Source: Acetomicrobium hydrogeniformans (GTDB lineage: Bacteria; Synergistota; Synergistia; Synergistales; JAFGMB01). From it: 64,000 nt of DNA. Both the position numbers and the translations under genes were made by a program. Under the pieces are notes generated by a model. It had not been told where the DNA came from, ran no database searches, and saw nothing but the letters and a program-made list of their open reading frames with translations. The stretch's first letter is position 1; the number at the start of each line of letters is the position of its first letter. Location: positions 370,799 to 434,798 of the forward strand of contig JAENYO010000001.1 of NCBI GenBank assembly GCA_016841745.1. Reading direction: 5' to 3'. Shown here piece by piece: positions 1 through 64,000 of this stretch.

Positions 1-53
1 GTTCCGCATATTACAAGTTCACCAGAGGGGGTACTATATCATGGGAAAATTGA
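1..53 (+). CDS. hypD: HypD C-terminal end (partial, cut by window edge)
   Basis: Frame 3 from the window start reads SAYYKFTRGGTISWEN then stop at 51-53. The AYY-basic/aromatic tail resembles the end of HypD, the iron-sulfur scaffold that helps assemble the Fe(CN)2CO group of [NiFe] hydrogenases, and HypD normally precedes HypE. The reading frame overlaps the hypE start by 13 bases, which suggests translational coupling. Only the last 16 codons are visible, so the call rests on the tail motif and on context. Confidence 0.6.
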   Translation, partial: SAYYKFTRGGTISWEN

Positions 54-1030
54 CCCTTGGACACGGAAGCGGCGGGAGACTGACCCAGGAGCTAATTACA
101 GAGATCACAAACATATTTCCTGACAAGGCAAAACTGTCAGAACTTGAGGATTGTGCATTTATTGGAAACGGTTACGCTGTAACCATTGATTGCTTTACTG
201 TTACCCCCAGAACTTTTCCAGGGGGGGACATTGGAGAGCTTGCAATTTGCGGAAGTGCCAATGATCTTGCAGTAAGAGGAGTCAGACCTGAATTTATCTC
301 GCTGAGCATCGTTATCGAAGAAGGCTTCGAACTTGAAGAACTGAAATTATACATGAAAAGCGCAGCTGCCATATGTTCCGACCTTGGGATCAAGCTGGCT
401 TCGGGCGACACCAAGGTCGTTCCAATGGGAGCCGTAGACGGGATTTTCTTAACCACCTGTGCCATAGGAAGGTCTGAATTGAATCTTCCACTTGGCATGA
501 CAAATCTTCAACCGGGAGACGGCATTCTGGTAAGCACTTCCATTGGAAGACACGGTGCGGCAATTGGAGCATCCCGTTTTGAACTTGAAGCAGAAGGGCT
601 GAAAAGTGACTGCACCCCCTTATGGCCAGCATTGAAAGATATTCTTGACCTGGAAGGCCTTAGATCCATGAGGGACTGTACCCGTGGAGGACTCGGTACA
701 GTCATGTGCGAATGGGCAGAAGGCAGGAACATTGGAATAGAAATGGAAGAAGCGAAAATCCCCATCCAGGAAGAAGTTGCTTCTGTTTGTGACATTCTTG
801 GATTTGACCCTCTCTATCTGGCCTGCGAGGGATGTGCCGCCATCGCAGTATCACCTGACCAGGAAGAAGAAGCCCTTCAAAGACTCAGAAAACATGAAAT
901 ATGCAAAGAAGCTGCACTTATTGGAAGGGTTGTTGATTCCCATAAAGGCCTGGTGGGGCTCAGGACATCCATAGGCGGAATGAGAGTGGTGGATATGCCG
1001 GTTGGAGAGATGTTGCCCAGGATTTGTTGA
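41..1030 (+). CDS. hypE: Hydrogenase maturation protein HypE (carbamoyl dehydratase)
   Basis: HypE takes the carbamoyl group from HypF onto its C-terminal cysteine and dehydrates it to a thiocyanate, the source of the cyanide ligands of [NiFe] hydrogenase; it acts in the cytoplasm. The 329-residue protein has the N-terminal GHGSGG motif (residues 7-12), the AIR-synthase-like nucleotide-binding fold with SGDTKVV near residue 122, and the diagnostic C-terminal PRIC with the acceptor cysteine as the last residue. A GAGGGGG ribosome site lies just upstream of the ATG. The gene is full length and ends just before a bidirectional hairpin facing ymdB. It shows the host makes a [NiFe] hydrogenase, encoded elsewhere. 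Confidence 0.96.
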   Translation: MGKLTLGHGSGGRLTQELITEITNIFPDKAKLSELEDCAFIGNGYAVTIDCFTVTPRTFPGGDIGELAICGSANDLAVRGVRPEFISLSIVIEEGFELEELKLYMKSAAAICSDLGIKLASGDTKVVPMGAVDGIFLTTCAIGRSELNLPLGMTNLQPGDGILVSTSIGRHGAAIGASRFELEAEGLKSDCTPLWPALKDILDLEGLRSMRDCTRGGLGTVMCEWAEGRNIGIEMEEAKIPIQEEVASVCDILGFDPLYLACEGCAAIAVSPDQEEEALQRLRKHEICKEAALIGRVVDSHKGLVGLRTSIGGMRVVDMPVGEMLPRIC

Positions 1031-1051
1031 GGAAACCAGCCCGAATAAAAA

Positions 1052-1075
1052 GAAGCCGCCCCGTGGGGCGGCTTC
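1052..1075 (-). terminator. Hairpin terminator between hypE and ymdB
   Basis: An 11-bp perfect GC-rich stem (gaagccgcccc / ggggcggcttc) with a two-base centre lies between two convergent genes. Read on the minus strand it is followed by TTCTTTTTATT, so it best ends the sepF-divIVA-recG-recX-rny-ymdB direction. The plus side lacks a strong T run but may also end hypE. Confidence 0.85.
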
Positions 1076-1078
1076 AGA

Positions 1079-1852
1079 CTATTTGGGAACTGAGATTCTT
1101 TTTATACTAACAGCCTTACAACTTTCTTCATCGATGTCTACTAACACCGCGCAAAGCCTGAGATCATCTTCAGCAACCTCAAAACGGGTAGGCATTCCAG
1201 TAAGAAAACGGGGAATCACCGAATCCAGAGACATTCCGATAGCACTACGATGGGGTCCGGTCATTCCGACATCAGTGATGTATGCGGTCCCTTCGGGGAG
1301 GATCTCTTCGTCGGCAGTCTGAACATGCGTATGGGTTCCCAGGAAAGCTGAAACCCTCCCATCCAGGTAAAATCCAAGAACCCTCTTTTCCGAGGTGGCT
1401 TCTGCATGAAAATCCACCAGTACAGGGATATCTTTCACTTCATCAAGGATCTCATCGGCTTTTCTGAAAGGACAATCCAGTGGAGGCATGAAAACCCGCC
1501 CCTGCAGATTGAGAACCCCAAGGGTCTTGCCTTTTTTTTCAAACACCCTGAAGCCACTTCCAGGACAGGAAGGAGGGTAATTCGCCGGTCTAAGGAGATT
1601 AGGTTCTTCATCAATCAAATGTATAAAATCCTTTTTGTCCCATATATGGTTGCCAGAGGTCATAAGATCTATACCGAGTGAAAAAAGCTCATTCATCACC
1701 TTTTCAGTGAGGCCCTTGCCTCCTGCGGCATTCTCGCAGTTGGCTATGATAAAATCGAATCCTCCGTATTCCTGCTTCAGAACAGGAAGGAGCCTGGCAG
1801 TTATCTTTCTGCCAGGCCCTCCTATGATATCTCCGATAAAAAGAACCTTCAT
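1079..1852 (-). CDS. ymdB: YmdB-family metallophosphoesterase
   Basis: Calcineurin-type phosphoesterase of the YmdB family (TIGR00282), known in Bacillus to hydrolyse 2',3'-cyclic nucleotides and to affect RNase Y-linked gene expression. The 257 residues carry the family metal ligands: GDIIGGPGR with Asp8, NCEN (38-41), GNH with His69, DFHAEATSEK with His149, and GTHTHVQ with His174 and His176. It follows rny by 12 bases and is the last gene before a terminator, so it is co-transcribed with RNase Y as in many Firmicutes. The physiological substrate cannot be told from the sequence. Confidence 0.93.
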   Translation of the reverse strand: MKVLFIGDIIGGPGRKITARLLPVLKQEYGGFDFIIANCENAAGGKGLTEKVMNELFSLGIDLMTSGNHIWDKKDFIHLIDEEPNLLRPANYPPSCPGSGFRVFEKKGKTLGVLNLQGRVFMPPLDCPFRKADEILDEVKDIPVLVDFHAEATSEKRVLGFYLDGRVSAFLGTHTHVQTADEEILPEGTAYITDVGMTGPHRSAIGMSLDSVIPRFLTGMPTRFEVAEDDLRLCAVLVDIDEESCKAVSIKRISVPK

Positions 1853-1864
1853 AACATATTACTC

Positions 1865-3403
1865 CTACTTGGCATATTCAATGCTTCGGATCTCCTTGGT
1901 AACGGTAACCTTGATCTGTCCCGGATATTTCATTTCTTCTTCTATCTTCCGGGCTATATCCCAGGCCAGTTTATGGATAACACCCTCATCGGTGATACTG
2001 GAAGCAACTACAACCCTGACTTCTCTTCCAGCCTGTATGGCATAAGCCTTACTTACTCCTCCGAAAGATTTTGCCAGTTCCTCCAGTTTTTCCAACCGCC
2101 TTACGTATGCATCGAGGCTTTCTCTCCTGGCACCTGGCCTTGAAGCACTTATGGCATCTGCAGATGCAACGATAACATCATATATACTCTGCTGCTCAAG
2201 GTCCTCATGATGGGACGCTATGGCATTAATAACAACCGGTGATTCATTGAATCTCTTTGCCAGATCTGCACCGATAAGGGCATGGGGACCTTCTATCTTA
2301 TGATCCACGGCTTTGCCTATATCATGGAGAAGACCTGCCCTTCTGGCCAGTTCCTCGTCCAGGTTAAGCTCGGCAGCCATAATACCGGAAAGGTGGGAAA
2401 CTTCCAGGCTATGTTTCAATGCATTCTGTCCGTAACTATATCTGTATTTAAGAGACCCGAGGGTTCTAACAAGATCATTATTCATGTTTTTTACACCTGT
2501 TTCAAGAAGAGCTTCCTCACCTGCTTCCATTATCTGCTCTTCTACGTCCCTGCCAGCTTTCTCGACAAGTTCCTCAATACGGGCGGGATGGATTCTTCCG
2601 TCAACAATAAGCTTTTCAAGGGACAGTCGTGCTATTTCTCTTCTTACAGGATCGAAACTGCTCAATGTAACAGCCTCAGGGGTGTCATCAACTATAAGGT
2701 CTACGCCTGTAAGGGTTTCAAAGGCTCTTATGTTCCGGCCTTCTCTACCTATTATTCGTCCTTTCATCTCATCTGAGGGGAGTGCAACAGTACTTACCGC
2801 AACATCAGACGTATGGTCTACTGCACAACGCTGTACTGCTGTGACTATTATCTCCCGGGACTTTCTCTCGGCTTCTCTTTTCGCTCTTTCCTCTATATCC
2901 TTGAGCCTCAAGCCGATTATATGCTGGGCATCCTCTTCTATCTCCTTCAGAAGAATCTCCCTAGCCTCATCTCTTGATAGTTGAGCTACTTCTTCCAGTC
3001 TAGTTACCTGCTCCTGTCTGATAGCTTCAACTTCCTTAAGTTGATTTTCCAGCTCTGTCTGTCTGTTCTTGACCTCTTCTTCCCGCTGGGCCAGCTTATC
3101 CAGTTTCCGGTCGAAGTTTTCTTCCTTCTGTTCAAGTCTACGTTCTGCTCTCTGAAGCTCTCCTCTGCGGTCCTTGATCTCTTTTTCCGCTTCCTGCCTC
3201 AGCTTGTATATCTCTTCCCGTGCTTCAGTAAGTTTTTCCCTTTTCTGTTGATCTGCCTCCTGAAAAGCTTCTCTGAGCAGACGCTCCGCCTGACTCTTGG
3301 CTCCTTCAAGATGTTTGGCACCTATCTTTTTGGAAAGCAGGAAACCTGCGATAATACCCACAGAAACCCCTGCTATTATTACCAGAATTAATGTTAAATG
3401 CAT
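1865..3403 (-). CDS. rny: Ribonuclease Y
   Basis: Membrane-anchored endoribonuclease that starts mRNA decay. In order it shows an N-terminal membrane helix (about residues 3-23), a long highly charged coiled coil (about 30-190), a KH RNA-binding domain with [15 protein letters not shown] near 215, and an HD domain with [10 protein letters not shown] and [10 protein letters not shown] (about 330-420). The 512-residue length matches the family. The ATG is preceded by GGGGTGA. The 97-base gap to recX may hold its own promoter. The partner ymdB follows directly. Confidence 0.97.
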
Positions 3404-3500
3404 TTGTAAATATCACCCCTTATTTAGTTTTCAAGGTGCAGTCTATGCCTTGATAAAATTGCCTTTGACCACACAGAAATTTCAATCCATATTTTACATT

Positions 3501-3935
3501 TCAAAACCAATGTCCACAAGCCCTGTCCATAGCTTCTCTGCAAACACCCATTGGAAAACCTCTCCTGAGAAGTCTGGAAAGGATCTTCTCGATACTTATA
3601 CCACAATCACTCCATGACCGGACCAATTCCTCAGCCCGTAAAAGTTCATCAGGTTCTTCTTCTTCCAAAGCCTTATCTATGACTGCCGAACTTACACCCC
3701 TGGCCCGGAGTTCAGCCCTGATACGGATAATCCCCCAACCATCATGGGAATCTATGTACAGTTTAGCATATATCAGATCGTCAACATAACCATATCTTGC
3801 ATACTCTTCAAGAATTTCCTCAGTCTCCTCCGGCCTGGCTCCTTTTCTTATGAGTTTGTCCCTAAGTTGTTTTCTGGTATAGGGCCTTCTTGATATGATT
3901 CTGAGAAAATACTGCTCAAAAGGATTATTTTTCAT
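3501..3935 (-). CDS. recX: Regulatory protein RecX
   Basis: RecX binds RecA filaments and limits recombinase activity. The 144-residue protein shows the family's three-helix repeats, with the N-terminal LRIISRRPYTRKQLRDKL segment, GYVDDLIYAKLYID in the middle and RLLRRGFPMGVCREAMD near the end. Its start overlaps the recG stop by four bases (ATGA), so it is probably translated by coupling; its own ribosome site is weak. recA is not in the window. The association with recG makes a small recombination unit inside the division/RNA block. Confidence 0.9.
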   Translation of the reverse strand: MKNNPFEQYFLRIISRRPYTRKQLRDKLIRKGARPEETEEILEEYARYGYVDDLIYAKLYIDSHDGWGIIRIRAELRARGVSSAVIDKALEEEEPDELLRAEELVRSWSDCGISIEKILSRLLRRGFPMGVCREAMDRACGHWF

Positions 3936-6010
3936 CCTGTTTTCACCAGATCGAGCACCTTTCCCACTCTTCTCAAAACTTCTTCCCTTAGAAGGGGTAA
4001 ACCTGCAAGCTGATTATCATTGCCCACAATTCTGAAGGCCTGTTCCCTTGCCAGTAGAAGCAGCTCTCTGTCCCTGACAAGATCAGCCACTCTAAAATCT
4101 GTAACGCCATGCTGTCTTATCCCGCACACCTCTCCTGGTCCGCGCAATCGAAGATCAGCATCTGCGATCTTAAATCCATTTTCGGTGCTGCACATAGTCC
4201 TGATCCTTTGTTTCGATTCAATTGATGATGGTTCTGCCAGCAGGAAACAGTAACTCTTAAATGAACCTCTGCCTACCCTGCCTCTCAACTGATGTAGCTG
4301 GGATAGGCCAAAACGATTTGCATCCTCTATCACCATAACGGTAGCGTTGGGAACATCTACACCGACCTCGATGATTGTGGTTGAAACGAGGATATCGATC
4401 CTACCCTTTTCGAAATCGGACATGGTAAGGTCCTTTTCATCAGGTGCAACCTGCCCATGTAGAAAAGCCACTCTCATATCCCCTAGAGAAACCTTGAGTT
4501 TTTCGTATCTTTCAGACAGGGAAACCGCCTGGATAGTTTCACTCTCATCTATCAAAGGACAGACCCAGTAGATCTGCCTGCCCCTTTTGATCTGATCACG
4601 GAGAAAATCCTTGAGATCTTCAATTCGGGAAGGTCTGACCCATCTCGTAGTAATATTTTTCCTGCCAGGAGGCATCTCATCCATTACTGATACCGAAAGG
4701 TCACCATAAACAGAAAGGGTAAGGGTTCTGGGGATAGGTGTAGCAGTCATCACCAGGACATGGGGATTTTGTCCCTTCTTTCTCAGAGCACCTCTCTGGA
4801 TGACTCCGAACCGGTGCTGTTCATCTATTACAACCAGACCTAGTCTGGCATATCGGACTTTTTCCTGAAAAAGAGCGTGAGTTCCGACTACAATGTCAGC
4901 CCGACCATTCTCAATTTTCTGAAGACTATTTTTCCGTTCCTGGCCATTCATTGAACCGGTAAGAAAAGCAAGAGTAATATTATGACTCTCAAAATACCTT
5001 GAAAGCTTTTGGAAATGCTGCTGAGCCAGTATTTCCGTAGGAGCCATAAAGGCCGACTGATAGCCATTTTTTACAGCCAAAAGCATGGATAGCACTGCTA
5101 TTACGGTCTTTCCTGATCCGACATCTCCCTGAAGAAGTCTGTTCATCGGTATATCCTGTCCCATATCCCCCGATATTTCCACTAGTACCCTTTCCTGGGC
5201 AGCAGTCAGGGGAAATGAAAACATTTCCCGGGCTGCTTGAATGAAAGAGATATTGCTACTGGGAAAAACAGGTGCTTTATCTTCAGTCTTTTCACCCGCA
5301 CTTCTCCTCATAGCAAGACCCGCCTGAAGAACAAAGAATTCATCAAATACAAGCCTTTTTCTCGCTTTTTTCCAGGTGTCTCTATCTGAAGGATAATGCA
5401 TCTGCATAATAGCATCCCTGAGTGGCATCAGGTTATTTATGGAAATAACCTCGGGAGGCAGAAACTCCTTTACTTTCTCAAGAAAAAGCTTAATGTTTGC
5501 GTTTATAAATTTTCTCAGCCATTTCTGATAAATACCGTAAGTAGTTGGATAGACAGGGACTATCCTGTTGAATTCAGAGATCTGATCATCATTCTCGATT
5601 ATCTCGAAATCAGGATTTGTTAACTGTGGCTTACCATATTTCTTCTCAATTTTACCGTAAAAGGCAACATCCTGTCCTGAAAGGAATATCCTTTCAAGCC
5701 CTTTCCGGTTAAACCATATCACCAAGGCAATACTTTCGCCATCAGTTATTACTGCTTCTGTAATGCTGAGGTCTTTTCGCCTGGTCTTACGACTGGATAT
5801 GGAAACTATCCTGGCTATTACCGATGAAGTTTCACCATCCACAAGAGCCCGCAATGGAGTAAGGGTCCGCCTATCCTCGTATCTTCGTGGAAAAGTGTAA
5901 AGAATGTCACCTATGGTTTCTATATCAAGTTTTTTCAGATGTTCAGAACGAGCCGGTCCAACCCCCTTCAGATATTTAACAGGAAGATTAAACTCAGGAA
6001 GTGAATGCAA
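3932..6010 (-). CDS. recG: ATP-dependent DNA helicase RecG
   Basis: Monomeric double-strand DNA translocase that remodels stalled forks and branch-migrates Holliday junctions. The 692 residues show the N-terminal wedge/OB region (to about 250), Walker A GDVGSGKTV (about 290-300), the DEQHRFGV box, TATPIPRTL, and the C-terminal helicase domain with VGVDVPNATVMVIEDANRFG and QLRGRVGR. The start is TTG immediately after the divIVA TGA; AGGAGG lies 8 bases upstream of that TTG, which decides the start. Length and motifs are normal. Confidence 0.97.
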   Translation of the reverse strand: MHSLPEFNLPVKYLKGVGPARSEHLKKLDIETIGDILYTFPRRYEDRRTLTPLRALVDGETSSVIARIVSISSRKTRRKDLSITEAVITDGESIALVIWFNRKGLERIFLSGQDVAFYGKIEKKYGKPQLTNPDFEIIENDDQISEFNRIVPVYPTTYGIYQKWLRKFINANIKLFLEKVKEFLPPEVISINNLMPLRDAIMQMHYPSDRDTWKKARKRLVFDEFFVLQAGLAMRRSAGEKTEDKAPVFPSSNISFIQAAREMFSFPLTAAQERVLVEISGDMGQDIPMNRLLQGDVGSGKTVIAVLSMLLAVKNGYQSAFMAPTEILAQQHFQKLSRYFESHNITLAFLTGSMNGQERKNSLQKIENGRADIVVGTHALFQEKVRYARLGLVVIDEQHRFGVIQRGALRKKGQNPHVLVMTATPIPRTLTLSVYGDLSVSVMDEMPPGRKNITTRWVRPSRIEDLKDFLRDQIKRGRQIYWVCPLIDESETIQAVSLSERYEKLKVSLGDMRVAFLHGQVAPDEKDLTMSDFEKGRIDILVSTTIIEVGVDVPNATVMVIEDANRFGLSQLHQLRGRVGRGSFKSYCFLLAEPSSIESKQRIRTMCSTENGFKIADADLRLRGPGEVCGIRQHGVTDFRVADLVRDRELLLLAREQAFRIVGNDNQLAGLPLLREEVLRRVGKVLDLVKTG

Positions 6011-6490
6011 TCAGGAATCCTCCTGGTCCGAATACTCTTCTTCATGAACAGGCTCAACCAGGGAGCTGAATCTGGACAGGACTGTCCTGATCTCTGAAGT
6101 GAGCTCCCGTTTTAATTTTTTGAGCTGGTTAACTTCTCTCATGCAGTGGTCTTTTTCCCTGGAGGCGTCAAACAGGATATTTTCCGATTTGGCTCTTGCT
6201 TCGGCGATAATAGCCTCACCCTGCTGCTTGGATGCATTGACCTTTTCATCTGCACTTCTCTGGGCCATCAGCAGAGCCTCCTGAAGGGAGTTTTTCAGAT
6301 TAGCATATTCCTTGAGCTGGTCATCAAGAAGCTGTATCTCCTGCTCAAGTCTTTTGCATCTTCCTGCATAGTCATGAAGACTCTCTGCTATTGAATCGAG
6401 AAATTCATCGACTTCTAACGGATCATATCCTCTAAGGACCTTTGCAAAGGATTTATTCTCAATCTCAAGAGCGGTAAGAAGCTCCTTCAA
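6011..6490 (-). CDS. divIVA: DivIVA-domain protein
   Basis: DivIVA-type coiled-coil protein that recognises curved membrane at poles and septa and recruits division or wall-synthesis factors. The N-terminal signature is FAKVLRGYDPLEVDEFLDSI, followed by coiled coil to about residue 145 and an acidic tail. The frame is open to TTG 6499 and ATG 6496, but AGGAGG abuts those codons. The TTG at 6490 is 9 bases from that site and gives MKELLTALEIENKSF, which aligns better with the family's start. It overlaps the sepF end by up to 35 bases and abuts recG. The assignment to DivIVA rather than a Wag31- or GpsB-like relative is by motif only. Confidence 0.88.
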   Translation of the reverse strand: MKELLTALEIENKSFAKVLRGYDPLEVDEFLDSIAESLHDYAGRCKRLEQEIQLLDDQLKEYANLKNSLQEALLMAQRSADEKVNASKQQGEAIIAEARAKSENILFDASREKDHCMREVNQLKKLKRELTSEIRTVLSRFSSLVEPVHEEEYSDQEDS

Positions 6491-6902
6491 GATCATCAAC
6501 CTCCTCTTCGTGATAGCATTCTTTATCCACAGAGTATTCCCATTCCTCGATCATGGACTTTCGCGGGGAGACGATGAAAATACCTGGGGCAAGCCTTGAT
6601 ACTGAACCATGGGCAGCATAAGCCACGCCACATATGAAATCAAGAAAAGTCTGGCCTGGTTCTCTCTCTATTTCCCTGAGATCAGCGATGATTATCTTCC
6701 CCTGGCGGAGCACTTCTGCCAGATCTTCCCTGTTATCAAGGCAATTATCTCCCCTGCATATTACTACAGATGCCAAAGGCGGTGCCGGACTTAATACCCG
6801 CTGTTTCCTTTCCTCGTGTTCATCTTCCATAAGATCTTCAAAAGTGTCGTCATTCTCAGTTTCATCAATAAGTCCAAGGAGTTCCAGGAGGCTCCTTAAC
6901 AT
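6465..6902 (-). CDS. sepF: Cell division protein SepF
   Basis: SepF anchors and bundles FtsZ filaments at the membrane in Gram-positive-type bacteria. The 145 residues show a short N-terminal amphipathic stretch (MLRSLLELLGLI), an acidic linker, and the SepF core from about residue 44 with GKIIIADLREIE and TFLDFICGVAYAAHGSVSRL. Family length is normal. It lies between the YggS gene and divIVA, as in the ylm cluster of Firmicutes, but ylmG and ylmH are absent here. AGGAGG precedes the ATG. Its presence beside type II secretion genes helps mark the organism as a diderm with Gram-positive-style division. Confidence 0.92.
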   Translation of the reverse strand: MLRSLLELLGLIDETENDDTFEDLMEDEHEERKQRVLSPAPPLASVVICRGDNCLDNREDLAEVLRQGKIIIADLREIEREPGQTFLDFICGVAYAAHGSVSRLAPGIFIVSPRKSMIEEWEYSVDKECYHEEEVDDLEGASYRS

Positions 6903-6912
6903 GTTATCCCTC

Positions 6913-7623
6913 CTAATCTCGATCGTAAATTCTGGGCCCGAAAAGAGCAGAACCGATCCTTACCATGGTACTCCCCTCCTCAATCGCCCACTCGTAATCT
7001 CCGCTCATTCCCATGGAAAGCTCAGAGATCCTTCTTCCCGAGGATATCTCCAGTTTTTCCTTCAGTTCTCTGAGCTGACTGAAAGAAGAACGGACTAACA
7101 TCTCATCATTAGATAGAGGTCCTATGGTCATAAGCCCATTGATTTTCAAGAAAGGATATTTTTCAAGGATCTCAAGGCAGGCAGATTCAGCTTCCATAGG
7201 TAAAAAACCGAATTTACTTGCTTCACCAGACGTGTTGATTTCCAGAAATATATCCATAGGGATCCCTCTTTCCTCACTCATCCGGTTAATTAACTCCGCC
7301 AATCTGGTTGAATCCACGCTCTGAATGCATTTGAAAAGATCCAGGGCTTTTCTGGCCTTATTTCTTTGGAGATGTCCTATAAGATGCCATCTTACATCCA
7401 GTTCACGGGGCCATGAAATGATCTTTCCTTCTCCTTCCTGTACGCGGTTCTCTCCAAAAACGGATATTTCCCCGGTGTGAGCGGCTTCCAGAATCTCATC
7501 AAGAGTGCGGGTCTTGGTAACTGCAACAAGAATAACATCCGAGGGATCCCTACCACTTTTACGTGCAGATTCCGATATCCGGTCCTTTATACTGAGAATT
7601 CGGTCTTTCAATATACCTACCAC
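6913..7623 (-). CDS. YggS/PROSC-family pyridoxal phosphate homeostasis protein
   Basis: PLP-binding protein of the YggS/YlmE family, a single TIM-barrel domain that buffers pyridoxal phosphate and has no known enzyme reaction. Visible motifs are VAVTKTR (PLP lysine near residue 36), FGENRVQEG, WHLIGHLQRNK, and the C-terminal SMGMSGDYEWAI followed by VRIGSALFG. The GTG start at 7623 is fixed by GGGAGGGGAGG eight bases upstream; it overlaps the end of the HlyD-like gene by seven bases. In Firmicutes the same gene precedes sepF, so the neighbourhood is conserved. Confidence 0.93.
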   Translation of the reverse strand: MVGILKDRILSIKDRISESARKSGRDPSDVILVAVTKTRTLDEILEAAHTGEISVFGENRVQEGEGKIISWPRELDVRWHLIGHLQRNKARKALDLFKCIQSVDSTRLAELINRMSEERGIPMDIFLEINTSGEASKFGFLPMEAESACLEILEKYPFLKINGLMTIGPLSNDEMLVRSSFSQLRELKEKLEISSGRRISELSMGMSGDYEWAIEEGSTMVRIGSALFGPRIYDRD

Positions 7624-8540
7624 AGCTTAAGCCTCCCCTCCCTGGCTTTGCTTCCATTCAATATGATCAGATTCCCGGGTTTCAGCCCCCTACTGACAAA
7701 GAAATTTCTATCCTTCAAGGGAGCCCCTTCCACCCTGGTAAATTCAGAAAAATTACCCTTTATCTGAAAAACACCCTTGATCCCCTTTCGCATCACAAGG
7801 CAGGATTCCGGAATGGTAACTCCAGCTTTTTCACCAGTATACAGGGTATAGGATACCCGTCTAGAACCAATGATGCCCATAGGAAAGAATGGCAGATCCA
7901 TGTAGATTTGAACTTTATGGCTTCCCAGAAGTTTAAAGACCCTCACAGTGACTTCCTGTGGAAGATCGAGGGGTTGCTGTTTTATTCTTAACCGTCCGCC
8001 CTTCAGATCTCTCTCAAGCTCGGGAGTCAGATCAGCAAAAGCCACACATTTTAATCTCTGAGGCTGGTACACAAGTTTTCCCACTGTCTGGCCTTTTCGT
8101 ACAGGGCTCTCATCCTGATACCAGATAATTTCAGGATCAGAAATGTTTCCATGGCTGTTCCAAAGGTAGGAATAAGTCCAGGTTCCCTCCCGGCCATCAG
8201 TTGCAGGGATAAAATAACCTTCTTTTCCTGCCCTTATCTTTCCTGTAATGGAAGATCCCTTTCTGATCTGACCCAGCATAGCTCCACTGGGAATTCTCAC
8301 TATCTGGCCGGGGTACATGTAACTTATAGTACCTTCCGAAGATGAATTGATCATTTCTTCATCCCATAAAAGCCAACCTACTATAGGAATCTCTTCCGCA
8401 TAAGAGAAGGGTTCAGCTTTAATTATCTCAGGGTGGATCGAAGAATAGTACCTGTACCAGGCAACATAGAAGACAACAGTCATCACTATCATTCCTAAGA
8501 CAAAAAGCCAGTACCAGATCCTTTTAATTACTGATCTCAT
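7617..8540 (-). CDS. HlyD-like membrane-anchored protein of the sepF neighbourhood
   Basis: About 307 residues with one N-terminal membrane helix (roughly residues 10-27: WYWLFVLGMIVMTVVFYVAW) followed by an extracytoplasmic part containing a barrel-sandwich/lipoyl-like pattern and a C-terminal beta domain resembling HlyD-family adaptors. There is no partner ABC or RND transporter nearby. Relatives of this type sit next to ylmE/sepF in many Firmicutes and have no proven role; a function at the cell envelope during division is an inference from position. The ATG at 8540 lies after GGGATGG; an in-frame TTG two codons upstream is an alternative start. Confidence 0.65.
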   Translation of the reverse strand: MRSVIKRIWYWLFVLGMIVMTVVFYVAWYRYYSSIHPEIIKAEPFSYAEEIPIVGWLLWDEEMINSSSEGTISYMYPGQIVRIPSGAMLGQIRKGSSITGKIRAGKEGYFIPATDGREGTWTYSYLWNSHGNISDPEIIWYQDESPVRKGQTVGKLVYQPQRLKCVAFADLTPELERDLKGGRLRIKQQPLDLPQEVTVRVFKLLGSHKVQIYMDLPFFPMGIIGSRRVSYTLYTGEKAGVTIPESCLVMRKGIKGVFQIKGNFSEFTRVEGAPLKDRNFFVSRGLKPGNLIILNGSKAREGRLKLW

Positions 8541-8576
8541 TCGCAATCCATCCCGAAAACAGCAGATCCCATGCCT

Positions 8577-9539
8577 TTATTGTCCAGTTGTGGGGGGGTT
8601 CAGACAGGATTCCGGCATCCTGTCAGCGGCTACCCTGTCAACATTCTCTACGATAAAACCAAGAACCCCTTTCATTGATGCATCTGTTACACCACCTATG
8701 TGGGGAGTGATGGTGATACTGTTATCATGGAGTATGGGATCATCCACTCTGGGGGGTTCTTCCCAGAGGACATCAAGGCCGGCACCACTTATCCATTGCT
8801 CCTCCAATGCTTTTTCCAGAGATTGTCTGTCAACTATGGGACCTCTGGCGACATTGATCAAAAAGGAATCCCTATCCATGGACTGCAACACTTTTTCGTC
8901 TATCAGCCCTTCCGTATCAGGGGTGAGGGCAAGACAGATGATCACGAACCTGGATCCCCGAACTGCCTTATGGATCTCTTCGAGAGGAAAAAGAGCTTTC
9001 ATGCCCCAATCTTTGTAGCCCCTTGAAACATCCCTGTTTACTCCTACTACTTCCATCCCCAGTCCCTGGAGTCTCTCCACAACACAATGTCCAACATTTC
9101 CAAGGCCTATAACACTTGCCTTCTTTTTCCATAAAGTTATTCCCGGGGGGGTGAAAATCTTGCCCTGAAGAAGTTTTTCCCTTGCTCTTGCATATCTCCT
9201 GGCCAGAAGCATCATATGTAAAACAGCTATCTCGGCCACACCTTCCGCGTTTCCCGTACCTCTTGAAGGAACGTTACAAGCCCTGACATTATGTCTGGTA
9301 CAGGCTTCTATATCCAGCCCCTCTACACCTACTCCCCACTGTTGTGCAAGTTTCAGGTCAGGTGCTCTAGATAAAAGTTCCTCTCCAAAAGGAATGGGAC
9401 GAAGAATGATAGCTTCAGCCCATCCGATCTCATTCGCAAGTTCCTTGTCATCGACTATCCTTATCTCATGATATCTGAAGACCGGTTTTATCACATCTAT
9501 TAATCTCTCAAAGGGTTTCCCCGCAAAGAGCACTTTCAT
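8577..9539 (-). CDS. D-2-hydroxyacid dehydrogenase family protein
   Basis: NAD-dependent D-isomer-specific 2-hydroxyacid dehydrogenase related to phosphoglycerate dehydrogenase. It has a substrate domain, the Rossmann GLGNVG motif near residue 150, INVARGPIVD, GAGLDVLWEEP with the catalytic glutamate region, and TPHIGG with the catalytic histidine. The roughly 320-residue length lacks the ACT regulatory domain of long SerA types, so the substrate is open: phosphoglycerate, glyoxylate or another 2-oxoacid. ATG 9539 is chosen over the upstream GTG 9548 because AGAGGTGA lies at normal spacing. It follows folE2 after an 80-base gap. Confidence 0.88.
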   Translation of the reverse strand: MKVLFAGKPFERLIDVIKPVFRYHEIRIVDDKELANEIGWAEAIILRPIPFGEELLSRAPDLKLAQQWGVGVEGLDIEACTRHNVRACNVPSRGTGNAEGVAEIAVLHMMLLARRYARAREKLLQGKIFTPPGITLWKKKASVIGLGNVGHCVVERLQGLGMEVVGVNRDVSRGYKDWGMKALFPLEEIHKAVRGSRFVIICLALTPDTEGLIDEKVLQSMDRDSFLINVARGPIVDRQSLEKALEEQWISGAGLDVLWEEPPRVDDPILHDNSITITPHIGGVTDASMKGVLGFIVENVDRVAADRMPESCLNPPTTGQ

Positions 9540-9618
9540 CCATCTCACCTCTTGATCTGTTTTTGTGGAGTTCCACGAAATATTTCAGAAAAGAATATTC
9601 TTCCTGGTTTACTATTTT

Positions 9619-10395
9619 TTAAACATTCTTCCATTTTTCTATTTCTGCAAAAGCATCATGGTTATGGATGCTTTCATTGCTTACGGTATTTATCCTGTAC
9701 CATGTGATGCGGTCATCAGAATCAAGAGCAATGGATGCATCTCTGACAACGTCCTCCACAAACCGGGGATTACCATAGGCAAGCTCTGTTACGTATTTTT
9801 CGTCTTCCCTTTTCAGTAGAGTATATAAAGGGGCAGAAGAGCTGATTTCACCAATTTTTACGAGTTCTTCTATCCACACAAGACTGCTCATTCGAACCGC
9901 AATTGTCACTGCTGCCCTCTGGTTGTGCGCTCCTGAATCTGCTATTTCCTTAGAGCAGGGACAAAGAGTCTGAACCGGAACAACAACTTCAAGGATAAAA
10001 TCAAAGGATGATCCTTCCTTTGAAGCCCAGAAGGTGACATCATATCTGGAGTAGCTCAATATCCCGCTTACAGGAGCACTTTTCTGAATAAAATAAGGGA
10101 ACTTGAAGGATATTTCAGCCTTTTCTGCCTCTAGTTTCTCCTTCAGGGTATCGATCATATTCTCAAGGTTCGACAGGGTGATCTTTCCCTGGAATTCATT
10201 GAGAAGACCGATAAATCTGCTCATATGGGTCCCCCTGGTATTCCTTGGGAGAGAAACAGCCATACTCACGTCGGCTACCGTCTGCTGTTCCTTGAATTCA
10301 GGGTCAAGAAGGGTTACCGGATAGGAAACATCCTTCACACCCACCTTGTCGATGGGTATATTTCGGGGATCATGCTGTTTCTGGATATCTTTCAT
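9619..10395 (-). CDS. folE2: GTP cyclohydrolase FolE2 (type IB)
   Basis: Converts GTP to 7,8-dihydroneopterin triphosphate, the first step shared by folate and 7-deazaguanine (queuosine) synthesis. The 258 residues hold the type IB signature around residues 144-160, TLCPCSKEIADSGAHNQR, in which Cys147 is the expected metal ligand. Type IB enzymes can use metals other than zinc, in contrast to FolE. The start is the ATG at 10395, preceded by GGAGG and overlapping the stop of the upstream COG0720 gene (ATGA), so the two are translationally coupled. Its direct product is the substrate of that neighbour. Confidence 0.95.
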   Translation of the reverse strand: MKDIQKQHDPRNIPIDKVGVKDVSYPVTLLDPEFKEQQTVADVSMAVSLPRNTRGTHMSRFIGLLNEFQGKITLSNLENMIDTLKEKLEAEKAEISFKFPYFIQKSAPVSGILSYSRYDVTFWASKEGSSFDFILEVVVPVQTLCPCSKEIADSGAHNQRAAVTIAVRMSSLVWIEELVKIGEISSSAPLYTLLKREDEKYVTELAYGNPRFVEDVVRDASIALDSDDRITWYRINTVSNESIHNHDAFAEIEKWKNV

Positions 10396-10757
10396 TCCAT
10401 ATCCTCCCTTGAGAGTACTGCCCCGTTCCTGATAGTTTCCCACACTTCCACTTCCCAGAGAGAACAGTTAGACCTCTTCAGGTCAGAAGCTATCTCTCCC
10501 CATATCCATCTGGCAATATTCTCTGCAGTCGGCTGAGATATTATCTCATTAATGTATGAATGATCGAGTTTCTGAACTACCTTTTCGGAAACCAGAGACT
10601 TGATCTCCAGAAAATCGATTATCATTCCATCATTATCAGGCTGCCCCTTCAGAGTTACAACCAGTTTATAGGTATGCCCATGAAGGGCCTCACATTTTCC
10701 ATGATAACAGGTCAGATTATGAGCTGCATCGAAGGTAAAAACACGTTTCAGTAACAA
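10392..10757 (-). CDS. queD: COG0720 6-pyruvoyl-tetrahydropterin synthase family protein, predicted QueD/PTPS-III dual type
   Basis: Zinc enzyme acting on dihydroneopterin triphosphate. QueD members make 6-carboxytetrahydropterin for queuosine; PTPS-III members make 6-hydroxymethyl-dihydropterin and bypass FolB in folate synthesis. From the TTG at 10757 the protein shows FDAAHNL with His13, then C22 E23 A L H26 G H28, DFLEIK, LDHSYIN, PTAENIA and a C-terminal WETIRNGA. The combined CExxHGH carries both the QueD cysteine and the PTPS-III glutamate. The frame is open to TTG 10784, but GAGGAG 9 bases before TTG 10757 and the 121-residue length favour the latter. Coupled to folE2. No queC or queE is seen here. 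Confidence 0.9.
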   Translation of the reverse strand: MLLKRVFTFDAAHNLTCYHGKCEALHGHTYKLVVTLKGQPDNDGMIIDFLEIKSLVSEKVVQKLDHSYINEIISQPTAENIARWIWGEIASDLKRSNCSLWEVEVWETIRNGAVLSREDME

Positions 10758-10783
10758 GGAAGACCACTCCTCTATCAAATTCA

Positions 10784-10813
10784 ATATTATTTCTATCTTA
10801 GATTTTACATCAA
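10784..10813 (-). promoter_or_regulatory. Candidate promoter of the queD-folE2 unit
   Basis: On the minus strand TTGATG (10808-10813) is followed after 18 bases by TAATAT (10784-10789). Transcription would start near 10777, downstream of the TTG at 10784, which agrees with translation starting at TTG 10757. Matches to consensus are moderate. Confidence 0.4.
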
Positions 10814-11064
10814 TTTATGTCCATAGAAGATAACTCGATAACAGGGATAATTCTATTTTTCTTCTGCACATTCTAAAGGGAATCTTGAAATAGATATACA
10901 CCCTGTATTCCTGAAAATTGAAGGGATCTTTACTTTTATTATCGCTCATAATAATTATATCCAGACTTATACCGCAATAATTGGAATAATGTAAACATGC
11001 TTATTTGGTTTGATTTATTATTTTTTGCATAATATATAACTTTTCTAACGCTTTTTTTACAGAA
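10814..11064. other. AT-rich intergenic region between divergent queD and glnN
   Basis: About 250 bases between two divergent promoters. It is AT-rich, with runs such as tttttttac and many short A/T tracts, and has no convincing open frame, RNA gene or long inverted repeat. It could hold nitrogen-responsive control sites for glnN, but no site of a known regulator was recognised. Confidence 0.5.
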
Positions 11065-11097
11065 TTGCTTGCATATTTCAAAGGGTCGTGATATAAA
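11065..11097 (+). promoter_or_regulatory. Candidate extended -10 promoter of glnN
   Basis: TGATATAAA (11089-11097) forms an extended -10 (TGnTATAAA). TTGCTT at 11065-11070 is a poor -35 with too long a spacer (21 bases), so recognition would depend on the extended -10. It would give a leader of about 40 bases before the ATG at 11146. Confidence 0.4.
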
Positions 11098-11145
11098 ATG
11101 CAATATTCTTTTTCTGACAATTCTAATGAGCGGGGTGAAAGCCAC

Positions 11146-13254
11146 ATGTCTTTCGAAAGACCCAAAGAAATTTTCGGAGTAAATGTATTCGACAAAAAGG
11201 TAATGAGGGAACGACTGCCCAAAGAGGTTTTCAGAAAACTGCTGGATTCCATTGAGGGTGGCCAGAAACTCGATCCCGGAATTGCAGATATGGTAGCCTC
11301 TGCAATGAAAGAATGGGCTATCTCAAACGGAGCAACGCATTATACTCACTGGTTCCAGCCAAGAACTGAAGCCACTGCCGAAAAGCATATGGCATTTCTT
11401 ACAGTCGATGAAACGGGAATACCCCTTGAATCCTTCAAGGGTCAGGAACTTGTGCAGAGTGAGCCGGATGCATCGTCCTTCCCTTCCGGCGGTCTCCGCG
11501 CAACCTTCGAGGCCCGGGGATATACTGCATGGGACCCCACCAGTCCAGCCTATATAATCAAGAGTAAAAAAGGCGGAACACTCTGTATACCTTCTGCTTT
11601 TATATCCTATGACGGAACTCCCCTGGATACCAAGACCCCTCTTCTGAAATCTCTCAATGCAGTCGAAGAGGCAGCCATGAGAGTATTGAAACTTTTTGGG
11701 AACCGTGGAGTTAAATGGGCAAAGGTAACAGTGGGAGGAGAGCAGGAGTATTTCCTGGTAGACAACGATATCGCCAGGAAAAGACCAGATCTACAGTTCT
11801 GTGGAAGAAGTATCATAGGATCTCCTCCTCCAAAGGGACAGCAGATGGAAGACCATTATTTCGGCTCCATCCACCCGAGGATATTATCCTTCATGGAAGA
11901 TGTAGAGAGGGATCTCTACCGTCTTGGAGTAGTCCTGACAACGCGCCACAATGAGGTGGCTCCCTGCCAGTTCGAATGCGCACCGCAGTTCACAGAAGCA
12001 AACCTGGGCTGTGACCAGAACCAGCTTATCATGGAAACTCTCCGAAAGATGGCCCGGAGACATAATCTAAGCCTTCTTCTCCATGAAAAACCCTTTGCCG
12101 ATTTGAATGGAAGCGGAAAACATACGAATTTTTCCATAATGGACAGTGAGGGAAGAAACCTTCTTCAGCCTTCCAGCAATTCAAGGAAAAATGTTCAGTT
12201 CCTTACTTTCCTCGGAGGACTCCTGTATGGTCTCTCCAGGTATATCGATCTGCTAAGGGCATCTATTGCTTCACCTGGTAACATGCACAGACTTGGGGGC
12301 AACGAAGCGCCTCCAGCTATCATGAGCGTATTCCTGGGTAAGGAACTTACCGACCTTCTTGATAAGATCGAAAAGGGGCTTCCTGAAGACCTCCCTGCGA
12401 AAAACACCATGGATCTTGGTCTTAACAGGCTTCCATCTATTATCCTGGATAATACGGACAGGAACAGGACCGCACCAATGGCATTCACAGGTAACAAGTT
12501 CGAATTCCGTGCTCCAGGGGCTCCACAATCCATGGGGGGGCCACTTACAATGATATGTGCAATATGGGCCTGGGGCCTTAACGAGATAGCCGGAAAGATA
12601 GAGGCTCGAATGAACGAAGTTGACGTTATCGATGCTGCCCTTGACTCCATAAGGTTTGCAGCCCGGGAAAGTAGTGCTATTCGCTTTGAAGGTAATTGTT
12701 ACTCCGAGGAGTGGCTTGAAGAAGCGAAGAAAAGGGGCCTAACCATGGCTAACACAACTCCTGAGGCTCTGGAACTTTATCTCATTCCTGAATACAGGGA
12801 GCTCCTTTCAAGCCTTAATATAATGACCGATAGAGAGATTGATGCATACTATGAAATACGGCTGGAACAGTATGTAAAGACTCTGGATATAGAGATGAGT
12901 ATCCTCGACTCAATGGTCTGGGAAGGCATCCTTCCAGCCATATCCAAACAGATGGCACTCGAAAAGAAGGCTCTCAGTGCCGTACCTGAAGGAGAATTTG
13001 ATCTGAAACCATGGAATGGCTATCTTGGAAGGCTGACAAACCTGAAGTCCGGTCTTATTTCCTCAATTCAAAAACTTGATGATCTGAGAAACAGGGTTCA
13101 GCCCCTTAAACTGGAAGAACAGGCAAAGGTACTCACTGAGGAAGGGCTGGATCTATTCTCTGCAATAAGAGAAATGTGTGACAGTTGTGAAAGGGTTATT
13201 GATCACGACATCTGGCCTTACCCAAGATATAGAGAACTTCTCAATATTTCCTGA
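11146..13254 (+). CDS. glnN: Glutamine synthetase type III
   Basis: Large GSIII-type glutamine synthetase, condensing ammonia and glutamate with ATP in the cytoplasm as a dodecamer. About 702 residues, the normal GSIII length. Visible motifs include THWFQPRTEATAEKHMAFL near the N-terminus, GEQEYFLVD, the ATP/glutamate loop NGSGKHTNFSIM, and NRTAPMAFTGNKFEFRAPGA. The open frame begins at 11098, but GGGGTGA seven bases before ATG 11146 sets the start at MSFERPKEIF. It is a single-gene unit ending at a palindromic terminator. GSIII is common in Bacteroidetes, Synergistota and some Firmicutes. Confidence 0.97.
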   Translation: MSFERPKEIFGVNVFDKKVMRERLPKEVFRKLLDSIEGGQKLDPGIADMVASAMKEWAISNGATHYTHWFQPRTEATAEKHMAFLTVDETGIPLESFKGQELVQSEPDASSFPSGGLRATFEARGYTAWDPTSPAYIIKSKKGGTLCIPSAFISYDGTPLDTKTPLLKSLNAVEEAAMRVLKLFGNRGVKWAKVTVGGEQEYFLVDNDIARKRPDLQFCGRSIIGSPPPKGQQMEDHYFGSIHPRILSFMEDVERDLYRLGVVLTTRHNEVAPCQFECAPQFTEANLGCDQNQLIMETLRKMARRHNLSLLLHEKPFADLNGSGKHTNFSIMDSEGRNLLQPSSNSRKNVQFLTFLGGLLYGLSRYIDLLRASIASPGNMHRLGGNEAPPAIMSVFLGKELTDLLDKIEKGLPEDLPAKNTMDLGLNRLPSIILDNTDRNRTAPMAFTGNKFEFRAPGAPQSMGGPLTMICAIWAWGLNEIAGKIEARMNEVDVIDAALDSIRFAARESSAIRFEGNCYSEEWLEEAKKRGLTMANTTPEALELYLIPEYRELLSSLNIMTDREIDAYYEIRLEQYVKTLDIEMSILDSMVWEGILPAISKQMALEKKALSAVPEGEFDLKPWNGYLGRLTNLKSGLISSIQKLDDLRNRVQPLKLEEQAKVLTEEGLDLFSAIREMCDSCERVIDHDIWPYPRYRELLNIS

Positions 13255-13283
13255 TACAGACGTGACTTGCACCATATCTCCAT

Positions 13284-13317
13284 AATTAAAGGCTCGCCCT
13301 AGGGCGAGCCTTTAATT
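13284..13317. terminator. 34-base perfect palindrome, bidirectional terminator
   Basis: aattaaaggctcgccct is followed directly by its exact reverse complement. The GC core is flanked by A tracts on one side and T tracts on the other, so it works as a rho-independent terminator in both directions for convergent glnN and the gspEFGH unit. The gspH stop codon lies at its centre. Confidence 0.9.
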
Positions 13318-13754
13318 TCGTAAACATGGCCGGTTACTGATACCAGGTAAACTGTTCTGTAATCTTTCTTTTCAAGAACAAGGTGCCAGGGAGAGCATGT
13401 TCCATCGGGATAGATATAGAACACAGTAGCCTCTGACTTCCATCCGGAACTTCCTGGAAGCCACTTAAGTTCAAGTTTATTCCATTGTTCTCCCAGATCT
13501 TCAGTGATAGCCAGAACTTCTGCTTTAAGTTTTCCCTTTGTGTCGATAATGAATCGAAGCGGGTAACCACTGGATGCAACATCCATGGCTTCGTAAATAG
13601 ATCTCTGGAGAAGAAGCGTTTCATTATTACCCCTTTCAGTAGTTATATGTGGGAAAAGGGTAAAAGAGATGAGCCCTATCAAGGCTACGGTGATAACCAG
13701 TTCTACCAGGGTAAAACCCGCATGTACCTCCTTGATGTTATGAGAAGGTGTCAT
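13299..13754 (-). CDS. gspH: Type II secretion minor pseudopilin, GspH-like
   Basis: Prepilin-like protein with the type III signal GFTLVELVITVALIGL after 12 leader residues: cleavage after Gly, methylation of Phe, and Glu5 of the mature form. The remainder is a globular domain without recognised motifs; total 151 residues. It overlaps gspG by four bases (ATGA) and is the last gene of the parA-like/gspEFG unit. It would sit near the tip of the pseudopilus. Assignment to GspH rather than GspI rests on position after gspG and on length. Its stop codon lies inside the palindromic terminator. Confidence 0.75.
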   Translation of the reverse strand: MTPSHNIKEVHAGFTLVELVITVALIGLISFTLFPHITTERGNNETLLLQRSIYEAMDVASSGYPLRFIIDTKGKLKAEVLAITEDLGEQWNKLELKWLPGSSGWKSEATVFYIYPDGTCSPWHLVLEKKDYRTVYLVSVTGHVYEIKGSP

Positions 13755-14185
13755 TCCCAGCTTGTTATATCCTGGTTCTTCCCTTCTCCACCTTCCTCAG
13801 CATCCGGTCCATAGGAGAAAAGGTCATATTCCCCATGATCTCCCGGGCAACGGTATACATAAGGACTTCCCCAAGGGTCGAGGGGCACTTTTTTAATGTA
13901 GCCTTCATTCCTGTATTTCAAGGGCTCAGGGGATGATCCCGGCTTTGTTACCAGGGCTTCAAGACCCTGATCTGTTACAGGATAAAAACCATTATCCAGT
14001 TTATACAGATCCAGAGCCTGCTCTATTTCCCTTATCTGAACAAGGGTAGACGTTCTCTTGGCCTCTTCTCCTCTTCCTATTACTCTGGGTGCAACAAGGG
14101 TTGCAAGCAAACCAAGTATGACTACAACTACCAGGATCTCAACCAGGGTGAAACCCCTTCTAAATCTGTACTTCCGAAAGGACAT
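13751..14185 (-). CDS. gspG: Type II secretion major pseudopilin GspG
   Basis: Main subunit of the periplasmic pseudopilus. The leader MSFRKYRFRRG precedes FTLVEILVVVVILGLLATLV, then the alpha spine (about 30-60), LYKLDNGFYPVTDQGLEALV and the calcium-loop region with DPWGSPYVYRCPG, DLFSYGPDAEEGG and DITSWE. The pattern from YPVTDQGL through DPWG to SYGPD is diagnostic of GspG. 144 residues is a normal length. An AGGAGGTG site precedes the ATG. Processing requires a prepilin peptidase (GspO/PilD), not encoded in this window. Confidence 0.95.
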   Translation of the reverse strand: MSFRKYRFRRGFTLVEILVVVVILGLLATLVAPRVIGRGEEAKRTSTLVQIREIEQALDLYKLDNGFYPVTDQGLEALVTKPGSSPEPLKYRNEGYIKKVPLDPWGSPYVYRCPGDHGEYDLFSYGPDAEEGGEGKNQDITSWE

Positions 14186-14235
14186 CCAGACACCTCCTGT
14201 TATTTTCTTCGGGCTGAAAAAAGATAAAGACCATA

Positions 14236-15384
14236 TTATTTTACTAGGCTTGATAGATCAAAGATAGGCAACAAAACGGCTACAACAATAAAACCAACAA
14301 TTAAACCGAGAGAAAGTACCATGACCGGTTCAATCAGAGAAGCCAGTCTTTCCATCTGGCTCTCTGCTATCTCCCAGTTATTTTCAGATATGTGTCTTAA
14401 TGATCCGGAGAGGTCCCCTCCCATTTCTCCGACACGGATAATATATACCATTTCTTCGGGAAAAGAACCCTCCCTTTCAAGAGCCGTATCAAAACGGTAA
14501 CCCTCTTTGACAAGACCTGCTACATGAAGCCATCTCTCCGCCCTTCGATCCATCGGAGCAGACATGCGAAGGGCCTGAACCAGGGGAATCCCTGAATCCA
14601 GAAGTGTACCCAGTTGGGAAGTTACCACAGATATGGTTATTTTTTCCCTCAATTTATGAAAAAAAGGAAGGCTTTTCTTCTTTCGGCGAAAGTAGAAAAA
14701 TGCTATAAGAATCAGAATAAGAAATGGTATTGCTCCAGTTTTAATAATTTCAGAGGAGGTTAACAGGATCCTGGTCGGGATGGGAAGATCCTGTCCCAGG
14801 TCTGCGAAAAGATCTGCCAGCTTTGGAACCACATAAGCCAACAGGAAGGATACAACACCAATACCGACAAAAACCATAACAATGGGATATGTAAGAGCAG
14901 CTCTAACTTTGCGCCTCAGAGATATTTCGAGTTTAAGCTGATCTGCCGTCTGTTTCAGGACGTCTATAAGGGTTCCGCTCTGCTCTCCGGATTCCACTAC
15001 ACGCCTCAGGCTTTCCCGGAAGATACCCAGCTCCTCAAGAGCAACAGAAAACTTGCGTCCTGCCTGTATCTCCTCAAGGATAGAGGCATAGGCATCAGAG
15101 ACCTTTTTCTCCGAAGACTGTTTGGCAAGAAGATTAAGAGTATCAGTAAGAGAAAGTCCACTTTTAAGATATGACGAAATACTTCGGCAGAACATGGCCT
15201 GTGCTTCCAGAGGAAGAGATTTTATCCTGCCCTTTTTCCTGGTTTTTGCAATCTGGTTTACTTCAACGACAATGAAGCCCCTGCTTTCGAGCTGCCCTAT
15301 CACAGCAGAAGAGGCCGAACCTTCCATGAAACCCTTTTTCACCTTTCCCTTTTTATCATAAGCAGTGTAAGCAAACTGGGGCAA
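14236..15384 (-). CDS. gspF: Type II secretion inner-membrane platform protein GspF
   Basis: Polytopic platform protein that couples the GspE motor to pseudopilus assembly. Two GspF cytoplasmic domains are visible (about residues 60-180 and 260-375), separated by a membrane helix pair (around 160-190 and 210-230), with a final hydrophobic helix near 355-375. The signature ESGEQSGTLIDVLKQTAD lies in the first domain, VGEMGGDLSGSLRHISE in the second. 382 residues, typical. Translation starts at a TTG just after the gspE stop with GGAGAGG upstream. Confidence 0.94.
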   Translation of the reverse strand: MPQFAYTAYDKKGKVKKGFMEGSASSAVIGQLESRGFIVVEVNQIAKTRKKGRIKSLPLEAQAMFCRSISSYLKSGLSLTDTLNLLAKQSSEKKVSDAYASILEEIQAGRKFSVALEELGIFRESLRRVVESGEQSGTLIDVLKQTADQLKLEISLRRKVRAALTYPIVMVFVGIGVVSFLLAYVVPKLADLFADLGQDLPIPTRILLTSSEIIKTGAIPFLILILIAFFYFRRKKKSLPFFHKLREKITISVVTSQLGTLLDSGIPLVQALRMSAPMDRRAERWLHVAGLVKEGYRFDTALEREGSFPEEMVYIIRVGEMGGDLSGSLRHISENNWEIAESQMERLASLIEPVMVLSLGLIVGFIVVAVLLPIFDLSSLVK

Positions 15385-15385
15385 A

Positions 15386-17170
15386 TTAATCCTCTCCTGT
15401 CACGCGGAGAAGTTCTTCCGGAGAAGTTATGCCTGATGAAACAGCATTGAGCCCTATTTCCCATAAAGTTTTGAAACCCTGTTCCCTTGCAAGCTGTCTT
15501 AATCTCGAAGCCGGGGCGGAAGAGGAGATAGCCTCCGCAATAATATTACTTACAAGAAAATGCTCATATAGACCTACCCTGCCACGATAACCGGTCCATT
15601 TACAATGTTCGCATCCCTTTCCCATATATGCAGTATCTATCCCCTGGGATCTTATGATGGCAGGGGGATCAATTCTATACCTGCACTCCGGGCATATCCT
15701 CCTGACTAGTCTCTGGGCAACTACTCCGATAAGGGATCCGGAAGCCAGGTAGGGCTCTACCCCCATATCTATCAATCTTACTACCGCACTCACCGAATCA
15801 TTTGTGTGAAGAGTGGAGAGAACAAGATGACCGGTAAGTGAAGCCTGTACACCAATATGGGCCGTATCGTAATCTCTCATTTCACCTATCATTACTATAT
15901 CCGGATCCTGTCGCAATATGGATCGCAGAGCAGAAGCAAAGGTTACTCCTGCTTTTTCATTGACCTGTATCTGTGCTACGCCAGGCAGATCGTACTCTAT
16001 AGGATCCTCTACAGTTATAATATTCACTTCTGGTCTGGAAAGGGCCTGAAGTATGGCATACATTGTGGTGGTCTTACCCGATCCAGTAGGACCAGTAAAA
16101 AGGATCATTCCATGTGGAGATCTGATAAGCTCATCCATGCTCTCTCTTTCAATTTCCGCCATCCCCAGTTCTTCAAGAGTCAACACACCCTGGGCCTTGT
16201 CGAGAACCCTCAGAGCTATTCTCTCTCCATGCTGGGTTGGGACGATCCCTATCCTTATATCTACAGCTCGTCCACCTATGGTTATACCGATTCTTCCATC
16301 CTGAGGTATCATATGTTCTGCTATGTCAAGCCTTGCCATTACCTTGATCCTGCTTGTAAGTGGTGCCTGGTGCGTTCTGGGCAGTCGCAGTCTGTCATGA
16401 AGGACTCCATCGATACGAAATCTTACCTGAACATGGTCTTCATAAGGTTCGACATGGATATCTGTCGCTCTCTGACGGGTGGCATCGAGAATAAGGCCAT
16501 TGACAAGTTTGATGACAGGGACATCAACCGAGTCGCTCAACACATCCTCCCTTGCCAGATCATAGATATCATCTATACCCTCAACAGCCTGGACCGTTTC
16601 ATCGGCTACTCCACTCCGGATATCGTAGAGAACCCTGATTATCCTGTCTATCTTTTGCTGATCATGTATCTCTATCTCCACTGCCCTTCCGAAAACACTC
16701 CCAAGCATCTGTGCACTGGGATAAAGATCCATTGTGGGCACTGCAACTGTCAGAACATTTTCGTTTATCCTTATAGGCAGGATACTGGACTGACGGAGGG
16801 AATCCAGACTTATGGAATTAGGTAGTAAGGATGCGATCACCGATGGAGTTGGAAGAGATGGACCATCTTCAAACGATCCAGCACTCTCTATGTTATCAGG
16901 AACACTTTCAGTTCCAAAGTAACTTTCTTCTGTCGTTTCCGACGAATTATCCCTGGCAACTGGCTCTGGAACATTTTCGCGGGCAGGTTCAGAATCAGGA
17001 AGATCTCCAGATGCATTCTCCCTGATTCTGACCGGGATATCCTTAGATGATCGCTGGCCATTATCAGGAATTTCCTGTTTCTCCGCTTCTGTATTTTCAT
17101 CCCCGAAAGTTTCAATGACGAGTTCTTTGAGAGGATTATGCTTACTGTATTTGAATTTTTTCTGCCCCAT
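15386..17170 (-). CDS. gspE: Type II secretion ATPase GspE
   Basis: Hexameric secretion ATPase that powers pseudopilus assembly. Residues 1 to about 105 are an acidic, Ser/Pro/Glu-rich, probably disordered extension not usual in GspE. The N-terminal T2SSE/MshEN-like domain follows (about 108-185), then Walker A GPTGSGKTTT (about 359-368), Asp box DPDIVMIGEMRD, the His box LVLSTLHTNDS, and a zinc-binding CPEC...CEHC insertion. IGEMRDYDTAHIG departs slightly from the usual IGEIRDxETAxIA. 594 residues. The gene lies two bases after the ParA-like gene, so the two are co-transcribed. Confidence 0.96.
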   Translation of the reverse strand: MGQKKFKYSKHNPLKELVIETFGDENTEAEKQEIPDNGQRSSKDIPVRIRENASGDLPDSEPARENVPEPVARDNSSETTEESYFGTESVPDNIESAGSFEDGPSLPTPSVIASLLPNSISLDSLRQSSILPIRINENVLTVAVPTMDLYPSAQMLGSVFGRAVEIEIHDQQKIDRIIRVLYDIRSGVADETVQAVEGIDDIYDLAREDVLSDSVDVPVIKLVNGLILDATRQRATDIHVEPYEDHVQVRFRIDGVLHDRLRLPRTHQAPLTSRIKVMARLDIAEHMIPQDGRIGITIGGRAVDIRIGIVPTQHGERIALRVLDKAQGVLTLEELGMAEIERESMDELIRSPHGMILFTGPTGSGKTTTMYAILQALSRPEVNIITVEDPIEYDLPGVAQIQVNEKAGVTFASALRSILRQDPDIVMIGEMRDYDTAHIGVQASLTGHLVLSTLHTNDSVSAVVRLIDMGVEPYLASGSLIGVVAQRLVRRICPECRYRIDPPAIIRSQGIDTAYMGKGCEHCKWTGYRGRVGLYEHFLVSNIIAEAISSSAPASRLRQLAREQGFKTLWEIGLNAVSSGITSPEELLRVTGED

Positions 17171-17171
17171 T

Positions 17172-17960
17172 CTATTTCAACCCCAGATCTTCAATAATAT
17201 TGTCAGCAACTCCAAGAAATTCCTTAAAAGAGCGGGAGGATCTTGAATAATCGAGAAGGGTCAGATTCATGGCTTCTGCCTCCTGTATCCTGACAGACCT
17301 GTGTATTATGCCCAATAGCTTATCACCAAATTCTTCTTCCAGGAAACACCTTATCTCTCTGTGTATCCGTACTCTATCTGTAAGCATGTTGACCACTACA
17401 CCAAGGAATGACAAGCCCGGGTTTATTTCTCTTACAGCCTGGACCTGGGCCATCAACTGCTGGAATCCCTGTATAGCCAGATCTTCAGGAGGAAGAGGAA
17501 CAAGTATCTGATCTGCTACATAAAAGGCATTGAGAACAAACAGATTTATAGCTGGCGGACAGTCTATAATAACCAGATCATAATTTGAAGCATTAAACTC
17601 AAGGAAATACTTGAGTCTGTAACCCTTCTTCTCCCTGCTGGCAAGCTTCATCTCTTCGGAGGCCATCATGGGAGATGCAGGCACAATATCTACTCCAGAA
17701 ACATTGGTAGTCTGAATCAGGTCTCTGTAATCCCGGGCTATTTCATCCTGATAGATGGCCGCAAGAGTCTCCTCGTATTTGCCCGAATCCCTGGAAAGTA
17801 TGTAGGAAGCATTGGCCTGATGGTCAGTATCCACTACCAGTATTCGTCTTCCCGTATCTTTCCATCTATAGGATATACATGCTGCGACGTTAACAGCAAG
17901 GGTAGTTTTACCGACTCCGCCCTTTTGATTGGCAACAGCTATGACAGGTCCCAAATCCAT
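17172..17960 (-). CDS. ParA/MinD-superfamily ATPase linked to gspE
   Basis: Deviant Walker ATPase with ANQKGGVGKTTLAVN (signature lysine in KGG), Walker A' VVDTDHQANAS, and Walker B VIIDCPPAIN. About 262 residues. The A' box is DTDHQANA rather than the DxDPQGN of chromosomal Soj/ParA, so it is a divergent member. It opens the gspEFGH unit rather than neighbouring parB, about 9 kb away. Such ATPases position cargo (TadZ, FlhG, ParC-type), so a role in placing the secretion machine is inferred; a partition role with parB is the alternative. ATG 17960 directly abuts AGGGGAG, so TTG 17954, six bases from it, may be the real start. Confidence 0.85.
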   Translation of the reverse strand: MDLGPVIAVANQKGGVGKTTLAVNVAACISYRWKDTGRRILVVDTDHQANASYILSRDSGKYEETLAAIYQDEIARDYRDLIQTTNVSGVDIVPASPMMASEEMKLASREKKGYRLKYFLEFNASNYDLVIIDCPPAINLFVLNAFYVADQILVPLPPEDLAIQGFQQLMAQVQAVREINPGLSFLGVVVNMLTDRVRIHREIRCFLEEEFGDKLLGIIHRSVRIQEAEAMNLTLLDYSRSSRSFKEFLGVADNIIEDLGLK

Positions 17961-17991
17961 CTCCCCTGTTTTATAATCAATTCTTAACAAT

Positions 17992-18000
17992 ACTATATCA
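17992..18000 (-). promoter_or_regulatory. Candidate extended -10 promoter of parA-like/gspEFGH
   Basis: Minus-strand TGATATAGT matches an extended -10 (TGnTATAGT). It lies between the terminator of the gspD unit and the ParA-like start, giving a short leader and separating the two secretion units. No good -35 is seen. Confidence 0.45.
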
Positions 18001-18011
18001 TTACAAATGCA

Positions 18012-18036
18012 AAAGGGAACCCTCAGGGCTCCCTTT
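18012..18036 (-). terminator. Terminator after gspD
   Basis: Minus-strand stem AAAGGGAGCCC / GGGTTCCCTTT with a three-base loop and one wobble pair, followed by TTGCATTTG. It lies 26 bases after the gspD stop and ends the upstream secretion unit. The T tract is short, so readthrough into the ParA-like gene is possible. Confidence 0.75.
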
Positions 18037-18061
18037 AAGATCTCGGTAAATCAGGATGAGA

Positions 18062-20020
18062 TCACTGGCTTTCCTTTTTAAGGATCTCCTGGTATTCCCT
18101 TTCAAGGCGTTCCTGTAGGGCCCTTTCAGCCTCGTTCATTCCATGATCCCCTGAAATTACTATCTGACTGCTAAAATTGGAAGCCTCTTTGGGGGTCTCC
18201 ATAATATAGGGCGTCAGGAATACCATGAGTTCGATCTTTTCCCTCTGTTTTGTTGAACTTTTGAAAAGGTTGCCCAACAGCGGTATGTAGGAAAAACCGG
18301 GCACTCTCTGTTTCATGGCTTTTTCTGCTTCCCTTATCAGACCGCCCAGGATAACCGTCTTTCCATTTTCAACCTGCACGGTGGTCTTGATCTTCCTCTT
18401 TGCCGTTACAGGGGTATCTGATGTCATAGCACTCAGAACCTCTTCCGTACTCTGTTCTATTTCCAGGGACACAAGATTACCGCTACGAATATGGGGGGTA
18501 ACGTTGAGTATCAAACCGGTATCCTTGTAATCATAGCTGTTCTGGACAGAATTTGGATTGGTTATATCTGAAGTTTTTGCACTTAACTGGGGTATAACCT
18601 GTCCAACCTGGAGTTCACTCGGCATATTATCGGTGCATAGCAGTCTTGGCATTGAAAGGACGTTTATGGCATCAAACTGTTTTGTCAGCTTAATGTAAGA
18701 GTAGACTAGAGCCTTGGTGTCATACTCGGTGATAGTGCCAACAATATTACCTGAATCATTGTATACTTCTCTTTCTGTTGTTGTCAGATTCTGAAAATAA
18801 TTAATTATCTCTGCAGGAACTGATGTATTCCCTAGCTGTGCCTGGGCTGCAATATAAGCATCTCCAGTGACAGCACCGCCCCAAGTCGCCCAATCAATAC
18901 CAGCATCAGTAAGTTTTGTCAGATTGACCTCCGCGATAAGACCCCTGAGCATTACCTGTTTGGGCTGGATATCTATCTGTTCAATTATGTCTACTATAGA
19001 CTGGTACTGATGTTGGGATACTGCAAAAATGAGGCTGTTGGTTGGTATATCCGCAACCACCGTTGTAGGAGTTGAAGCCTGTCCTTCCTTTTTACTGGTC
19101 TGCAGGCGGGCGGAGACATCCAGTATCTGGCTTAGCTGCTCGGCAACCTTTTCAGCATCGGCGTTCTGAAGTTTATAAACATGAAAGTCTCCGGAACGTG
19201 CGGGAATATCTATGTCACGTATGACCTTGCATGCGGCGGAAAGGGTATTTCTTTCCCCTACCAGGATAATCTTGCTGCTAGCTTCATCTGCTATTGCCAC
19301 CAGTCCATTGACTGGACCTGACTTATCCTTGGCAAGGGCATTCAGGTGGGATTCCACAACCCTGGGAGAAGAGTACTTAAGTGTTATGGATCTGCTTGTA
19401 CGGATACTGTCTGGAACATCAAGGGTCTGTACAAGGCTGACAGCCCGGTTTACATCAGAAGCTTTACCGGTGAGAAGGATCTCGTTACCCATGCCTATGG
19501 GAAGAATGCCAACATTCTTTCCAGATATCTGTTTAACCGCATCCGCTACAAATGCTGCAGACACGTAATCCAGAGGTACCACCTGGGCTACAACCTGCTC
19601 TCCTACTCCAGGTCCCATTTTACCTTTTCTAATAACGTTTTCGACACCTGAACCTGCTTTCAGGGGTACCACTTTACTGTACTGTCCCATTTCCTGAACG
19701 GATAATCCGTTCATCTCAAGAACAGAAAGCATGACTTGCCTTGCCTGGTCCAGGGGAACCGGTTGAGGAGAAATAACTGAAATGTTCCCCTTTACGGACG
19801 GGGGAACGATAATATTTTCCTGAAGCAGTTCTGACATGAATCGAATGAATTTTACGATGTCGATATCTGAAAAGTTGAACTGGACCCTGCCTGATTCCCT
19901 CATCATTCCAGCTGCCTGAAGCAGGTTCTGTTCATCAGAGGTATCCTGTGCCTGGGTGGAATTAATTCCAAAAGATAAAAACATCAACAAAGCTAGAATA
20001 ATTACAAGATATCTTTTCAT
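18062..20020 (-). CDS. gspD: Type II secretion outer-membrane secretin GspD
   Basis: Forms the outer-membrane channel. A signal peptide (MKRYLVIILALLMFLSFGINSTQAQ) is followed by N0 (VQFNFSDIDIVKFIRFMSELL), N1-N3 domains with repeated secretin short domains (about 140-370), then the secretin core with VPGFSYIPLLGNLFKS and ELMVFLTPYIM near 590-615. About 652 residues. The C-terminal tail is charged and coiled. ATG 20020 with GGGGTGA upstream is preferred to the GTG at 20044. No GspS pilotin gene is seen nearby. This gene is direct evidence for an outer membrane. Confidence 0.95.
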   Translation of the reverse strand: MKRYLVIILALLMFLSFGINSTQAQDTSDEQNLLQAAGMMRESGRVQFNFSDIDIVKFIRFMSELLQENIIVPPSVKGNISVISPQPVPLDQARQVMLSVLEMNGLSVQEMGQYSKVVPLKAGSGVENVIRKGKMGPGVGEQVVAQVVPLDYVSAAFVADAVKQISGKNVGILPIGMGNEILLTGKASDVNRAVSLVQTLDVPDSIRTSRSITLKYSSPRVVESHLNALAKDKSGPVNGLVAIADEASSKIILVGERNTLSAACKVIRDIDIPARSGDFHVYKLQNADAEKVAEQLSQILDVSARLQTSKKEGQASTPTTVVADIPTNSLIFAVSQHQYQSIVDIIEQIDIQPKQVMLRGLIAEVNLTKLTDAGIDWATWGGAVTGDAYIAAQAQLGNTSVPAEIINYFQNLTTTEREVYNDSGNIVGTITEYDTKALVYSYIKLTKQFDAINVLSMPRLLCTDNMPSELQVGQVIPQLSAKTSDITNPNSVQNSYDYKDTGLILNVTPHIRSGNLVSLEIEQSTEEVLSAMTSDTPVTAKRKIKTTVQVENGKTVILGGLIREAEKAMKQRVPGFSYIPLLGNLFKSSTKQREKIELMVFLTPYIMETPKEASNFSSQIVISGDHGMNEAERALQERLEREYQEILKKESQ

Positions 20021-20040
20021 AGCTTCACCCCTTCCTTTTT

Positions 20041-20388
20041 TCACGGCAAATAAATCACTATTGTTCTGCCTTTATAAGTAAGATCGACCCTCCGGTAAGC
20101 CACTTCCCACTTTCCCCCGAAAACCGGCTGAGAGATTTTTCTTGTCTCCCAGGCCATATCGTTCTCTCTACCGCTATCTGCCTTTTCCTGGAAAAGCATG
20201 GAGAACTGGATCTCCCTTGCCCTGTTCAAGAGTTCTCTCTGAACCTGCACTTCGTTTATAGTACGGCCTGACATGATCATCAACCGAAAAGATGCAGTGG
20301 CGACCAATCCTAAAATGATAACTGCAACAAGAACTTCAATAAGAGTAAAACCGCCTTTTCTGGAATATAGACTCTTTCTGGATATCAT
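20041..20388 (-). CDS. gspI: Type II secretion minor pseudopilin, GspI-like
   Basis: A 115-residue prepilin-like protein: basic leader MISRKSLYSRKGG, then FTLIEVLVAVIILGLVATASF, and a small globular domain. The FTLIEVLVA start and short length fit GspI, a tip pseudopilin that binds GspJ and GspK. It lies between gspC and gspD and has only a weak ribosome site, so coupling to gspC (six-base gap) is likely. Confidence 0.78.
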   Translation of the reverse strand: MISRKSLYSRKGGFTLIEVLVAVIILGLVATASFRLMIMSGRTINEVQVQRELLNRAREIQFSMLFQEKADSGRENDMAWETRKISQPVFGGKWEVAYRRVDLTYKGRTIVIYLP

Positions 20389-20394
20389 AATCTT

Positions 20395-21339
20395 TTACTT
20401 GACCGTATAGGTCAGGGGAACCTTTTCCCCTTTTCGAAGAACCTCTACTTCAAATCGGTCTCCACCCATAAGGGAATTGATTGCATTGGAAATATCCCCC
20501 ATATTGTTAATGGGCACACTATTTATAGACTGAACTATATCTCCCTTTTCTACTCCAAGTTCTCCAAGCAGACTATCCCTGGCAAGCCACTGGACTTCTA
20601 TTCCCAGGGGCTCACCGTCCTGAAACTTTGCCCTCAACCGGACTTTTTTCATTTCATTGAAAGGGTTCATGAGAAGATCGTTGACAAGCTCCCTGGCAAT
20701 AGTACCGTTTTGACCAACTTCGGCAGGAGCTATGCCAGGATTATCCCTCACCGGTAGGGTTTGTTTAACCTGAGATGATTTTTTCCCGGAGCTTTTGTTG
20801 CTATCTTCGTTCTGACCATAGAAGAGATGAAGGATAAATTTCTCATCATTCTTAAAAAAGAATGCCCTGTTATTCTCAACGTCCTTAAGAGTGTATCCTC
20901 TGTATTCCTGTCCACTTAAGATAAAGGGTGTCAGTTCTCCATCACGGAGCTGAGCCCCTATTCCCGGAATTGTGCCTGAAAGAGTCATGCCTTCAAGGGA
21001 GAATATCTCTTCCTTTTTTTCTGAAGCAGCAGGTCCTGCATTGGATTTTTCATATTCGATAACATTAAAGGGGTTGGAGCTTACAAAATCATTGATAGTA
21101 GGACTGGTTCCTCCAAGAGCAACAAGTCCTACTTCCAGACTCTTCCCTTCAAGCATAAAGATCCGGTCATATTCATAATTCTTGATTGAAAAATACCAGT
21201 CAAGAGAAGAAGAAGAGACCCATGCAAGAGCAAAGGCTATGATTATTGAGGCCAGAAAGGGCAGCATTTTTTCTATCATGGATAGAACTGACCCACTATT
21301 ATATGAAAAATGCCCGAGGGATATCCTGCTCTTTATCAT
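20395..21339 (-). CDS. gspC: Type II secretion protein GspC with PDZ domain
   Basis: Inner-membrane clamp linking the platform to the secretin. One membrane helix (about residues 25-45), a homology region (about 110-175, SLEGMTLSGTIPGIGAQLRDG), a Ser/Lys linker, and a C-terminal PDZ domain (about 225-312) with LGVEKGDIVQSINSVPINNMGD. 314 residues, close to the family size. The PDZ domain may help select substrates. It sits between the gspN-like gene and gspI in one unit. Confidence 0.88.
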   Translation of the reverse strand: MIKSRISLGHFSYNSGSVLSMIEKMLPFLASIIIAFALAWVSSSSLDWYFSIKNYEYDRIFMLEGKSLEVGLVALGGTSPTINDFVSSNPFNVIEYEKSNAGPAASEKKEEIFSLEGMTLSGTIPGIGAQLRDGELTPFILSGQEYRGYTLKDVENNRAFFFKNDEKFILHLFYGQNEDSNKSSGKKSSQVKQTLPVRDNPGIAPAEVGQNGTIARELVNDLLMNPFNEMKKVRLRAKFQDGEPLGIEVQWLARDSLLGELGVEKGDIVQSINSVPINNMGDISNAINSLMGGDRFEVEVLRKGEKVPLTYTVK

Positions 21340-21352
21340 CCGGTCTCACTCC

Positions 21353-21955
21353 CTAGTTTTTAAGTATAAACTGCCATTCCCCTGATTTGTTTTTGTTGAG
21401 TATCCTGTTTCTCGATAGAGCCTTGAGAAAGACTTCCAGTTTTTCTGGAACCTTGAAAACAAGGGCTGCCGACTTTATCCCGCCTGCAGATGTATCAAAA
21501 ACCATATCTCCGGAAGCTGAAATATCTCCTGTAAAACTTACTTTATCCACAAACATTTTACCCGGAAGAACTCGAAGCATAAATTCCCCATTCTGGAAGG
21601 CACCTGTTTCTTCCCCCCCGATAAAGACAATTCCTTCCTGAAGGCTTACACGAAGGGAAGGTTTAAGACTCAAGAGAGAAGATACTATATCCGGACTTAC
21701 TTTCAGCACACCTACCTGAAGATTTCCCATAAGATATACTATAGATGTATCTTTAATTACAAGAACAGGATCGACGACATTCTCTCTGCTGAGATCCTCG
21801 TAGTTCACATAGACCCCTCTTGCCTGCAATTCATCCTGTACCCTTCCCAGAACAAAACTTCCCGCCCCTTCCCAGGGAAAAAACAGCCAGGAAAAAGAAA
21901 AAAAGAACAGAAGAAACATAAATATAAGTATAACAACCCTGAAAGACGATCTCAT
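21353..21955 (-). CDS. Type II secretion GspN-like protein
   Basis: A 200-residue protein with an N-terminal membrane helix (about 7-27) and a beta-rich extracytoplasmic domain with repeated amphipathic strands, as in GspN/AsmA-like proteins. Its location between gspM and gspC matches the place of gspN in other clusters. Its start overlaps the gspM stop (ATGA). GspN is an accessory part of the inner-membrane assembly whose function is unclear. Sequence motifs alone are weak, so the call depends on context. Confidence 0.6.
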   Translation of the reverse strand: MRSSFRVVILIFMFLLFFFSFSWLFFPWEGAGSFVLGRVQDELQARGVYVNYEDLSRENVVDPVLVIKDTSIVYLMGNLQVGVLKVSPDIVSSLLSLKPSLRVSLQEGIVFIGGEETGAFQNGEFMLRVLPGKMFVDKVSFTGDISASGDMVFDTSAGGIKSAALVFKVPEKLEVFLKALSRNRILNKNKSGEWQFILKN

Positions 21956-22458
21956 AATCGTTTACCTACTATCATTGAAAGGCTGAATAGAAGGCCTTCA
22001 CCCTGTGGAAGAGTCTTTATTTCAGCGGACATTATTTCCAGACCATTCAGTCGGATCTGCTGGATAAATGTTCCCATGTCTTCTCCATAAAGATCTTCCA
22101 ACTGCACATTGACACCGCTGGATAATACTGATAACTGGACAAGGTTGGATTTAAGTCCGACCTGGTCCAGGGTAGAAGAGATTATCTCTACCTGATCTTT
22201 CCCTTCAAGGGCACTCCTGTCCTCACCAGCAAGGGGTAGAGAAAGCCTCTTATATGTAGCAGCTAACTGGAGAAGTTCATTGAATCGTCTTTCCTGGATA
22301 GTTATCCTTGACAATAATGTAGCCTTTTCCTGAAGAAAATAAAGAGAACTTCCCCACACAAGAAAACATCCGAGTAAAAGCAGTACCACTTTCCTGAATC
22401 CTGGAAAGGATAGCATAGAGCCCAGTTTTTCATTGATGTCAGAAGGGAAACGAGCCAT
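21952..22458 (-). CDS. gspM: Type II secretion GspM-like protein
   Basis: About 168 residues with a cytoplasmic N-terminus, one membrane helix (about 24-42), a coiled coil and a ferredoxin-like periplasmic domain ending GLLFSLSMIVGKRL. The arrangement and its position directly after gspL fit GspM, which partners GspL in the platform. AGGTGGTG six bases before the ATG at 22458 fixes the start; an in-frame GTG at 22470 overlaps the gspL end. Confidence 0.72.
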   Translation of the reverse strand: MARFPSDINEKLGSMLSFPGFRKVVLLLLGCFLVWGSSLYFLQEKATLLSRITIQERRFNELLQLAATYKRLSLPLAGEDRSALEGKDQVEIISSTLDQVGLKSNLVQLSVLSSGVNVQLEDLYGEDMGTFIQQIRLNGLEIMSAEIKTLPQGEGLLFSLSMIVGKRL

Positions 22459-22463
22459 ATCAA

Positions 22464-23639
22464 TCACCACCTGATGGTCATATTGAACCTGATACCACCG
22501 CCCGGTATCTGTTGAATATCCCCGATCCTGCTTTTGATCTCCTTGGTATCGAGGGATTTCTGCAGTACCTGAACCGAAACCATTTCCGATGCAGTACCAG
22601 ACATGTCCATATAATCTCCACTGTACCTTAGAGAGTTTAAAACGATCCCACTTTGCTCAACCTCTGACCATGCCACTCCAATACGGGCCATAAGTTCTTC
22701 AAGAGACAGTCCTTTTTCAGTCCCTGCTATATCAGCAATTACAGATTTAGCCTGGCTTAGCGGATCAATAATCGTGCCCTTGGCATGGAAAACATCCCTA
22801 AATACTTCAATGCTCCTCGTCTGCAGGGTTTCCAGATGTCTTTCAGAAGATTCATACCTGATAAATGAACCCGAGGCAAAAAGGATACCGGAAATAAGTA
22901 TTACAGAAAGGATCCTGTTTAAAAGACCTGTCATTCGTTCGGTCATAAGAAATGAATCCATTACCTTTTTAGAAACATTTATCTGGGAATATCGAGGGAA
23001 AGCCTTCAGTGTCTCCAGAAGGGAAGTTGAAACCAGGCTTTCATACTCCTCTGCTTTCCTGGAGTCAATGATAACTGCCTTTTCAATCTCATCGCCGCTT
23101 GAACGGGAATAGGAATAAAGCCATTTCTTTTCTCTTTCGAGACAATTTTCAGAATAAATATTCCATCTGTAAAGCACAGGATAATACTCCCTGAAGAGCA
23201 TTGAACAGATACTTTCGCCATCAGTCCAGATAACTGCTCCAGTACCATTCACCTTTGAAGCAAAAGCCATTGGTAATGGCCAATTTAGAATATTTCCGGA
23301 AATATCCTTTAGATTCGCCTCAGTTCTTTCCAGCTCTTCGGAAGAAATAAACCATGCAACTCCTCGGGAAGATCTGCCATCCTTATCAAAAACAGCGGGA
23401 AAGATCTCTACTCCTTTACCCTCGATTCTATAGGGTCTTACCTTTATTGCAAGTGCTTCTCTTATCTGGGAAAGGTTCGTAAATGGATATGAAAAGGGCT
23501 GTATGGAAAGGCTTTTAAAAGGCATCAGGCAAAGGGACTCTCCCCTTTTGAGGGGAATCCGCTCTACAAGATTGCGTGATAAGAATGTTACCTCTCCGCC
23601 AGAAGAGGATATAAGTACCTTGCTAGGGGATCTGGTCAT
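22464..23639 (-). CDS. gspL: Type II secretion GspL-like protein
   Basis: A 391-residue protein with an actin-like cytoplasmic domain (to about 245), a membrane helix (about 245-263, NRILSVILISGILFASGSFI) and a periplasmic ferredoxin-like domain. This layout is that of GspL, which anchors the GspE ATPase to the membrane and binds GspM. Primary sequence is divergent, as is usual for GspL, so the call relies on layout and on position between gspK and gspM. Confidence 0.75.
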   Translation of the reverse strand: MTRSPSKVLISSSGGEVTFLSRNLVERIPLKRGESLCLMPFKSLSIQPFSYPFTNLSQIREALAIKVRPYRIEGKGVEIFPAVFDKDGRSSRGVAWFISSEELERTEANLKDISGNILNWPLPMAFASKVNGTGAVIWTDGESICSMLFREYYPVLYRWNIYSENCLEREKKWLYSYSRSSGDEIEKAVIIDSRKAEEYESLVSTSLLETLKAFPRYSQINVSKKVMDSFLMTERMTGLLNRILSVILISGILFASGSFIRYESSERHLETLQTRSIEVFRDVFHAKGTIIDPLSQAKSVIADIAGTEKGLSLEELMARIGVAWSEVEQSGIVLNSLRYSGDYMDMSGTASEMVSVQVLQKSLDTKEIKSRIGDIQQIPGGGIRFNMTIRW

Positions 23640-23642
23640 TCT

Positions 23643-24563
23643 TTAGATTTCCTCCCATTTGACTATGGACGTGCTTCTGGAACCGTCTTTTTTAAGAATA
23701 ACGCTATAGATCATCGCCACTTCGTTATCGGATCTTAAGACCTTGACAACTACTCGAAAGTAGGTGCTTTTGAATGTAACCATATTCATGATACGAGGCA
23801 CAAGAGCATCAGAGAAAGACTGCATTCCGGTCAGATCGTCCAGATCCTTGAAAGGGTTAACAGCTCTTGTTTCAATTATATCTCCCGCGATGGATTCATC
23901 TATACCATCAAGCAGGACCAGAACATCAAGAGGTGCAACATTAATGTTGATCTTACCTGAACTCCATGGAGTAAGAAGTTCTTTAAGTCCTGTCATACCC
24001 GCATTTCCTGAAATAAGTTCCTGCGGAAACCCCTCCAGGACAAGGAAATCTGAAAGATCGGATATGTCCCTGTTGATGAAAAAGCGCCTTTCATAGCTTC
24101 CCAATCTTGGTTTGACATCCTCATCGAGAAAATCGAGGATAACAGTTCCCCAACCTTCCTGATTCCTATCTTTCCAAATCTTCTCCCACGGAACCCTGAT
24201 TTCATTACGAAGAGTAACTCCATCCGGTAGAAAGAGTTCATTCACAGGGAAAAGATCATCCAGAGGTTCAATATTAACAAGCAGAATACCCAGACCATCT
24301 ATGGGGATAGCGTTCTGTCCGAACCATTCTTCAGCATAGGAATCATAATCGTTCTTATCATACTGCAGTCCTTTGGCTATTTGCAATACCGCAGCATAGG
24401 CAATACTTCTTGAGCGAAGCGCAAATCTTTCTGCGGATATCCTTTTGAACTGGGCCCTGGCGAACCATGCATAACCCACAGTACAGGAAAGAAGGACAGT
24501 CAGAACGAGAAGGATGGAAACAAGTATAAATCCCTGTTTCCTATCTTGGGATCCAGTCAACAT
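23643..24563 (-). CDS. gspK: Type II secretion minor pseudopilin GspK
   Basis: Large pseudopilin of 306 residues. The leader MLTGSQDRKQG precedes FILVSILLVLTVLLSCTVGY; position 5 of the mature form is Ser rather than Glu, as is typical for GspK. A saposin-like insertion region and the motif INVAPLDVLVLLDGIDESIAGDII (helix-hairpin-helix-like, about 205-228) are present. GspK caps the GspI-GspJ tip complex. The gene overlaps gspJ by 23 bases. Confidence 0.85.
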   Translation of the reverse strand: MLTGSQDRKQGFILVSILLVLTVLLSCTVGYAWFARAQFKRISAERFALRSRSIAYAAVLQIAKGLQYDKNDYDSYAEEWFGQNAIPIDGLGILLVNIEPLDDLFPVNELFLPDGVTLRNEIRVPWEKIWKDRNQEGWGTVILDFLDEDVKPRLGSYERRFFINRDISDLSDFLVLEGFPQELISGNAGMTGLKELLTPWSSGKININVAPLDVLVLLDGIDESIAGDIIETRAVNPFKDLDDLTGMQSFSDALVPRIMNMVTFKSTYFRVVVKVLRSDNEVAMIYSVILKKDGSRSTSIVKWEEI

Positions 24564-25128
24564 ATTCTACCACCTCTCCCCGTCTTTCAAGGGTAAAGCG
24601 AACACCGGCAGGTCGGGGACCTTCATATTCGTCAACCCATATTTCTCCATCCCATACCGAGATTCGAAGACTTTCGGCGTAAGGGATGAGTATCTGAAGA
24701 TCCTTTTCAGGCATTTCTCTGCAATCTATTCTCGAGGGTTCAAGGGATGGGAAAACGACTCTGTAAAGTCCGGGAAGTTGATTTTTTTCGGAAATGATTC
24801 TGTACATAACAGTACCAGGAGGCATACCGTAAGAAATAGACAAAGAACTCCAGAAACAGACTACATCATCTGCTCCGCCTCCAAGTCTTTCACCATGTAA
24901 AAGTTTCAGTGAAGGACCTGATGGTCCAGGAAGGGACTGACGAAGATCCCTTGCAATGAAAGACAACGACTTCCACATGGCCTCCCTGGTTCCAAAATCC
25001 TTTTCCGTAATCCTGAGGTTCCTTACTGTAAGGACAATTGGAGCCACGGCAGCTGTAAGAATAACTCCAGTGATGGCTATTACCACAAGTATTTCGATCA
25101 GGGTAAAGGCTTTTCTGGAATTAACCAT
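24541..25128 (-). CDS. gspJ: Type II secretion minor pseudopilin GspJ
   Basis: About 195 residues: leader MVNSRKA, then FTLIEILVVIAITGVILTAA, and a beta-rich domain. The leader residue before FTLIE is Ala rather than Gly, which a prepilin peptidase can accept but is uncommon. ATG 25128 after GGAGG is preferred to TTG 25140. Its position before gspK and its length fit GspJ at the pseudopilus tip. Confidence 0.8.
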   Translation of the reverse strand: MVNSRKAFTLIEILVVIAITGVILTAAVAPIVLTVRNLRITEKDFGTREAMWKSLSFIARDLRQSLPGPSGPSLKLLHGERLGGGADDVVCFWSSLSISYGMPPGTVMYRIISEKNQLPGLYRVVFPSLEPSRIDCREMPEKDLQILIPYAESLRISVWDGEIWVDEYEGPRPAGVRFTLERRGEVVEYVDWIPR

Positions 25129-25164
25129 AAAATCCTCCAATAGGGTTCAGCAAAGAAAAAGGGG

Positions 25165-27000
25165 TCAATTTTTCCTCAATTGCAGATTATATGAACCAGG
25201 TTTGAGATAGGAAGCTATCTCTCTTGTCAATTCTACATTCTGAAGCCTGACACCCCAGTCCATAAGAGTTTTCAGTTCCCTTGAATGGGGTTCCCTTAGA
25301 AAATACCTGTATAGCCTTTCCACTCCCTCGACAGTATAATCGGTATTCTTGCTGGCAGCTCCAATAGAAAGATAATGGTAAGCAAGCTGTCTTTCGGCTA
25401 TATCCCTCACCAGGAGATGATCGTAAGCCCTTTCAAGGTAGGTACGTTGAGTGAATGGGTGCTTGGTCTGGACACCCTTTCTTAAAAATACATCGCCCTG
25501 CATTCCATGAAAAAGATACCCGAAACCAACTATCGAACAAAAAAGGATCAATGCTCCAAGGGCACGATAAAGATAGCCTCTCCTCACCTTTGTCCACGAC
25601 GATTCCAAAGGCAGGATATCCCTGTTGGCAAGAGCAAAAGCAAAGGACATCCAAAGGGCATCCTCTATACGGTGGAAGGGTCTGGTCCAGATGGCATTGA
25701 ACCATATCAGCCCAAGCATGGAAATGCCCCAGACAGCCTCAAGGGATATCTCTTTTTTCAATATCACCCATCTGAAAAGGGACCAGAGCCACCAGAGAGC
25801 CATACCCATTAATATAATCCCCGGGATAAGACCTGCTTCACAAAACCACTGAAGGTATTCATTGTGGGCCCAATAGGTGAACTTCCAGTCCATCTGGGGA
25901 TGTTTTTTCAGCATTTCACGCTGCCCATCAAGATAATGCCATTTGTACTGCCCCAATCCTACACCTTTCATCGGCTGGCTTGTGAACATGAACCAGGAAC
26001 TCAACCAGATGGAATCCCTATTGGCTATTTTTTCCGGATTTTTCACAATATCGAAAGTTTTTGATATCATCTTTCCAACTCTTTGCTGACTAAAGACCAT
26101 AGCTGAAGAAAGGGCAATTACAAATATGAGAACTACCAATGCCAGTCTTCTAAGATGCTCTTTTTTCATGTCCCTTACAATAAGAATTAGGAAGAATAAT
26201 ATACCGCACAGGAGGGAAAGTATGGCTGATCTGCTGGTGCTGTTCCAGATACCCCAACCCAGAAGTGCTAGTATAAAGAGGTTACAATATTTCAATAATT
26301 TGCCTGGGAAAGTATTCGAATCCTTTTCTGATCTATAGGCTACATGAAGAAAGATACTGTTCAAAGCACATATAGCAAGCCAGAAACCCAACATGTTCTG
26401 CTGACCCGTATTACCTATATAATTCCCTGGTGTAGGAAGTATAAAAGGGAAGGGTGAATTTAAAGACGTTATCTGTAACTCAGCAAAAATAACGTTCAAC
26501 GCCGCATTGATATTTGCCAGCCATAATATGGGACGAAGATATTTACCTCTGAAAAAGTTATAACACAAGATGTAAGTAATCCAGAGAGTTGCGAAAAAGA
26601 ACCATTCCCTAACAAAGGTCGGCACAGAACGAATGTCAACCCAAAGGGGCTGGAGGGTAATATAAAGCAATAAAAAAAGCCAGATCCACCCAAAGATATC
26701 TATCCTGAAACCAATATCTGAGGCTCCTGAACGCAATAGTCTGAATCCCAGAAACAAGGCAAGGATACCTATCGGTACCATGGCCACGAACCACTTCATT
26801 AGATGGAGGGTCTGAAACCAGAACATACCCGAAAAAATAATATTAGGAAGAGCAAGGGAGATAAGGACAAGGATAAAAAAAACCACGTCCGGCACAGGCC
26901 CCTTTGAACAGCTCAACCCAAGTTCGGGAGAATTTACACTTCTAAAGGAAGGGGAAAAGGATTTTTTATATTCAGTCTGTCTCTTCTTCATCGAGTCCAT
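25165..27000 (-). CDS. PglL/O-antigen ligase-like membrane glycosyltransferase
   Basis: A 611-residue polytopic protein with about 11-12 membrane helices and the Wzy_C domain. GNTGQQN (196-202) resembles the GNLGQPN segment of O-oligosaccharyltransferases of the PglL type; SRSAI (256-260) and AHNEYLQWFCEAG (378-390, His379) match the ligase/polymerase catalytic loop. The C-terminal about 100 residues look soluble and helical. PglL enzymes transfer lipid-linked glycans onto pilins, and this gene lies immediately upstream of gspJ, so pseudopilin glycosylation is a reasonable inference; O-antigen ligation is the alternative. It overlaps the parB end, and its start among nearby ATG codons is uncertain. 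Confidence 0.75.
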   Translation of the reverse strand: MDSMKKRQTEYKKSFSPSFRSVNSPELGLSCSKGPVPDVVFFILVLISLALPNIIFSGMFWFQTLHLMKWFVAMVPIGILALFLGFRLLRSGASDIGFRIDIFGWIWLFLLLYITLQPLWVDIRSVPTFVREWFFFATLWITYILCYNFFRGKYLRPILWLANINAALNVIFAELQITSLNSPFPFILPTPGNYIGNTGQQNMLGFWLAICALNSIFLHVAYRSEKDSNTFPGKLLKYCNLFILALLGWGIWNSTSRSAILSLLCGILFFLILIVRDMKKEHLRRLALVVLIFVIALSSAMVFSQQRVGKMISKTFDIVKNPEKIANRDSIWLSSWFMFTSQPMKGVGLGQYKWHYLDGQREMLKKHPQMDWKFTYWAHNEYLQWFCEAGLIPGIILMGMALWWLWSLFRWVILKKEISLEAVWGISMLGLIWFNAIWTRPFHRIEDALWMSFAFALANRDILPLESSWTKVRRGYLYRALGALILFCSIVGFGYLFHGMQGDVFLRKGVQTKHPFTQRTYLERAYDHLLVRDIAERQLAYHYLSIGAASKNTDYTVEGVERLYRYFLREPHSRELKTLMDWGVRLQNVELTREIASYLKPGSYNLQLRKN

Positions 27001-27913
27001 TCACTGCCTTCCTGAGATTTTGACGTTTATCATCGAGGTTGACCTTGATTTCTACCACAAGTTCATTCTGCGCAAGCTGTCTAACTTTCCATAGAACTGG
27101 TACACCCTTTTTCCTGCTTCCTTCAACAACAAGAGCAAGATCTTTCAATAGTGCTCCAGTAGGGCCTTCCGGACCCGAAAAGGACAGACCTTCAGGCTTC
27201 CTGGAATAAACAGAAGGCTTATCTCCGTGAGGACGGAGCTTCTTCAGGAGAGATCTGGCAATCTCTTCAAGCTTTTTGGCACTGATATCCTCTTGAACAG
27301 TTCTTTCAGCCAGAACAACCTGTTCCGGGGCAGGAAGTCCGATCAGGGCTCTGGCCTGCCTTTCACCGAGTTTGCCGGAAAGTATCATTTGTTGTACAGG
27401 ATCTTCCAGTCTGAGGAGGCGCAATTTATTGGCAATAGAGGACTGGGATCTACCCAGTTTGCCTGCCAGTTCAGTCTGATTCCAACCAGTTCTGTCAAGG
27501 ATCTCCTTCAGCGAAAGGGCTTCTTCCACTGAAGACAGATCGCTCCGATGAATATTCTCCATAAGAGCCATCAGACGCTGCCGTGAAGGATCAACATCCT
27601 GGACAAGGGCAGGGATCTTAACCAGACCCGCTTTACGGGCTGCCCTGAGTCTTCTCTCACCAACGATCAGTTCGTAACCTTGTTCTAGAGGGCGTACTAC
27701 TACTGGCTGGATAAGACCAATCTCCCGTATGGACACTGAAAGTTCTTCCAGCATATTTTCATCAAAAACTTTCCGTGGCTGGGATGGGTTTGGACGGATC
27801 TCATCCAGGGGTATTTCCAGCACATTTGTTCCCTGGAGATAAAGAGGAGAAGATATGTCTTCCTTTTCGGCAACAAGCGGATCAGTTCTGAAAAATCTTC
27901 CGGCTCCAAGCAT
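26972..27913 (-). CDS. parB: Chromosome partitioning protein ParB
   Basis: CTP-dependent DNA clamp that loads at parS. The 313 residues show the N-terminal CTPase region (about 30-120) with NPSQPR, GERRLRAARKAG and ENIHRSDLSS, a helix-turn-helix (TELAGKLGRSQSSIANKLRLL, about 140-162), and a charged C-terminus. A canonical parA does not adjoin it; the only ParA-like gene lies about 9 kb downstream beyond the secretion genes. GGAGG precedes the ATG. No parS palindrome was found in the window by eye. Confidence 0.93.
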   Translation of the reverse strand: MLGAGRFFRTDPLVAEKEDISSPLYLQGTNVLEIPLDEIRPNPSQPRKVFDENMLEELSVSIREIGLIQPVVVRPLEQGYELIVGERRLRAARKAGLVKIPALVQDVDPSRQRLMALMENIHRSDLSSVEEALSLKEILDRTGWNQTELAGKLGRSQSSIANKLRLLRLEDPVQQMILSGKLGERQARALIGLPAPEQVVLAERTVQEDISAKKLEEIARSLLKKLRPHGDKPSVYSRKPEGLSFSGPEGPTGALLKDLALVVEGSRKKGVPVLWKVRQLAQNELVVEIKVNLDDKRQNLRKAVNGLDEEETD

Positions 27914-27976
27914 TTAGCGCCTCCATAGAAAAAATAAATGACATTAAAAAAGACTTCAATGGAAAGATTTATGAAT

Positions 27977-29332
27977 TTAAAATCCGAAACCACCATAGTT
28001 TTCAAAACGGGTGAATTCTTTTATGAATATCAGCCTGATGTCTCCTGTTGGACCATTCCTGTGCTTGGCAATCCTTATAAGGGCAGTATTATCCTCTTCT
28101 TCCTCCGACTGAGCGGAATCGTAATAGCCCTTTCTGTAAAGAAGAAGCACCATATCCGCGTCCTGTTCAATGGCTCCGCTATCCCTGAGATCTGAAAGCT
28201 GAGGAATCTTTTCTGTACGCTGTTCAACTGCCCTTGAAAGCTGAGACAAAGCTATTACCGGAACTTCCAGTTCTCTAGCCACACCCTTGAGAGCCCTTGA
28301 TATCTCTGCAACTTCCTGCTGTTTACTGTCTATTTTTCTCGAAAAACTCATCAGCTGAAGATAGTCAACAACGATAAGGCCAAGATTTTCGTAACGAGCT
28401 TTAAATCTTCTGCACCTTGCCCTGAATTCTACTGTCGAAAGCATGGAACTGTCATCAATGAAAATTGATGACTGAGAAAGTTTTGCGGCAGCATCGGTGA
28501 GTTTATCCCAGTCCCTATCTGCAAAAGAGCCCGTGTTAAGGTCATGTATATTTATTTTCGCCACTGAACCCAGCATTCTCTGTACAAGCTGTTCAGCCCC
28601 CATTTCAAGGCTGAAAATCAGGACAGGAGTATGTCTATCTGTTCCGACATATTCAGCCATATTTATGGCAAGGGCGGTCTTACCCATTGAAGGGCGGGCA
28701 GCAATAATATTAAGGCTTCCAGGCTGAAAACCGCTTGTCAGACGGTTAAAATCTACAAAAGGCGTCTGGATTCCGGTAACTGTCTGGTCTGTATTATGGA
28801 ACTGCTCCTCAATCCTTTTAAAGGCAGGAGGCAGCACATCCGCTACTGCTTTAAAGGTCCTTTTATTCCTGTCCTGAGATATGGCGAAAACAGCCTGTTC
28901 CGCCTCTTCCATAAGATCTTTTACATCCCTGTCTTCGGAGTAACCGAGCTTAACCAATTTATTACCGACTTGTATCAATCGCCGATGCAGGGATCTTTCC
29001 TTGACAATAGCAGAATGGTATTCGACATTGGCAGTAGTTGGAACCGCATCAACCAGACCAACTATAAAGGCCTGCCCTCCAAGCCTTTCTGTAATACCCC
29101 TCTTTGAAAATTCATCCATAAGAGTAAGGGGGTCGACAGGTTTATCCCTGTGAGACATGTCTGCTATGGCTTCAAAGGCTGCCTGGTGATTAAGATCATA
29201 AAAATCTGTCACTTCAAGCATCTCAATTACAGTATTGAGTGCATCCCGATCAACAATACAGGCACCAAGGACAGCCCTCTCGGCCTCCAGACTGTGAGGC
29301 ACTACCCTGTCAAGAAGGGATTGGCTAAGCAT
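27977..29332 (-). CDS. dnaB: Replicative DNA helicase DnaB
   Basis: Hexameric 5'-3' helicase at the replication fork. N-terminal domain LEAERAVLGACI (about 13-120), linker, and RecA-like core with Walker A ARPSMGKTALAINMAEY (near 211), VVDYLQLM, and ALSQLSRAVEQR. 451 residues, no intein. It overlaps the rplI stop by one base, forming yybS-rplI-dnaB, a common bacterial order. Confidence 0.97.
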   Translation of the reverse strand: MLSQSLLDRVVPHSLEAERAVLGACIVDRDALNTVIEMLEVTDFYDLNHQAAFEAIADMSHRDKPVDPLTLMDEFSKRGITERLGGQAFIVGLVDAVPTTANVEYHSAIVKERSLHRRLIQVGNKLVKLGYSEDRDVKDLMEEAEQAVFAISQDRNKRTFKAVADVLPPAFKRIEEQFHNTDQTVTGIQTPFVDFNRLTSGFQPGSLNIIAARPSMGKTALAINMAEYVGTDRHTPVLIFSLEMGAEQLVQRMLGSVAKINIHDLNTGSFADRDWDKLTDAAAKLSQSSIFIDDSSMLSTVEFRARCRRFKARYENLGLIVVDYLQLMSFSRKIDSKQQEVAEISRALKGVARELEVPVIALSQLSRAVEQRTEKIPQLSDLRDSGAIEQDADMVLLLYRKGYYDSAQSEEEEDNTALIRIAKHRNGPTGDIRLIFIKEFTRFENYGGFGF

Positions 29333-29778
29333 TATTCACCCTCTACGGTCAATGTCATTTTGGCCTCTATGCCTGAGTAGAGTTTAATTGTAAAGGGATA
29401 TAGGCCAGTATTCTTTATCACTTCAGCCATCTTTATATCTTTTCTGGCTACATCAAACTTCATCTGCTCTTTGATGGCCTCAGCCACATGTAAACTGGTA
29501 ACACTTCCAAATAGCTTACCGGTTTCACCGCAACTCACTTTGACTTTGACCTGTTTTCCCTGGAGATGCTTTCTTATCTCATCCGCATTCTGCTTCAGCC
29601 TGGACTCCTTTGCTTCCAGAGATCTTTGTTTCTGTTTCCATTCCTGAAGTCTGGGAGCAGTGGCCTCTTCAGCTAAACCCCTCGGAATAAGGAAATTCCT
29701 GGCATAGCCGTCAGAAGCATCTACAAGTTCACCCTTTTTCCCAAGTTTCTTTACATCTTCTCTTAATATTACCTTCAA
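29332..29778 (-). CDS. rplI: 50S ribosomal protein L9
   Basis: Large-subunit protein with an N-terminal 23S-binding domain (VILREDVKKLGKKGELVDAS, GYARNFLIPRGLA), a long connecting helix (about 42-78), and a C-terminal domain. 148 residues, normal. It is flanked by yybS and dnaB on the same strand with almost no spacing. Confidence 0.98.
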   Translation of the reverse strand: MKVILREDVKKLGKKGELVDASDGYARNFLIPRGLAEEATAPRLQEWKQKQRSLEAKESRLKQNADEIRKHLQGKQVKVKVSCGETGKLFGSVTSLHVAEAIKEQMKFDVARKDIKMAEVIKNTGLYPFTIKLYSGIEAKMTLTVEGE

Positions 29779-29784
29779 AAATCT

Positions 29785-30741
29785 TCACCTCGCAAAACGA
29801 GTCCTTATATCGAACCACATATCTATTATACCCAAGAGTAAAACCAATTGAGAAAGGATAGGAATAAATAATATTAAAACAATAATTATTCCCTTGAACA
29901 ATGAAAAAATATTTTTACTGGCCAGGTAGAACCATATCAATGAAAGTCCCTGTAAAAGAAATACGATATTTACGAGGAGCCTCAGGTTCGTTCCTATCTT
30001 GAGCCATATGTTCCACTGATCCTGGCCTCCGACAAGGGAGAACAACAATGAAACAACAAGAGCAAGAAAGATGCTTTTAGGAAACCTCCACTGACTGAAA
30101 GAAGGGAGAGGTGGAAGCATTGTGCCATGGATCCTCTTCATTACCATACTGCTGACTATATAACTTAAATAGCAATCTACAGCTGCAGCCATCGAGAGTA
30201 GAGCCGGGAAAATAAAGGGTATCATCCGAATAGAGTTATATACCTGAGCCCTGATTGTCTCCAGGGTCTCTCCGGACATACCCCTTTCAGCATAGAACAC
30301 AAACACTTTGTCCACTATTCCAGTCATTTCTGAAGGATCCATGGAAAAGGGGTTAATGCCACTAAGTTTACTTACTATGACCATTAAAAGCAATTTGCTT
30401 CCCAGAGATATCAGTATGCCAAAAAGGATTATCTCGACTCCGCTGGTATACCTTTTAGCCAGAAAACCGAGTCCGACACCAAGCACTCCAAAACCAAAGA
30501 AAAAGAACATAGCTCCAACTGGTCCAAGAAAAGCCATGACGATAAATGTGGCGACCAGAACTCCCAGGGATGCTTTTTTGAGATCGTGGCGGAGACCAAG
30601 AATTACCAGTGGTGCCGGGCACAAAAAGGAAAAGATTACACCTACTACCGGAAGAACATGGGAAGCCAGAAACAGAACAACAGCCAGGCCTACCAGGAGA
30701 GAGGACTCCACAAGACTCTTTGTCTGGGTCAACACAAACAT
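29785..30741 (-). CDS. YybS-family (DUF2232) membrane protein
   Basis: A 318-residue integral membrane protein with about eight hydrophobic helices, of the YybS/DUF2232 family found upstream of rplI in many Firmicutes-like genomes. The fold resembles ECF-transporter S components, but no substrate is known. It is the first gene of the yybS-rplI-dnaB unit and begins just after the rpsR terminator. The start codon could be the ATG at 30741 or a TTG three codons later; ribosome-site strength is poor for both. Confidence 0.75.
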   Translation of the reverse strand: MFVLTQTKSLVESSLLVGLAVVLFLASHVLPVVGVIFSFLCPAPLVILGLRHDLKKASLGVLVATFIVMAFLGPVGAMFFFFGFGVLGVGLGFLAKRYTSGVEIILFGILISLGSKLLLMVIVSKLSGINPFSMDPSEMTGIVDKVFVFYAERGMSGETLETIRAQVYNSIRMIPFIFPALLSMAAAVDCYLSYIVSSMVMKRIHGTMLPPLPSFSQWRFPKSIFLALVVSLLFSLVGGQDQWNIWLKIGTNLRLLVNIVFLLQGLSLIWFYLASKNIFSLFKGIIIVLILFIPILSQLVLLLGIIDMWFDIRTRFAR

Positions 30742-30791
30742 CCTTTCTGGAAAACAATTTATAGCAGGAAGAATATTTATACCGCTAAAAA

Positions 30792-30826
30792 ACGAAGGGG
30801 AGAAGCAAAAGCTTACTCCCCTTCGT
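30792..30826 (-). terminator. Terminator after rpsF-ssb-rpsR
   Basis: Minus-strand stem ACGAAGGGGAG / CTCCCCTTCGT of 11 bp with an inner AAGC/GCTT stem, followed by TTTTTT. A strong rho-independent terminator separating rpsR from yybS. Confidence 0.92.
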
Positions 30827-30842
30827 ATAATCCGGATATTGC

Positions 30843-31079
30843 CTATTCTACTGTGAAAGGCAGGAGAGCCATATGCCTGGCCCTCTTTATAGCAGTAGTA
30901 AGCTGACGCTGGTGCTTGGCACAGTTTCCTGTAACCCTGCGAGGCATTATCTTGCCACGCTCACTTATATATTTTTTCAGACGGTCAAGATCCTTGTAAT
31001 CTGCATGATCGACCTTGTCCACACAAAAAAAGCACACCTTTGGACGGCGTTTGCCGCCCCTTCTACGAACATATGCCAT
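30843..31079 (-). CDS. rpsR: 30S ribosomal protein S18 (cysteine-containing form)
   Basis: 78 residues with [36 protein letters not shown] and [12 protein letters not shown]. The CxxC and a later CAKH suggest the zinc-binding C+ form of S18. It pairs with S6 in the small-subunit platform and is co-transcribed with rpsF and ssb. Confidence 0.98.
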
Positions 31080-31125
31080 TGATCTTCCTCCTCTCGCACA
31101 TGCTTAAGGAATCTGGGATCATGAC

Positions 31126-31629
31126 CTAAAAGGGAATATCCGCATCCCCATCATCCCCATCGTTATTCATTCCATCCATTTCGGAAAAATCAAGGGGAAA
31201 GTCTTCTCCACCGAATCCTTTATCTCTGATACTTCCCAGGTCGTTGCTGGAAGCAGAGTCTTTACTGAAGCCAGACCCTTCGTCTCTTCGAGAACCGACA
31301 AAATTAACACTCTGGGCTGCCACTTCGGTCACATATCTCCGAGTACCTGCTTTATCTTCATAGTTCCGCACCTGAAGTCGGCCCTCCACAAGAACAGCCT
31401 GACCTTTTCTGAGGTATCTTTCACAGTGTTCTGCCTGAGGTCCCCATACAACGATAGGGATAAAGTCGGCAGAACTCTGAAGTTCTCCATTTCGACCTTT
31501 CCACTGACGATTGACCGCTATGGTAAAACGTGCCCAGGCTCTCTTGTCTACGGTATAACGAATCTCAGGGTCCCTCGCAAGGTTACCCATCAGAATTACC
31601 TTGTTAAAACCTCGCGCCAACTTCTTCAC
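31126..31629 (-). CDS. ssb: Single-stranded DNA-binding protein
   Basis: OB-fold protein of 167 residues: KVILMGNLARDPEIRYT, WKGRNGELQSSADFIPIVVWG, YLRKGQAVLVEGRLQVRNYE, then a flexible Gly/Ser/Asp-rich linker and the acidic tip GDADIPF that docks replication and repair proteins. Between rpsF and rpsR, the usual place. Confidence 0.97.
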   Translation of the reverse strand: MKKLARGFNKVILMGNLARDPEIRYTVDKRAWARFTIAVNRQWKGRNGELQSSADFIPIVVWGPQAEHCERYLRKGQAVLVEGRLQVRNYEDKAGTRRYVTEVAAQSVNFVGSRRDEGSGFSKDSASSNDLGSIRDKGFGGEDFPLDFSEMDGMNNDGDDGDADIPF

Positions 31630-31632
31630 CCC

Positions 31633-31917
31633 TTACTCTTCGTCAAGTCTTACAACCATATGACGCCAGACATCTGAACGAAGCTTGAGTACACGATCAA
31701 GTTCCTTCAGATGTACCTGGTCAAACTTGAAATTACATACTGCATAAAAGCCTTCCGTGTGCTTATCTATGGGATAGGCAAGACGCCTTTTCCCCCAGAT
31801 GTCAGTCTTGGCAATTTCTCCTCCAAGACCGCGCACGACCTCCTCTACACTGGAAATCTCCTCTTTAGGATCTTCCAAATCTGGATTAACAAGGATCATC
31901 ATTTCGTAGGGTCGCAC
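31633..31917 (-). CDS. rpsF: 30S ribosomal protein S6
   Basis: About 94 residues with RPYEMMILVNPDLED, WGKRRLAYPIDKHTEGFYAVCNF and LKLRSDVWRHMVV. The frame extends to GTG 31926, which overlaps the ribosome site; GTG 31917 lies eight bases from GGAGG and is preferred. First gene of rpsF-ssb-rpsR, with a structured leader and a near-consensus promoter. Confidence 0.96.
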   Translation of the reverse strand: MRPYEMMILVNPDLEDPKEEISSVEEVVRGLGGEIAKTDIWGKRRLAYPIDKHTEGFYAVCNFKFDQVHLKELDRVLKLRSDVWRHMVVRLDEE

Positions 31918-31925
31918 GTTATTCA

Positions 31926-31972
31926 CCTCCTCCCTATGGTCTTATGGTCTCTTCATTCCGAAGAGACAGGGA
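31926..31972 (-). promoter_or_regulatory. Structured 5' leader of rpsF, candidate S6:S18 autoregulatory element
   Basis: An 8-bp hairpin GTCTCTTC-GGAAT-GAAGAGAC (31947-31967) is enclosed by a second pairing of TCCCT (31968-31972) with AGGGA (31931-31935), the latter touching the GGAGG ribosome site at 31926-31930. Known S6:S18 leaders lie at this place and repress translation. The conserved CCG bulge of that motif was not clearly found, so the identity is tentative. Confidence 0.45.
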
Positions 31973-31984
31973 CACAACCGTGCT

Positions 31985-32013
31985 ATTATAAGCTACTGAT
32001 TGTTTTCAGACAA
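31985..32013 (-). promoter_or_regulatory. Promoter of rpsF-ssb-rpsR
   Basis: TTGTCT (32008-32013), 17-base spacer, TATAAT (31985-31990) on the minus strand. It lies within the 3' end of the FtsB-like gene and gives a leader of about 60 bases. Confidence 0.75.
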
Positions 32014-32298
32014 GTGATCCGAAGAAACCAAAACTATCTTATAGATTTTTTCATCAGGATAGGCAAAGTTAAATTCTTCACGGGCAAGCCTTGCCACTCC
32101 TTCAGGTGTACTGTAATAATCGATCTTTTCCTGATATTCCTGCATAGTTCTGCTCAGTAAAACAAGCCTGGACATCTGGCTATCCAATTTACTTGAAAAT
32201 CTCGATATCTTCAAGAACTCATGATAATAGGATGTAGCCATTATCGCAAGAAAAAGGAAACAAGTACATACAATAGCTACCCAGCGAAGTTTAGGCAA
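31993..32298 (-). CDS. FtsB/DivIC-like septum formation protein
   Basis: 101 residues: a short cytoplasmic N-terminus, one membrane helix (about 7-26), then a coiled coil (about 30-60) and a segment STPEGVARLAREEFNFAYPDEKIYKI typical of FtsB/DivIC proteins that bridge FtsL and FtsQ in the divisome. The TTG start directly follows the argS stop with GGAGAG upstream. The rpsF promoter is embedded in its 3' end. Confidence 0.8.
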   Translation of the reverse strand: MPKLRWVAIVCTCFLFLAIMATSYYHEFLKISRFSSKLDSQMSRLVLLSRTMQEYQEKIDYYSTPEGVARLAREEFNFAYPDEKIYKIVLVSSDHLSENNQ

Positions 32299-33972
32299 TT
32301 ACATTCTCTCCGGTGCACTTATTCCAAGGAGCCTGAGATTGGTTGCAAGGAGTATGCCGGCAGCCTCAGCCAGAAAGAGTCTTGCTTTCATTATCCCGTC
32401 ACTTTCTCCCAGGATTCGACAGGAATTATAAAAAGAATGAAAATCTCCTGCGAGTTCCAGAGCATAATTTGCGATAACATGAGGAGCCATTTCCAGGGCC
32501 GCTTTTTCCACTTCCTCCGGGAAGGCTGACATTCTTGCCGCCATACGCTTTTCCTCTGGAGTGGAAAGGGCCTCTTCATCGAAACCTTCCTCAATGTTAA
32601 GTGTTATTCCTCTTGTGTCAGCTTCTTTCAGAACACTGCAGATACGGGCATGAGCATACTGGATATAGTAAACGGGGTTATCTGTGGATTGCCTTTTTGC
32701 CAGATCCAGATCGAAGTCGAGGTGGCTGTCGGATCTGCGCATTACAAAGAAATACCTGGTAGCATCGACTCCAACTTCATCCAGAACGTCCTTAAGAGTG
32801 ATAAATTCTCCCGCTCTGGTTGACATGGCGATCTGCTCTCCTCCTCTAAGGAGATTCACGAACTGAATCAGAAAAACGCTGAAAGCATCCGGGTTCTTTC
32901 CCAGGGCAGCAATAGCAGATCTGACTCTGGGAATATATCCATGATGATCTGCACCCCAGACATCAATTACTCTGTCAAATCCCCTGTCAAATTTTTCCTT
33001 ATGATAGGCTACATCGGAAGCAAAATAGGTGGGAACTCCATTTGCACGGATGAGTACCCTGTCCTTCTCATCTTCAAAAGCGGTTGACCTGAACCAGATG
33101 GCACCCTCTTCTTCATAAACATAGCCCTTATCTTTGAGATAGTTAACTGTCTGCATAACAAGATGGTTATCATAGAGACTCTTTTCCGAAAACCATCTGT
33201 CAAACTTGACTCCAAATCCTTCAAGATCCTTCTTGATACTATTCAGGATATGACCGGAAGCATAATCCCTGAAGTATGAAAGACTATCCTCAATAGCCAT
33301 CTCTAGCAGGCTGACACCTTTTTCCTCCAGGAGTTCCTTTGCGAGATCATATATATAGTCCCCTTTATAGCCGTCTTCCGGAAAAGGTGCTTTTTCAGGA
33401 AGACCTGCAAGCTCAAAATACCTGGCCCTGGTCGATCTCCCAAGAATATCCATCTGAAGTCCAGCATCGTTTACATAATACTCTCTCTGGACATTCCACC
33501 CGGCAAAGGAAAGAATATTTGCGGTTATATCACCTACAGCTGCTCCTCTCCCATGTCCGACATGAAGAGGACCAGTTGGATTTGCGCTTACGAACTCAAC
33601 CTGAACATCTCTATCCTTTCCAAGATCCGGCCTGCCATAGGCATCATTGCTGGAAAGGATATCTCCAACTATGTCCCTGATCCATCTATTGGTAAGGAAA
33701 AAATTAATAAAACCCGGACCAGCTATCTCGACCTTCTGAATATGTTCATTTTCCGGTAATCTTTCAACAAGCATCCTGGCAAGCTCACGGGGTGGCAAGT
33801 TGAAATTACGGGCCATCTGAAGGGCAACATTGGTGGCCCAATCTCCCTGACCCTGACGTTTGGGCCTTTCAAGAATTATTTCAGGAAAATTTGTTTCTAT
33901 GTCATTATCTCTGCATAAACCCGTTAAAGCTTCTTGTATTATGTCATTAAGGATACCCTTAATATCAGACAT
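32299..33972 (-). CDS. argS: Arginyl-tRNA synthetase
   Basis: Class I synthetase charging tRNA-Arg. The HIGH-equivalent HVGHGRGAAVGD (near 138), the N-terminal Add-1 domain, YFASDVAYHKEKFDRGFD, MSTRAGEFITLKDVLDEVG in place of a canonical KMSKS, and the C-terminal DALR helical domain ending RLLGISAPERM are visible. 557 residues, normal. GGAGGTG precedes the ATG. Confidence 0.97.
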   Translation of the reverse strand: MSDIKGILNDIIQEALTGLCRDNDIETNFPEIILERPKRQGQGDWATNVALQMARNFNLPPRELARMLVERLPENEHIQKVEIAGPGFINFFLTNRWIRDIVGDILSSNDAYGRPDLGKDRDVQVEFVSANPTGPLHVGHGRGAAVGDITANILSFAGWNVQREYYVNDAGLQMDILGRSTRARYFELAGLPEKAPFPEDGYKGDYIYDLAKELLEEKGVSLLEMAIEDSLSYFRDYASGHILNSIKKDLEGFGVKFDRWFSEKSLYDNHLVMQTVNYLKDKGYVYEEEGAIWFRSTAFEDEKDRVLIRANGVPTYFASDVAYHKEKFDRGFDRVIDVWGADHHGYIPRVRSAIAALGKNPDAFSVFLIQFVNLLRGGEQIAMSTRAGEFITLKDVLDEVGVDATRYFFVMRRSDSHLDFDLDLAKRQSTDNPVYYIQYAHARICSVLKEADTRGITLNIEEGFDEEALSTPEEKRMAARMSAFPEEVEKAALEMAPHVIANYALELAGDFHSFYNSCRILGESDGIMKARLFLAEAAGILLATNLRLLGISAPERM

Positions 33973-33989
33973 AGGGACACCTCCAAAGA

Positions 33990-35801
33990 TTATTTTTTAT
34001 GCAATGGAACGGTCTTATCCATCCACATCAGCCATTCACGAAGAGATTCAATGAGTGCCCTGTGGATAGAAGTATCTATACCATCGGTATTGACTAAAAG
34101 TTTAATGTTTCCTGAAATCCTTCGTTTTTTCTTATTAATGGAAATATCTTCATTAAGCCTTATAACACCAAAATCCCTGTCGGAAGTTGCGGGAAGAGCG
34201 ACTGTCTCATATCCATCAGGGAAACTTATCTCGAAACTATGATCCACCACAAAGGGAAACTTGAGCTCATAACCTGGTTCCATTTTCCCCAGGTCAAGCA
34301 AAGGATCAAGTAAAACAGGGGGGAAATTCAGCAACAGGTTGTTTCCGCTTATTATAGCTGAATTAAACATCACAGGAACTGTGATTCTGGACCCGTATTT
34401 AATTGGCGATATTTTAATTTTATCGGGATCAAATCCCGGAATCTTCAAGCTGTACAACATACCTGACACTGACTCATCAAAAGCCCTGCCATCCTCAAGT
34501 AACATAGCTTTCCATCCGTTCCTTACAAGAATCTCCAGGTTTCCAGACAGAGTTCCATCTTCGGTAAGGTCAAGTATCCAGTTAATGTTAAGCCTGTGAT
34601 CAGAAGCTTCTCCCTTAGGAAGTTGCCGTTTAAGAAGGGCACCATCCTGATAACCGTAAACAGTTCGTCCCCACATTTGCGGGGGCAAATCAGAATTGGA
34701 AAATCCCTGACCAAGCTGGTAAAACACGGAGCTTCCTCCAGGGGGAGTTATCTCAAGTATAGGCATTGAAACTAATCCGCCGGTATCTGGAGTTTCCTCT
34801 GTCAGAGGTTGTGTAGTTGACCAGTAAAGCCTCGAATTCCAGCCGGCCCTGGATAACCAGTCAGAGAGAAGTATAACCTTTTCAAATACACTCCACGGAG
34901 GATTCTCGGGAATATTTCTTCGAACATAGGAAGCAGGAAAACCTCTAAGGAGTGACGCTTCTTCTATGAACCCGATCATTTTGCTTCCGGCACTGGTCTT
35001 GTTGGCTTCATGGTTGAATTTCGCCACAGAAGCCGGTAAAGGGGGGATAGAAGGGGAAGAAAGAACCTGTATATCCCTGGCAAAAGCTGTCTCTCCGCGC
35101 CTTAAGCTGAAAGCAAGAAAAGACCTTGGGTTAACAGCAAGGGAACTTCTATTGCGGGGTGAAAGATTAAAAGAAGACCAGCCATAACGTTTGGTAGCAT
35201 CTACCTGTTTCTCGATAACTGGAGGATCAACACCCTGAGAGGAATAGAATAGTTCGCTACCTTGAGGAACATTTACATTGATCCTGTTTTCCCATAAGGG
35301 CAGATCAAGGGCCATCCAGAGAAAGTCATCAAGTCTGCAATCTTTGGGAATTATCTCCCGATAGGATAGATATATCAGATATTCATCCTGAAGCTCGGGG
35401 AAACGGATCTGTACGATTTCCATGTTACCAGATTCAGCAGTCTCCGCCAATACAGGAGTCATCATGGTAGAAGTTCCTGGATCATAAAGAGAGCTGTGTA
35501 AAACTTCAACAGAACCTTCAGGATATACGGGAATCTCCCAGTTTCTCCATTTTTCATCAAGTCCCTTTTTCGCAAGAATAATCCATGTTGAATCCTTTTC
35601 CATCCTTCCATCTGCAGTAAGGGAGTAATTTACCTCTCTATACCAGATTACCCCGTCAGATCCAGGATAATTGTGGAGGCCAGGAGCCTCCTGTGTCAAT
35701 CTTGCCATGTTAACACTACTAAATGATTTTCCCGGCAACAGAAAAAAACCAGAAATAATGGTCATGTAGATGAGCAGAAGAACAAAAGCTCGTTTCTTCA
35801 T
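33990..35801 (-). CDS. Exported protein with DUF3857-like domain
   Basis: A 603-residue protein with a signal peptide or anchor (MKKRAFVLLLIYMTIISGFFLLPGKSFSS). Residues 45-210 resemble DUF3857 (YREVNYSLTADGRMEKDSTWIILAKKGL, then a beta sandwich), the segment around 290-350 has a transglutaminase-like arrangement (ENPPWSVFEKVILLSDWLSRAGWNSRLYW) without a clear Cys-His-Asp triad, and the C-terminus is a second beta domain. Such proteins act in the periplasm in unknown ways. It lies 47 bases after secA on the same strand; a strong GGAGG precedes the ATG. Function is not assigned. Confidence 0.6.
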   Translation of the reverse strand: MKKRAFVLLLIYMTIISGFFLLPGKSFSSVNMARLTQEAPGLHNYPGSDGVIWYREVNYSLTADGRMEKDSTWIILAKKGLDEKWRNWEIPVYPEGSVEVLHSSLYDPGTSTMMTPVLAETAESGNMEIVQIRFPELQDEYLIYLSYREIIPKDCRLDDFLWMALDLPLWENRINVNVPQGSELFYSSQGVDPPVIEKQVDATKRYGWSSFNLSPRNRSSLAVNPRSFLAFSLRRGETAFARDIQVLSSPSIPPLPASVAKFNHEANKTSAGSKMIGFIEEASLLRGFPASYVRRNIPENPPWSVFEKVILLSDWLSRAGWNSRLYWSTTQPLTEETPDTGGLVSMPILEITPPGGSSVFYQLGQGFSNSDLPPQMWGRTVYGYQDGALLKRQLPKGEASDHRLNINWILDLTEDGTLSGNLEILVRNGWKAMLLEDGRAFDESVSGMLYSLKIPGFDPDKIKISPIKYGSRITVPVMFNSAIISGNNLLLNFPPVLLDPLLDLGKMEPGYELKFPFVVDHSFEISFPDGYETVALPATSDRDFGVIRLNEDISINKKKRRISGNIKLLVNTDGIDTSIHRALIESLREWLMWMDKTVPLHKK

Positions 35802-35847
35802 TAAAATATTCCTCCTTGGCTATACTCCAAATCTCTGGATAAAAGGA

Positions 35848-38532
35848 TCATGAATTTTTTCCACAACAATGTTTATATTTTTTCCCGCTTCCACAGGGAC
35901 AAGGTTCATTTCGACCAATTTTTGGTGTCTTTCTAAGGGGTTCCCTCCGTTGAGGTCTTTCAGGCAGATTATCCCTTGATGATCCACCGAAAGAAGAAAG
36001 ATCCAGATCCCTGCTTTCAACAACATTTTTTTCTTTGTGTATGGAGCTCATGCCTGGTTTTTCAGAAACAATAGAAACTCTCATCGCCAGTTCAGCAATT
36101 GTATCCCTGACTCTCTCCATCATCTCCTGAAAAAGATTATATGATTCAAATTGATATTCAAGAAGAGGGTCCTTCTGACCTATAGCTCTCAAGCCTATAC
36201 CCTTTCTGAGTTCATCCTGGGCAAGAAGATGATCTTTCCAGTTCTGATCCAGGGTATGAAGAACGATAAAACGGAAAAGACCTTGCCGGGTTTCATCATC
36301 CATCTGGGATATTTTTGTATCAAAACGTTTTTTCAGTTCATCCAGAATGTTTTTTTTCACTGGCTCCAGATCACGAGTATGATCTACTCCTTCAAGGAAT
36401 CTTTCAAAACCTGAGCCAAAAAGGGTCTTGAACTTTCCCTTTGCTCTTTCAGGATCTGCATCGCCATTTTCTGGATAGCACTGTTCAAAAACATCCAGAG
36501 CAACCCCTTCTATGATCTCCCATGTATGAGAAAGAATGTCTTCGTCCCTCAGGATACGCTGACGTTCCGTATATACCGCTTCCCGCTGCTGATTCATAAC
36601 ATTATCAAAAGCAAGGAGTTGTTTTCTTATATCGAAGTGAAGCTGTTCCACTTTTTTCTGGGCAGATTCTATGGCCTTGGTGAGAAGCCCATGCTCAATG
36701 GCTTCTCCCTCCTGCAGTCCAAGCTTACCCATTATCCCCTGTATTCTTTCAGAACCAAAAAGTCTTAAAAGATCATCCTCAAGGGCAAGGTAGAAACGGC
36801 TTGATCCAGGGTCTCCCTGTCGGCCGGATCTTCCCCTTAACTGATTATCTATTCTTCTTGATTCATGACGTTCTGTACCGATTATTTTTAATCCTCCAAG
36901 TTCCTTCACATGACTGCTTTCTTCATTACAGATGTTCTTTTTTTCTTGAAGAATCCGGTGGATCCTTTCACTGTTTTTGTCGATATCAAGGCTCTGTTTT
37001 TCAGCCTCCTGCATGGTCAGAAATTCAGGGTTACCTCCGAGCATAATATCTGTTCCTCTTCCAGCCATGTTCGTAGCAACAGTAACAGCTCCAAGGTGGC
37101 CTGCCTGAGCTACTATCTGGGCTTCCTTTTCATGATGTTTGGCATTAAGAACCTGATGGGGTATCTTTCTGGCTTTTAAAAGTTTGCTGACTTTTTCAGA
37201 ACTTTCAATTGAAGTAGTACCTATCAGAACAGGACATCCCTGTTCGTGTGTTTCCTCCACTTCTTCTGCAACTGCGATGAACTTCTCTTCCCTGGTCCTG
37301 AAAATAACATCAGGATTATCTATCCTTACCATCGGTTCGTTGGTAGGTATCACCACCACACCTAAACCGTAAATATCTTTGAACTCTTCCGCTTCAGTAA
37401 CGGCAGTACCTGTCATCCCGGCCAGTTTAACGTACATCCTGAAGTAATTCTGAAGAGTAATAGTAGCAAGGGTCTGGCTTTCCTTTCCTATCTGAACCTT
37501 TTCCTTGGCCTCTATAGCCTGATGCAGTCCGTCGGAGTAACGCCTTCCGACCATAAGACGACCGGTAAACTCGTCAACAATAATTATCTGACCGTCCTTT
37601 ACAACATAGTGGACATCTTTCTGGAAAAGAACATGAGCCTTGAGAGCCTGTATTATCCTATGGGCAAGGTCAGAATTGGAGATATCCGAGAAAAGAGTCG
37701 GTACAGAAAGGATATTTTCACACCTTGTTATTCCATCTTCTGTCAGTGCAAGATTTTTTTCTTTTTCATCCACCTCAAAATCTACATCTTTTTTCAACTG
37801 CCTCGCCAGTCGGTCCGCCTTAACGTAGGGTTCCGTGCTATCCTCCGAAGGACCAGAAATTATCAGCGGGGTTCTGGCCTCATCAATAAGGATAGAATCC
37901 ACTTCGTCAACAATGCAAAAGTGGTGACCTCTCTGAACCATCTGGGCAGCAGAGATCACCATGTTATCACGGAGATAATCAAAGCCGAACTCGCTGTTAG
38001 TTCCATAGGTAATATCGGCCTTATAGGCGGCAACCCTTTCTTCATTGCTCATTGAAGGGTATATAACCCCTACAGAAAGCCCCAGAAAGGAATAGATCGG
38101 TTTCATCCATTCAGCGTCTCTTCTTGCAAGGTAGTCATTCACTGTAATGAGATGAACTCCTTTGCCTTCCAGCGAGTTAAGGACCACAGCAAGGGTAGCA
38201 ACAAGAGTCTTGCCTTCCCCAGTCTTCATTTCAGCAATATTCGCTTCGTGAAGGGCAATTCCTCCCATTAACTGGACATCAAAATGGCGCATACCCATGG
38301 TTCTTACGGACACTTCCCTTACAACAGCAAATACGTCCACCAGAAGATCATCCAAACTTTCTCCATTGGCAATGCGTCCTCTGAAAAGGGCCATCCGAGA
38401 TGCTAGCTCCTCATCCGATAAAGAACTTACTCTCTCTTCGATAGAATTGATCCTGTCTGCAACCTCCCTGTATTTTTTCAGGGCTCGTTCATTCGGATCC
38501 AGACCAAAGGCTTTCTTAAGACTTTTCAACAT
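35848..38532 (-). CDS. secA: Preprotein translocase ATPase SecA
   Basis: Motor of the Sec pathway. 894 residues with Walker A MKTGEGKTLVATLAVVLNSL (near 102), DEVDSILIDEARTPL, GRGTDIMLGGNPEF, QLRGRSGRQGDPGSSRF, the scaffold and two-helix finger regions, and a C-terminal zinc site CPCGSGKKYKHCC that binds SecB or membranes. Single-copy length is normal. It has its own promoter (TTGACC-N18-TATAAT), divergent from an MFS gene. Confidence 0.98.
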   Translation of the reverse strand: MLKSLKKAFGLDPNERALKKYREVADRINSIEERVSSLSDEELASRMALFRGRIANGESLDDLLVDVFAVVREVSVRTMGMRHFDVQLMGGIALHEANIAEMKTGEGKTLVATLAVVLNSLEGKGVHLITVNDYLARRDAEWMKPIYSFLGLSVGVIYPSMSNEERVAAYKADITYGTNSEFGFDYLRDNMVISAAQMVQRGHHFCIVDEVDSILIDEARTPLIISGPSEDSTEPYVKADRLARQLKKDVDFEVDEKEKNLALTEDGITRCENILSVPTLFSDISNSDLAHRIIQALKAHVLFQKDVHYVVKDGQIIIVDEFTGRLMVGRRYSDGLHQAIEAKEKVQIGKESQTLATITLQNYFRMYVKLAGMTGTAVTEAEEFKDIYGLGVVVIPTNEPMVRIDNPDVIFRTREEKFIAVAEEVEETHEQGCPVLIGTTSIESSEKVSKLLKARKIPHQVLNAKHHEKEAQIVAQAGHLGAVTVATNMAGRGTDIMLGGNPEFLTMQEAEKQSLDIDKNSERIHRILQEKKNICNEESSHVKELGGLKIIGTERHESRRIDNQLRGRSGRQGDPGSSRFYLALEDDLLRLFGSERIQGIMGKLGLQEGEAIEHGLLTKAIESAQKKVEQLHFDIRKQLLAFDNVMNQQREAVYTERQRILRDEDILSHTWEIIEGVALDVFEQCYPENGDADPERAKGKFKTLFGSGFERFLEGVDHTRDLEPVKKNILDELKKRFDTKISQMDDETRQGLFRFIVLHTLDQNWKDHLLAQDELRKGIGLRAIGQKDPLLEYQFESYNLFQEMMERVRDTIAELAMRVSIVSEKPGMSSIHKEKNVVESRDLDLSSFGGSSRDNLPERPQRREPLRKTPKIGRNEPCPCGSGKKYKHCCGKNS

Positions 38533-38570
38533 CGATTTATCACCTCAAAAGGTTTATGCTGATATTTTTC

Positions 38571-38601
38571 TTGACATATAGTTCTCACTAAGGGATATAT
38601 T
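38571..38601 (+). promoter_or_regulatory. Candidate promoter of the MFS gene
   Basis: TTGACA (38571-38576) and TATATT (38596-38601) with a long 19-base spacer. The -10 overlaps the -10 of the opposing secA promoter. Confidence 0.4.
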
Positions 38602-38628
38602 ATATGCTTTTGCACAAGATCGGGTCAA
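38599..38628 (-). promoter_or_regulatory. secA promoter
   Basis: On the minus strand TTGACC (38623-38628), 18 bases, TATAAT (38599-38604). A near-consensus vegetative promoter with a leader of about 60 bases. Confidence 0.75.
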
Positions 38629-38659
38629 AGAATACCCGTAATTTTACTGATAGGAGAAG

Positions 38660-39832
38660 ATGAAAATAAGATCCCGGATAGATTCACTTCCGAAAGAATT
38701 TCTTACATGTCTTTTTAGTTCCTTTGCATGTTACACATCAATGGCCATTTTTTTCCTGTATCCGCTGATCCTTAGTTTGAAGGGTTATTCACCTCTCTCG
38801 GTGGGACTTGCATGGATATCTTTTGAAATAGCACTTATAGGAAGCAGACCCTGGAGCAATGCATTTCTTCATAGATACGGAACACGAAAGGGATTGCTTA
38901 CAGGGGGCCTTATTATGGCATCAGGGATAACGATCCTCAACATGATGCCGCCCTTTTATCTCATACTTATTGGCAGATTGATCCAGGGAACCGGTTGGGG
39001 GCTATTTATCCTTGCAAACAATATTCACAATGCAAAGGTACTTCCCCCTGAGATAAGGGGAGCCGGATTCGGGCTCGCCGGCCTCGCTCCAATTCTTCCA
39101 CAACTGACCTTTTTTCCTTTGGCTGAGTGGTTGGTGTTGGAGGGTTATCTGAGACTGACAATCTTTGTTGCCCTTATGGCTTGTGTAATATCTTTATTCC
39201 TGGCTAAAGGACTATCTCAACAGAATGAAAAGGCAACACCTCGAATCCCCCTGCTTACAGTTCTGAATATGGCGTGGAAAAACGGAAATATACGAGCCAT
39301 CCTTCTTTCGGCAAGTGCGTTTGCAATGCTTTCCGCACCGGTTCTTCCCTATATGGCCAATGGGGCAAGGGAATGGGGATCCTATGGGAGCGCTTTCCTT
39401 TTGCCGGCATCAGGAGTATCAATACTGATAAGGCTGTTCATTTCCAGAATGGTCGATCGCTTTGAGACCAGACTCCTGAAACCCGGATTTTACTGCGCAG
39501 CAACGGGTCTTATTACCGCATGCTGGGGAAGGTCTACTGGAGCACTGATCACAGGAGGGGTCCTTTTCGGCCTTGGAACAGGAATACTATATCCCCTTCT
39601 CTTTGCTCAAATGTCCAAACTCACACCAAGAGAACTGATGACACCCATGTTCACACTTTTTAACACATTTCTCGATGCTGTCTGGGTCTTGGCTCCTCTT
39701 GCAGCAGCAGGCCTGGCTCAATTCCGCAGCTATGGATGGATGCTTCAGTTCATTTCACTGTTAATCATACTTTATATATTTTCCCTCAGGCTCTGGGTAT
39801 GGCCACTAATTAAACTTGAAGGGGAAGGATAA
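38660..39832 (+). CDS. Major facilitator superfamily transporter
   Basis: A 390-residue membrane protein with about 12 helices in two halves (loop near 185-200). GRLIQGTGWGLFILANNIHN in helix 4-5 resembles the MFS efflux motif region, and the proton-linked motif A is degenerate. Substrate cannot be predicted; drug or metabolite efflux is likely by family. TAGGAGA precedes the ATG. It is the only plus-strand gene in a long minus-strand stretch and is convergent with the M20 peptidase with a 16-base gap and no evident terminator. Confidence 0.85.
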   Translation: MKIRSRIDSLPKEFLTCLFSSFACYTSMAIFFLYPLILSLKGYSPLSVGLAWISFEIALIGSRPWSNAFLHRYGTRKGLLTGGLIMASGITILNMMPPFYLILIGRLIQGTGWGLFILANNIHNAKVLPPEIRGAGFGLAGLAPILPQLTFFPLAEWLVLEGYLRLTIFVALMACVISLFLAKGLSQQNEKATPRIPLLTVLNMAWKNGNIRAILLSASAFAMLSAPVLPYMANGAREWGSYGSAFLLPASGVSILIRLFISRMVDRFETRLLKPGFYCAATGLITACWGRSTGALITGGVLFGLGTGILYPLLFAQMSKLTPRELMTPMFTLFNTFLDAVWVLAPLAAAGLAQFRSYGWMLQFISLLIILYIFSLRLWVWPLIKLEGEG

Positions 39833-39848
39833 AAATGTCCTGATCAAT

Positions 39849-41072
39849 TCATATCCCCGACATCATCAGAGCAAAGACGCTGGCTTCGTTTACCATATGC
39901 TCGATAACAGCATATTCATTGGGCATATGGACAACATCGGCCTTCTGTGCCCATACAGCAGCTGGAATGCCGGCCTGTCTGAAAAAAGCGGCACATGTGA
40001 CTCCCCCAGTCCCTCCAATACACGGTTCGATACCATAGAAATGACTGATGGCATTTTTAAGCATGATAACTATTCCTGATTCTTTTGATGTTGGCTCTGA
40101 AGAATCGTTACGCTGAAGAACCTTAAACCCTATTTCAGAACTGTATTCATGGCCTGTGCGCCGGCAGACATATCCAACCACATCCAGCACTTGATCCAGT
40201 TTTACCGACGGAAGTATTCTACAGTCATAAACAAATGTTTCTTTTCCCGGAATAATATAGACACTTCCGACATTGTCCGATCTTCTGGTAGGCTCAATAG
40301 TAGAAACAGGAGGATTAAATAATTCATTCTTTTCAGGAAAGGCCTTATGAAGAGCCTCATCCAGCCTTACTGAAAGTATATTTGCCACCCGGCATGCGTT
40401 GATCCCGAGATGGGGCATGCTCCCATCACACTGTTTGCCCGTAACATTAAATTCAATCCACAATATGCCCTTTTCCGCCACCTCTACAAAATCCCCCCTG
40501 CCATTCCCTCCAACCGGTATCAAGACAAGGTCATCGGGAGAAAAAAGGTTTTTACTGATAAGATACTGGATTCCATGTTCGCTTCCGAGTTCTTCATCGG
40601 CTGCAAAACAGAGATGGACCTCATATTGAGGAATGATTCCAAGATTTTTGAGAGCCAGAACGGCAAAAATGCTTGCGACCAGTTCCTGACCGTTATCATT
40701 AGCACCTCTGGCGTAAAGATTCCCTTCCTTAACTACTGCTTGAAAAGGATTACTGTCCCATAGGGAAATATCCCCTTCAGGGACAACATCCAAATGCGAA
40801 ATGATCCACATTTTTCTGGATGTCTTTCCAGGAATCTTGACTGTAATACTAGGTCTATATCCAGAGGAAACTCTGTTATCTTTAGAGTTATACCAGGTAA
40901 TATGGGAGAGGCCTGTTTTTCTAAGAACCCAGGCAAGATGTTCAGCTTTTAGAAGTTCTCCCTCCCCTCCATTCTGAGGAGCAAGAGCTGGATAGGACAC
41001 CAGGGAAGATAAGACCTTGACCATTTCATCCTTCAGGGACAACACCTCAGAAAAGATTTTGGCCGTGTCCAT
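39849..41072 (-). CDS. M20-family metallopeptidase (dipeptidase/deacylase type)
   Basis: Two-metal amidohydrolase of the ArgE/DapE/CPG2 family. Metal-site motifs are SHLDVVPEGD (His93 region), GANDNGQ, ADEELGSEHG with the catalytic Glu, and HMPNEY near the C-terminus; a dimerisation domain lies between (about 205-315). 407 residues. The exact substrate (N-acyl amino acid, dipeptide) is open; a role in peptide or amino-acid catabolism fits the setting. An unusual insertion VTGKQCDGSMPHLGINA is at the domain boundary. Confidence 0.85.
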   Translation of the reverse strand: MDTAKIFSEVLSLKDEMVKVLSSLVSYPALAPQNGGEGELLKAEHLAWVLRKTGLSHITWYNSKDNRVSSGYRPSITVKIPGKTSRKMWIISHLDVVPEGDISLWDSNPFQAVVKEGNLYARGANDNGQELVASIFAVLALKNLGIIPQYEVHLCFAADEELGSEHGIQYLISKNLFSPDDLVLIPVGGNGRGDFVEVAEKGILWIEFNVTGKQCDGSMPHLGINACRVANILSVRLDEALHKAFPEKNELFNPPVSTIEPTRRSDNVGSVYIIPGKETFVYDCRILPSVKLDQVLDVVGYVCRRTGHEYSSEIGFKVLQRNDSSEPTSKESGIVIMLKNAISHFYGIEPCIGGTGGVTCAAFFRQAGIPAAVWAQKADVVHMPNEYAVIEHMVNEASVFALMMSGI

Positions 41073-41089
41073 TATTTCTTCTCCCTGTG

Positions 41090-41662
41090 TTAAGTATTTG
41101 TGTTAAAAATAATATTTTTCCCTCTAATAAGATAATCAACACCGGACCACACTGTCATTATCATGGCAAACCACATGGCAACAAGCCCTCCCGGGAAGTT
41201 GAATATCATGAGACATATGGCAACGATCTGACTTACTGTTTTCCATTTTCCCAGTCTCGAAGCAGCTATTACAATACCTTCAGCAGAAGCCACCATTCTC
41301 AGACCTGTTACCATCATATCCCTGGAGATTATCACAACCACTATCCATGCAGGCAATCTCTGAAGTTCAACAAGAGATATAAGGGCAGCTATGACAAGGA
41401 TCTTGTCTGCCAGTGGATCGATAAATTTTCCAAGGTTCGTCACAATCCCTTTTTTACGGGCAATATAACCATCTGCTGTATCCGTAAGGGCCGCAATAAT
41501 GAACACTATTCCGGCAAGAATATCCCCGTAACTGACATCTACTCCCAGTTTTTCAAGGGGGAAAACCCCTATGTTGATCTTCATGGTCAGAAAAACCATT
41601 ACCAGAGGTGCTAAAAATACCCTCGAGAAACTCAATAGATTTGGAAGATTCATGGCAGCCAT
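41090..41662 (-). CDS. pgsA: CDP-diacylglycerol-glycerol-3-phosphate 3-phosphatidyltransferase
   Basis: Makes phosphatidylglycerol phosphate. The CDP-alcohol phosphotransferase motif D-x2-DG-x2-AR-x8-G-x3-D-x3-D is seen as TDTADGYIARKKG...NLGKFIDPLAD. About five membrane helices and 190 residues. The frame opens at 41713, but GGGAGGGG eight bases before ATG 41662 fixes the start at MAAMNLPNLLSF. Together with the M20 gene it follows the liv terminator. Confidence 0.93.
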   Translation of the reverse strand: MAAMNLPNLLSFSRVFLAPLVMVFLTMKINIGVFPLEKLGVDVSYGDILAGIVFIIAALTDTADGYIARKKGIVTNLGKFIDPLADKILVIAALISLVELQRLPAWIVVVIISRDMMVTGLRMVASAEGIVIAASRLGKWKTVSQIVAICLMIFNFPGGLVAMWFAMIMTVWSGVDYLIRGKNIIFNTNT

Positions 41663-41723
41663 ATAAAGAGCCCCTCCCTTAGAAATAAAAAACCAGCTTC
41701 TAGTATATACCAATAATACAGAT

Positions 41724-41749
41724 CCTGGGCCGGCAGATGCCGGCCCAGG
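41724..41749 (-). terminator. GC-rich hairpin after livF
   Basis: A perfect 12-bp stem, cctgggccggca / tgccggcccagg, with a two-base centre, 40 bases after the livF stop. The following T content on the minus strand is modest (ATCTGTATTATT), so termination may be partial. Confidence 0.65.
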
Positions 41750-41788
41750 AAAATGAATTATTGAAAAAACAGACTCATTCAGGCAGGA

Positions 41789-42514
41789 TCATCCACCAAG
41801 GTAGGCTTCCTTCACCCGCTGATCCTCCAGTAGTTCTTTTCCAGGTCCCTCAAGGACTATGTTTCCGACTTCCAGAACATAGGCATAATCTGCGATCTTC
41901 AATGCCGCATAGGCATTCTGTTCTACCAGAAGGACGGTCTTGCCTTCTGCATTGATCTGTCCAATAATGTCAAAAACCTCTTTAACAAGAAGGGGGGCTA
42001 ATCCTAGAGAAGGTTCATCCAGCATTATCACTTCGGGGGCACTCATTATGGCACGACCGACTGCAAGCATCTGCTGTTCTCCTCCGCTAAGGGTGCCGCC
42101 TTTCTGCCAGGTTCGTTCCTTCATTCTGGGGAAAAGATCATAAACCCAGTCCAAATCCTTCTTGATGGCTTTTTTATCATTTCTCGTATAGGCACCAAGC
42201 ATAAGGTTTTCAAAGACTGTAAGGTGGGGAAGGATCCTTCTTCCTTCGGGACACATTACTATCCCTCGACGGACTATGTTCTCCGGAGATAGTCCGAGAA
42301 TATTTCTGTTTTCACCGTTACCATTATAAGAGATGGTCCCTTTAGTCTGTTTCAGCAGACCGGAAACTGCTCTTATGGTACTGCTCTTTCCAGCACCATT
42401 GGCTCCGATAAGGGTTACTATCTTTCCCCTGGGAACTTCGATATTGATCCCTTTGACTGCATGGATGCCACCGTAATAGACATGAAGACCTTCGACCTTA
42501 AGCATTCTGGACAT
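41789..42514 (-). CDS. livF: Branched-chain amino acid ABC transporter ATP-binding protein LivF
   Basis: One of two ATPases of the Liv importer. Walker A GANGAGKSST, signature LSGGEQQMLAVG, Walker B VIMLDEPSLGLAP, and the family ending KEAYLGG. ATG 42514 fits the GGAG site upstream; a longer frame begins at 42538. It overlaps livG by 17 bases. Last gene of livKHMGF. Confidence 0.95.
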   Translation of the reverse strand: MSRMLKVEGLHVYYGGIHAVKGINIEVPRGKIVTLIGANGAGKSSTIRAVSGLLKQTKGTISYNGNGENRNILGLSPENIVRRGIVMCPEGRRILPHLTVFENLMLGAYTRNDKKAIKKDLDWVYDLFPRMKERTWQKGGTLSGGEQQMLAVGRAIMSAPEVIMLDEPSLGLAPLLVKEVFDIIGQINAEGKTVLLVEQNAYAALKIADYAYVLEVGNIVLEGPGKELLEDQRVKEAYLGG

Positions 42515-43286
42515 ACTCCTCTCCAAGATAAGCTTCAATAACTTTGGAGTTGGCCTGGATCTCCTCAGGTGCTCCTTCTGCTATCAACTTTCCATAATCC
42601 AGAACCCAGATATGTTCGCAGACTCCCATGACTACCTTCATGTCATGTTCTATCAACAGTATGGTGAGGTTAAAATCCTCCCGGGTCTTTTGTATGAAAT
42701 GCATTAACTCCCAGGATTCCTGGGGGTTCATCCCGGCAGCAGGCTCGTCAAGCAGGAGGAATCTGGGCTGTGTGGCAAGGGCCCTTGCTATCTCCAGTCT
42801 ACGCTGCTCACCGTAAGGCAGGCTATTTGCCTGTTCATTGGCCAGATTCGCGAGTCCCACAGTCTCAAGAAGGAACATGGATCTATCCCTGACTTCTTTT
42901 TCTTCCCTTGCACAGGATGGAATATGAAAGGGTGCGTGCCACCACTTGCTTTTCTGTCTCAAGTGGGCCCCTATCATGACATTCTGAAGGACCGTTTCGT
43001 TATAAAAAAGTCTTATATTCTGGAATGTTCTTGCGATGCCCTTCTGACAAACCTTATGAGTAGGGATCCCGGTAATATCATCATCATAGAAAATTATCTG
43101 ACCTTCGGTAGGATTGTAATAACCGGTTATCATGTTGAAACATGTAGTTTTTCCAGCACCATTGGGCCCTATAAGACCTACTATACGATCTTCCTGGACC
43201 TCGATATCAAAGTTATCAACGGCTGTAAGACCGCCAAATCTCATGGTAAGACCCGGAGTTTTAAGAATTATCCTTCTATCTGCCAT
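42498..43286 (-). CDS. livG: Branched-chain amino acid ABC transporter ATP-binding protein LivG
   Basis: Partner ATPase of LivF. Walker A GPNGAGKTTCFN, signature-like LPYGEQRRLEIARAL, Walker B FLLLDEPAAGMNP, and a C-terminal helical tail ending VIEAYLGEEY. 262 residues, typical. It abuts the livM stop; GAGGTGAGG precedes the ATG. Confidence 0.95.
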   Translation of the reverse strand: MADRRIILKTPGLTMRFGGLTAVDNFDIEVQEDRIVGLIGPNGAGKTTCFNMITGYYNPTEGQIIFYDDDITGIPTHKVCQKGIARTFQNIRLFYNETVLQNVMIGAHLRQKSKWWHAPFHIPSCAREEKEVRDRSMFLLETVGLANLANEQANSLPYGEQRRLEIARALATQPRFLLLDEPAAGMNPQESWELMHFIQKTREDFNLTILLIEHDMKVVMGVCEHIWVLDYGKLIAEGAPEEIQANSKVIEAYLGEEYVQNA

Positions 43287-44333
43287 TTAGGCCTCACCTC
43301 TCTTTGAAAAGCGACTGAAAAGTCCATCCCATGTAAACTCTCTCATTCCCATTACACCTTCACGTCTGAAAATTATTATCAGGACCAGGGAAAGGGAAAA
43401 AATAACCATTCTCATTCCGGGAACACCGGGTATCTCGAATCCCAGGATATTCATCGGATTTTCCACAAAACGGAGCCATTCCAACAGTGCAACTATAATG
43501 AAAGAACCAAGAATGCTTCCGGTAATAGAACCCAGACCTCCTGTTACTACGATCATCAAGACCTGGAAGGTCATTACAAAAAGGAACATCTTCGGGTCTA
43601 TGGTTGTCAGGAGACTTGCAAGGAGGGCTCCACCTATTCCGGCAAAGAAAGCACCTACAGTAAATGAAATAACTCTGTATTTGTAGGTGTTTATCCCCAT
43701 AGCACGGGCTGCAACTTCATCATCACGTATCGCCTTTAAAGCATTTCCGAAATTGCTGTTCACGATCCGCCATATGAAGTAGAAGGTAAAGACCATGAAT
43801 CCGTAATTCCACCACAGGTTCGCATAAGCTGGAATCCCCTTGAGACCAAGTGCACCATTGGTTATGGGAACAAGATTATTGGCAAAGACTCGTATTATCT
43901 CCCCAAATCCAAGAGTTGCTATACCAAGATAATCTCCGCCAAGACGAAGAACAGGAAGTGCAATAAAGAGACCAAACAAAGAGGCTACAAGACCTCCAAG
44001 AAGAACGGCAACAATGAAGGGTGCATGGGCCGCATAAATTGGTCTGGCCATTGGCTCCAGGATAAAAATAGCATCCTTCTGGAGCTGCGGCAGGATCAAT
44101 AGAGAGGATACATAGGCTCCTACGCACATGAACCCGGCATGGCCGAGAGAAAACATTCCAGTGAATCCATAAATAAGATTCAGGCTGACAGCAAGAATGG
44201 CATTTATGGCTATAAGGTTAAGAATCTGTATCTTGTAACCATCCAGATTTGTATTGGCCCACCAAAGGAACACACCCAGGGCAGCTATCGCAAGAAGTGT
44301 AAGGATCTGATTTCTCAGTTTACTGGCCATCAT
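43287..44333 (-). CDS. livM: Branched-chain amino acid ABC transporter permease LivM
   Basis: Membrane permease with about 8-10 helices. The family segments NLIYGFTGMFSLGHAGFMCVGAYV, LRLGGDYLGIATLGFGEIIR and IRDDEVAARAMGINTYKYR (contact with the ATPases) are present. 348 residues. The start overlaps the livH stop; a second Met follows immediately. Confidence 0.94.
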   Translation of the reverse strand: MMASKLRNQILTLLAIAALGVFLWWANTNLDGYKIQILNLIAINAILAVSLNLIYGFTGMFSLGHAGFMCVGAYVSSLLILPQLQKDAIFILEPMARPIYAAHAPFIVAVLLGGLVASLFGLFIALPVLRLGGDYLGIATLGFGEIIRVFANNLVPITNGALGLKGIPAYANLWWNYGFMVFTFYFIWRIVNSNFGNALKAIRDDEVAARAMGINTYKYRVISFTVGAFFAGIGGALLASLLTTIDPKMFLFVMTFQVLMIVVTGGLGSITGSILGSFIIVALLEWLRFVENPMNILGFEIPGVPGMRMVIFSLSLVLIIIFRREGVMGMREFTWDGLFSRFSKRGEA

Positions 44334-45223
44334 ACTTTCTCCTCTATTTTCTCACCCATAAGCCCAGTGGGTTTAATAAGCAATATTACGATCAGCAGGA
44401 TAAAGGCAAAAGCATCCTTATACCCTGACAGGCCAGGGAAAAAAGCCACTATCATGATCTCGATAAAACCTAGAAGCAAACCTCCTACAACTGCTCCCTG
44501 GATGGAGCCTATCCCACCAAGAACAGCCGCTATAAAAGCCTTCAGTCCCGGGATAAGACCCATAAGAGGCTGGATCTGAGGATAACGGAGGGCCCACATT
44601 ATCCCGCCTGCAGCAGCCAGAGCCGACCCCAGACCAAAGGTCAGTGAAATTATCTTGTTCACTGAAACGCCCATGAGCCTCGTTGTTTCGATATCCTTGG
44701 AAATGGCCCTCATAGCAAGACCAGGTTTTGTTTTATAAACTATGAATAATAACCCAGCAACAAGAACAAAACACATTATGGGGACAGCTATTGCAAGAGG
44801 AAGGATTCTCACTCCGCGAATCTGTATTATTTTAACCAGCCAGTCCGGTCTGACAACGGGCTTGGGAATACCTGTAAAAACAACTATGGCAAGATTTTCT
44901 ATAAAAAAGGAAACTCCTATGGAACTTATAAGGGCAGAGATTCTAGGAGCATCCCGAAGAGGCCTGTAAGCAGCTCTTTCAACAATAACACCACAGAATG
45001 ACGTTAGGATTATTGCCAGTATTACACCGACGATCCATGGAAGATGAAATATGGTACCTGTATAAAAAATAAAATAAGCGCCCAGCATAAACACATCACC
45101 ATGGGCAAAGTTGATGAGCCTCAAGATGCCATACACCATGGTATAACCTATGGCGATAAGGGCATAGAGGCTCCCCAGGGTGAGAGCGTTGAAAAAGTGC
45201 TGGATGAACATGGTCAATGTCAT
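44330..45223 (-). CDS. livH: Branched-chain amino acid ABC transporter permease LivH
   Basis: Second permease of the importer, about 297 residues with 8 helices. Motifs ALTLGSLYALIAIGYTMVYG, INFAHGDVFMLGAY, and AISKDIETTRLMGVSVNK (ATPase contact). AGAGGTG seven bases before ATG 45223 sets the start; the frame extends to 45268 but would run into the hairpin upstream. Confidence 0.94.
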   Translation of the reverse strand: MTLTMFIQHFFNALTLGSLYALIAIGYTMVYGILRLINFAHGDVFMLGAYFIFYTGTIFHLPWIVGVILAIILTSFCGVIVERAAYRPLRDAPRISALISSIGVSFFIENLAIVVFTGIPKPVVRPDWLVKIIQIRGVRILPLAIAVPIMCFVLVAGLLFIVYKTKPGLAMRAISKDIETTRLMGVSVNKIISLTFGLGSALAAAGGIMWALRYPQIQPLMGLIPGLKAFIAAVLGGIGSIQGAVVGGLLLGFIEIMIVAFFPGLSGYKDAFAFILLIVILLIKPTGLMGEKIEEKV

Positions 45224-45247
45224 GTAAGCACACCTCTCAGATTGATT

Positions 45248-45283
45248 AAGGTAAAGAGGGAGTTTCAACTCCCTCTTTACCTT
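45248..45283 (-). other. Intercistronic hairpin between livK and livH
   Basis: A 17-bp perfect stem (left arm aaggtaaagagggagtt) with a two-base centre, 43 bases after livK and 24 before livH. On the minus strand it is followed by AATCAATCTG with no T run, so it looks like an RNA-stabilising or partial-termination element rather than a full terminator. Such hairpins let a binding protein be made in excess over its permease. Confidence 0.7.
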
Positions 45284-45326
45284 TCATAACTTCCTTTACG
45301 GTTAAATGTATATCTGAAGAGAGATT

Positions 45327-46460
45327 CTAAAGTTCCGGCTTGATGGATGCAGCATAAACCTGTTTGCCATCCTTTATGGTCTTGATACCGACAGGTTTTT
45401 CAGCGTCATGGCTCTCATTGATTGTTGTTGATCCGGTTGCACCAAGCCAATCCTTGGCAGAAGCGAAGGCTTCTGTGATCTTTTCAGGATCTGTTGAACC
45501 GGCCTTTTCTATCATATCCCTGACAAACATGTAGCAGTCATAACCAAGAGCGGAATTGGCATTGGGAAGCTGATCAGGGTATTTGGCATTCCAGAGTTCA
45601 GTAAATTTCTTAGCTACAGGATTCATATCAGGCATTTCAGGAGCATAGGGGAAGGTAGTGAAACTGAAACCTTCGGCGGAATCACCGGCAATCTTGACAA
45701 GATCCGGGTTATCCATGGCATCTCCACCCATGATGTCTCCCTCGAAACCAAGTTCTCTGGCCTGTTTCATAACAATAGCTCCCTCCGCAAAATAAGAAGG
45801 AATGAAGAGGAAATCGGCACCCTTACTGATCATATCAGTAAGCTGAGCTGTAAAGTCCTGGTCGCCAGACTGATATTTGTAAAGAGGAAGTACTTCCCCA
45901 CCCTTTTTGATGAAAGAATCTTTAAAGAATTTACTAAGGCCAACAGAGTAATCCTGAGCTACGTCAACAAGAAGAGCAGCCTTGCGGGCCTCAAGATTCT
46001 CATAGGCATATGTTGCAGCAGCAGCACCCTGGTATGGATCGATGAAACACATACGGAAATAATATTTTTTCCCCTGGGTTACGAGAGGATTTGTTGCGGA
46101 ATCTGTAATAACAGGGATTCCAGCTTTTTCTGCCACTTCTCCGCCTGCCATGGAAAGGGAAGATCCGTAACTTCCTATGATCGCAACAACCTTTTCCTTA
46201 TCGATCAAACGTTTGACCGCATTAGCTGCCTCAACCTTATCTGATTTATTATCAACGATAATAAGTTCGATCTTTTTCCCAAGCACTTCTGGTGCCTGTT
46301 CCTGGGCAAGCTTCATACCATCAACGGTCAACTGCCCGCCAAAAGCCATCTGTCCTGTCATTGGCTCATATACACCAATTTTGATGACATCTGCAGCCAT
46401 GGCCATTCCCGCAAATACCATAACCAAAAGCCCTGCAAGTAAAACATTACGTAACTTCAT
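45327..46460 (-). CDS. livK: Branched-chain amino acid ABC transporter substrate-binding protein
   Basis: Periplasmic type I binding protein. Signal peptide MKLRNVLLAGLLVMVFAGMAMA, then IKIGVYEPMTGQMAFGGQ, AIIGSYGSSLSMAGGEVAEKAG and IPVITDSATNP, which line the ligand cleft. About 377 residues. ATG 46460 follows GGAGGGG; the frame extends to 46493. No lipobox is present at the cleavage site, so it is soluble rather than a lipoprotein. Ligand: Leu/Ile/Val or another amino acid. Confidence 0.94.
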   Translation of the reverse strand: MKLRNVLLAGLLVMVFAGMAMAADVIKIGVYEPMTGQMAFGGQLTVDGMKLAQEQAPEVLGKKIELIIVDNKSDKVEAANAVKRLIDKEKVVAIIGSYGSSLSMAGGEVAEKAGIPVITDSATNPLVTQGKKYYFRMCFIDPYQGAAAATYAYENLEARKAALLVDVAQDYSVGLSKFFKDSFIKKGGEVLPLYKYQSGDQDFTAQLTDMISKGADFLFIPSYFAEGAIVMKQARELGFEGDIMGGDAMDNPDLVKIAGDSAEGFSFTTFPYAPEMPDMNPVAKKFTELWNAKYPDQLPNANSALGYDCYMFVRDMIEKAGSTDPEKITEAFASAKDWLGATGSTTINESHDAEKPVGIKTIKDGKQVYAASIKPEL

Positions 46461-46503
46461 ACACTTTTCCCCTCCTTCAAATAGATGAAACAAAACTAGA
46501 ATT

Positions 46504-46557
46504 ATTATACACTAAGAAAAGTTTCACGAAGATATGGCGCTAATAAAATCAAGTCAA
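46504..46557 (-). promoter_or_regulatory. Promoter region of livKHMGF
   Basis: Two candidates on the minus strand: TTGACT (46552-46557), 17 bases, TATCTT (46529-46534); and a perfect TATAAT (46504-46509) lacking a good -35. Either gives a liv transcript starting with livK. Confidence 0.5.
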
Positions 46558-46561
46558 TTTT

Positions 46562-47746
46562 TTAAGCTATAATTTCAAGATCCCTTCCCACAGCAGCAAA
46601 CTTACCTACAGCAAAATCAAGGTCTTTTCTACTGTGTCCGGCAGAAACCATAACTCTTATTCTTGCCGTTCCCCTTGGTACGGTGGGAAATGCTATAGGC
46701 CCTGCAAAAATACCTTCATCAAAAAGCCGTGAACTGAATTTTTTGGCAGCAATCTCTTCTCCGATGATAACCGGAGTTATGGGGGTTTCACTGTTCCCTG
46801 TGTTGAAACCCAGTTTTTTCAACTCTTCCTTGAGGTATTTCCCATTATCCCAGAGTCTTGTTACAAGCTCATCGCTTTCCTGGAGAATTTCAACGGAAGC
46901 AAGACAGGCTGCAACATCGGGAACGGTAAGAGCACTACTGAAAAGGTTAGGGCGTGCCTTCTGTCTCATGAATTCGACAAGGTCCATACTTCCTGCTATA
47001 AATCCCCCCACCACACCAAAGGCTTTTGAAAGAGTCCCAACTTCAACATCGACCCTTCCATGAAGACCGAAATGATCAACTATACCCCGGCCGCCTCTTC
47101 CCAGCACTCCTTCTCCGTGTGCATCATCCACCATGATCATTGCACCGTACCTTTGCGCCACATCCACAAGAGCCGGAAGGGGAGCAATATCTCCATCCAT
47201 AGAAAAGACTCCGTCTGTCACTACAAGTTTTTTACAGTGTTGATCTTTATATTCTTCCAACTTCAAGGCAAGATTATCGTGATCACTATGCCTGAAACGA
47301 ACTATTTTAGCTCCGCTGAGTCTGGAACCATCAATTATGGAGGCATGGTTAAGTTCATCACTGAAAATAAGGTCGTTTTTACCTACAAGGGCTGGAATAG
47401 CTGCAAGGTTTGCACAAAAACCTGACTGGACAAGGGCGGAAGCCTCAGTCCCTTTAAATTCTGCCAGTTTCTGCTCCAGTTCAACATGGATACTCAAAGT
47501 ACCGGCAATAGTTCTTACCGCGCCAGGCCCCACACCAAAACGATCGACCAGGTCCTTGACCCTGGAAACCAACCTGGGCTCACTACATAATCCCAGGTAG
47601 TTATTGGAACACATATTAAGGTATTTCTTACCCTCAATGTTAACCCAGGCACCCTGGGGACCATCAATAGTGCGGATATTCGTATATAGACCTTCTTCTT
47701 TGAGTTTCTGGACCTCTTCTTTCAGGAAAGTCATTGGTACCGCCAT
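46562..47746 (-). CDS. kbl: Glycine C-acetyltransferase (2-amino-3-ketobutyrate CoA ligase)
   Basis: PLP-dependent alpha-oxoamine synthase that with threonine dehydrogenase converts threonine to glycine and acetyl-CoA. About 394 residues: [53 protein letters not shown], and the PLP-lysine site [16 protein letters not shown] and BioF are close relatives; the N-terminal [22 protein letters not shown] and absence of bio genes favour Kbl. It precedes livKHMGF, fitting amino-acid catabolism. Start choice among TTG 47755, ATG 47746 and ATG 47734 is uncertain. Confidence 0.85.
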
Positions 47747-47780
47747 TATTCTCAATTCCCCCTTAAATATAAAGTCAGAA

Positions 47781-47798
47781 CTATGGTAATAATCATAG
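47781..47798 (-). promoter_or_regulatory. Extended -10 of kbl overlapped by an inverted repeat
   Basis: Minus-strand TGCTATGAT is an extended -10 (TATGAT at 47792-47797). An imperfect dyad ctatggtaataatcatag spans it, with 5-bp perfect outer arms, as expected of an operator. No known regulator is assigned and no good -35 is seen. Confidence 0.35.
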
Positions 47799-47922
47799 CA
47801 CCATGGAAATGTAAAAAATACAGTTCACAGGAATTGTTAGCACAGAAAGGTGAATCTGACAAGAAGAAAAGAAAGGGATCTTAGTCTCTTGAAGTCACTG
47901 ATTGCATGCTATCCCGATGCTC

Positions 47923-48381
47923 TTATCTTTCTGAAGAGAGCCTTGCCAGTTCTTTCTGGAAACTTGCAATATCGGTAAATTCCCGATACACCGATGCAAA
48001 TCTAACATAGGCAACTTTATTCAGTTCCTTAAGCTCAGACATTACTAATTCTCCTATATCGTTACCTGATACCTCTCCATAGCCCTGCGTTCTGAGCTTA
48101 TCTTCTATCCTGCATGTAATATCCTCTATCTGCTCCAGGGAGACGGGCAGTTTCTCGCAGGCTTTACTGATACCTCTCAAAAGTTTTGATCTGTCAAAGG
48201 CCTCCCTTCGCCCATCTTTTTTCAGAACCCAAAGCACCCTTTTCTCTTCAACTCTTTCATAAGTAGTGAAGCGGGCAAAACAGACAGGACATTCCCGCCT
48301 TCGGCGAACGACTTTTCCCTCATCAGCAGTTCGGGTTTCGATAACCCTAGTTTCCATGGCACCGCACTCCGGGCATCTCAT
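47923..48381 (-). CDS. nrdR: Ribonucleotide reductase repressor NrdR
   Basis: Zinc-ribbon/ATP-cone repressor of nrd genes. 152 residues: zinc ribbon MRCPEC...RRECPVC with RVIETRTADEG and RFTTYER between and after the cysteine pairs, then ATP-cone (VLKKDGRREAFDRSKLLRGI, about 48-138). GGAGG seven bases before ATG 48381 sets the start. Two NrdR-box-like sites lie directly upstream, pointing to autoregulation. Confidence 0.96.
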   Translation of the reverse strand: MRCPECGAMETRVIETRTADEGKVVRRRRECPVCFARFTTYERVEEKRVLWVLKKDGRREAFDRSKLLRGISKACEKLPVSLEQIEDITCRIEDKLRTQGYGEVSGNDIGELVMSELKELNKVAYVRFASVYREFTDIASFQKELARLSSER

Positions 48382-48388
48382 AGAAAGA

Positions 48389-48440
48389 CCTCCACATATA
48401 GGATATGGTTTATTATAATAACTCAACATATAGAGTACAA
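48389..48440 (-). promoter_or_regulatory. nrdR promoter with tandem NrdR boxes
   Basis: TTGTAC (48435-48440), 17 bases, TATAAT (48412-48417). Box 1 ACTCTATATGTTGAGT (48421-48436) fills the -35/-10 spacer; box 2 ATCCTATATGTGGAGG (48389-48404) overlaps the ribosome site. The boxes share a CTATATGT core and start exactly 32 bases apart, the usual spacing for cooperative NrdR binding. Box 1 matches 13 of 16 positions of the consensus as I recall it. Confidence 0.65.
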
Positions 48441-48482
48441 GTATAGAGCAAATCGAACCAAAAGGCTGAAAAGATAAAGGAA

Positions 48483-48506
48483 AAGGCCGGGAGAATTCCC
48501 GGCCTT
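48483..48506 (-). terminator. Terminator after yqeY
   Basis: Minus-strand AAGGCCGGGA-ATTC-TCCCGGCCTT, a 10-bp stem followed by TTCCTTTATC. Ends the hinT-rpsU-yqeY unit. Confidence 0.88.
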
Positions 48507-48518
48507 GAAGGTTTGTAC

Positions 48519-48980
48519 TTATTGCAGTTTCTGGAGAAAGTCAGAAACTTTCTGACGGATCATATTACCATCAGCCTTACCTTTTACCATGGGCATCACT
48601 TTTCCCATGAGCATACCCATATCCTTAGGTCCCTGGGGATGGACTGCATCAGCAGCCTTGCTGATTATTGAATCAATTTCCTCAGTCGAAAGCTGTACCG
48701 GGAGATACTGATTAAGGACCTCGACTTCCTGTAGTTCCCTTTCAGACCTGTCTCTGGCGCCTCCCGCAAGATACTGATCTGCCGCTTCTCTGCGTTGCTT
48801 GATCGATCGCTGAACAAGCCCAAGGATATCTTCGTCGGAGACCTCGTGAGAACTTCCCTTAGCTGTTTTCGCCTTCTGGATCTCGGCTTTTAACATTCGT
48901 AGGGTCGAAAGACGGAGTTCATCCCTGGTTTTCATGGATTCTACTAAATCTGACTGAATCTTTTTCTCTAGGTCAGACAA
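48519..48980 (-). CDS. YqeY/GatB-domain protein
   Basis: A 153-residue protein of the YqeY family, related to the C-terminal domain of GatB and thought to bind tRNA, though its role is unproven. Visible: LRLSTLRMLKAEIQKAK, EDILGLVQRSIKQRREAADQY, LPVQLSTEEIDSII, and MGMLMGKVMPMVKGKADG. TTG start with GGGGG eight bases upstream. Follows rpsU by 12 bases, a widespread association. Confidence 0.92.
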   Translation of the reverse strand: MSDLEKKIQSDLVESMKTRDELRLSTLRMLKAEIQKAKTAKGSSHEVSDEDILGLVQRSIKQRREAADQYLAGGARDRSERELQEVEVLNQYLPVQLSTEEIDSIISKAADAVHPQGPKDMGMLMGKVMPMVKGKADGNMIRQKVSDFLQKLQ

Positions 48981-48992
48981 GCTTTATACCCC

Positions 48993-49175
48993 CTACCTGG
49001 TCTTGTTCTTCTTTCTTTTAGCAGCCGCTTTTTTCAGTTTTTTTACTTCGCTTGGTTTTTCATAGTGTTCTCTGCGCCTTGCCTCGCGAAGGGTACCAAC
49101 TTTAGAAACTTCGCGTTTAAATCTTTTCAACGCATCTTCAAGGGACTCGTTATCTCTGCGAACGACAGTAGTCAT
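48993..49175 (-). CDS. rpsU: 30S ribosomal protein S21
   Basis: 60 residues: [46 protein letters not shown]. Small, strongly basic protein of the 30S platform near the anti-Shine-Dalgarno site. GGGGGG precedes the ATG. Between hinT and yqeY. Confidence 0.97.
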
Positions 49176-49211
49176 ATACGTTCCCCCCTTTCATTGGGAA
49201 AAAACCGCTCT

Positions 49212-49553
49212 TTAACCTGGGGGCCAATGGAACTGCCTTCCTGCCAGAAGATGTATATGCAGATGAGGTACAGTCTGACAGGCCATGGAACCGCAGTTTA
49301 CAACCAATCGGTATCCATCCTTATCCAAGCCAAGATCACGAGCGACTATTGTAGCATTATTCATCAATTTTGCCCAGATATAGGGATCATTAACTTGACT
49401 CGCTGAAGGAATATGCTCTTTAGGAATTACCAGAAGGTGGATAGGAGCTTGGGGGAAAACATCCCTAATCACGAGAACATCTTCATCCTCATACACGAAG
49501 TCTGCCTTCTGATTGCCCTTGATTATCTCACAAAAAATACATTTTCTATTCAT
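49212..49553 (-). CDS. HIT-family nucleotide-binding protein (HinT-like)
   Basis: About 113 residues. CIFCEIIKG at the N-terminus, VIRDVFPQAPIHLLVIPKEH, and the histidine triad PHLHIHLLAGRQ. Purine nucleoside phosphoramidase type by family. The ATG at 49553 gives the conserved start MNRKCIFC; a TTG four codons upstream is possible. First gene of hinT-rpsU-yqeY. Confidence 0.92.
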   Translation of the reverse strand: MNRKCIFCEIIKGNQKADFVYEDEDVLVIRDVFPQAPIHLLVIPKEHIPSASQVNDPYIWAKLMNNATIVARDLGLDKDGYRLVVNCGSMACQTVPHLHIHLLAGRQFHWPPG

Positions 49554-49915
49554 ACCATCGATCAATTCCTGTTATTTAGATTAACTTAATCCTATCATAT
49601 TACCGGAAATATATACACAGATCAGGATTGCTGATCCTCAATAATATTTCATGATCAAAAATTACTTAGTTATAGATTATTTATAGAGAAATAGAGATGT
49701 ATCGTAGACTATATTCCTTTGTCGCAGAACCTGTCCTTTAATTTTTTACTCATACCTTAATGAATATAATCCGGTCATTTTTTCCCAAACTCAAAATATG
49801 ACTGATTTGAAGAGAACTTCTGGAACCGGCAATTTTTCACCATTGAAAAAACTTTTGCTTACACGACTCCTGAGTGGCCAAAAGACATATACCTCGACCT
49901 ATATCTGTTTCTATC
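49554..49915. other. AT-rich intergenic region upstream of hinT
   Basis: About 360 bases between the mtaB stop and hinT. It must hold the hinT promoter, but no clear -35/-10 pair was found. It contains a perfect 6-bp inverted repeat gatcag-gattg-ctgatc (49620-49636) and a weak hairpin around ttttttca/tgaaaaa (near 49832-49849). No open frame, tRNA or known leader was recognised. Confidence 0.5.
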
Positions 49916-51268
49916 TCAAGAAATATCTTCATCACTTGGAGGAGTTAAAATATCAGCGTTAAGTCCACCTGGGGAAATGGACCTGGGGATAACTTTTACA
50001 ATATGATTTACCTCTGAATCACCCAAAGCCTGAACCCTTATGAACTCCCGTGTAAGCCCCTCAAGAGAGGAACCCTCTTTTTTCTCCAAAAGAAGTTCAA
50101 CCGGCCTTCCTATCCACCTTTTACAGTACCTGGCAAGACTTTTTTCTCCAGATTCCAAAACCTCATGAACCCTTTCACTGATAACTTTAGAAGGTACTGA
50201 GGGACCCATTTCAAATGCTGGAGTACCTTCCCTTGGAGAGAAGGGAAAAACATGAAGTTTCCCGAAATCCGCCTTATCAATCAGATCAAGGGTATTGTGA
50301 AAAGCTTTATCATTTTCACCGGGAAATCCTACAAGTATGTCAGTGCTTATATGGACATCTTTTCCGAGATGACATCTTACCCTGTCAACCATTCTAAGAT
50401 AATCCTCTCCAGTATATCCCCGTTTCATTCGGGATAATACACCATCATCACCGCTCTGTAGAGGAAGATGAAGGTGCCGGCAGAATTCAGGGGTTTCAGA
50501 AAGGGCTATAAGCAACCCTTCACTGAGCGCAAAAGGTTCAAGAGATCCAAAACGTATCCGCCATAGTCCAGATATGCAGGAAAGTTTCTTCACCAGATCA
50601 CCAAGGGAAATGGAACCATATTTTTCATAAAGACCAAGGTGAACACCAGTAAGCACAACCTCATGACATCCAGCGGAAACAACATGGCTAACTTCTCTTA
50701 TGATATCGTCGGGATCCCTGCTGACAGGATATCCTCTGACATAGGGAATTATGCAGTAACTGCAGAAATGATTACACCCATCCTGTACTTTCACAAATGC
50801 CCTGGTATGAAGTAAGGGCTTTTCGAGAAAAAGCGGATCCCACTGATCATTTTCCATTATCCCCATACGTTCCAGTAAGTATTCCAACTTGGATCCATGC
50901 TTGAGATATCTTTCCAGCATTTCAGGAATACATGATTTATTCCTGCTTCCAATGAGGATATCTATACCAAGAGACCTGGATTCACTTTCGCTTATTCGCT
51001 GAGCCCAGCAGCCGCATACGACAAGGATGCAACCAGGGGAAAGACGTTTGATCTTCCTGGATAGTTGTCTACATTTTCTATCTGCTGTTGCAGTAACTGT
51101 ACACGAAAGTATAATTGCGGCATCTATACCTGAAGGATTTGTAATGATTTCTGCACCTTTTAAGGAGAGCATCGAGGCAAGGGCCTCCGACTCGTATTGA
51201 TTTGTTCTGCAACCCAGGGCGTGGATCCAGATCTTTTTACCACGTAGATAACTATACAAACGATTCAC
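49916..51268 (-). CDS. mtaB: tRNA (N6-threonylcarbamoyladenosine(37)-C2)-methylthiotransferase MtaB
   Basis: Radical-SAM methylthiotransferase converting t6A37 to ms2t6A in ANN-decoding tRNAs. N-terminal [4Fe-4S] domain cysteines in ALGCRTNQYESEAL, SCTVTATADRKC and VVCGCWAQR; radical-SAM cluster CNHFCSYCIIPYVRG; a TRAM domain at the C-terminus. GCRTNQYE marks MtaB rather than MiaB or RimO. 450 residues. Confidence 0.94.
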   Translation of the reverse strand: MNRLYSYLRGKKIWIHALGCRTNQYESEALASMLSLKGAEIITNPSGIDAAIILSCTVTATADRKCRQLSRKIKRLSPGCILVVCGCWAQRISESESRSLGIDILIGSRNKSCIPEMLERYLKHGSKLEYLLERMGIMENDQWDPLFLEKPLLHTRAFVKVQDGCNHFCSYCIIPYVRGYPVSRDPDDIIREVSHVVSAGCHEVVLTGVHLGLYEKYGSISLGDLVKKLSCISGLWRIRFGSLEPFALSEGLLIALSETPEFCRHLHLPLQSGDDGVLSRMKRGYTGEDYLRMVDRVRCHLGKDVHISTDILVGFPGENDKAFHNTLDLIDKADFGKLHVFPFSPREGTPAFEMGPSVPSKVISERVHEVLESGEKSLARYCKRWIGRPVELLLEKKEGSSLEGLTREFIRVQALGDSEVNHIVKVIPRSISPGGLNADILTPPSDEDIS

Positions 51269-51310
51269 TCTCCAGAATGGTAATTTGCCAGACTCTCGAT
51301 TTGCCTGTTC

Positions 51311-52177
51311 CTAAGCTATTTCAACAAGAACTCCCCACCACTCAGAACAGGTGATCTCATCTGTCACTAGCAGGCCGTTTGATTCCAGAATCCGGGTAAA
51401 ATCATTTTTTTCCCTTATGACCAGACCGGAAAAGATTGCTCTCCCTCTTTCGGTCAGAATAGTTTTCACGTCCGGGATCATCCTCTTTAAGGGTTCTACG
51501 ACTATATTTGCAAGGAGAAGATCGACCTTGTGGTCAAAATCCTGTAAAAGGTTCCCGGTTTTAAAATCTACAAACTCATGGGGTATGGAATTCTGGTTAA
51601 GGTTTCTATAAACTTCTTCGCTAACAGCCGGATCGATATCCCTGGAAAAAACATGAGATGCTCCCATTTTCAAAGCAGCGATGGAAAGGATGGCTGAACC
51701 TGTCCCGATATCTGCAACAACATCTCCCCGACGCAGATGTCTTTCAAGAAGTGAAAGAACTATCTGTGTGCTCTCATGATAGCCTGTCCCGAAAGCACTA
51801 CCTGGATAAATATATAAGGGAATTCTGTCAGCAGGTTCTTTGCCCTTATGCCATGGAGCCATTACTATGAAAGTCTTTCCCACCTCAAGAGGGGGAAAAG
51901 CCTCTTTCCATTCCGTATGCCATTTCTGATTTTCTATTTTGCCCGTATCAACAACTGATATTTCGGGCCAGGGATCAAGGGTCTGTTTAATTCTTTGCAT
52001 CCAGAAACCAAGATCCTGGGAACTCCTGTAGTATGCTCTGATTCTTATCTTCTCTCCCTGATCATGTTGCTCAGTGCCTATGCTTCCTGACAGATCCGCA
52101 AGGGACGCCATCACTTCTTCGGAAACTGTCTCCCCCTCCATAGTTACATACCACCAGAAACTATCCAATCCAGGCAT
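51311..52177 (-). CDS. prmA: Ribosomal protein L11 methyltransferase PrmA
   Basis: SAM-dependent lysine methyltransferase for L11. N-terminal substrate domain (FWWYVTMEGETVSEEVMASL), IYPGSAFGTGYHESTQIVLSLLE, SAM-binding VVADIGTGSAILSIAALKMGA, and LLLANIVVEPLKRMIPDV. The 288-residue length is normal. It follows the dnaJ terminator and precedes mtaB, a common order. GGGAGGG precedes the ATG. Confidence 0.94.
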   Translation of the reverse strand: MPGLDSFWWYVTMEGETVSEEVMASLADLSGSIGTEQHDQGEKIRIRAYYRSSQDLGFWMQRIKQTLDPWPEISVVDTGKIENQKWHTEWKEAFPPLEVGKTFIVMAPWHKGKEPADRIPLYIYPGSAFGTGYHESTQIVLSLLERHLRRGDVVADIGTGSAILSIAALKMGASHVFSRDIDPAVSEEVYRNLNQNSIPHEFVDFKTGNLLQDFDHKVDLLLANIVVEPLKRMIPDVKTILTERGRAIFSGLVIREKNDFTRILESNGLLVTDEITCSEWWGVLVEIA

Positions 52178-52223
52178 ACTGTTCCCTCCCTGTTCAACGT
52201 TGCGGACTCAACCTAATTTAAAC

Positions 52224-52247
52224 AGGGGAGGCTTATCAGCCTCCCCT
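52224..52247 (-). terminator. Terminator after dnaJ
   Basis: Stem aggggaggct / agcctcccct (10 bp, four-base loop) 42 bases after the dnaJ stop. On the minus strand it is followed by GTTTAAATT, a modest T tract. It separates the hrcA-grpE-dnaK-dnaJ unit from prmA-mtaB. Confidence 0.8.
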
Positions 52248-52288
52248 TCTGAATAATCAGTCTAACATCAAACGGTATTTTTGGCACA

Positions 52289-53422
52289 TCAGGCACCGAA
52301 AAGACTTTTGAATTTACCAAGAACACCTGTTCCCTTGACCCTGACATCCATTTCCACAGCAAGCTGTTCAAGGAGAGCCTTTTCCTTATCTGTCAGTTTT
52401 TTGGGAACTTTCACTGTAAGATGTATATAGAGATCACCTCGAAGAGATCCTCGCAGCGATGGCATGCCCAGGCCTCTAAGTTTCATGATCTTGCCCGGCT
52501 GTGTGCCGGCAGGTATTTCAAGATCTTTGTCACCATCGATCAGAGTTGAAACAGTCACTTCTGAACCGAGGGCTGCCTGAGGAAAAGCAACTGACAGTTT
52601 CCTGTGAAGATCTACCCCATCCCTTTTAAAGACCTTGTTTTCCATTACGTTCATCACAAGATAGAGGTCACCAGGAGGTCCCCCGTTAACACCAGCCTGG
52701 CCTTCACCAGATATCCTTAATCTTGTTCCCATGTCTACTCCGACTGGAACGGATACTTCTACTGAATGTGTTTTTCGTACTCTCCCCTCACCTTTACAGC
52801 TTTTACATGGAGATTTGATAACTTTGCCTTTTCCATTACAGTAGGGACAGGAATTGATCGAAACGAACTGACCGAAGGGTGTCCTCTGTTGAGTTTCCAC
52901 CTGACCTGTTCCGCCACATGTGGAACACGTTTCCGGAGAAGTACCAGGCTCAGAACCAGTTCCTCCGCATCGGTCACAGGTTTCCCACCTTGGTATTTCA
53001 ACAGTCTTCCTGGTACCCTTTGCAGCCTCTTCAAGGGATATTCCAAGTTCAGACTCGAGATCTCCCCCTCTCACAGGGGCATTGGGATCAGTCCTTCTCC
53101 TTCCGGTACCACCAAAGATATTCTCAAAAATATCTCCAAAGATATCCCCTACTCCGCCGCTAAAGCCTTCGAAAGGGCTTCCTCCCGGCATATCTCCAAC
53201 GTAACCGAACTGGTCATACTGGGCTCTCTTTTGAGAATCGCTCAGAACCTCGTAGGCTTCATTTACTTTTTTAAAATGTTCTTCCGCATCCTTATTCCCT
53301 GGATTTGCGTCAGGATGATACTGTCTTACCAGTTTACGATAAGCCTTTTTAATTTCAGCAGCATCAACATCCCTCGGAACACCCAGTATCTTGTAATAAT
53401 CATTATTTCCAGGAGGGGTCAA
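52289..53422 (-). CDS. dnaJ: Chaperone DnaJ
   Basis: Type I Hsp40. J domain with HPD ([10 protein letters not shown]), G/F region (residues 75-105, [26 protein letters not shown]), four zinc repeats [32 protein letters not shown], and the C-terminal substrate domain. 377 residues. A TTG start is set by AAGAGGTGA upstream. Last gene of the hrcA operon. Confidence 0.97.
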
Positions 53423-53435
53423 TAGCGGTCACCTC

Positions 53436-55262
53436 TTAAACTTCCCCTTGATCACTGAACTCGGCATCTACCGTTTCTTCCTGCTCAGTTCCGGATGTAT
53501 CTGTTGTATTCTGTTCACTTTCACCGGTTTCAGCCTGACTGTAAAGTCTTGAAGAGAACTCCTGGAGACTACCTGTCAGTTTCTCGCATGCTGCCTTTAT
53601 GGCTGGGATATCGTCAGAAGACATGGCACTTCTGACTTCTTCTATCTCTGAGTTAAGTTTAGCCTTCTCGTCATCGGAGATCTTTTCTTTAAGATCGGAA
53701 ATCAGTTTTTCGGTACTGTATATAAGGGTATCCGCCTCATTGCGGGCTTCAGCTGTCTCTTTTCGTTTTTTGTCCTCTTCCTCATGAATCTCTGATTCAT
53801 GTTTCATCTTGTTTATTTCATCTTCAGAGAGGTTGGAAGACTGTATTGTTATGTGCTGCTCTTTGGCCGTTCCCTTGTCCCTGGCCTTGACATTGAGAAT
53901 TCCATTCGTATCGATATTGAAGGTAACTTCTATCTGAGGTATTCCACGGGGTGCGGGTGGGATACCGTCAAGGAGAAAGTTTCCAAGAAGGACGTTATCA
54001 TTTGCCATTGCCCTCTCACCCTGGAAAACCTTTATATCCACGGCTGGCTGATTATTTGCAGCAGTAGAAAAAATCTGGCTCTTGGACACCGGGATAGCCG
54101 TGTTCCGCTCTATTACCTTCGTAAATACCCCTCCAAGGGTTTCAAGGCCAAGAGAAAGGGGTGTAACATCAACGAGAACTATATCTTTATGCTCTCCAGT
54201 CATTATAGCCCCCTGGATAGCTGCACCATAAGCGACACATTCATCCGGATTGATCCCCTTGGTCGGATCCTGCCCAATTATCTCCTTGATTTTTTTCTGA
54301 ACGGCAGGCATTCTTGTGGATCCGCCTACAAGAAGAACTTTGTTTATTTCCTGCTGAGAAAGGCCTGAATCTTTAAGGGCACGACGGGTAGGTTCTATTA
54401 CCTTTTCAAGGAGATCCCTCGTAAGCTCTTCAAATTTAGCCCTGCTAAGGCTTAACTCTAGATGTTTCGGGCCTGTATTCGTTGCAGTTATAAATGGGAG
54501 AGAAATGGTAGTTTCCGCCATAGAAGAGAGCTCAATTTTTGCCTTTTCTGCGGCTTCCCTGAGGCGCTGCATAGCCATACGGTCATTCTTGAGATCCACA
54601 CCCTCAGCCTTTTTAAACTCAGACACAATCCAGTCAACGACCTTCATATCCCAGTCATCACCGCCAAGACGGTTATTCCCAGCAGTAGCAAGGACTTCAA
54701 AGACACCTTCCCCTACATCGAGAATGGAGACATCAAAGGTACCTCCGCCAAGGTCAAAAACAAGTATCTTGTGTTCTCCCTGTTTATTCTCCCCATAGGC
54801 AAGGGATGCGGCGGTCGGCTCATTGATGATCCGCAGAACCTCAAGACCAGCTATTGTACCGGCATCCTTGGTTGCCTGACGCTGGGAATCAGTGAAATAT
54901 GCAGGGACTGTTATGACAGCCCTGGTAACGGGTTCTCCAAGATAATCTTCTGCATCCCTCTTCAGTTTCTGGAGGATCATGGCAGAGATTTCCTGTGGAG
55001 TATACTTTTTATCATCAATCTCCACTTTTCTTTCCGTTCCCATATCCCTCTTAATAGACATGATGGTCCTGTCAGAATTGACGATAGCCTGCCTTTTGGC
55101 AAGTTGCCCGACAAGACGTTCTCCTCCATCTTTTGCAAAGGCTACCACGGAAGGAGTAGTTCTGCTGCCTTCTGCATTGGGAATAATAGTAATGTTATCC
55201 CCTTCTTTTACTGCGATACAGCTATTTGTGGTTCCAAGGTCGATTCCTACAACTTTTGACAT
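53436..55262 (-). CDS. dnaK: Chaperone DnaK (Hsp70)
   Basis: 608 residues: [58 protein letters not shown], linker and substrate-binding domain, acidic tail ending [12 protein letters not shown]. Normal family length. AGAGGTGA precedes the ATG. Controlled with grpE and dnaJ by HrcA/CIRCE. Confidence 0.98.
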
Positions 55263-55323
55263 AAAAGTTCACCTCTTCTATGTGATATATCTCAAAATCC
55301 AGATTCTTACTTTCTGATATTTT

Positions 55324-55974
55324 TTATTCTCTACTTTCAACAGGCTGTACATACTTTGCAACCAGAACCCTTGCTGGACGGATTACTTTATCTGCAATAA
55401 TATACCCTTTCATGAATTCCTCCACGATGAGTCCATCCTGATCTGGATCGATAACTTCCTTCAATGCAACAGCCTCATGATACTCAGGAGAGAAAATTTC
55501 ACCCACTGTAGGTATATCCTTTACTCCCATAATATTAAGAACATTTTTGAATTGTCTCTGGACCATAACTACCCCTTCAAGAACTGATGCAGGATCAGTT
55601 CCTTCTGGAAAACTCAGCGCCCGATCAAGATTATCAAGAACAGGAAGGATTTTCAGAACACTTGATTCAAGGGCAAGTTTTTTCTCTCTCGCTCTTTCCC
55701 TTTCGATCCTTTGTCTGAAATTATAAAGGTCAGCCTTCGATCGGGCTGCACTTTCTTTAAGTTCTTCTTTTCCTTTTTCAAGTTCTTGTAATTGAGACAA
55801 AAGCTCTGCCATTCTTATATCTTTTTCCAGAAGGTCCGCCAGAAGCTGAGCTTTCGTATGAGATGACCTGTGTTCCTCCATGGAAGCATCGATTTGAGAC
55901 TTTTTCAGATACACCTCGGAAACAGGAGATTCTGTATTTTCTTTTTCCGGTAAATGATTCTTTGGATCTTTCAT
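55324..55974 (-). CDS. grpE: Nucleotide exchange factor GrpE
   Basis: 216 residues: acidic N-terminus, long coiled coil (about 40-110), and the wing domain with VLPVLDNLDRALSFPEG, GVKDIPTVGEIFSPEYHEAV, EEFMKGYIIADKVIRPARVLVAKY. Releases ADP from DnaK. Starts 12 bases after hrcA. Confidence 0.95.
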   Translation of the reverse strand: MKDPKNHLPEKENTESPVSEVYLKKSQIDASMEEHRSSHTKAQLLADLLEKDIRMAELLSQLQELEKGKEELKESAARSKADLYNFRQRIERERAREKKLALESSVLKILPVLDNLDRALSFPEGTDPASVLEGVVMVQRQFKNVLNIMGVKDIPTVGEIFSPEYHEAVALKEVIDPDQDGLIVEEFMKGYIIADKVIRPARVLVAKYVQPVESRE

Positions 55975-55986
55975 TAAAGGACCCCC

Positions 55987-56997
55987 TTAAAAATCTTCGT
56001 AAAGCCCTTTCAGCATGGTTTCCAACAAGGCTATGGAACGTTCATAATCCATCCTCATAGGTCCGATCAGGCCAAGCACTGCCCTTTGTCCTCTTGTCGA
56101 TGAGGCAACTGTAACCACTGAACAGGAACTAATACCAGGCACAGGGTTTTCATCACCGATGGTCACCCTGACCCCTTCTTTCTGTGAACATTTTTCAACA
56201 ATTACAGCCAGATTTTGTTCCTCCTCAAGTAAGGACAATATGGCCTTAAGCTTTCCCATATCCTGAAAATCAGGAAGAGCCAGGATATACCTTGCCCCTC
56301 CGGTGAACAATCTGTACTTTCTGCTCGAAAGGATAAGATCCATCTGATCTATGGCTTCCCTGCAGGAGTGAAAGATCTGCTCAAGCTCCTGGACAAGATA
56401 TGAATATATTACTTCCCTTACCTGGCCCCACGGGTTTCCCGAGGCAATTGTATTTATGCTCCTTGAAATGTTATCCAGCATGTCCTGAGAAATATCTGCA
56501 GGGAGTAGAATGGTCCTGGAATGGATCAAACCTCCATTAAGCACAATAACAACAAGAACAGTTTCTCCTCCAAGACGGAGGAAATCGATCCTGTGGATAG
56601 CCACATCTTCCAGGGGAGCAATTGCCGCTACACCGACATAGCTGGTCACTTTTCCAAGAAGCTGGGAAGCATAGGCCAGGACAGACTCCATATCCCTTCG
56701 CTGATCACGTATATCGTCAAGCCAACCATTAATACCTGGGTGAGGCGTCCTTCTCCGCTGCATTATAGCATCTACATAAAGTCTATAGGCCATAGGAGTA
56801 GGCAATCTGCCCGCAGAAGTATGGGGCTGGTAGAGATATCCCATTTCTTCCAGATCCGACATTTCATTCCTTATCGTAGCCGGACTGCATCCTCTGAGGT
56901 ATTTTTTTGCAATAGTCCTTGAACCAGCAGGTTCCCCGCATTCTATGTATTCATATACGACTGCCAGGACCACCTCAAGCTGTCTCTCAGTAAGCAA
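55987..56997 (-). CDS. hrcA: Heat-inducible transcription repressor HrcA
   Basis: About 336 residues. N-terminal winged helix (LTERQLEVVLAVVYEYIECGEPAGSRTIA, RGCSPATIRNEMSDLEEMGYL), middle GAF-like domain, and C-terminal IGPMRMDYERSIALLETM. TTG start: TTG 56997 lies eight bases from GGGAG, better than TTG 57003 at two bases. First gene of hrcA-grpE-dnaK-dnaJ, with CIRCE directly upstream for autoregulation. Confidence 0.94.
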   Translation of the reverse strand: MLTERQLEVVLAVVYEYIECGEPAGSRTIAKKYLRGCSPATIRNEMSDLEEMGYLYQPHTSAGRLPTPMAYRLYVDAIMQRRRTPHPGINGWLDDIRDQRRDMESVLAYASQLLGKVTSYVGVAAIAPLEDVAIHRIDFLRLGGETVLVVIVLNGGLIHSRTILLPADISQDMLDNISRSINTIASGNPWGQVREVIYSYLVQELEQIFHSCREAIDQMDLILSSRKYRLFTGGARYILALPDFQDMGKLKAILSLLEEEQNLAVIVEKCSQKEGVRVTIGDENPVPGISSCSVVTVASSTRGQRAVLGLIGPMRMDYERSIALLETMLKGLYEDF

Positions 56998-57018
56998 GGT
57001 CAAAACTCCCTCAGTCTA

Positions 57019-57045
57019 TTAGCACTCTTTTAAGTCGAGTGCCAA
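57019..57045 (-). promoter_or_regulatory. CIRCE operator
   Basis: ttagcactc-N9-gagtgccaa on the plus strand; the consensus is TTAGCACTC-N9-GAGTGCTAA, so there is one mismatch. It lies between the promoter -10 and the hrcA start, so HrcA would block transcription start. Confidence 0.95.
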
Positions 57046-57063
57046 TTCTTTTTATCCCATGGT

Positions 57064-57092
57064 AGATTAACAATCTCAGGGCTTATTGTCAA
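57064..57092 (-). promoter_or_regulatory. Vegetative promoter of the hrcA operon
   Basis: Minus-strand TTGACA (57087-57092), 17 bases, TAATCT (57064-57069). CIRCE begins about 19 bases downstream of the -10. Confidence 0.75.
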
Positions 57093-57119
57093 GACTGGTC
57101 AGATAAACCGGCAATAGAA

Positions 57120-57148
57120 TTAGCAGCAGATGAAAAAACTGATATACT
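57120..57148 (+). promoter_or_regulatory. Promoter of the histidine phosphatase gene
   Basis: TTAGCA (57120-57125), 17 bases, TATACT (57143-57148), with TG in the extended -10 place (TGATATACT). It is divergent from the hrcA promoter. Confidence 0.6.
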
Positions 57149-57191
57149 GAAACCTGAAACACAAAAGACATACTCTTTTCAGGAGGGCCAC

Positions 57192-57842
57192 ATGGGAGTG
57201 AATGAACCTGCTCAGACAAGAATTATCCTGGTCAGACATGGTGAATGCCAGGGAAATATTGAAAACAGATTTCGAGGAAGAAAAGATTATCCACTGAATG
57301 AAAGGGGACATAAACAGGCGCTGGAACTGGCCTCAGAACTGAAGGGACTAATCCCGGATGTTATTTACAGCAGCCCTTTAAAAAGAGCCATCGAGACAGC
57401 CACTCCCCTGGCAGAAATGCTTTCCATCAACGTTGTTCCGGATGAAGGTTTAAATAACATCTCCCTGGGCAATTGGGAAGGTCGGCTGAAATCGACAATA
57501 TCCAGGGAGTATCCTGAAGATTGGCAGACATGGCTGAGCAATCCTGAAAAGCTCCGTATCGATGGAGCTGAAACCTTCCAGTCAGTCCAGAAAAGAGCCT
57601 TTGATTCTCTATGCAGAATAGCCGAAACCCACCCCCATAAAACAATTATTCTGGTTTCTCACCGTACCACCCTGAAACCGCTTATAGCTGCCAGTCTTGC
57701 TATCCCGGAACCCTATTTCTGGAAAATCCACATTGATACGGCTTCCTATTCCATAATGATTTATCATAAGGAAAGAGGCTTCTGCCTGTACAGGCTTAAC
57801 GAGACAAAACATCTTTCAGAGCTGAATATAGAGTGGACCTAG
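57192..57842 (+). CDS. Histidine phosphatase (phosphoglycerate mutase-like) family protein
   Basis: 216 residues. Catalytic RHGECQGNIENRFRGRKDYPL (His near residue 16), LNERGHKQA, SSPLKRAIETA, second histidine in ILVSHRTTLKPLI. This branch includes cofactor-dependent mutases, CobC (alpha-ribazole phosphatase) and other small-molecule phosphatases, and the substrate cannot be fixed. Its position before folP suggests, but does not prove, a cofactor-pathway role. GGAGGG precedes the ATG. Confidence 0.85.
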   Translation: MGVNEPAQTRIILVRHGECQGNIENRFRGRKDYPLNERGHKQALELASELKGLIPDVIYSSPLKRAIETATPLAEMLSINVVPDEGLNNISLGNWEGRLKSTISREYPEDWQTWLSNPEKLRIDGAETFQSVQKRAFDSLCRIAETHPHKTIILVSHRTTLKPLIAASLAIPEPYFWKIHIDTASYSIMIYHKERGFCLYRLNETKHLSELNIEWT

Positions 57843-57895
57843 TCTCTATCCCTTGTACATGGGTATGCGCTGAGTACACTATAAAATCTGAATTC

Positions 57896-57924
57896 TTGAC
57901 CCTCTCCACAGTTGGGCTTATTAT
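57896..57924 (+). promoter_or_regulatory. Promoter of folP-folK
   Basis: TTGACC (57896-57901), 17 bases, TATTAT (57919-57924). The transcript would start about 30 bases before the folP ATG at 57963. Confidence 0.6.
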
Positions 57925-57962
57925 TCTTCTGGTCCTACAACCTTTTCACGGAGGTAGTTCTC

Positions 57963-59177
57963 ATGCCCGCATATCTATATAAAATCACGACTCCGCAGGA
58001 ACTGGCCCAGGCAGTAATGAGGATCGGGGCTGATCCTCGAAGCATTCCATTCTTTGACTCCAAGAAAGAAATAATATCACTGTTTATCTCAGATGTTGAC
58101 ACACGAGCAGCAAATGTGATCAAACAGGAAATGCTTTCAAGAAGCGGCGATGTTATAGTTCATAAAAATTCCATCGACCGTCAGATTGACAAGACTGATA
58201 TTATACTGCTTGGAACTAAAAAACAGTATGGTCTGCTCTCTGCAAAACTTGAACAAATGCCCTATTGGGGTCTGGATATGGTCAAGGCTCAGCTTGATGA
58301 TTTTTTAAGTTCCTTTTCCAGACAACAATGGACTGTCCCCCTTCCAGGACGGGAACACCTTGCTCTGGGAAATAAAACGATCATAATGGGAATCATGAAT
58401 TTAACTGCCGATTCCTTCTATCCAGCGAGCAGGATAGATTCAGATAAAGAACTCAGAGATAGGGCGATCGAGATGGCCAACAAGGGTGCGGTAATACTGG
58501 ACATCGGTGCAGAATCGACAAGGCCTGGCGCTGAAAGGGTCAGTCTGGACCAAGAGTTGGAGAGAATCATTCCGGCGGTAAGACTGCTGCGAGAAAGTCT
58601 TCCCAACACCATCCTTTCAGTAGATACATACAAATCAGAAGTAGCTAGAGAGGCTGTTCTAGAGGGTGCACATATAATTAATGATATATCAGGTATGACA
58701 TATGATTCTGCCATGACTGAGGTTATAGCCAGTTCTGGAGCCGCCATAATCATCAACCATGTTAAGGGAACTCCGGCAGACATGCAGGACAACCCGGTCT
58801 ATGAAGACATACTTGGTGAATTAACAGATCATTTCCGTGAAAGAATAGATTTTTCGTTCAGGTCGGGAATCGCTCCGAACAGAATTATCCTTGATCCGGG
58901 AATAGGCTTTGGAAAGAGAATGAGTGATAATCTGCTTATCCTCAAGCATCTTACAGCTCTAAGAGGATTGGGTTTCCCTTTAATGATTGGCCATTCCAGA
59001 AAAAGTTTCCTCGGTAAAATAAACCAGCAGTCGGATTCTGATGACCGTCTGGAAGGTACTCTCGCCATATCTGCTCTTTGTGCATTTCAGAATGTTCAGA
59101 TCATCAGAGTACATGACATTGAGAAAAACATGAGAGTCATCAATACTATTAATGCAGTTAAGGAGGCCCAACTTTGA
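57963..59177 (+). CDS. folP: Dihydropteroate synthase with N-terminal extension
   Basis: Joins hydroxymethyl-dihydropterin diphosphate and p-aminobenzoate. The catalytic barrel starts near residue 140: IIMGIMNLTADSFYPASR, GAVILDIGAESTRPGAERVS, LSVDTYKSEVAREAVLEGA, NDISGM, ILDPGIGFGK and IGHSRKSFLG. The first about 135 residues are an additional domain (PQELAQAVMRIGADPRSI, LLGTKKQYGLLSAKLEQM) absent from short DHPS enzymes; its role is not known to me. 404 residues. GGAGGT before ATG 57963 fixes the start; a longer frame begins at 57912. Confidence 0.92.
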   Translation: MPAYLYKITTPQELAQAVMRIGADPRSIPFFDSKKEIISLFISDVDTRAANVIKQEMLSRSGDVIVHKNSIDRQIDKTDIILLGTKKQYGLLSAKLEQMPYWGLDMVKAQLDDFLSSFSRQQWTVPLPGREHLALGNKTIIMGIMNLTADSFYPASRIDSDKELRDRAIEMANKGAVILDIGAESTRPGAERVSLDQELERIIPAVRLLRESLPNTILSVDTYKSEVAREAVLEGAHIINDISGMTYDSAMTEVIASSGAAIIINHVKGTPADMQDNPVYEDILGELTDHFRERIDFSFRSGIAPNRIILDPGIGFGKRMSDNLLILKHLTALRGLGFPLMIGHSRKSFLGKINQQSDSDDRLEGTLAISALCAFQNVQIIRVHDIEKNMRVINTINAVKEAQL

Positions 59178-59665
59178 CAAGAGTAGCCATAGCATTGGGA
59201 AGTAACCTTGGAGATAGACTCGGGAATTTAAGGAAAGCCCTGCGTCTGCTGAAACTCAAAGGGATAAATATAACAGGCAGAAGCGACATTTTCGAAACCC
59301 ATCCTTTAGGACCACAGGACCAGAATCGATTTCTGAACGCCTGCATCATAATTGATTCTCTACTTTCTCCGCAATCTCTTCTTATACTGCTTAAGGACAT
59401 TGAAAAACAGACAGGAAGGATCCATCGGGAAAAATGGGGTCCCAGAGAAATTGACCTGGACATACTCCTTTACGATAACGACATAATCAATGAAAATGAT
59501 CTTACCATTCCGCACCCTGAATTTCATAAAAGATCTTTTGTTCTTTTACCCCTTGAACAGTTAACACCTTACTGGATCCACCCTGTAATAGGAATAACCA
59601 TAAGAGATCTGAGCGAAAAACTTCAAGACATGGATCAGACCATGGTACGCATTGCCCAATTGTAG
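59174..59665 (+). CDS. folK: Hydroxymethyl-dihydropteridine diphosphokinase
   Basis: Activates hydroxymethyl-dihydropterin for FolP. 163 residues with ALGSNLGDRLGNLRKAL, ETHPLGPQDQNRFLNACI, and HREKWGPREIDLDILLYD. TTG start overlaps the folP stop with AGGAGG seven bases upstream. folB would normally lie beside it but is missing. Confidence 0.94.
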   Translation: MTRVAIALGSNLGDRLGNLRKALRLLKLKGINITGRSDIFETHPLGPQDQNRFLNACIIIDSLLSPQSLLILLKDIEKQTGRIHREKWGPREIDLDILLYDNDIINENDLTIPHPEFHKRSFVLLPLEQLTPYWIHPVIGITIRDLSEKLQDMDQTMVRIAQL

Positions 59666-59678
59666 CGAGGTGAGATCA

Positions 59679-60428
59679 TTGCCATACCTTATTCGGTTTT
59701 TTCTACCATTTCTTTTTATCTTACATTTTTTCATTTATCCTATATCACCGGCATGGGCCTTCAACAGGGTCTTATCCGTCCCCCAGCAACCTTTTTTTAT
59801 ATCCATTGAACAACATAAATATGAGGCCGGAGAAATCAGGAAGGCATTTCTTCGGACCTCGACAGAGTTATACCGACTTTATGAAATGGAAGGGCTCATC
59901 TACCGAGATTCACACTACTCGCTGGTCCATGCAGACAGTGACAACATAGAGGATCTTATCTGGCATATTGAACTGGAAGACCCTCAAAAGGGTAATGATC
60001 TGACCATGTGGGTGACTACACTCTCAAAGGTTAAACTCGGGTGGGTTATTTTGACACCGGAGGGAGAGACCAGATGGGACAACCTCCCTCTTGACATCGA
60101 AATACCCGGGGATGTTATCCTGTACGTCTCACCGAATACACCTGAATACAGGGGGATAAGCTCATACAGGGGTAATGATATACTTTCATTTGTCTACACT
60201 ATAGCCATAACACCCGACGGTCCAGCCCTTGTATCCGTTCCGGAAATATATCAACAGCTGACAAAAATAAGCCGTATGGTTATAGCTAACGAAGCAGACC
60301 CCAAACTCAGACTTGTGTATGAAAACATCTGTGATGATTACCAGAGGATGACCGAAGGCCGGATGCCATCAAAGGAAGCCATTCTTAATTTCACATGGGA
60401 AAAGATCCTAGACTTTGAATGGGAATGA
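59679..60428 (+). CDS. Exported protein of unknown function, folK-linked
   Basis: About 249 residues: signal peptide (MPYLIRFFLPFLFILHFFIYPISPAWA, cleavage after AWA) and a mature domain with no recognised family: SIEQHKYEAGEIRKAFLRTSTELYRLYEMEGL, a beta-rich middle and a helical C-terminus. TTG 59679 is fixed by GCGAGGTGAG; the open frame begins earlier inside folK. It ends before a plus-strand terminator. Not recognised; the folate context may be only transcriptional. Confidence 0.65.
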   Translation: MPYLIRFFLPFLFILHFFIYPISPAWAFNRVLSVPQQPFFISIEQHKYEAGEIRKAFLRTSTELYRLYEMEGLIYRDSHYSLVHADSDNIEDLIWHIELEDPQKGNDLTMWVTTLSKVKLGWVILTPEGETRWDNLPLDIEIPGDVILYVSPNTPEYRGISSYRGNDILSFVYTIAITPDGPALVSVPEIYQQLTKISRMVIANEADPKLRLVYENICDDYQRMTEGRMPSKEAILNFTWEKILDFEWE

Positions 60429-60431
60429 CCA

Positions 60432-60463
60432 GGGGACAAGCCGGATTTAAACAGCTTCTCCCC
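60432..60463 (+). terminator. Terminator of the folP-folK unit
   Basis: GGGGA-c-AAGC / GCTT-c-TCCCC with a 12-base loop, then TTTGCTATTAAATTTTTTT. The T run is offset by about 12 bases, so it is a fair rather than ideal terminator. Confidence 0.6.
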
Positions 60464-60485
60464 CTTTGCTATTAAATTTTTTTCA

Positions 60486-60959
60486 TTACATTGTACTGGA
60501 GGATTCCTGTATCTTTTTAAGAACTTCCTCAGCATGACCCTTAACTTTAACCTTTTCCCATAAGTATTCGACCTTACCTTCCGGATCTATGAGAACAGTG
60601 GATCTTACCACACCCATGTATTCTTTGCCATACATCTTTTTTAACTGCCATAACCCATAATCTTCTATTAACTTGTGATCCGGGTCACTGAGAAGCTTAT
60701 AATCAAGAGACAGCTTTTGCGCAAAACGGATGTGGTTTTTTACTGGATCCGGACTTATTCCTATAACTTCTGCTCCAAGATCTCTGAAAGAGGACAACCT
60801 GTCCTGAAAATCTCTGGCCTCGTTCGTTCAACCAGGAGTAGAATCTTTTACATATACGAATAGAACTACCCTTTTACCCCTCATATCTTCCAGACAGGCC
60901 TCTTTACCATACTGATCTTCAAGACAGAAAACAGGCGCTTTCTTTCCGATGATATCCAT
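60486..60959 (-). CDS. Selenocysteine-containing BCP-type peroxiredoxin (UGA readthrough)
   Basis: Thiol- or selenol-dependent peroxidase of the bacterioferritin comigratory protein (BCP/PrxQ) family. Translation from ATG 60959 (GGAGG eight bases upstream) gives MDIIGKKAPVFCLEDQYGKE, VVLFVYVKDSTPG, then TGA at 60828-60830, then TNEARDFQDR and on in frame to the stop. BCP members have TPGCT at this place, so the UGA replaces exactly the peroxidatic cysteine (residue 44). The C-terminal part is intact: VIGISPDPVKNHIRFAQKL, LLSDPDHKLIEDYGLW, VVRSTVLIDPEGKV. A SECIS-like hairpin follows. No cysteine five residues after Sec44 (Arg49 instead), so it is a one-Cys-type enzyme. 157 residues, normal. 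Conventional calling would give only a 103-residue fragment starting at TTG 60797. Confidence 0.92.
60791..60805 (-). promoter_or_regulatory. Bacterial SECIS-like element
   Basis: Minus strand AGGAC-AGGTT-GTCCT, a 5-bp stem with a loop whose second base is G, beginning 22 nt after the UGA. Spacing and loop G fit known bacterial SECIS elements recognised by SelB. The element lies within the coding sequence, as is usual in bacteria. Confidence 0.75.
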
Positions 60960-61008
60960 TATTTATTCCTCCGGTTTTTCAATACATCTCGTGAAAAAAA
61001 TATCCTCT

Positions 61009-61599
61009 CTAATCGAAATCTACTTTTGGCGTAGCATGGATCCCTACAGCAGAGAGATCCTGCATGCACAGGAGTTTGCCCTTATTGTCGATAAGACATT
61101 TTTTGATCTCTACCTCCAGATCAATTGAAGTATTTTCATAATCGATAAGAAACTCCTCAATTTCCCTGAGATCGGGCTGTTCTCCAAGATAATATACCCT
61201 CGTGAATATCACCTCATGTTTCTCATTAAGGAGGATGTTAGCTCTTTCAGAGAAGCCATCCTTATCCCTGAAGAGTCCAAAAGCTCCAGCAATTTCACCG
61301 TGGGGCCAGAAATCAGAAAGCAGACGAAGTCTTTCGATTCCTATTTCTTTTGCCCATGCTTTCTTGCAAGGTACTGTATCTACACTCAATCCAAAGGGAA
61401 TAGTATTGAGTTTTTCAAAAAGGTCCATCCTTACATCCAGCCTGTTCATCTGCTCAGTACATATTTTCGTCCACGCAAGAGGGTGAAAAGAGAGGAGAAT
61501 ATTCCTTCCCTTGAAATCAGATAGTCTTACTTCCTCGTTATTCTGATCTTTCAGACTGAAATCCAGCGCTTCAAAACCTAAGCCAATAATTTCCCCCAT
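61009..61599 (-). CDS. Peroxiredoxin (AhpC/TSA family) with C-terminal extension
   Basis: 196 residues. FEALDFSLKDQNNEEVRLSDFKG, then FHPLAWTKICTEQMNRLD, where the cysteine (TGT) is the peroxidatic residue though the usual TxxC context is WTKIC, and ANILLNEKHEVIFTRVY. The last about 40 residues extend beyond a standard domain and include Cys173 and Cys183, possible resolving residues. GGAGG eight bases before the ATG. It lies between korB and the selenoperoxiredoxin on one strand, so the oxygen-sensitive oxidoreductase and two peroxidases are probably co-expressed. Confidence 0.85.
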   Translation of the reverse strand: MGEIIGLGFEALDFSLKDQNNEEVRLSDFKGRNILLSFHPLAWTKICTEQMNRLDVRMDLFEKLNTIPFGLSVDTVPCKKAWAKEIGIERLRLLSDFWPHGEIAGAFGLFRDKDGFSERANILLNEKHEVIFTRVYYLGEQPDLREIEEFLIDYENTSIDLEVEIKKCLIDNKGKLLCMQDLSAVGIHATPKVDFD

Positions 61600-61622
61600 T
61601 TTTTCGGCCTCCTTAAAATTCC

Positions 61623-62483
61623 TTATTTTTGCATATCAAGCAACTCTTTAAATTTATCCATATCAAAATCTCTTTGGTAAAGAGGACGCTCATCTTCCCT
61701 GTAGATACCCAGATTTTCTTCAAAAGAGTCTCTGGTATTATCTTCATAGATGATGCCAAGAGGATATTTGTCCTCCTTCAAAGCAAGAAGTATAGCTTTT
61801 TCCCTGTTCCCCGAATCATGATCGTCATCAAGATAATAGGTATTGTCCATAAACCACTTATAAGTATTTACCTTGTTGAATGAAACACATGGCTGGAAAA
61901 TGTCAACCAAAGAATAACCCTTGTGGAGGATCGCTTTTTTTATTATTTCCCTGGTTTTCTCGAGATCTCCGGCAAAAGCCCTTGCAACAAATGAAGCTTT
62001 CTGGGCAATAGCTATGGAAAGAGGATTAAAGGGCTCGTTTATAACACCATCGACCTGGACAGAGGTCCTGAAACCTAAGGGGCTCGTAGGGGATGCCTGG
62101 CCTTTCGTAAGTCCATAGACCATATTGTTACAGACAATATTGGTTATATCAGTATTACGTCTTATGGTATTAATAAAATGGTTACCACCTTCCCCGTACA
62201 TATCCCCATCTCCACCTATAACTATCACTTGAAGAAGGGGATTGGAAGCTTTTATGGCAGTAGCATTGGACAATGCTCTTCCATGAAGACCATTGAAAAA
62301 GTGGGATTTCATGAAATGGGGCATTTTAGCAGCCTGACCAATTCCCGATACAATAACCACTTTCTCCGGGGTAAGACCAAGTTCAGCCAAGGCTCCTTTT
62401 AAGGCATCCAATATCTTGAAATCTCCACAACCCGGACACCACTGGATATCAATATTCTGAAGGTCAAAAATACTAGGATCCAT
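61623..62483 (-). CDS. korB: 2-oxoacid:ferredoxin oxidoreductase beta subunit
   Basis: TPP-binding subunit, 286 residues. [64 protein letters not shown] (TPP site) and [17 protein letters not shown]. Pairs with the alpha/gamma gene upstream to decarboxylate 2-oxoacids to acyl-CoA with ferredoxin reduction, a core step of amino-acid fermentation. The precise acid (2-oxoglutarate, 2-oxoisovalerate, pyruvate) is not set by sequence. Confidence 0.93.
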
Positions 62484-62494
62484 CTTTTCACCTC

Positions 62495-64000
62495 CTAATC
62501 CAGAATCTTGTCAAGATATCTGTAAACATCTTCAGAAGAGAACTGTAACCCACTGTAATTAAGAACCAGGTGGTTGGCCTCAATTCCAGTTTCTCTTCTG
62601 ATAAGTTTAGAAAACTGACCGGTAGCGTTACCCTCAAGAACTATGACCTTTGATGCCCTTGAAAGGTTATTTCTTATTTCCTCGGAAAGAGGCCATATCT
62701 GTCTCAGATGAAGAAAGGCCGTGTCAGCAGATCGGAGCAATTTTGCCGTTTCCATGACCATAGGATATGTAGATCCCCAGGAAATAACCAGGTTGTTGAA
62801 ATCAGGCGGTCCGAAAAAAAGCGGTTCAACAGTTTCTTTTTCGATCTCTCTCATTTTTCTTAATCGTTTATCAACCATTCTGACCCTGAGTTCAAAATCT
62901 TCCTGAACATGTCCCCATTCGTCATGCTCATGGCTATCCGCTCCAACTATGCCCATGCCATGACCAGGAACAGAGCGTGGGGATATTCCATTATCTGACA
63001 TAATGTATCGTCTGTAATCTTTATCTGCTTCTACGATATATCTGTCAATGAAGATCATTCCAGTATCTATCGCGGGGATATTATAAAAGGAATTAAGAAA
63101 ATACTGATCTGTAAGTATTATGACCTGGGTCTGAAATTTATCAGCGAGATTAAAAGCTCTCTGTGTAAGCCAGAATCCATCCTCTATCGTTGCAGGTGCC
63201 AGAATTATACGGGGGAATTCTCCGTGTCCCGAGTAAAGAGCAAGTTCAAGGTCTGCCTGTTCTGTCCTGGTAGCCATACCTGTAGCTGGGCCAGGCCGCT
63301 GTCCCAGATGGATCACTACAGGTGTTTCCATGATACCCGCAAGGCTCAATCCCTCACTCATCAGGGCAAATCCGCCGCCAGAGGTGGAAACCATAGCCCT
63401 TGCTCCTGCATATCCGGCTCCAACTGCCATATTGATGGCAGCTATCTCATCCTCGATCTGTTCTGCAACGATGCTAAAAGATTTTGCGTGTTTAGATAAA
63501 AAAGCAAGGACCCCTGTTGCAGGGGACATCGGGTATGAGGCAATAAAATTACATCCTCCGGCGATCGCACCAAGGGATACGGCTTCGCTTCCATCCATCA
63601 AGAGCTCTTCCTTTACGCCAGGATCAGGTTCCAGATCAAGGGAGATCAGACCCGAAGATCCCATCCGCTCTCCAATCAGAAAACCTTTTTCCATGGCAAC
63701 AAGGTTATTCTTAACTACCCCTTCGCCTTTGGAAAGGAAAAAGACATTGAAGAACTTTTTTACTTCCTGAATTGGCACTTTACAGAGCCCGAACATTATG
63801 CCAGCGGCAACGACATTGGAATAAACTGCCCCCCCCGCTTCTTTGGCAAGTCTGATCAGGTCAACATTATAAAATTGTCCTGAAAGGGAATCGACTTCAC
63901 CACCAAGTTCCTCTTTGTCACCAACAATAACTGTTGAATCAGATATTCTATCTCTTATATTTTTCCTTATTCCCCCGTTGAGGGCAAGAAGCATATCTAT
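62495..64000 (-). CDS. korA: 2-oxoacid:ferredoxin oxidoreductase alpha subunit with fused gamma domain (partial)
   Basis: The gene enters from the right edge; about 500 C-terminal residues are visible. The first part is the gamma domain ([45 protein letters not shown]), followed by the alpha pyrimidine domain with [51 protein letters not shown], and the C-terminal transketolase-like domain with [16 protein letters not shown]. Gamma-alpha fusions occur in many anaerobes. It is followed by korB after 11 bases. Confidence 0.92.

Follow-up and report, generated by a model that had tools for sequence, protein, structure and literature searches.

A UGA-containing BCP/PrxQ-type peroxiredoxin gene of Acetomicrobium hydrogeniformans, predicted to encode a selenoprotein and linked to korAB

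Results

An in-frame UGA at the peroxidatic position of a BCP/PrxQ-type peroxiredoxin

The DNA analyzed here, a stretch of 64,000 nucleotides from the genome of Acetomicrobium hydrogeniformans (the window), carries on its minus strand a gene that very probably encodes a functional selenocysteine (Sec)-containing peroxiredoxin of the BCP/PrxQ type, with UGA44 read as Sec; both Sec incorporation and the activity of the product are predicted from sequence comparisons. The Sec machinery of the genome, the standard genetic code of the window, the recurrence of TGA at the same codon among relatives, and a hairpin downstream of the UGA argue for a selenoprotein gene, rather than for a pseudogene or a sequencing error.

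Read from position 60959 to 60486 with TGA taken as Sec, the gene (60486..60959, minus strand) runs from ATG to TAA over 157 residues and contains a single TGA, at residue 44 (60828..60830, minus strand), which places Sec at the peroxidatic position in a TPGUT context. A Shine-Dalgarno sequence, GGAGG (60968..60972, minus strand), is read 8 nt 5′ of the ATG, in line with the strong ribosome site that the original prediction had placed at the start. The interval 60486-60959 had been given correctly in that prediction, which had not named the strand; the plus-strand reading of the same interval was rejected on account of its many stops. Standard gene calling had also been expected to truncate the gene, and the table-11 open reading frame (ORF) list does hold only a 103-aa remnant at this locus, beginning at an internal TTG at 60797. 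Because 18 of the window's 53 long, non-overlapping ORFs are terminated by TGA, the genetic code is standard, and UGA is not reassigned. Among other read-through frames in the uncovered DNA of the window, inspection by eye revealed no obvious protein family.

The 157-aa product matches the Pfam family AhpC-TSA across the TGA (E 4.9e-38, residues 4-132), as would a continuous BCP-type peroxiredoxin broken by one UGA, which is how the locus had been described. PrxQ/BCP crystal structures align with residues 9-151, and the query ‘stpgct’ (U entered as C) falls on ‘NTPGCT’; with the TPGC of the BCP/PrxQ proteins standing opposite TPG-U, the earlier proposal that the UGA takes the place of the peroxidatic Cys in the TPGCT context of the family is upheld. 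An AlphaFold model built from 15 homologues (mean pLDDT 94.6) has BCP/PrxQ proteins as its nearest solved structures, the best being 9a4d_B (BCP, TM 0.95), while the Xanthomonas and Burkholderia PrxQ/BCP structures superpose with TM scores of about 0.88-0.90. Relative to the Cys-type PrxQ/BCP proteins (Xanthomonas PrxQ 5iiz/3gkn, Burkholderia 5enu, and BCP 9a4d), the window protein possesses the same fold (TM 0.88-0.95) and the same active-site context, but carries Sec in the place of the peroxidatic Cys and lacks both the resolving Cys at +5 and a Cys at the position of Xanthomonas C84.

The BCP/PrxQ active site, comprising the PxxxTxxC/U motif and a catalytic Arg, is preserved, with T41, residue 44 (U or C), and R119 invariant in the homologue alignment; the replacement of P37 of the PxxxTxxU motif by Val in the window protein and in its G001 homologue is a small departure. 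The best-scoring subfamilies are PrxQ NF053650 (150.8 bits, cut-off 260) and the NCBIfam thioredoxin-dependent thiol peroxidase PRK09437 (138.1 bits, cut-off 140).

The genome encodes the machinery for Sec insertion

The genome from which the window is taken (G000; 3.04 Mb, 99.6% complete) was searched for selA, selB, selC, and selD, the check that the original prediction had proposed, and all four genes are present. The tRNA-Sec scores 77.9 bits (gathering score 47) and is assigned the anticodon TCA by ARAGORN; selB scores 361.8 bits (cut-off 242), the adjoining selA 556 bits (cut-off 268), and selD 327.6 bits (cut-off 125). SelD is itself a selenoprotein, with an in-frame TGA at SGUAAK (G000:C7:161485-162414, plus strand). 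That selA accompanies the Sec form of the peroxiredoxin is weak evidence, since 133 of the 183 genomes of the order have selA; it was not found in two of the 16 genomes bearing the Sec form, G001 (86% complete) and G071 (96% complete).

The catalytic TGA recurs among relatives

The sample comprised 188 genomes of the phylum, 183 of them in one order, and a close homologue (E ≤ 1e-25) was detected in 28 of these 183. Codon-by-codon alignment of the 28 order homologues places TGA at the catalytic codon in 16, the window's included, and TGC/TGT in 12; no further internal stops are found in any of the 28. Outside the order, TGC/TGT occupies the catalytic codon in all 80 of the best homologues kept by a genome scan, which used Cys-containing patterns and is therefore silent on Sec forms elsewhere. 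In a maximum-likelihood tree the Sec forms fall into two groups, with at least three Sec/Cys changes; one group unites the window family and family f3 and has a Cys group nested within it, and the other, family f8, adjoins a Cys form.

A TGA flag alone is not evidence, and the 16 cases within the order were therefore verified codon by codon. In a control set of 284 genomes from the phylum of a deltaproteobacterial match, seven rows flagged ‘1 TGA’ are found among those listed; all seven were rejected as Sec forms, because their catalytic codon is TGC and the TGA lies at, or close to, the 3′ end of the gene.

A conserved, covarying hairpin follows the UGA

Folding and base-pair covariation in 15 Sec genes identify a SECIS-type hairpin, AGGACA-GGU-UGUCCU (60791..60805, minus strand), the apical loop of which begins 28 nt past the UGA and has G as its first base. 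The same hairpin lies downstream of the UGA in 15 of the 16 Sec genes; its apical triloop is usually GGN, and one gene that shares it has a 5-nt loop. The sixteenth Sec gene carries a different hairpin, of 8 bp, whose GUC loop lies 21 nt past the UGA, 7 nt nearer to it than in the others. A hairpin energy of −2 kcal/mol or lower with the loop at position 27-29 is attained by 11 of the 16 Sec genes versus none of the 12 Cys genes (Mann-Whitney p = 0.002 for Sec versus Cys hairpin energies), and in four Sec genes an A.C mismatch in the stem keeps the energy above this limit. The window hairpin is stronger than 99.6% of synonymous recodings. In the alignment of the 15 Sec genes, 88% of cells pair, and in five of the eight pairs both sides have changed; double changes occur in 13 cells, versus 5.3 in shuffles, with 0 of 500 shuffles as high. 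As a control, sliding the pair partners by 1-3 columns abolishes the covariation signal. These positional, synonymous-recoding, and covariation tests replaced plain minimum free energy (MFE) folding, which for short stretches around the UGA was no better than for shuffles, the z-scores being non-significant.

The bacterial SECIS model calls for a loop of 3-9 nt with G in the first two loop positions, a spacing of 16-37 nt, and an MFE of −7.5 or lower (PMC13188914). The window hairpin follows these rules in its spacing and loop G, while the isolated 15-nt hairpin (−5.7 kcal/mol) falls short of the −7.5 limit, which is reached only when the longer local fold around it is taken (−12.3 kcal/mol). 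No SECIS family of Rfam matched the locus, even at E values as high as 10. Judged by its conservation and covariation, the putative element fits the bacterial SECIS expected at this place. At about +7 to +12 after Sec, the reading in most Sec members is [DG]R[ML] and that in most Cys members ALE or AEL; the protein sequence in this region seems to be constrained by the predicted SECIS hairpin.

The Sec gene stands behind korAB

Three genes precede the Sec gene on the same strand. The nearest (61009..61599, minus strand) encodes a second peroxiredoxin, of the AhpC-TSA family (E 7.9e-25), with an ordinary Cys (WTKIC); it reaches no NCBIfam equivalog cut-off, its best score being 50 bits. Next are the KorB-like beta subunit of a 2-oxoacid:ferredoxin oxidoreductase (61623..62483, minus strand; TIGR02177, 358.9 bits, cut-off 261.9) and the KorA-like alpha subunit (62495..63994, minus strand; TIGR03710, 528 bits, cut-off 482.75), the ORF of which matches the TIGR03710 profile from position 67 on and has its 5′ end outside the window. 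The order is thus korA-korB-Cys prx-Sec prx, with gaps of 11, 23, and 49 nt, and we infer that the korA-korB-prx-prx genes would be co-transcribed as an operon. Convergent to them, 59652-60428 (plus strand) encodes a 258-aa protein that has no NCBIfam match and that several relatives conserve at the corresponding position.

Twelve Sec loci, that of the window among them, have sufficient flanking DNA, and in every one korB precedes the Sec gene, either immediately or with a second peroxiredoxin in between. Among nine Cys loci, the kor arrangement is present in two (G006 and G007), the other seven being without kor genes in the DNA fetched. Six genomes (the window's, G001, G025, G008, G033, and G006) combine korAB with the tandem of a second peroxiredoxin and a PrxQ-type gene. 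The locus comparison points to vertical inheritance of the Sec gene within the putative kor operon, with most Cys forms at separate loci, whether through relocation or paralogy.

Alternative readings of the UGA

Were the UGA a nonsense mutation that broke a Cys peroxiredoxin, the gene would be a pseudogene, and that the standard call retains only a remnant from the internal TTG is in keeping with such a history. A broken gene is, however, difficult to reconcile with 16 genomes, in two Sec groups, that have TGA at this codon and no further disruption in any of them, with a window protein that is 60% identical to its nearest TGA homologue and conserved on either side of the codon, or with a hairpin that is conserved and covarying; we regard decay of the gene as extremely improbable. 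The chance that the TGA is a sequencing or assembly error for TGC or TGT is likewise minute. The window does come from a 15-contig assembly, but the TGA, which the original prediction had allowed might prove to be TGT or TGC upon resequencing, recurs at the same codon in 15 other assemblies. This recurrence excludes a miscall, and only TGA genes carry the SECIS-type hairpin.

There is also very little probability that the UGA is decoded as another amino acid, by a reassigned code or by near-cognate reading as Cys or Trp, or that it acts as a regulated switch between 43-aa and 157-aa products. In other selenoproteins, Sec codons are known to cause partial termination when selenium is limiting, which lends the switch some plausibility; yet TGA is a regular terminator of the long ORFs in the window, a dedicated tRNA-Sec with a UCA anticodon is present together with SelB, and the TGA codon always coincides with the position of the catalytic chalcogen.

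Discussion

A proposed catalytic cycle

The window protein has no canonical resolving Cys, either at +5 or in helix α3. The PrxQ resolving Cys at +5 is found in no homologue of the order and in 53 of the 80 homologues outside it. Family f8 and one f3 member have zero Cys besides Sec, the Sec members share no further conserved Cys, and C12 and C22 of the window protein are common, within the order, only to its nearest relative and one Cys group. With the +5 Cys missing, family f8 devoid of Cys, and C12/C22 so narrowly shared, it is unlikely that the Sec group in its entirety relies on an obligatory intramolecular resolving Cys; our best guess is that thioredoxin or a different thiol donor carries out the reduction directly.

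In peroxiredoxins, the peroxidatic chalcogen attacks the peroxide and is converted to a sulfenic (here selenenic) acid, which is then reduced by a thiol; the wider family includes 1-Cys variants. In the mechanism that we propose, UGA44 would be decoded as Sec by SelB and tRNA-Sec, aided by the stem-loop ~28 nt downstream. The Sec44 selenolate, located at the start of helix 2 in a PxxxTxxU-type site, would reduce hydroperoxides and become a selenenic acid, which an external dithiol donor, most likely thioredoxin, would reduce back. Because the Sec members lack a Cys at +5 and have none conserved elsewhere, the cycle would probably be 1-Sec, or else proceed via a lineage-specific Cys (C12/C22 in the window protein). 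As the product of the last gene in the putative operon, the Sec peroxiredoxin probably protects cells from peroxide, and perhaps it shields the oxygen-sensitive ferredoxin oxidoreductase of the same operon, a role read from gene order only. That the Sec-PrxQ proteins of the order combine a strictly 1-Sec cycle with a dedicated peroxide shield for the same-operon oxidoreductase we consider doubtful.

Relationship to known Sec peroxiredoxins

Sec-containing Bcp-type peroxiredoxins are already known, and the window gene is another member. The Sargasso Sea set includes 43 genes for Sec-containing peroxiredoxins of COG1225 (Bcp) with the motif TxxU (PMC1088965), and such proteins are catalogued also in PMC9312934 and PMC13188914 (example WP_011365628.1); Sec-to-Cys changes in the family were counted in 2006 (PMC1794560), and a 2016 survey described the Synergistetes, the phylum (Synergistota) to which the window's genome belongs, as selenoprotein-rich. 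The window gene and the catalogued proteins agree in COG/Pfam family, in having Sec where TxxU places the peroxidatic Cys, and in a bacterial SECIS-type element. In these respects it presents no difference in kind from them; its setting is beside korAB and within one order. What is new here is the covariation in the SECIS-type hairpin, the way Sec and Cys forms are distributed within the order, the link to kor, and the lack of a canonical resolving Cys.

The parallel that the original prediction had drawn to Eubacterium acidaminophilum stands insofar as both are Sec peroxiredoxins of anaerobes, but does not extend to the subfamily. The E. acidaminophilum protein, which we take to be of the PrxU type (NF040737), belongs to a separate subfamily, and the window protein, at 35.9 bits, does not reach the NF040737 cut-off of 270. 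A true PrxU-type protein is encoded elsewhere in the same genome as a second Sec peroxiredoxin (G000:C7:566500-566961, minus strand; FTFVUATE; NF040737, 378 bits). A third likely selenoprotein is a peroxiredoxin-like thiol:disulfide oxidoreductase with a UxxC motif, RGRWUPYC (G000:C8:386418-386681, plus strand).

Implications

General knowledge of selenoproteins is unchanged by the finding of this Sec peroxiredoxin. Because standard gene calling would truncate or miss it, the peroxide defence of these anaerobes would be under-annotated. Within a single order, the 28 homologues include both Sec and Cys forms, some of them from the same operon, and they furnish a compact natural comparison, in which it can be followed how Sec/Cys exchange accompanies the gain or loss of the SECIS hairpin, and the linkage to korAB offers a testable physiological partner.
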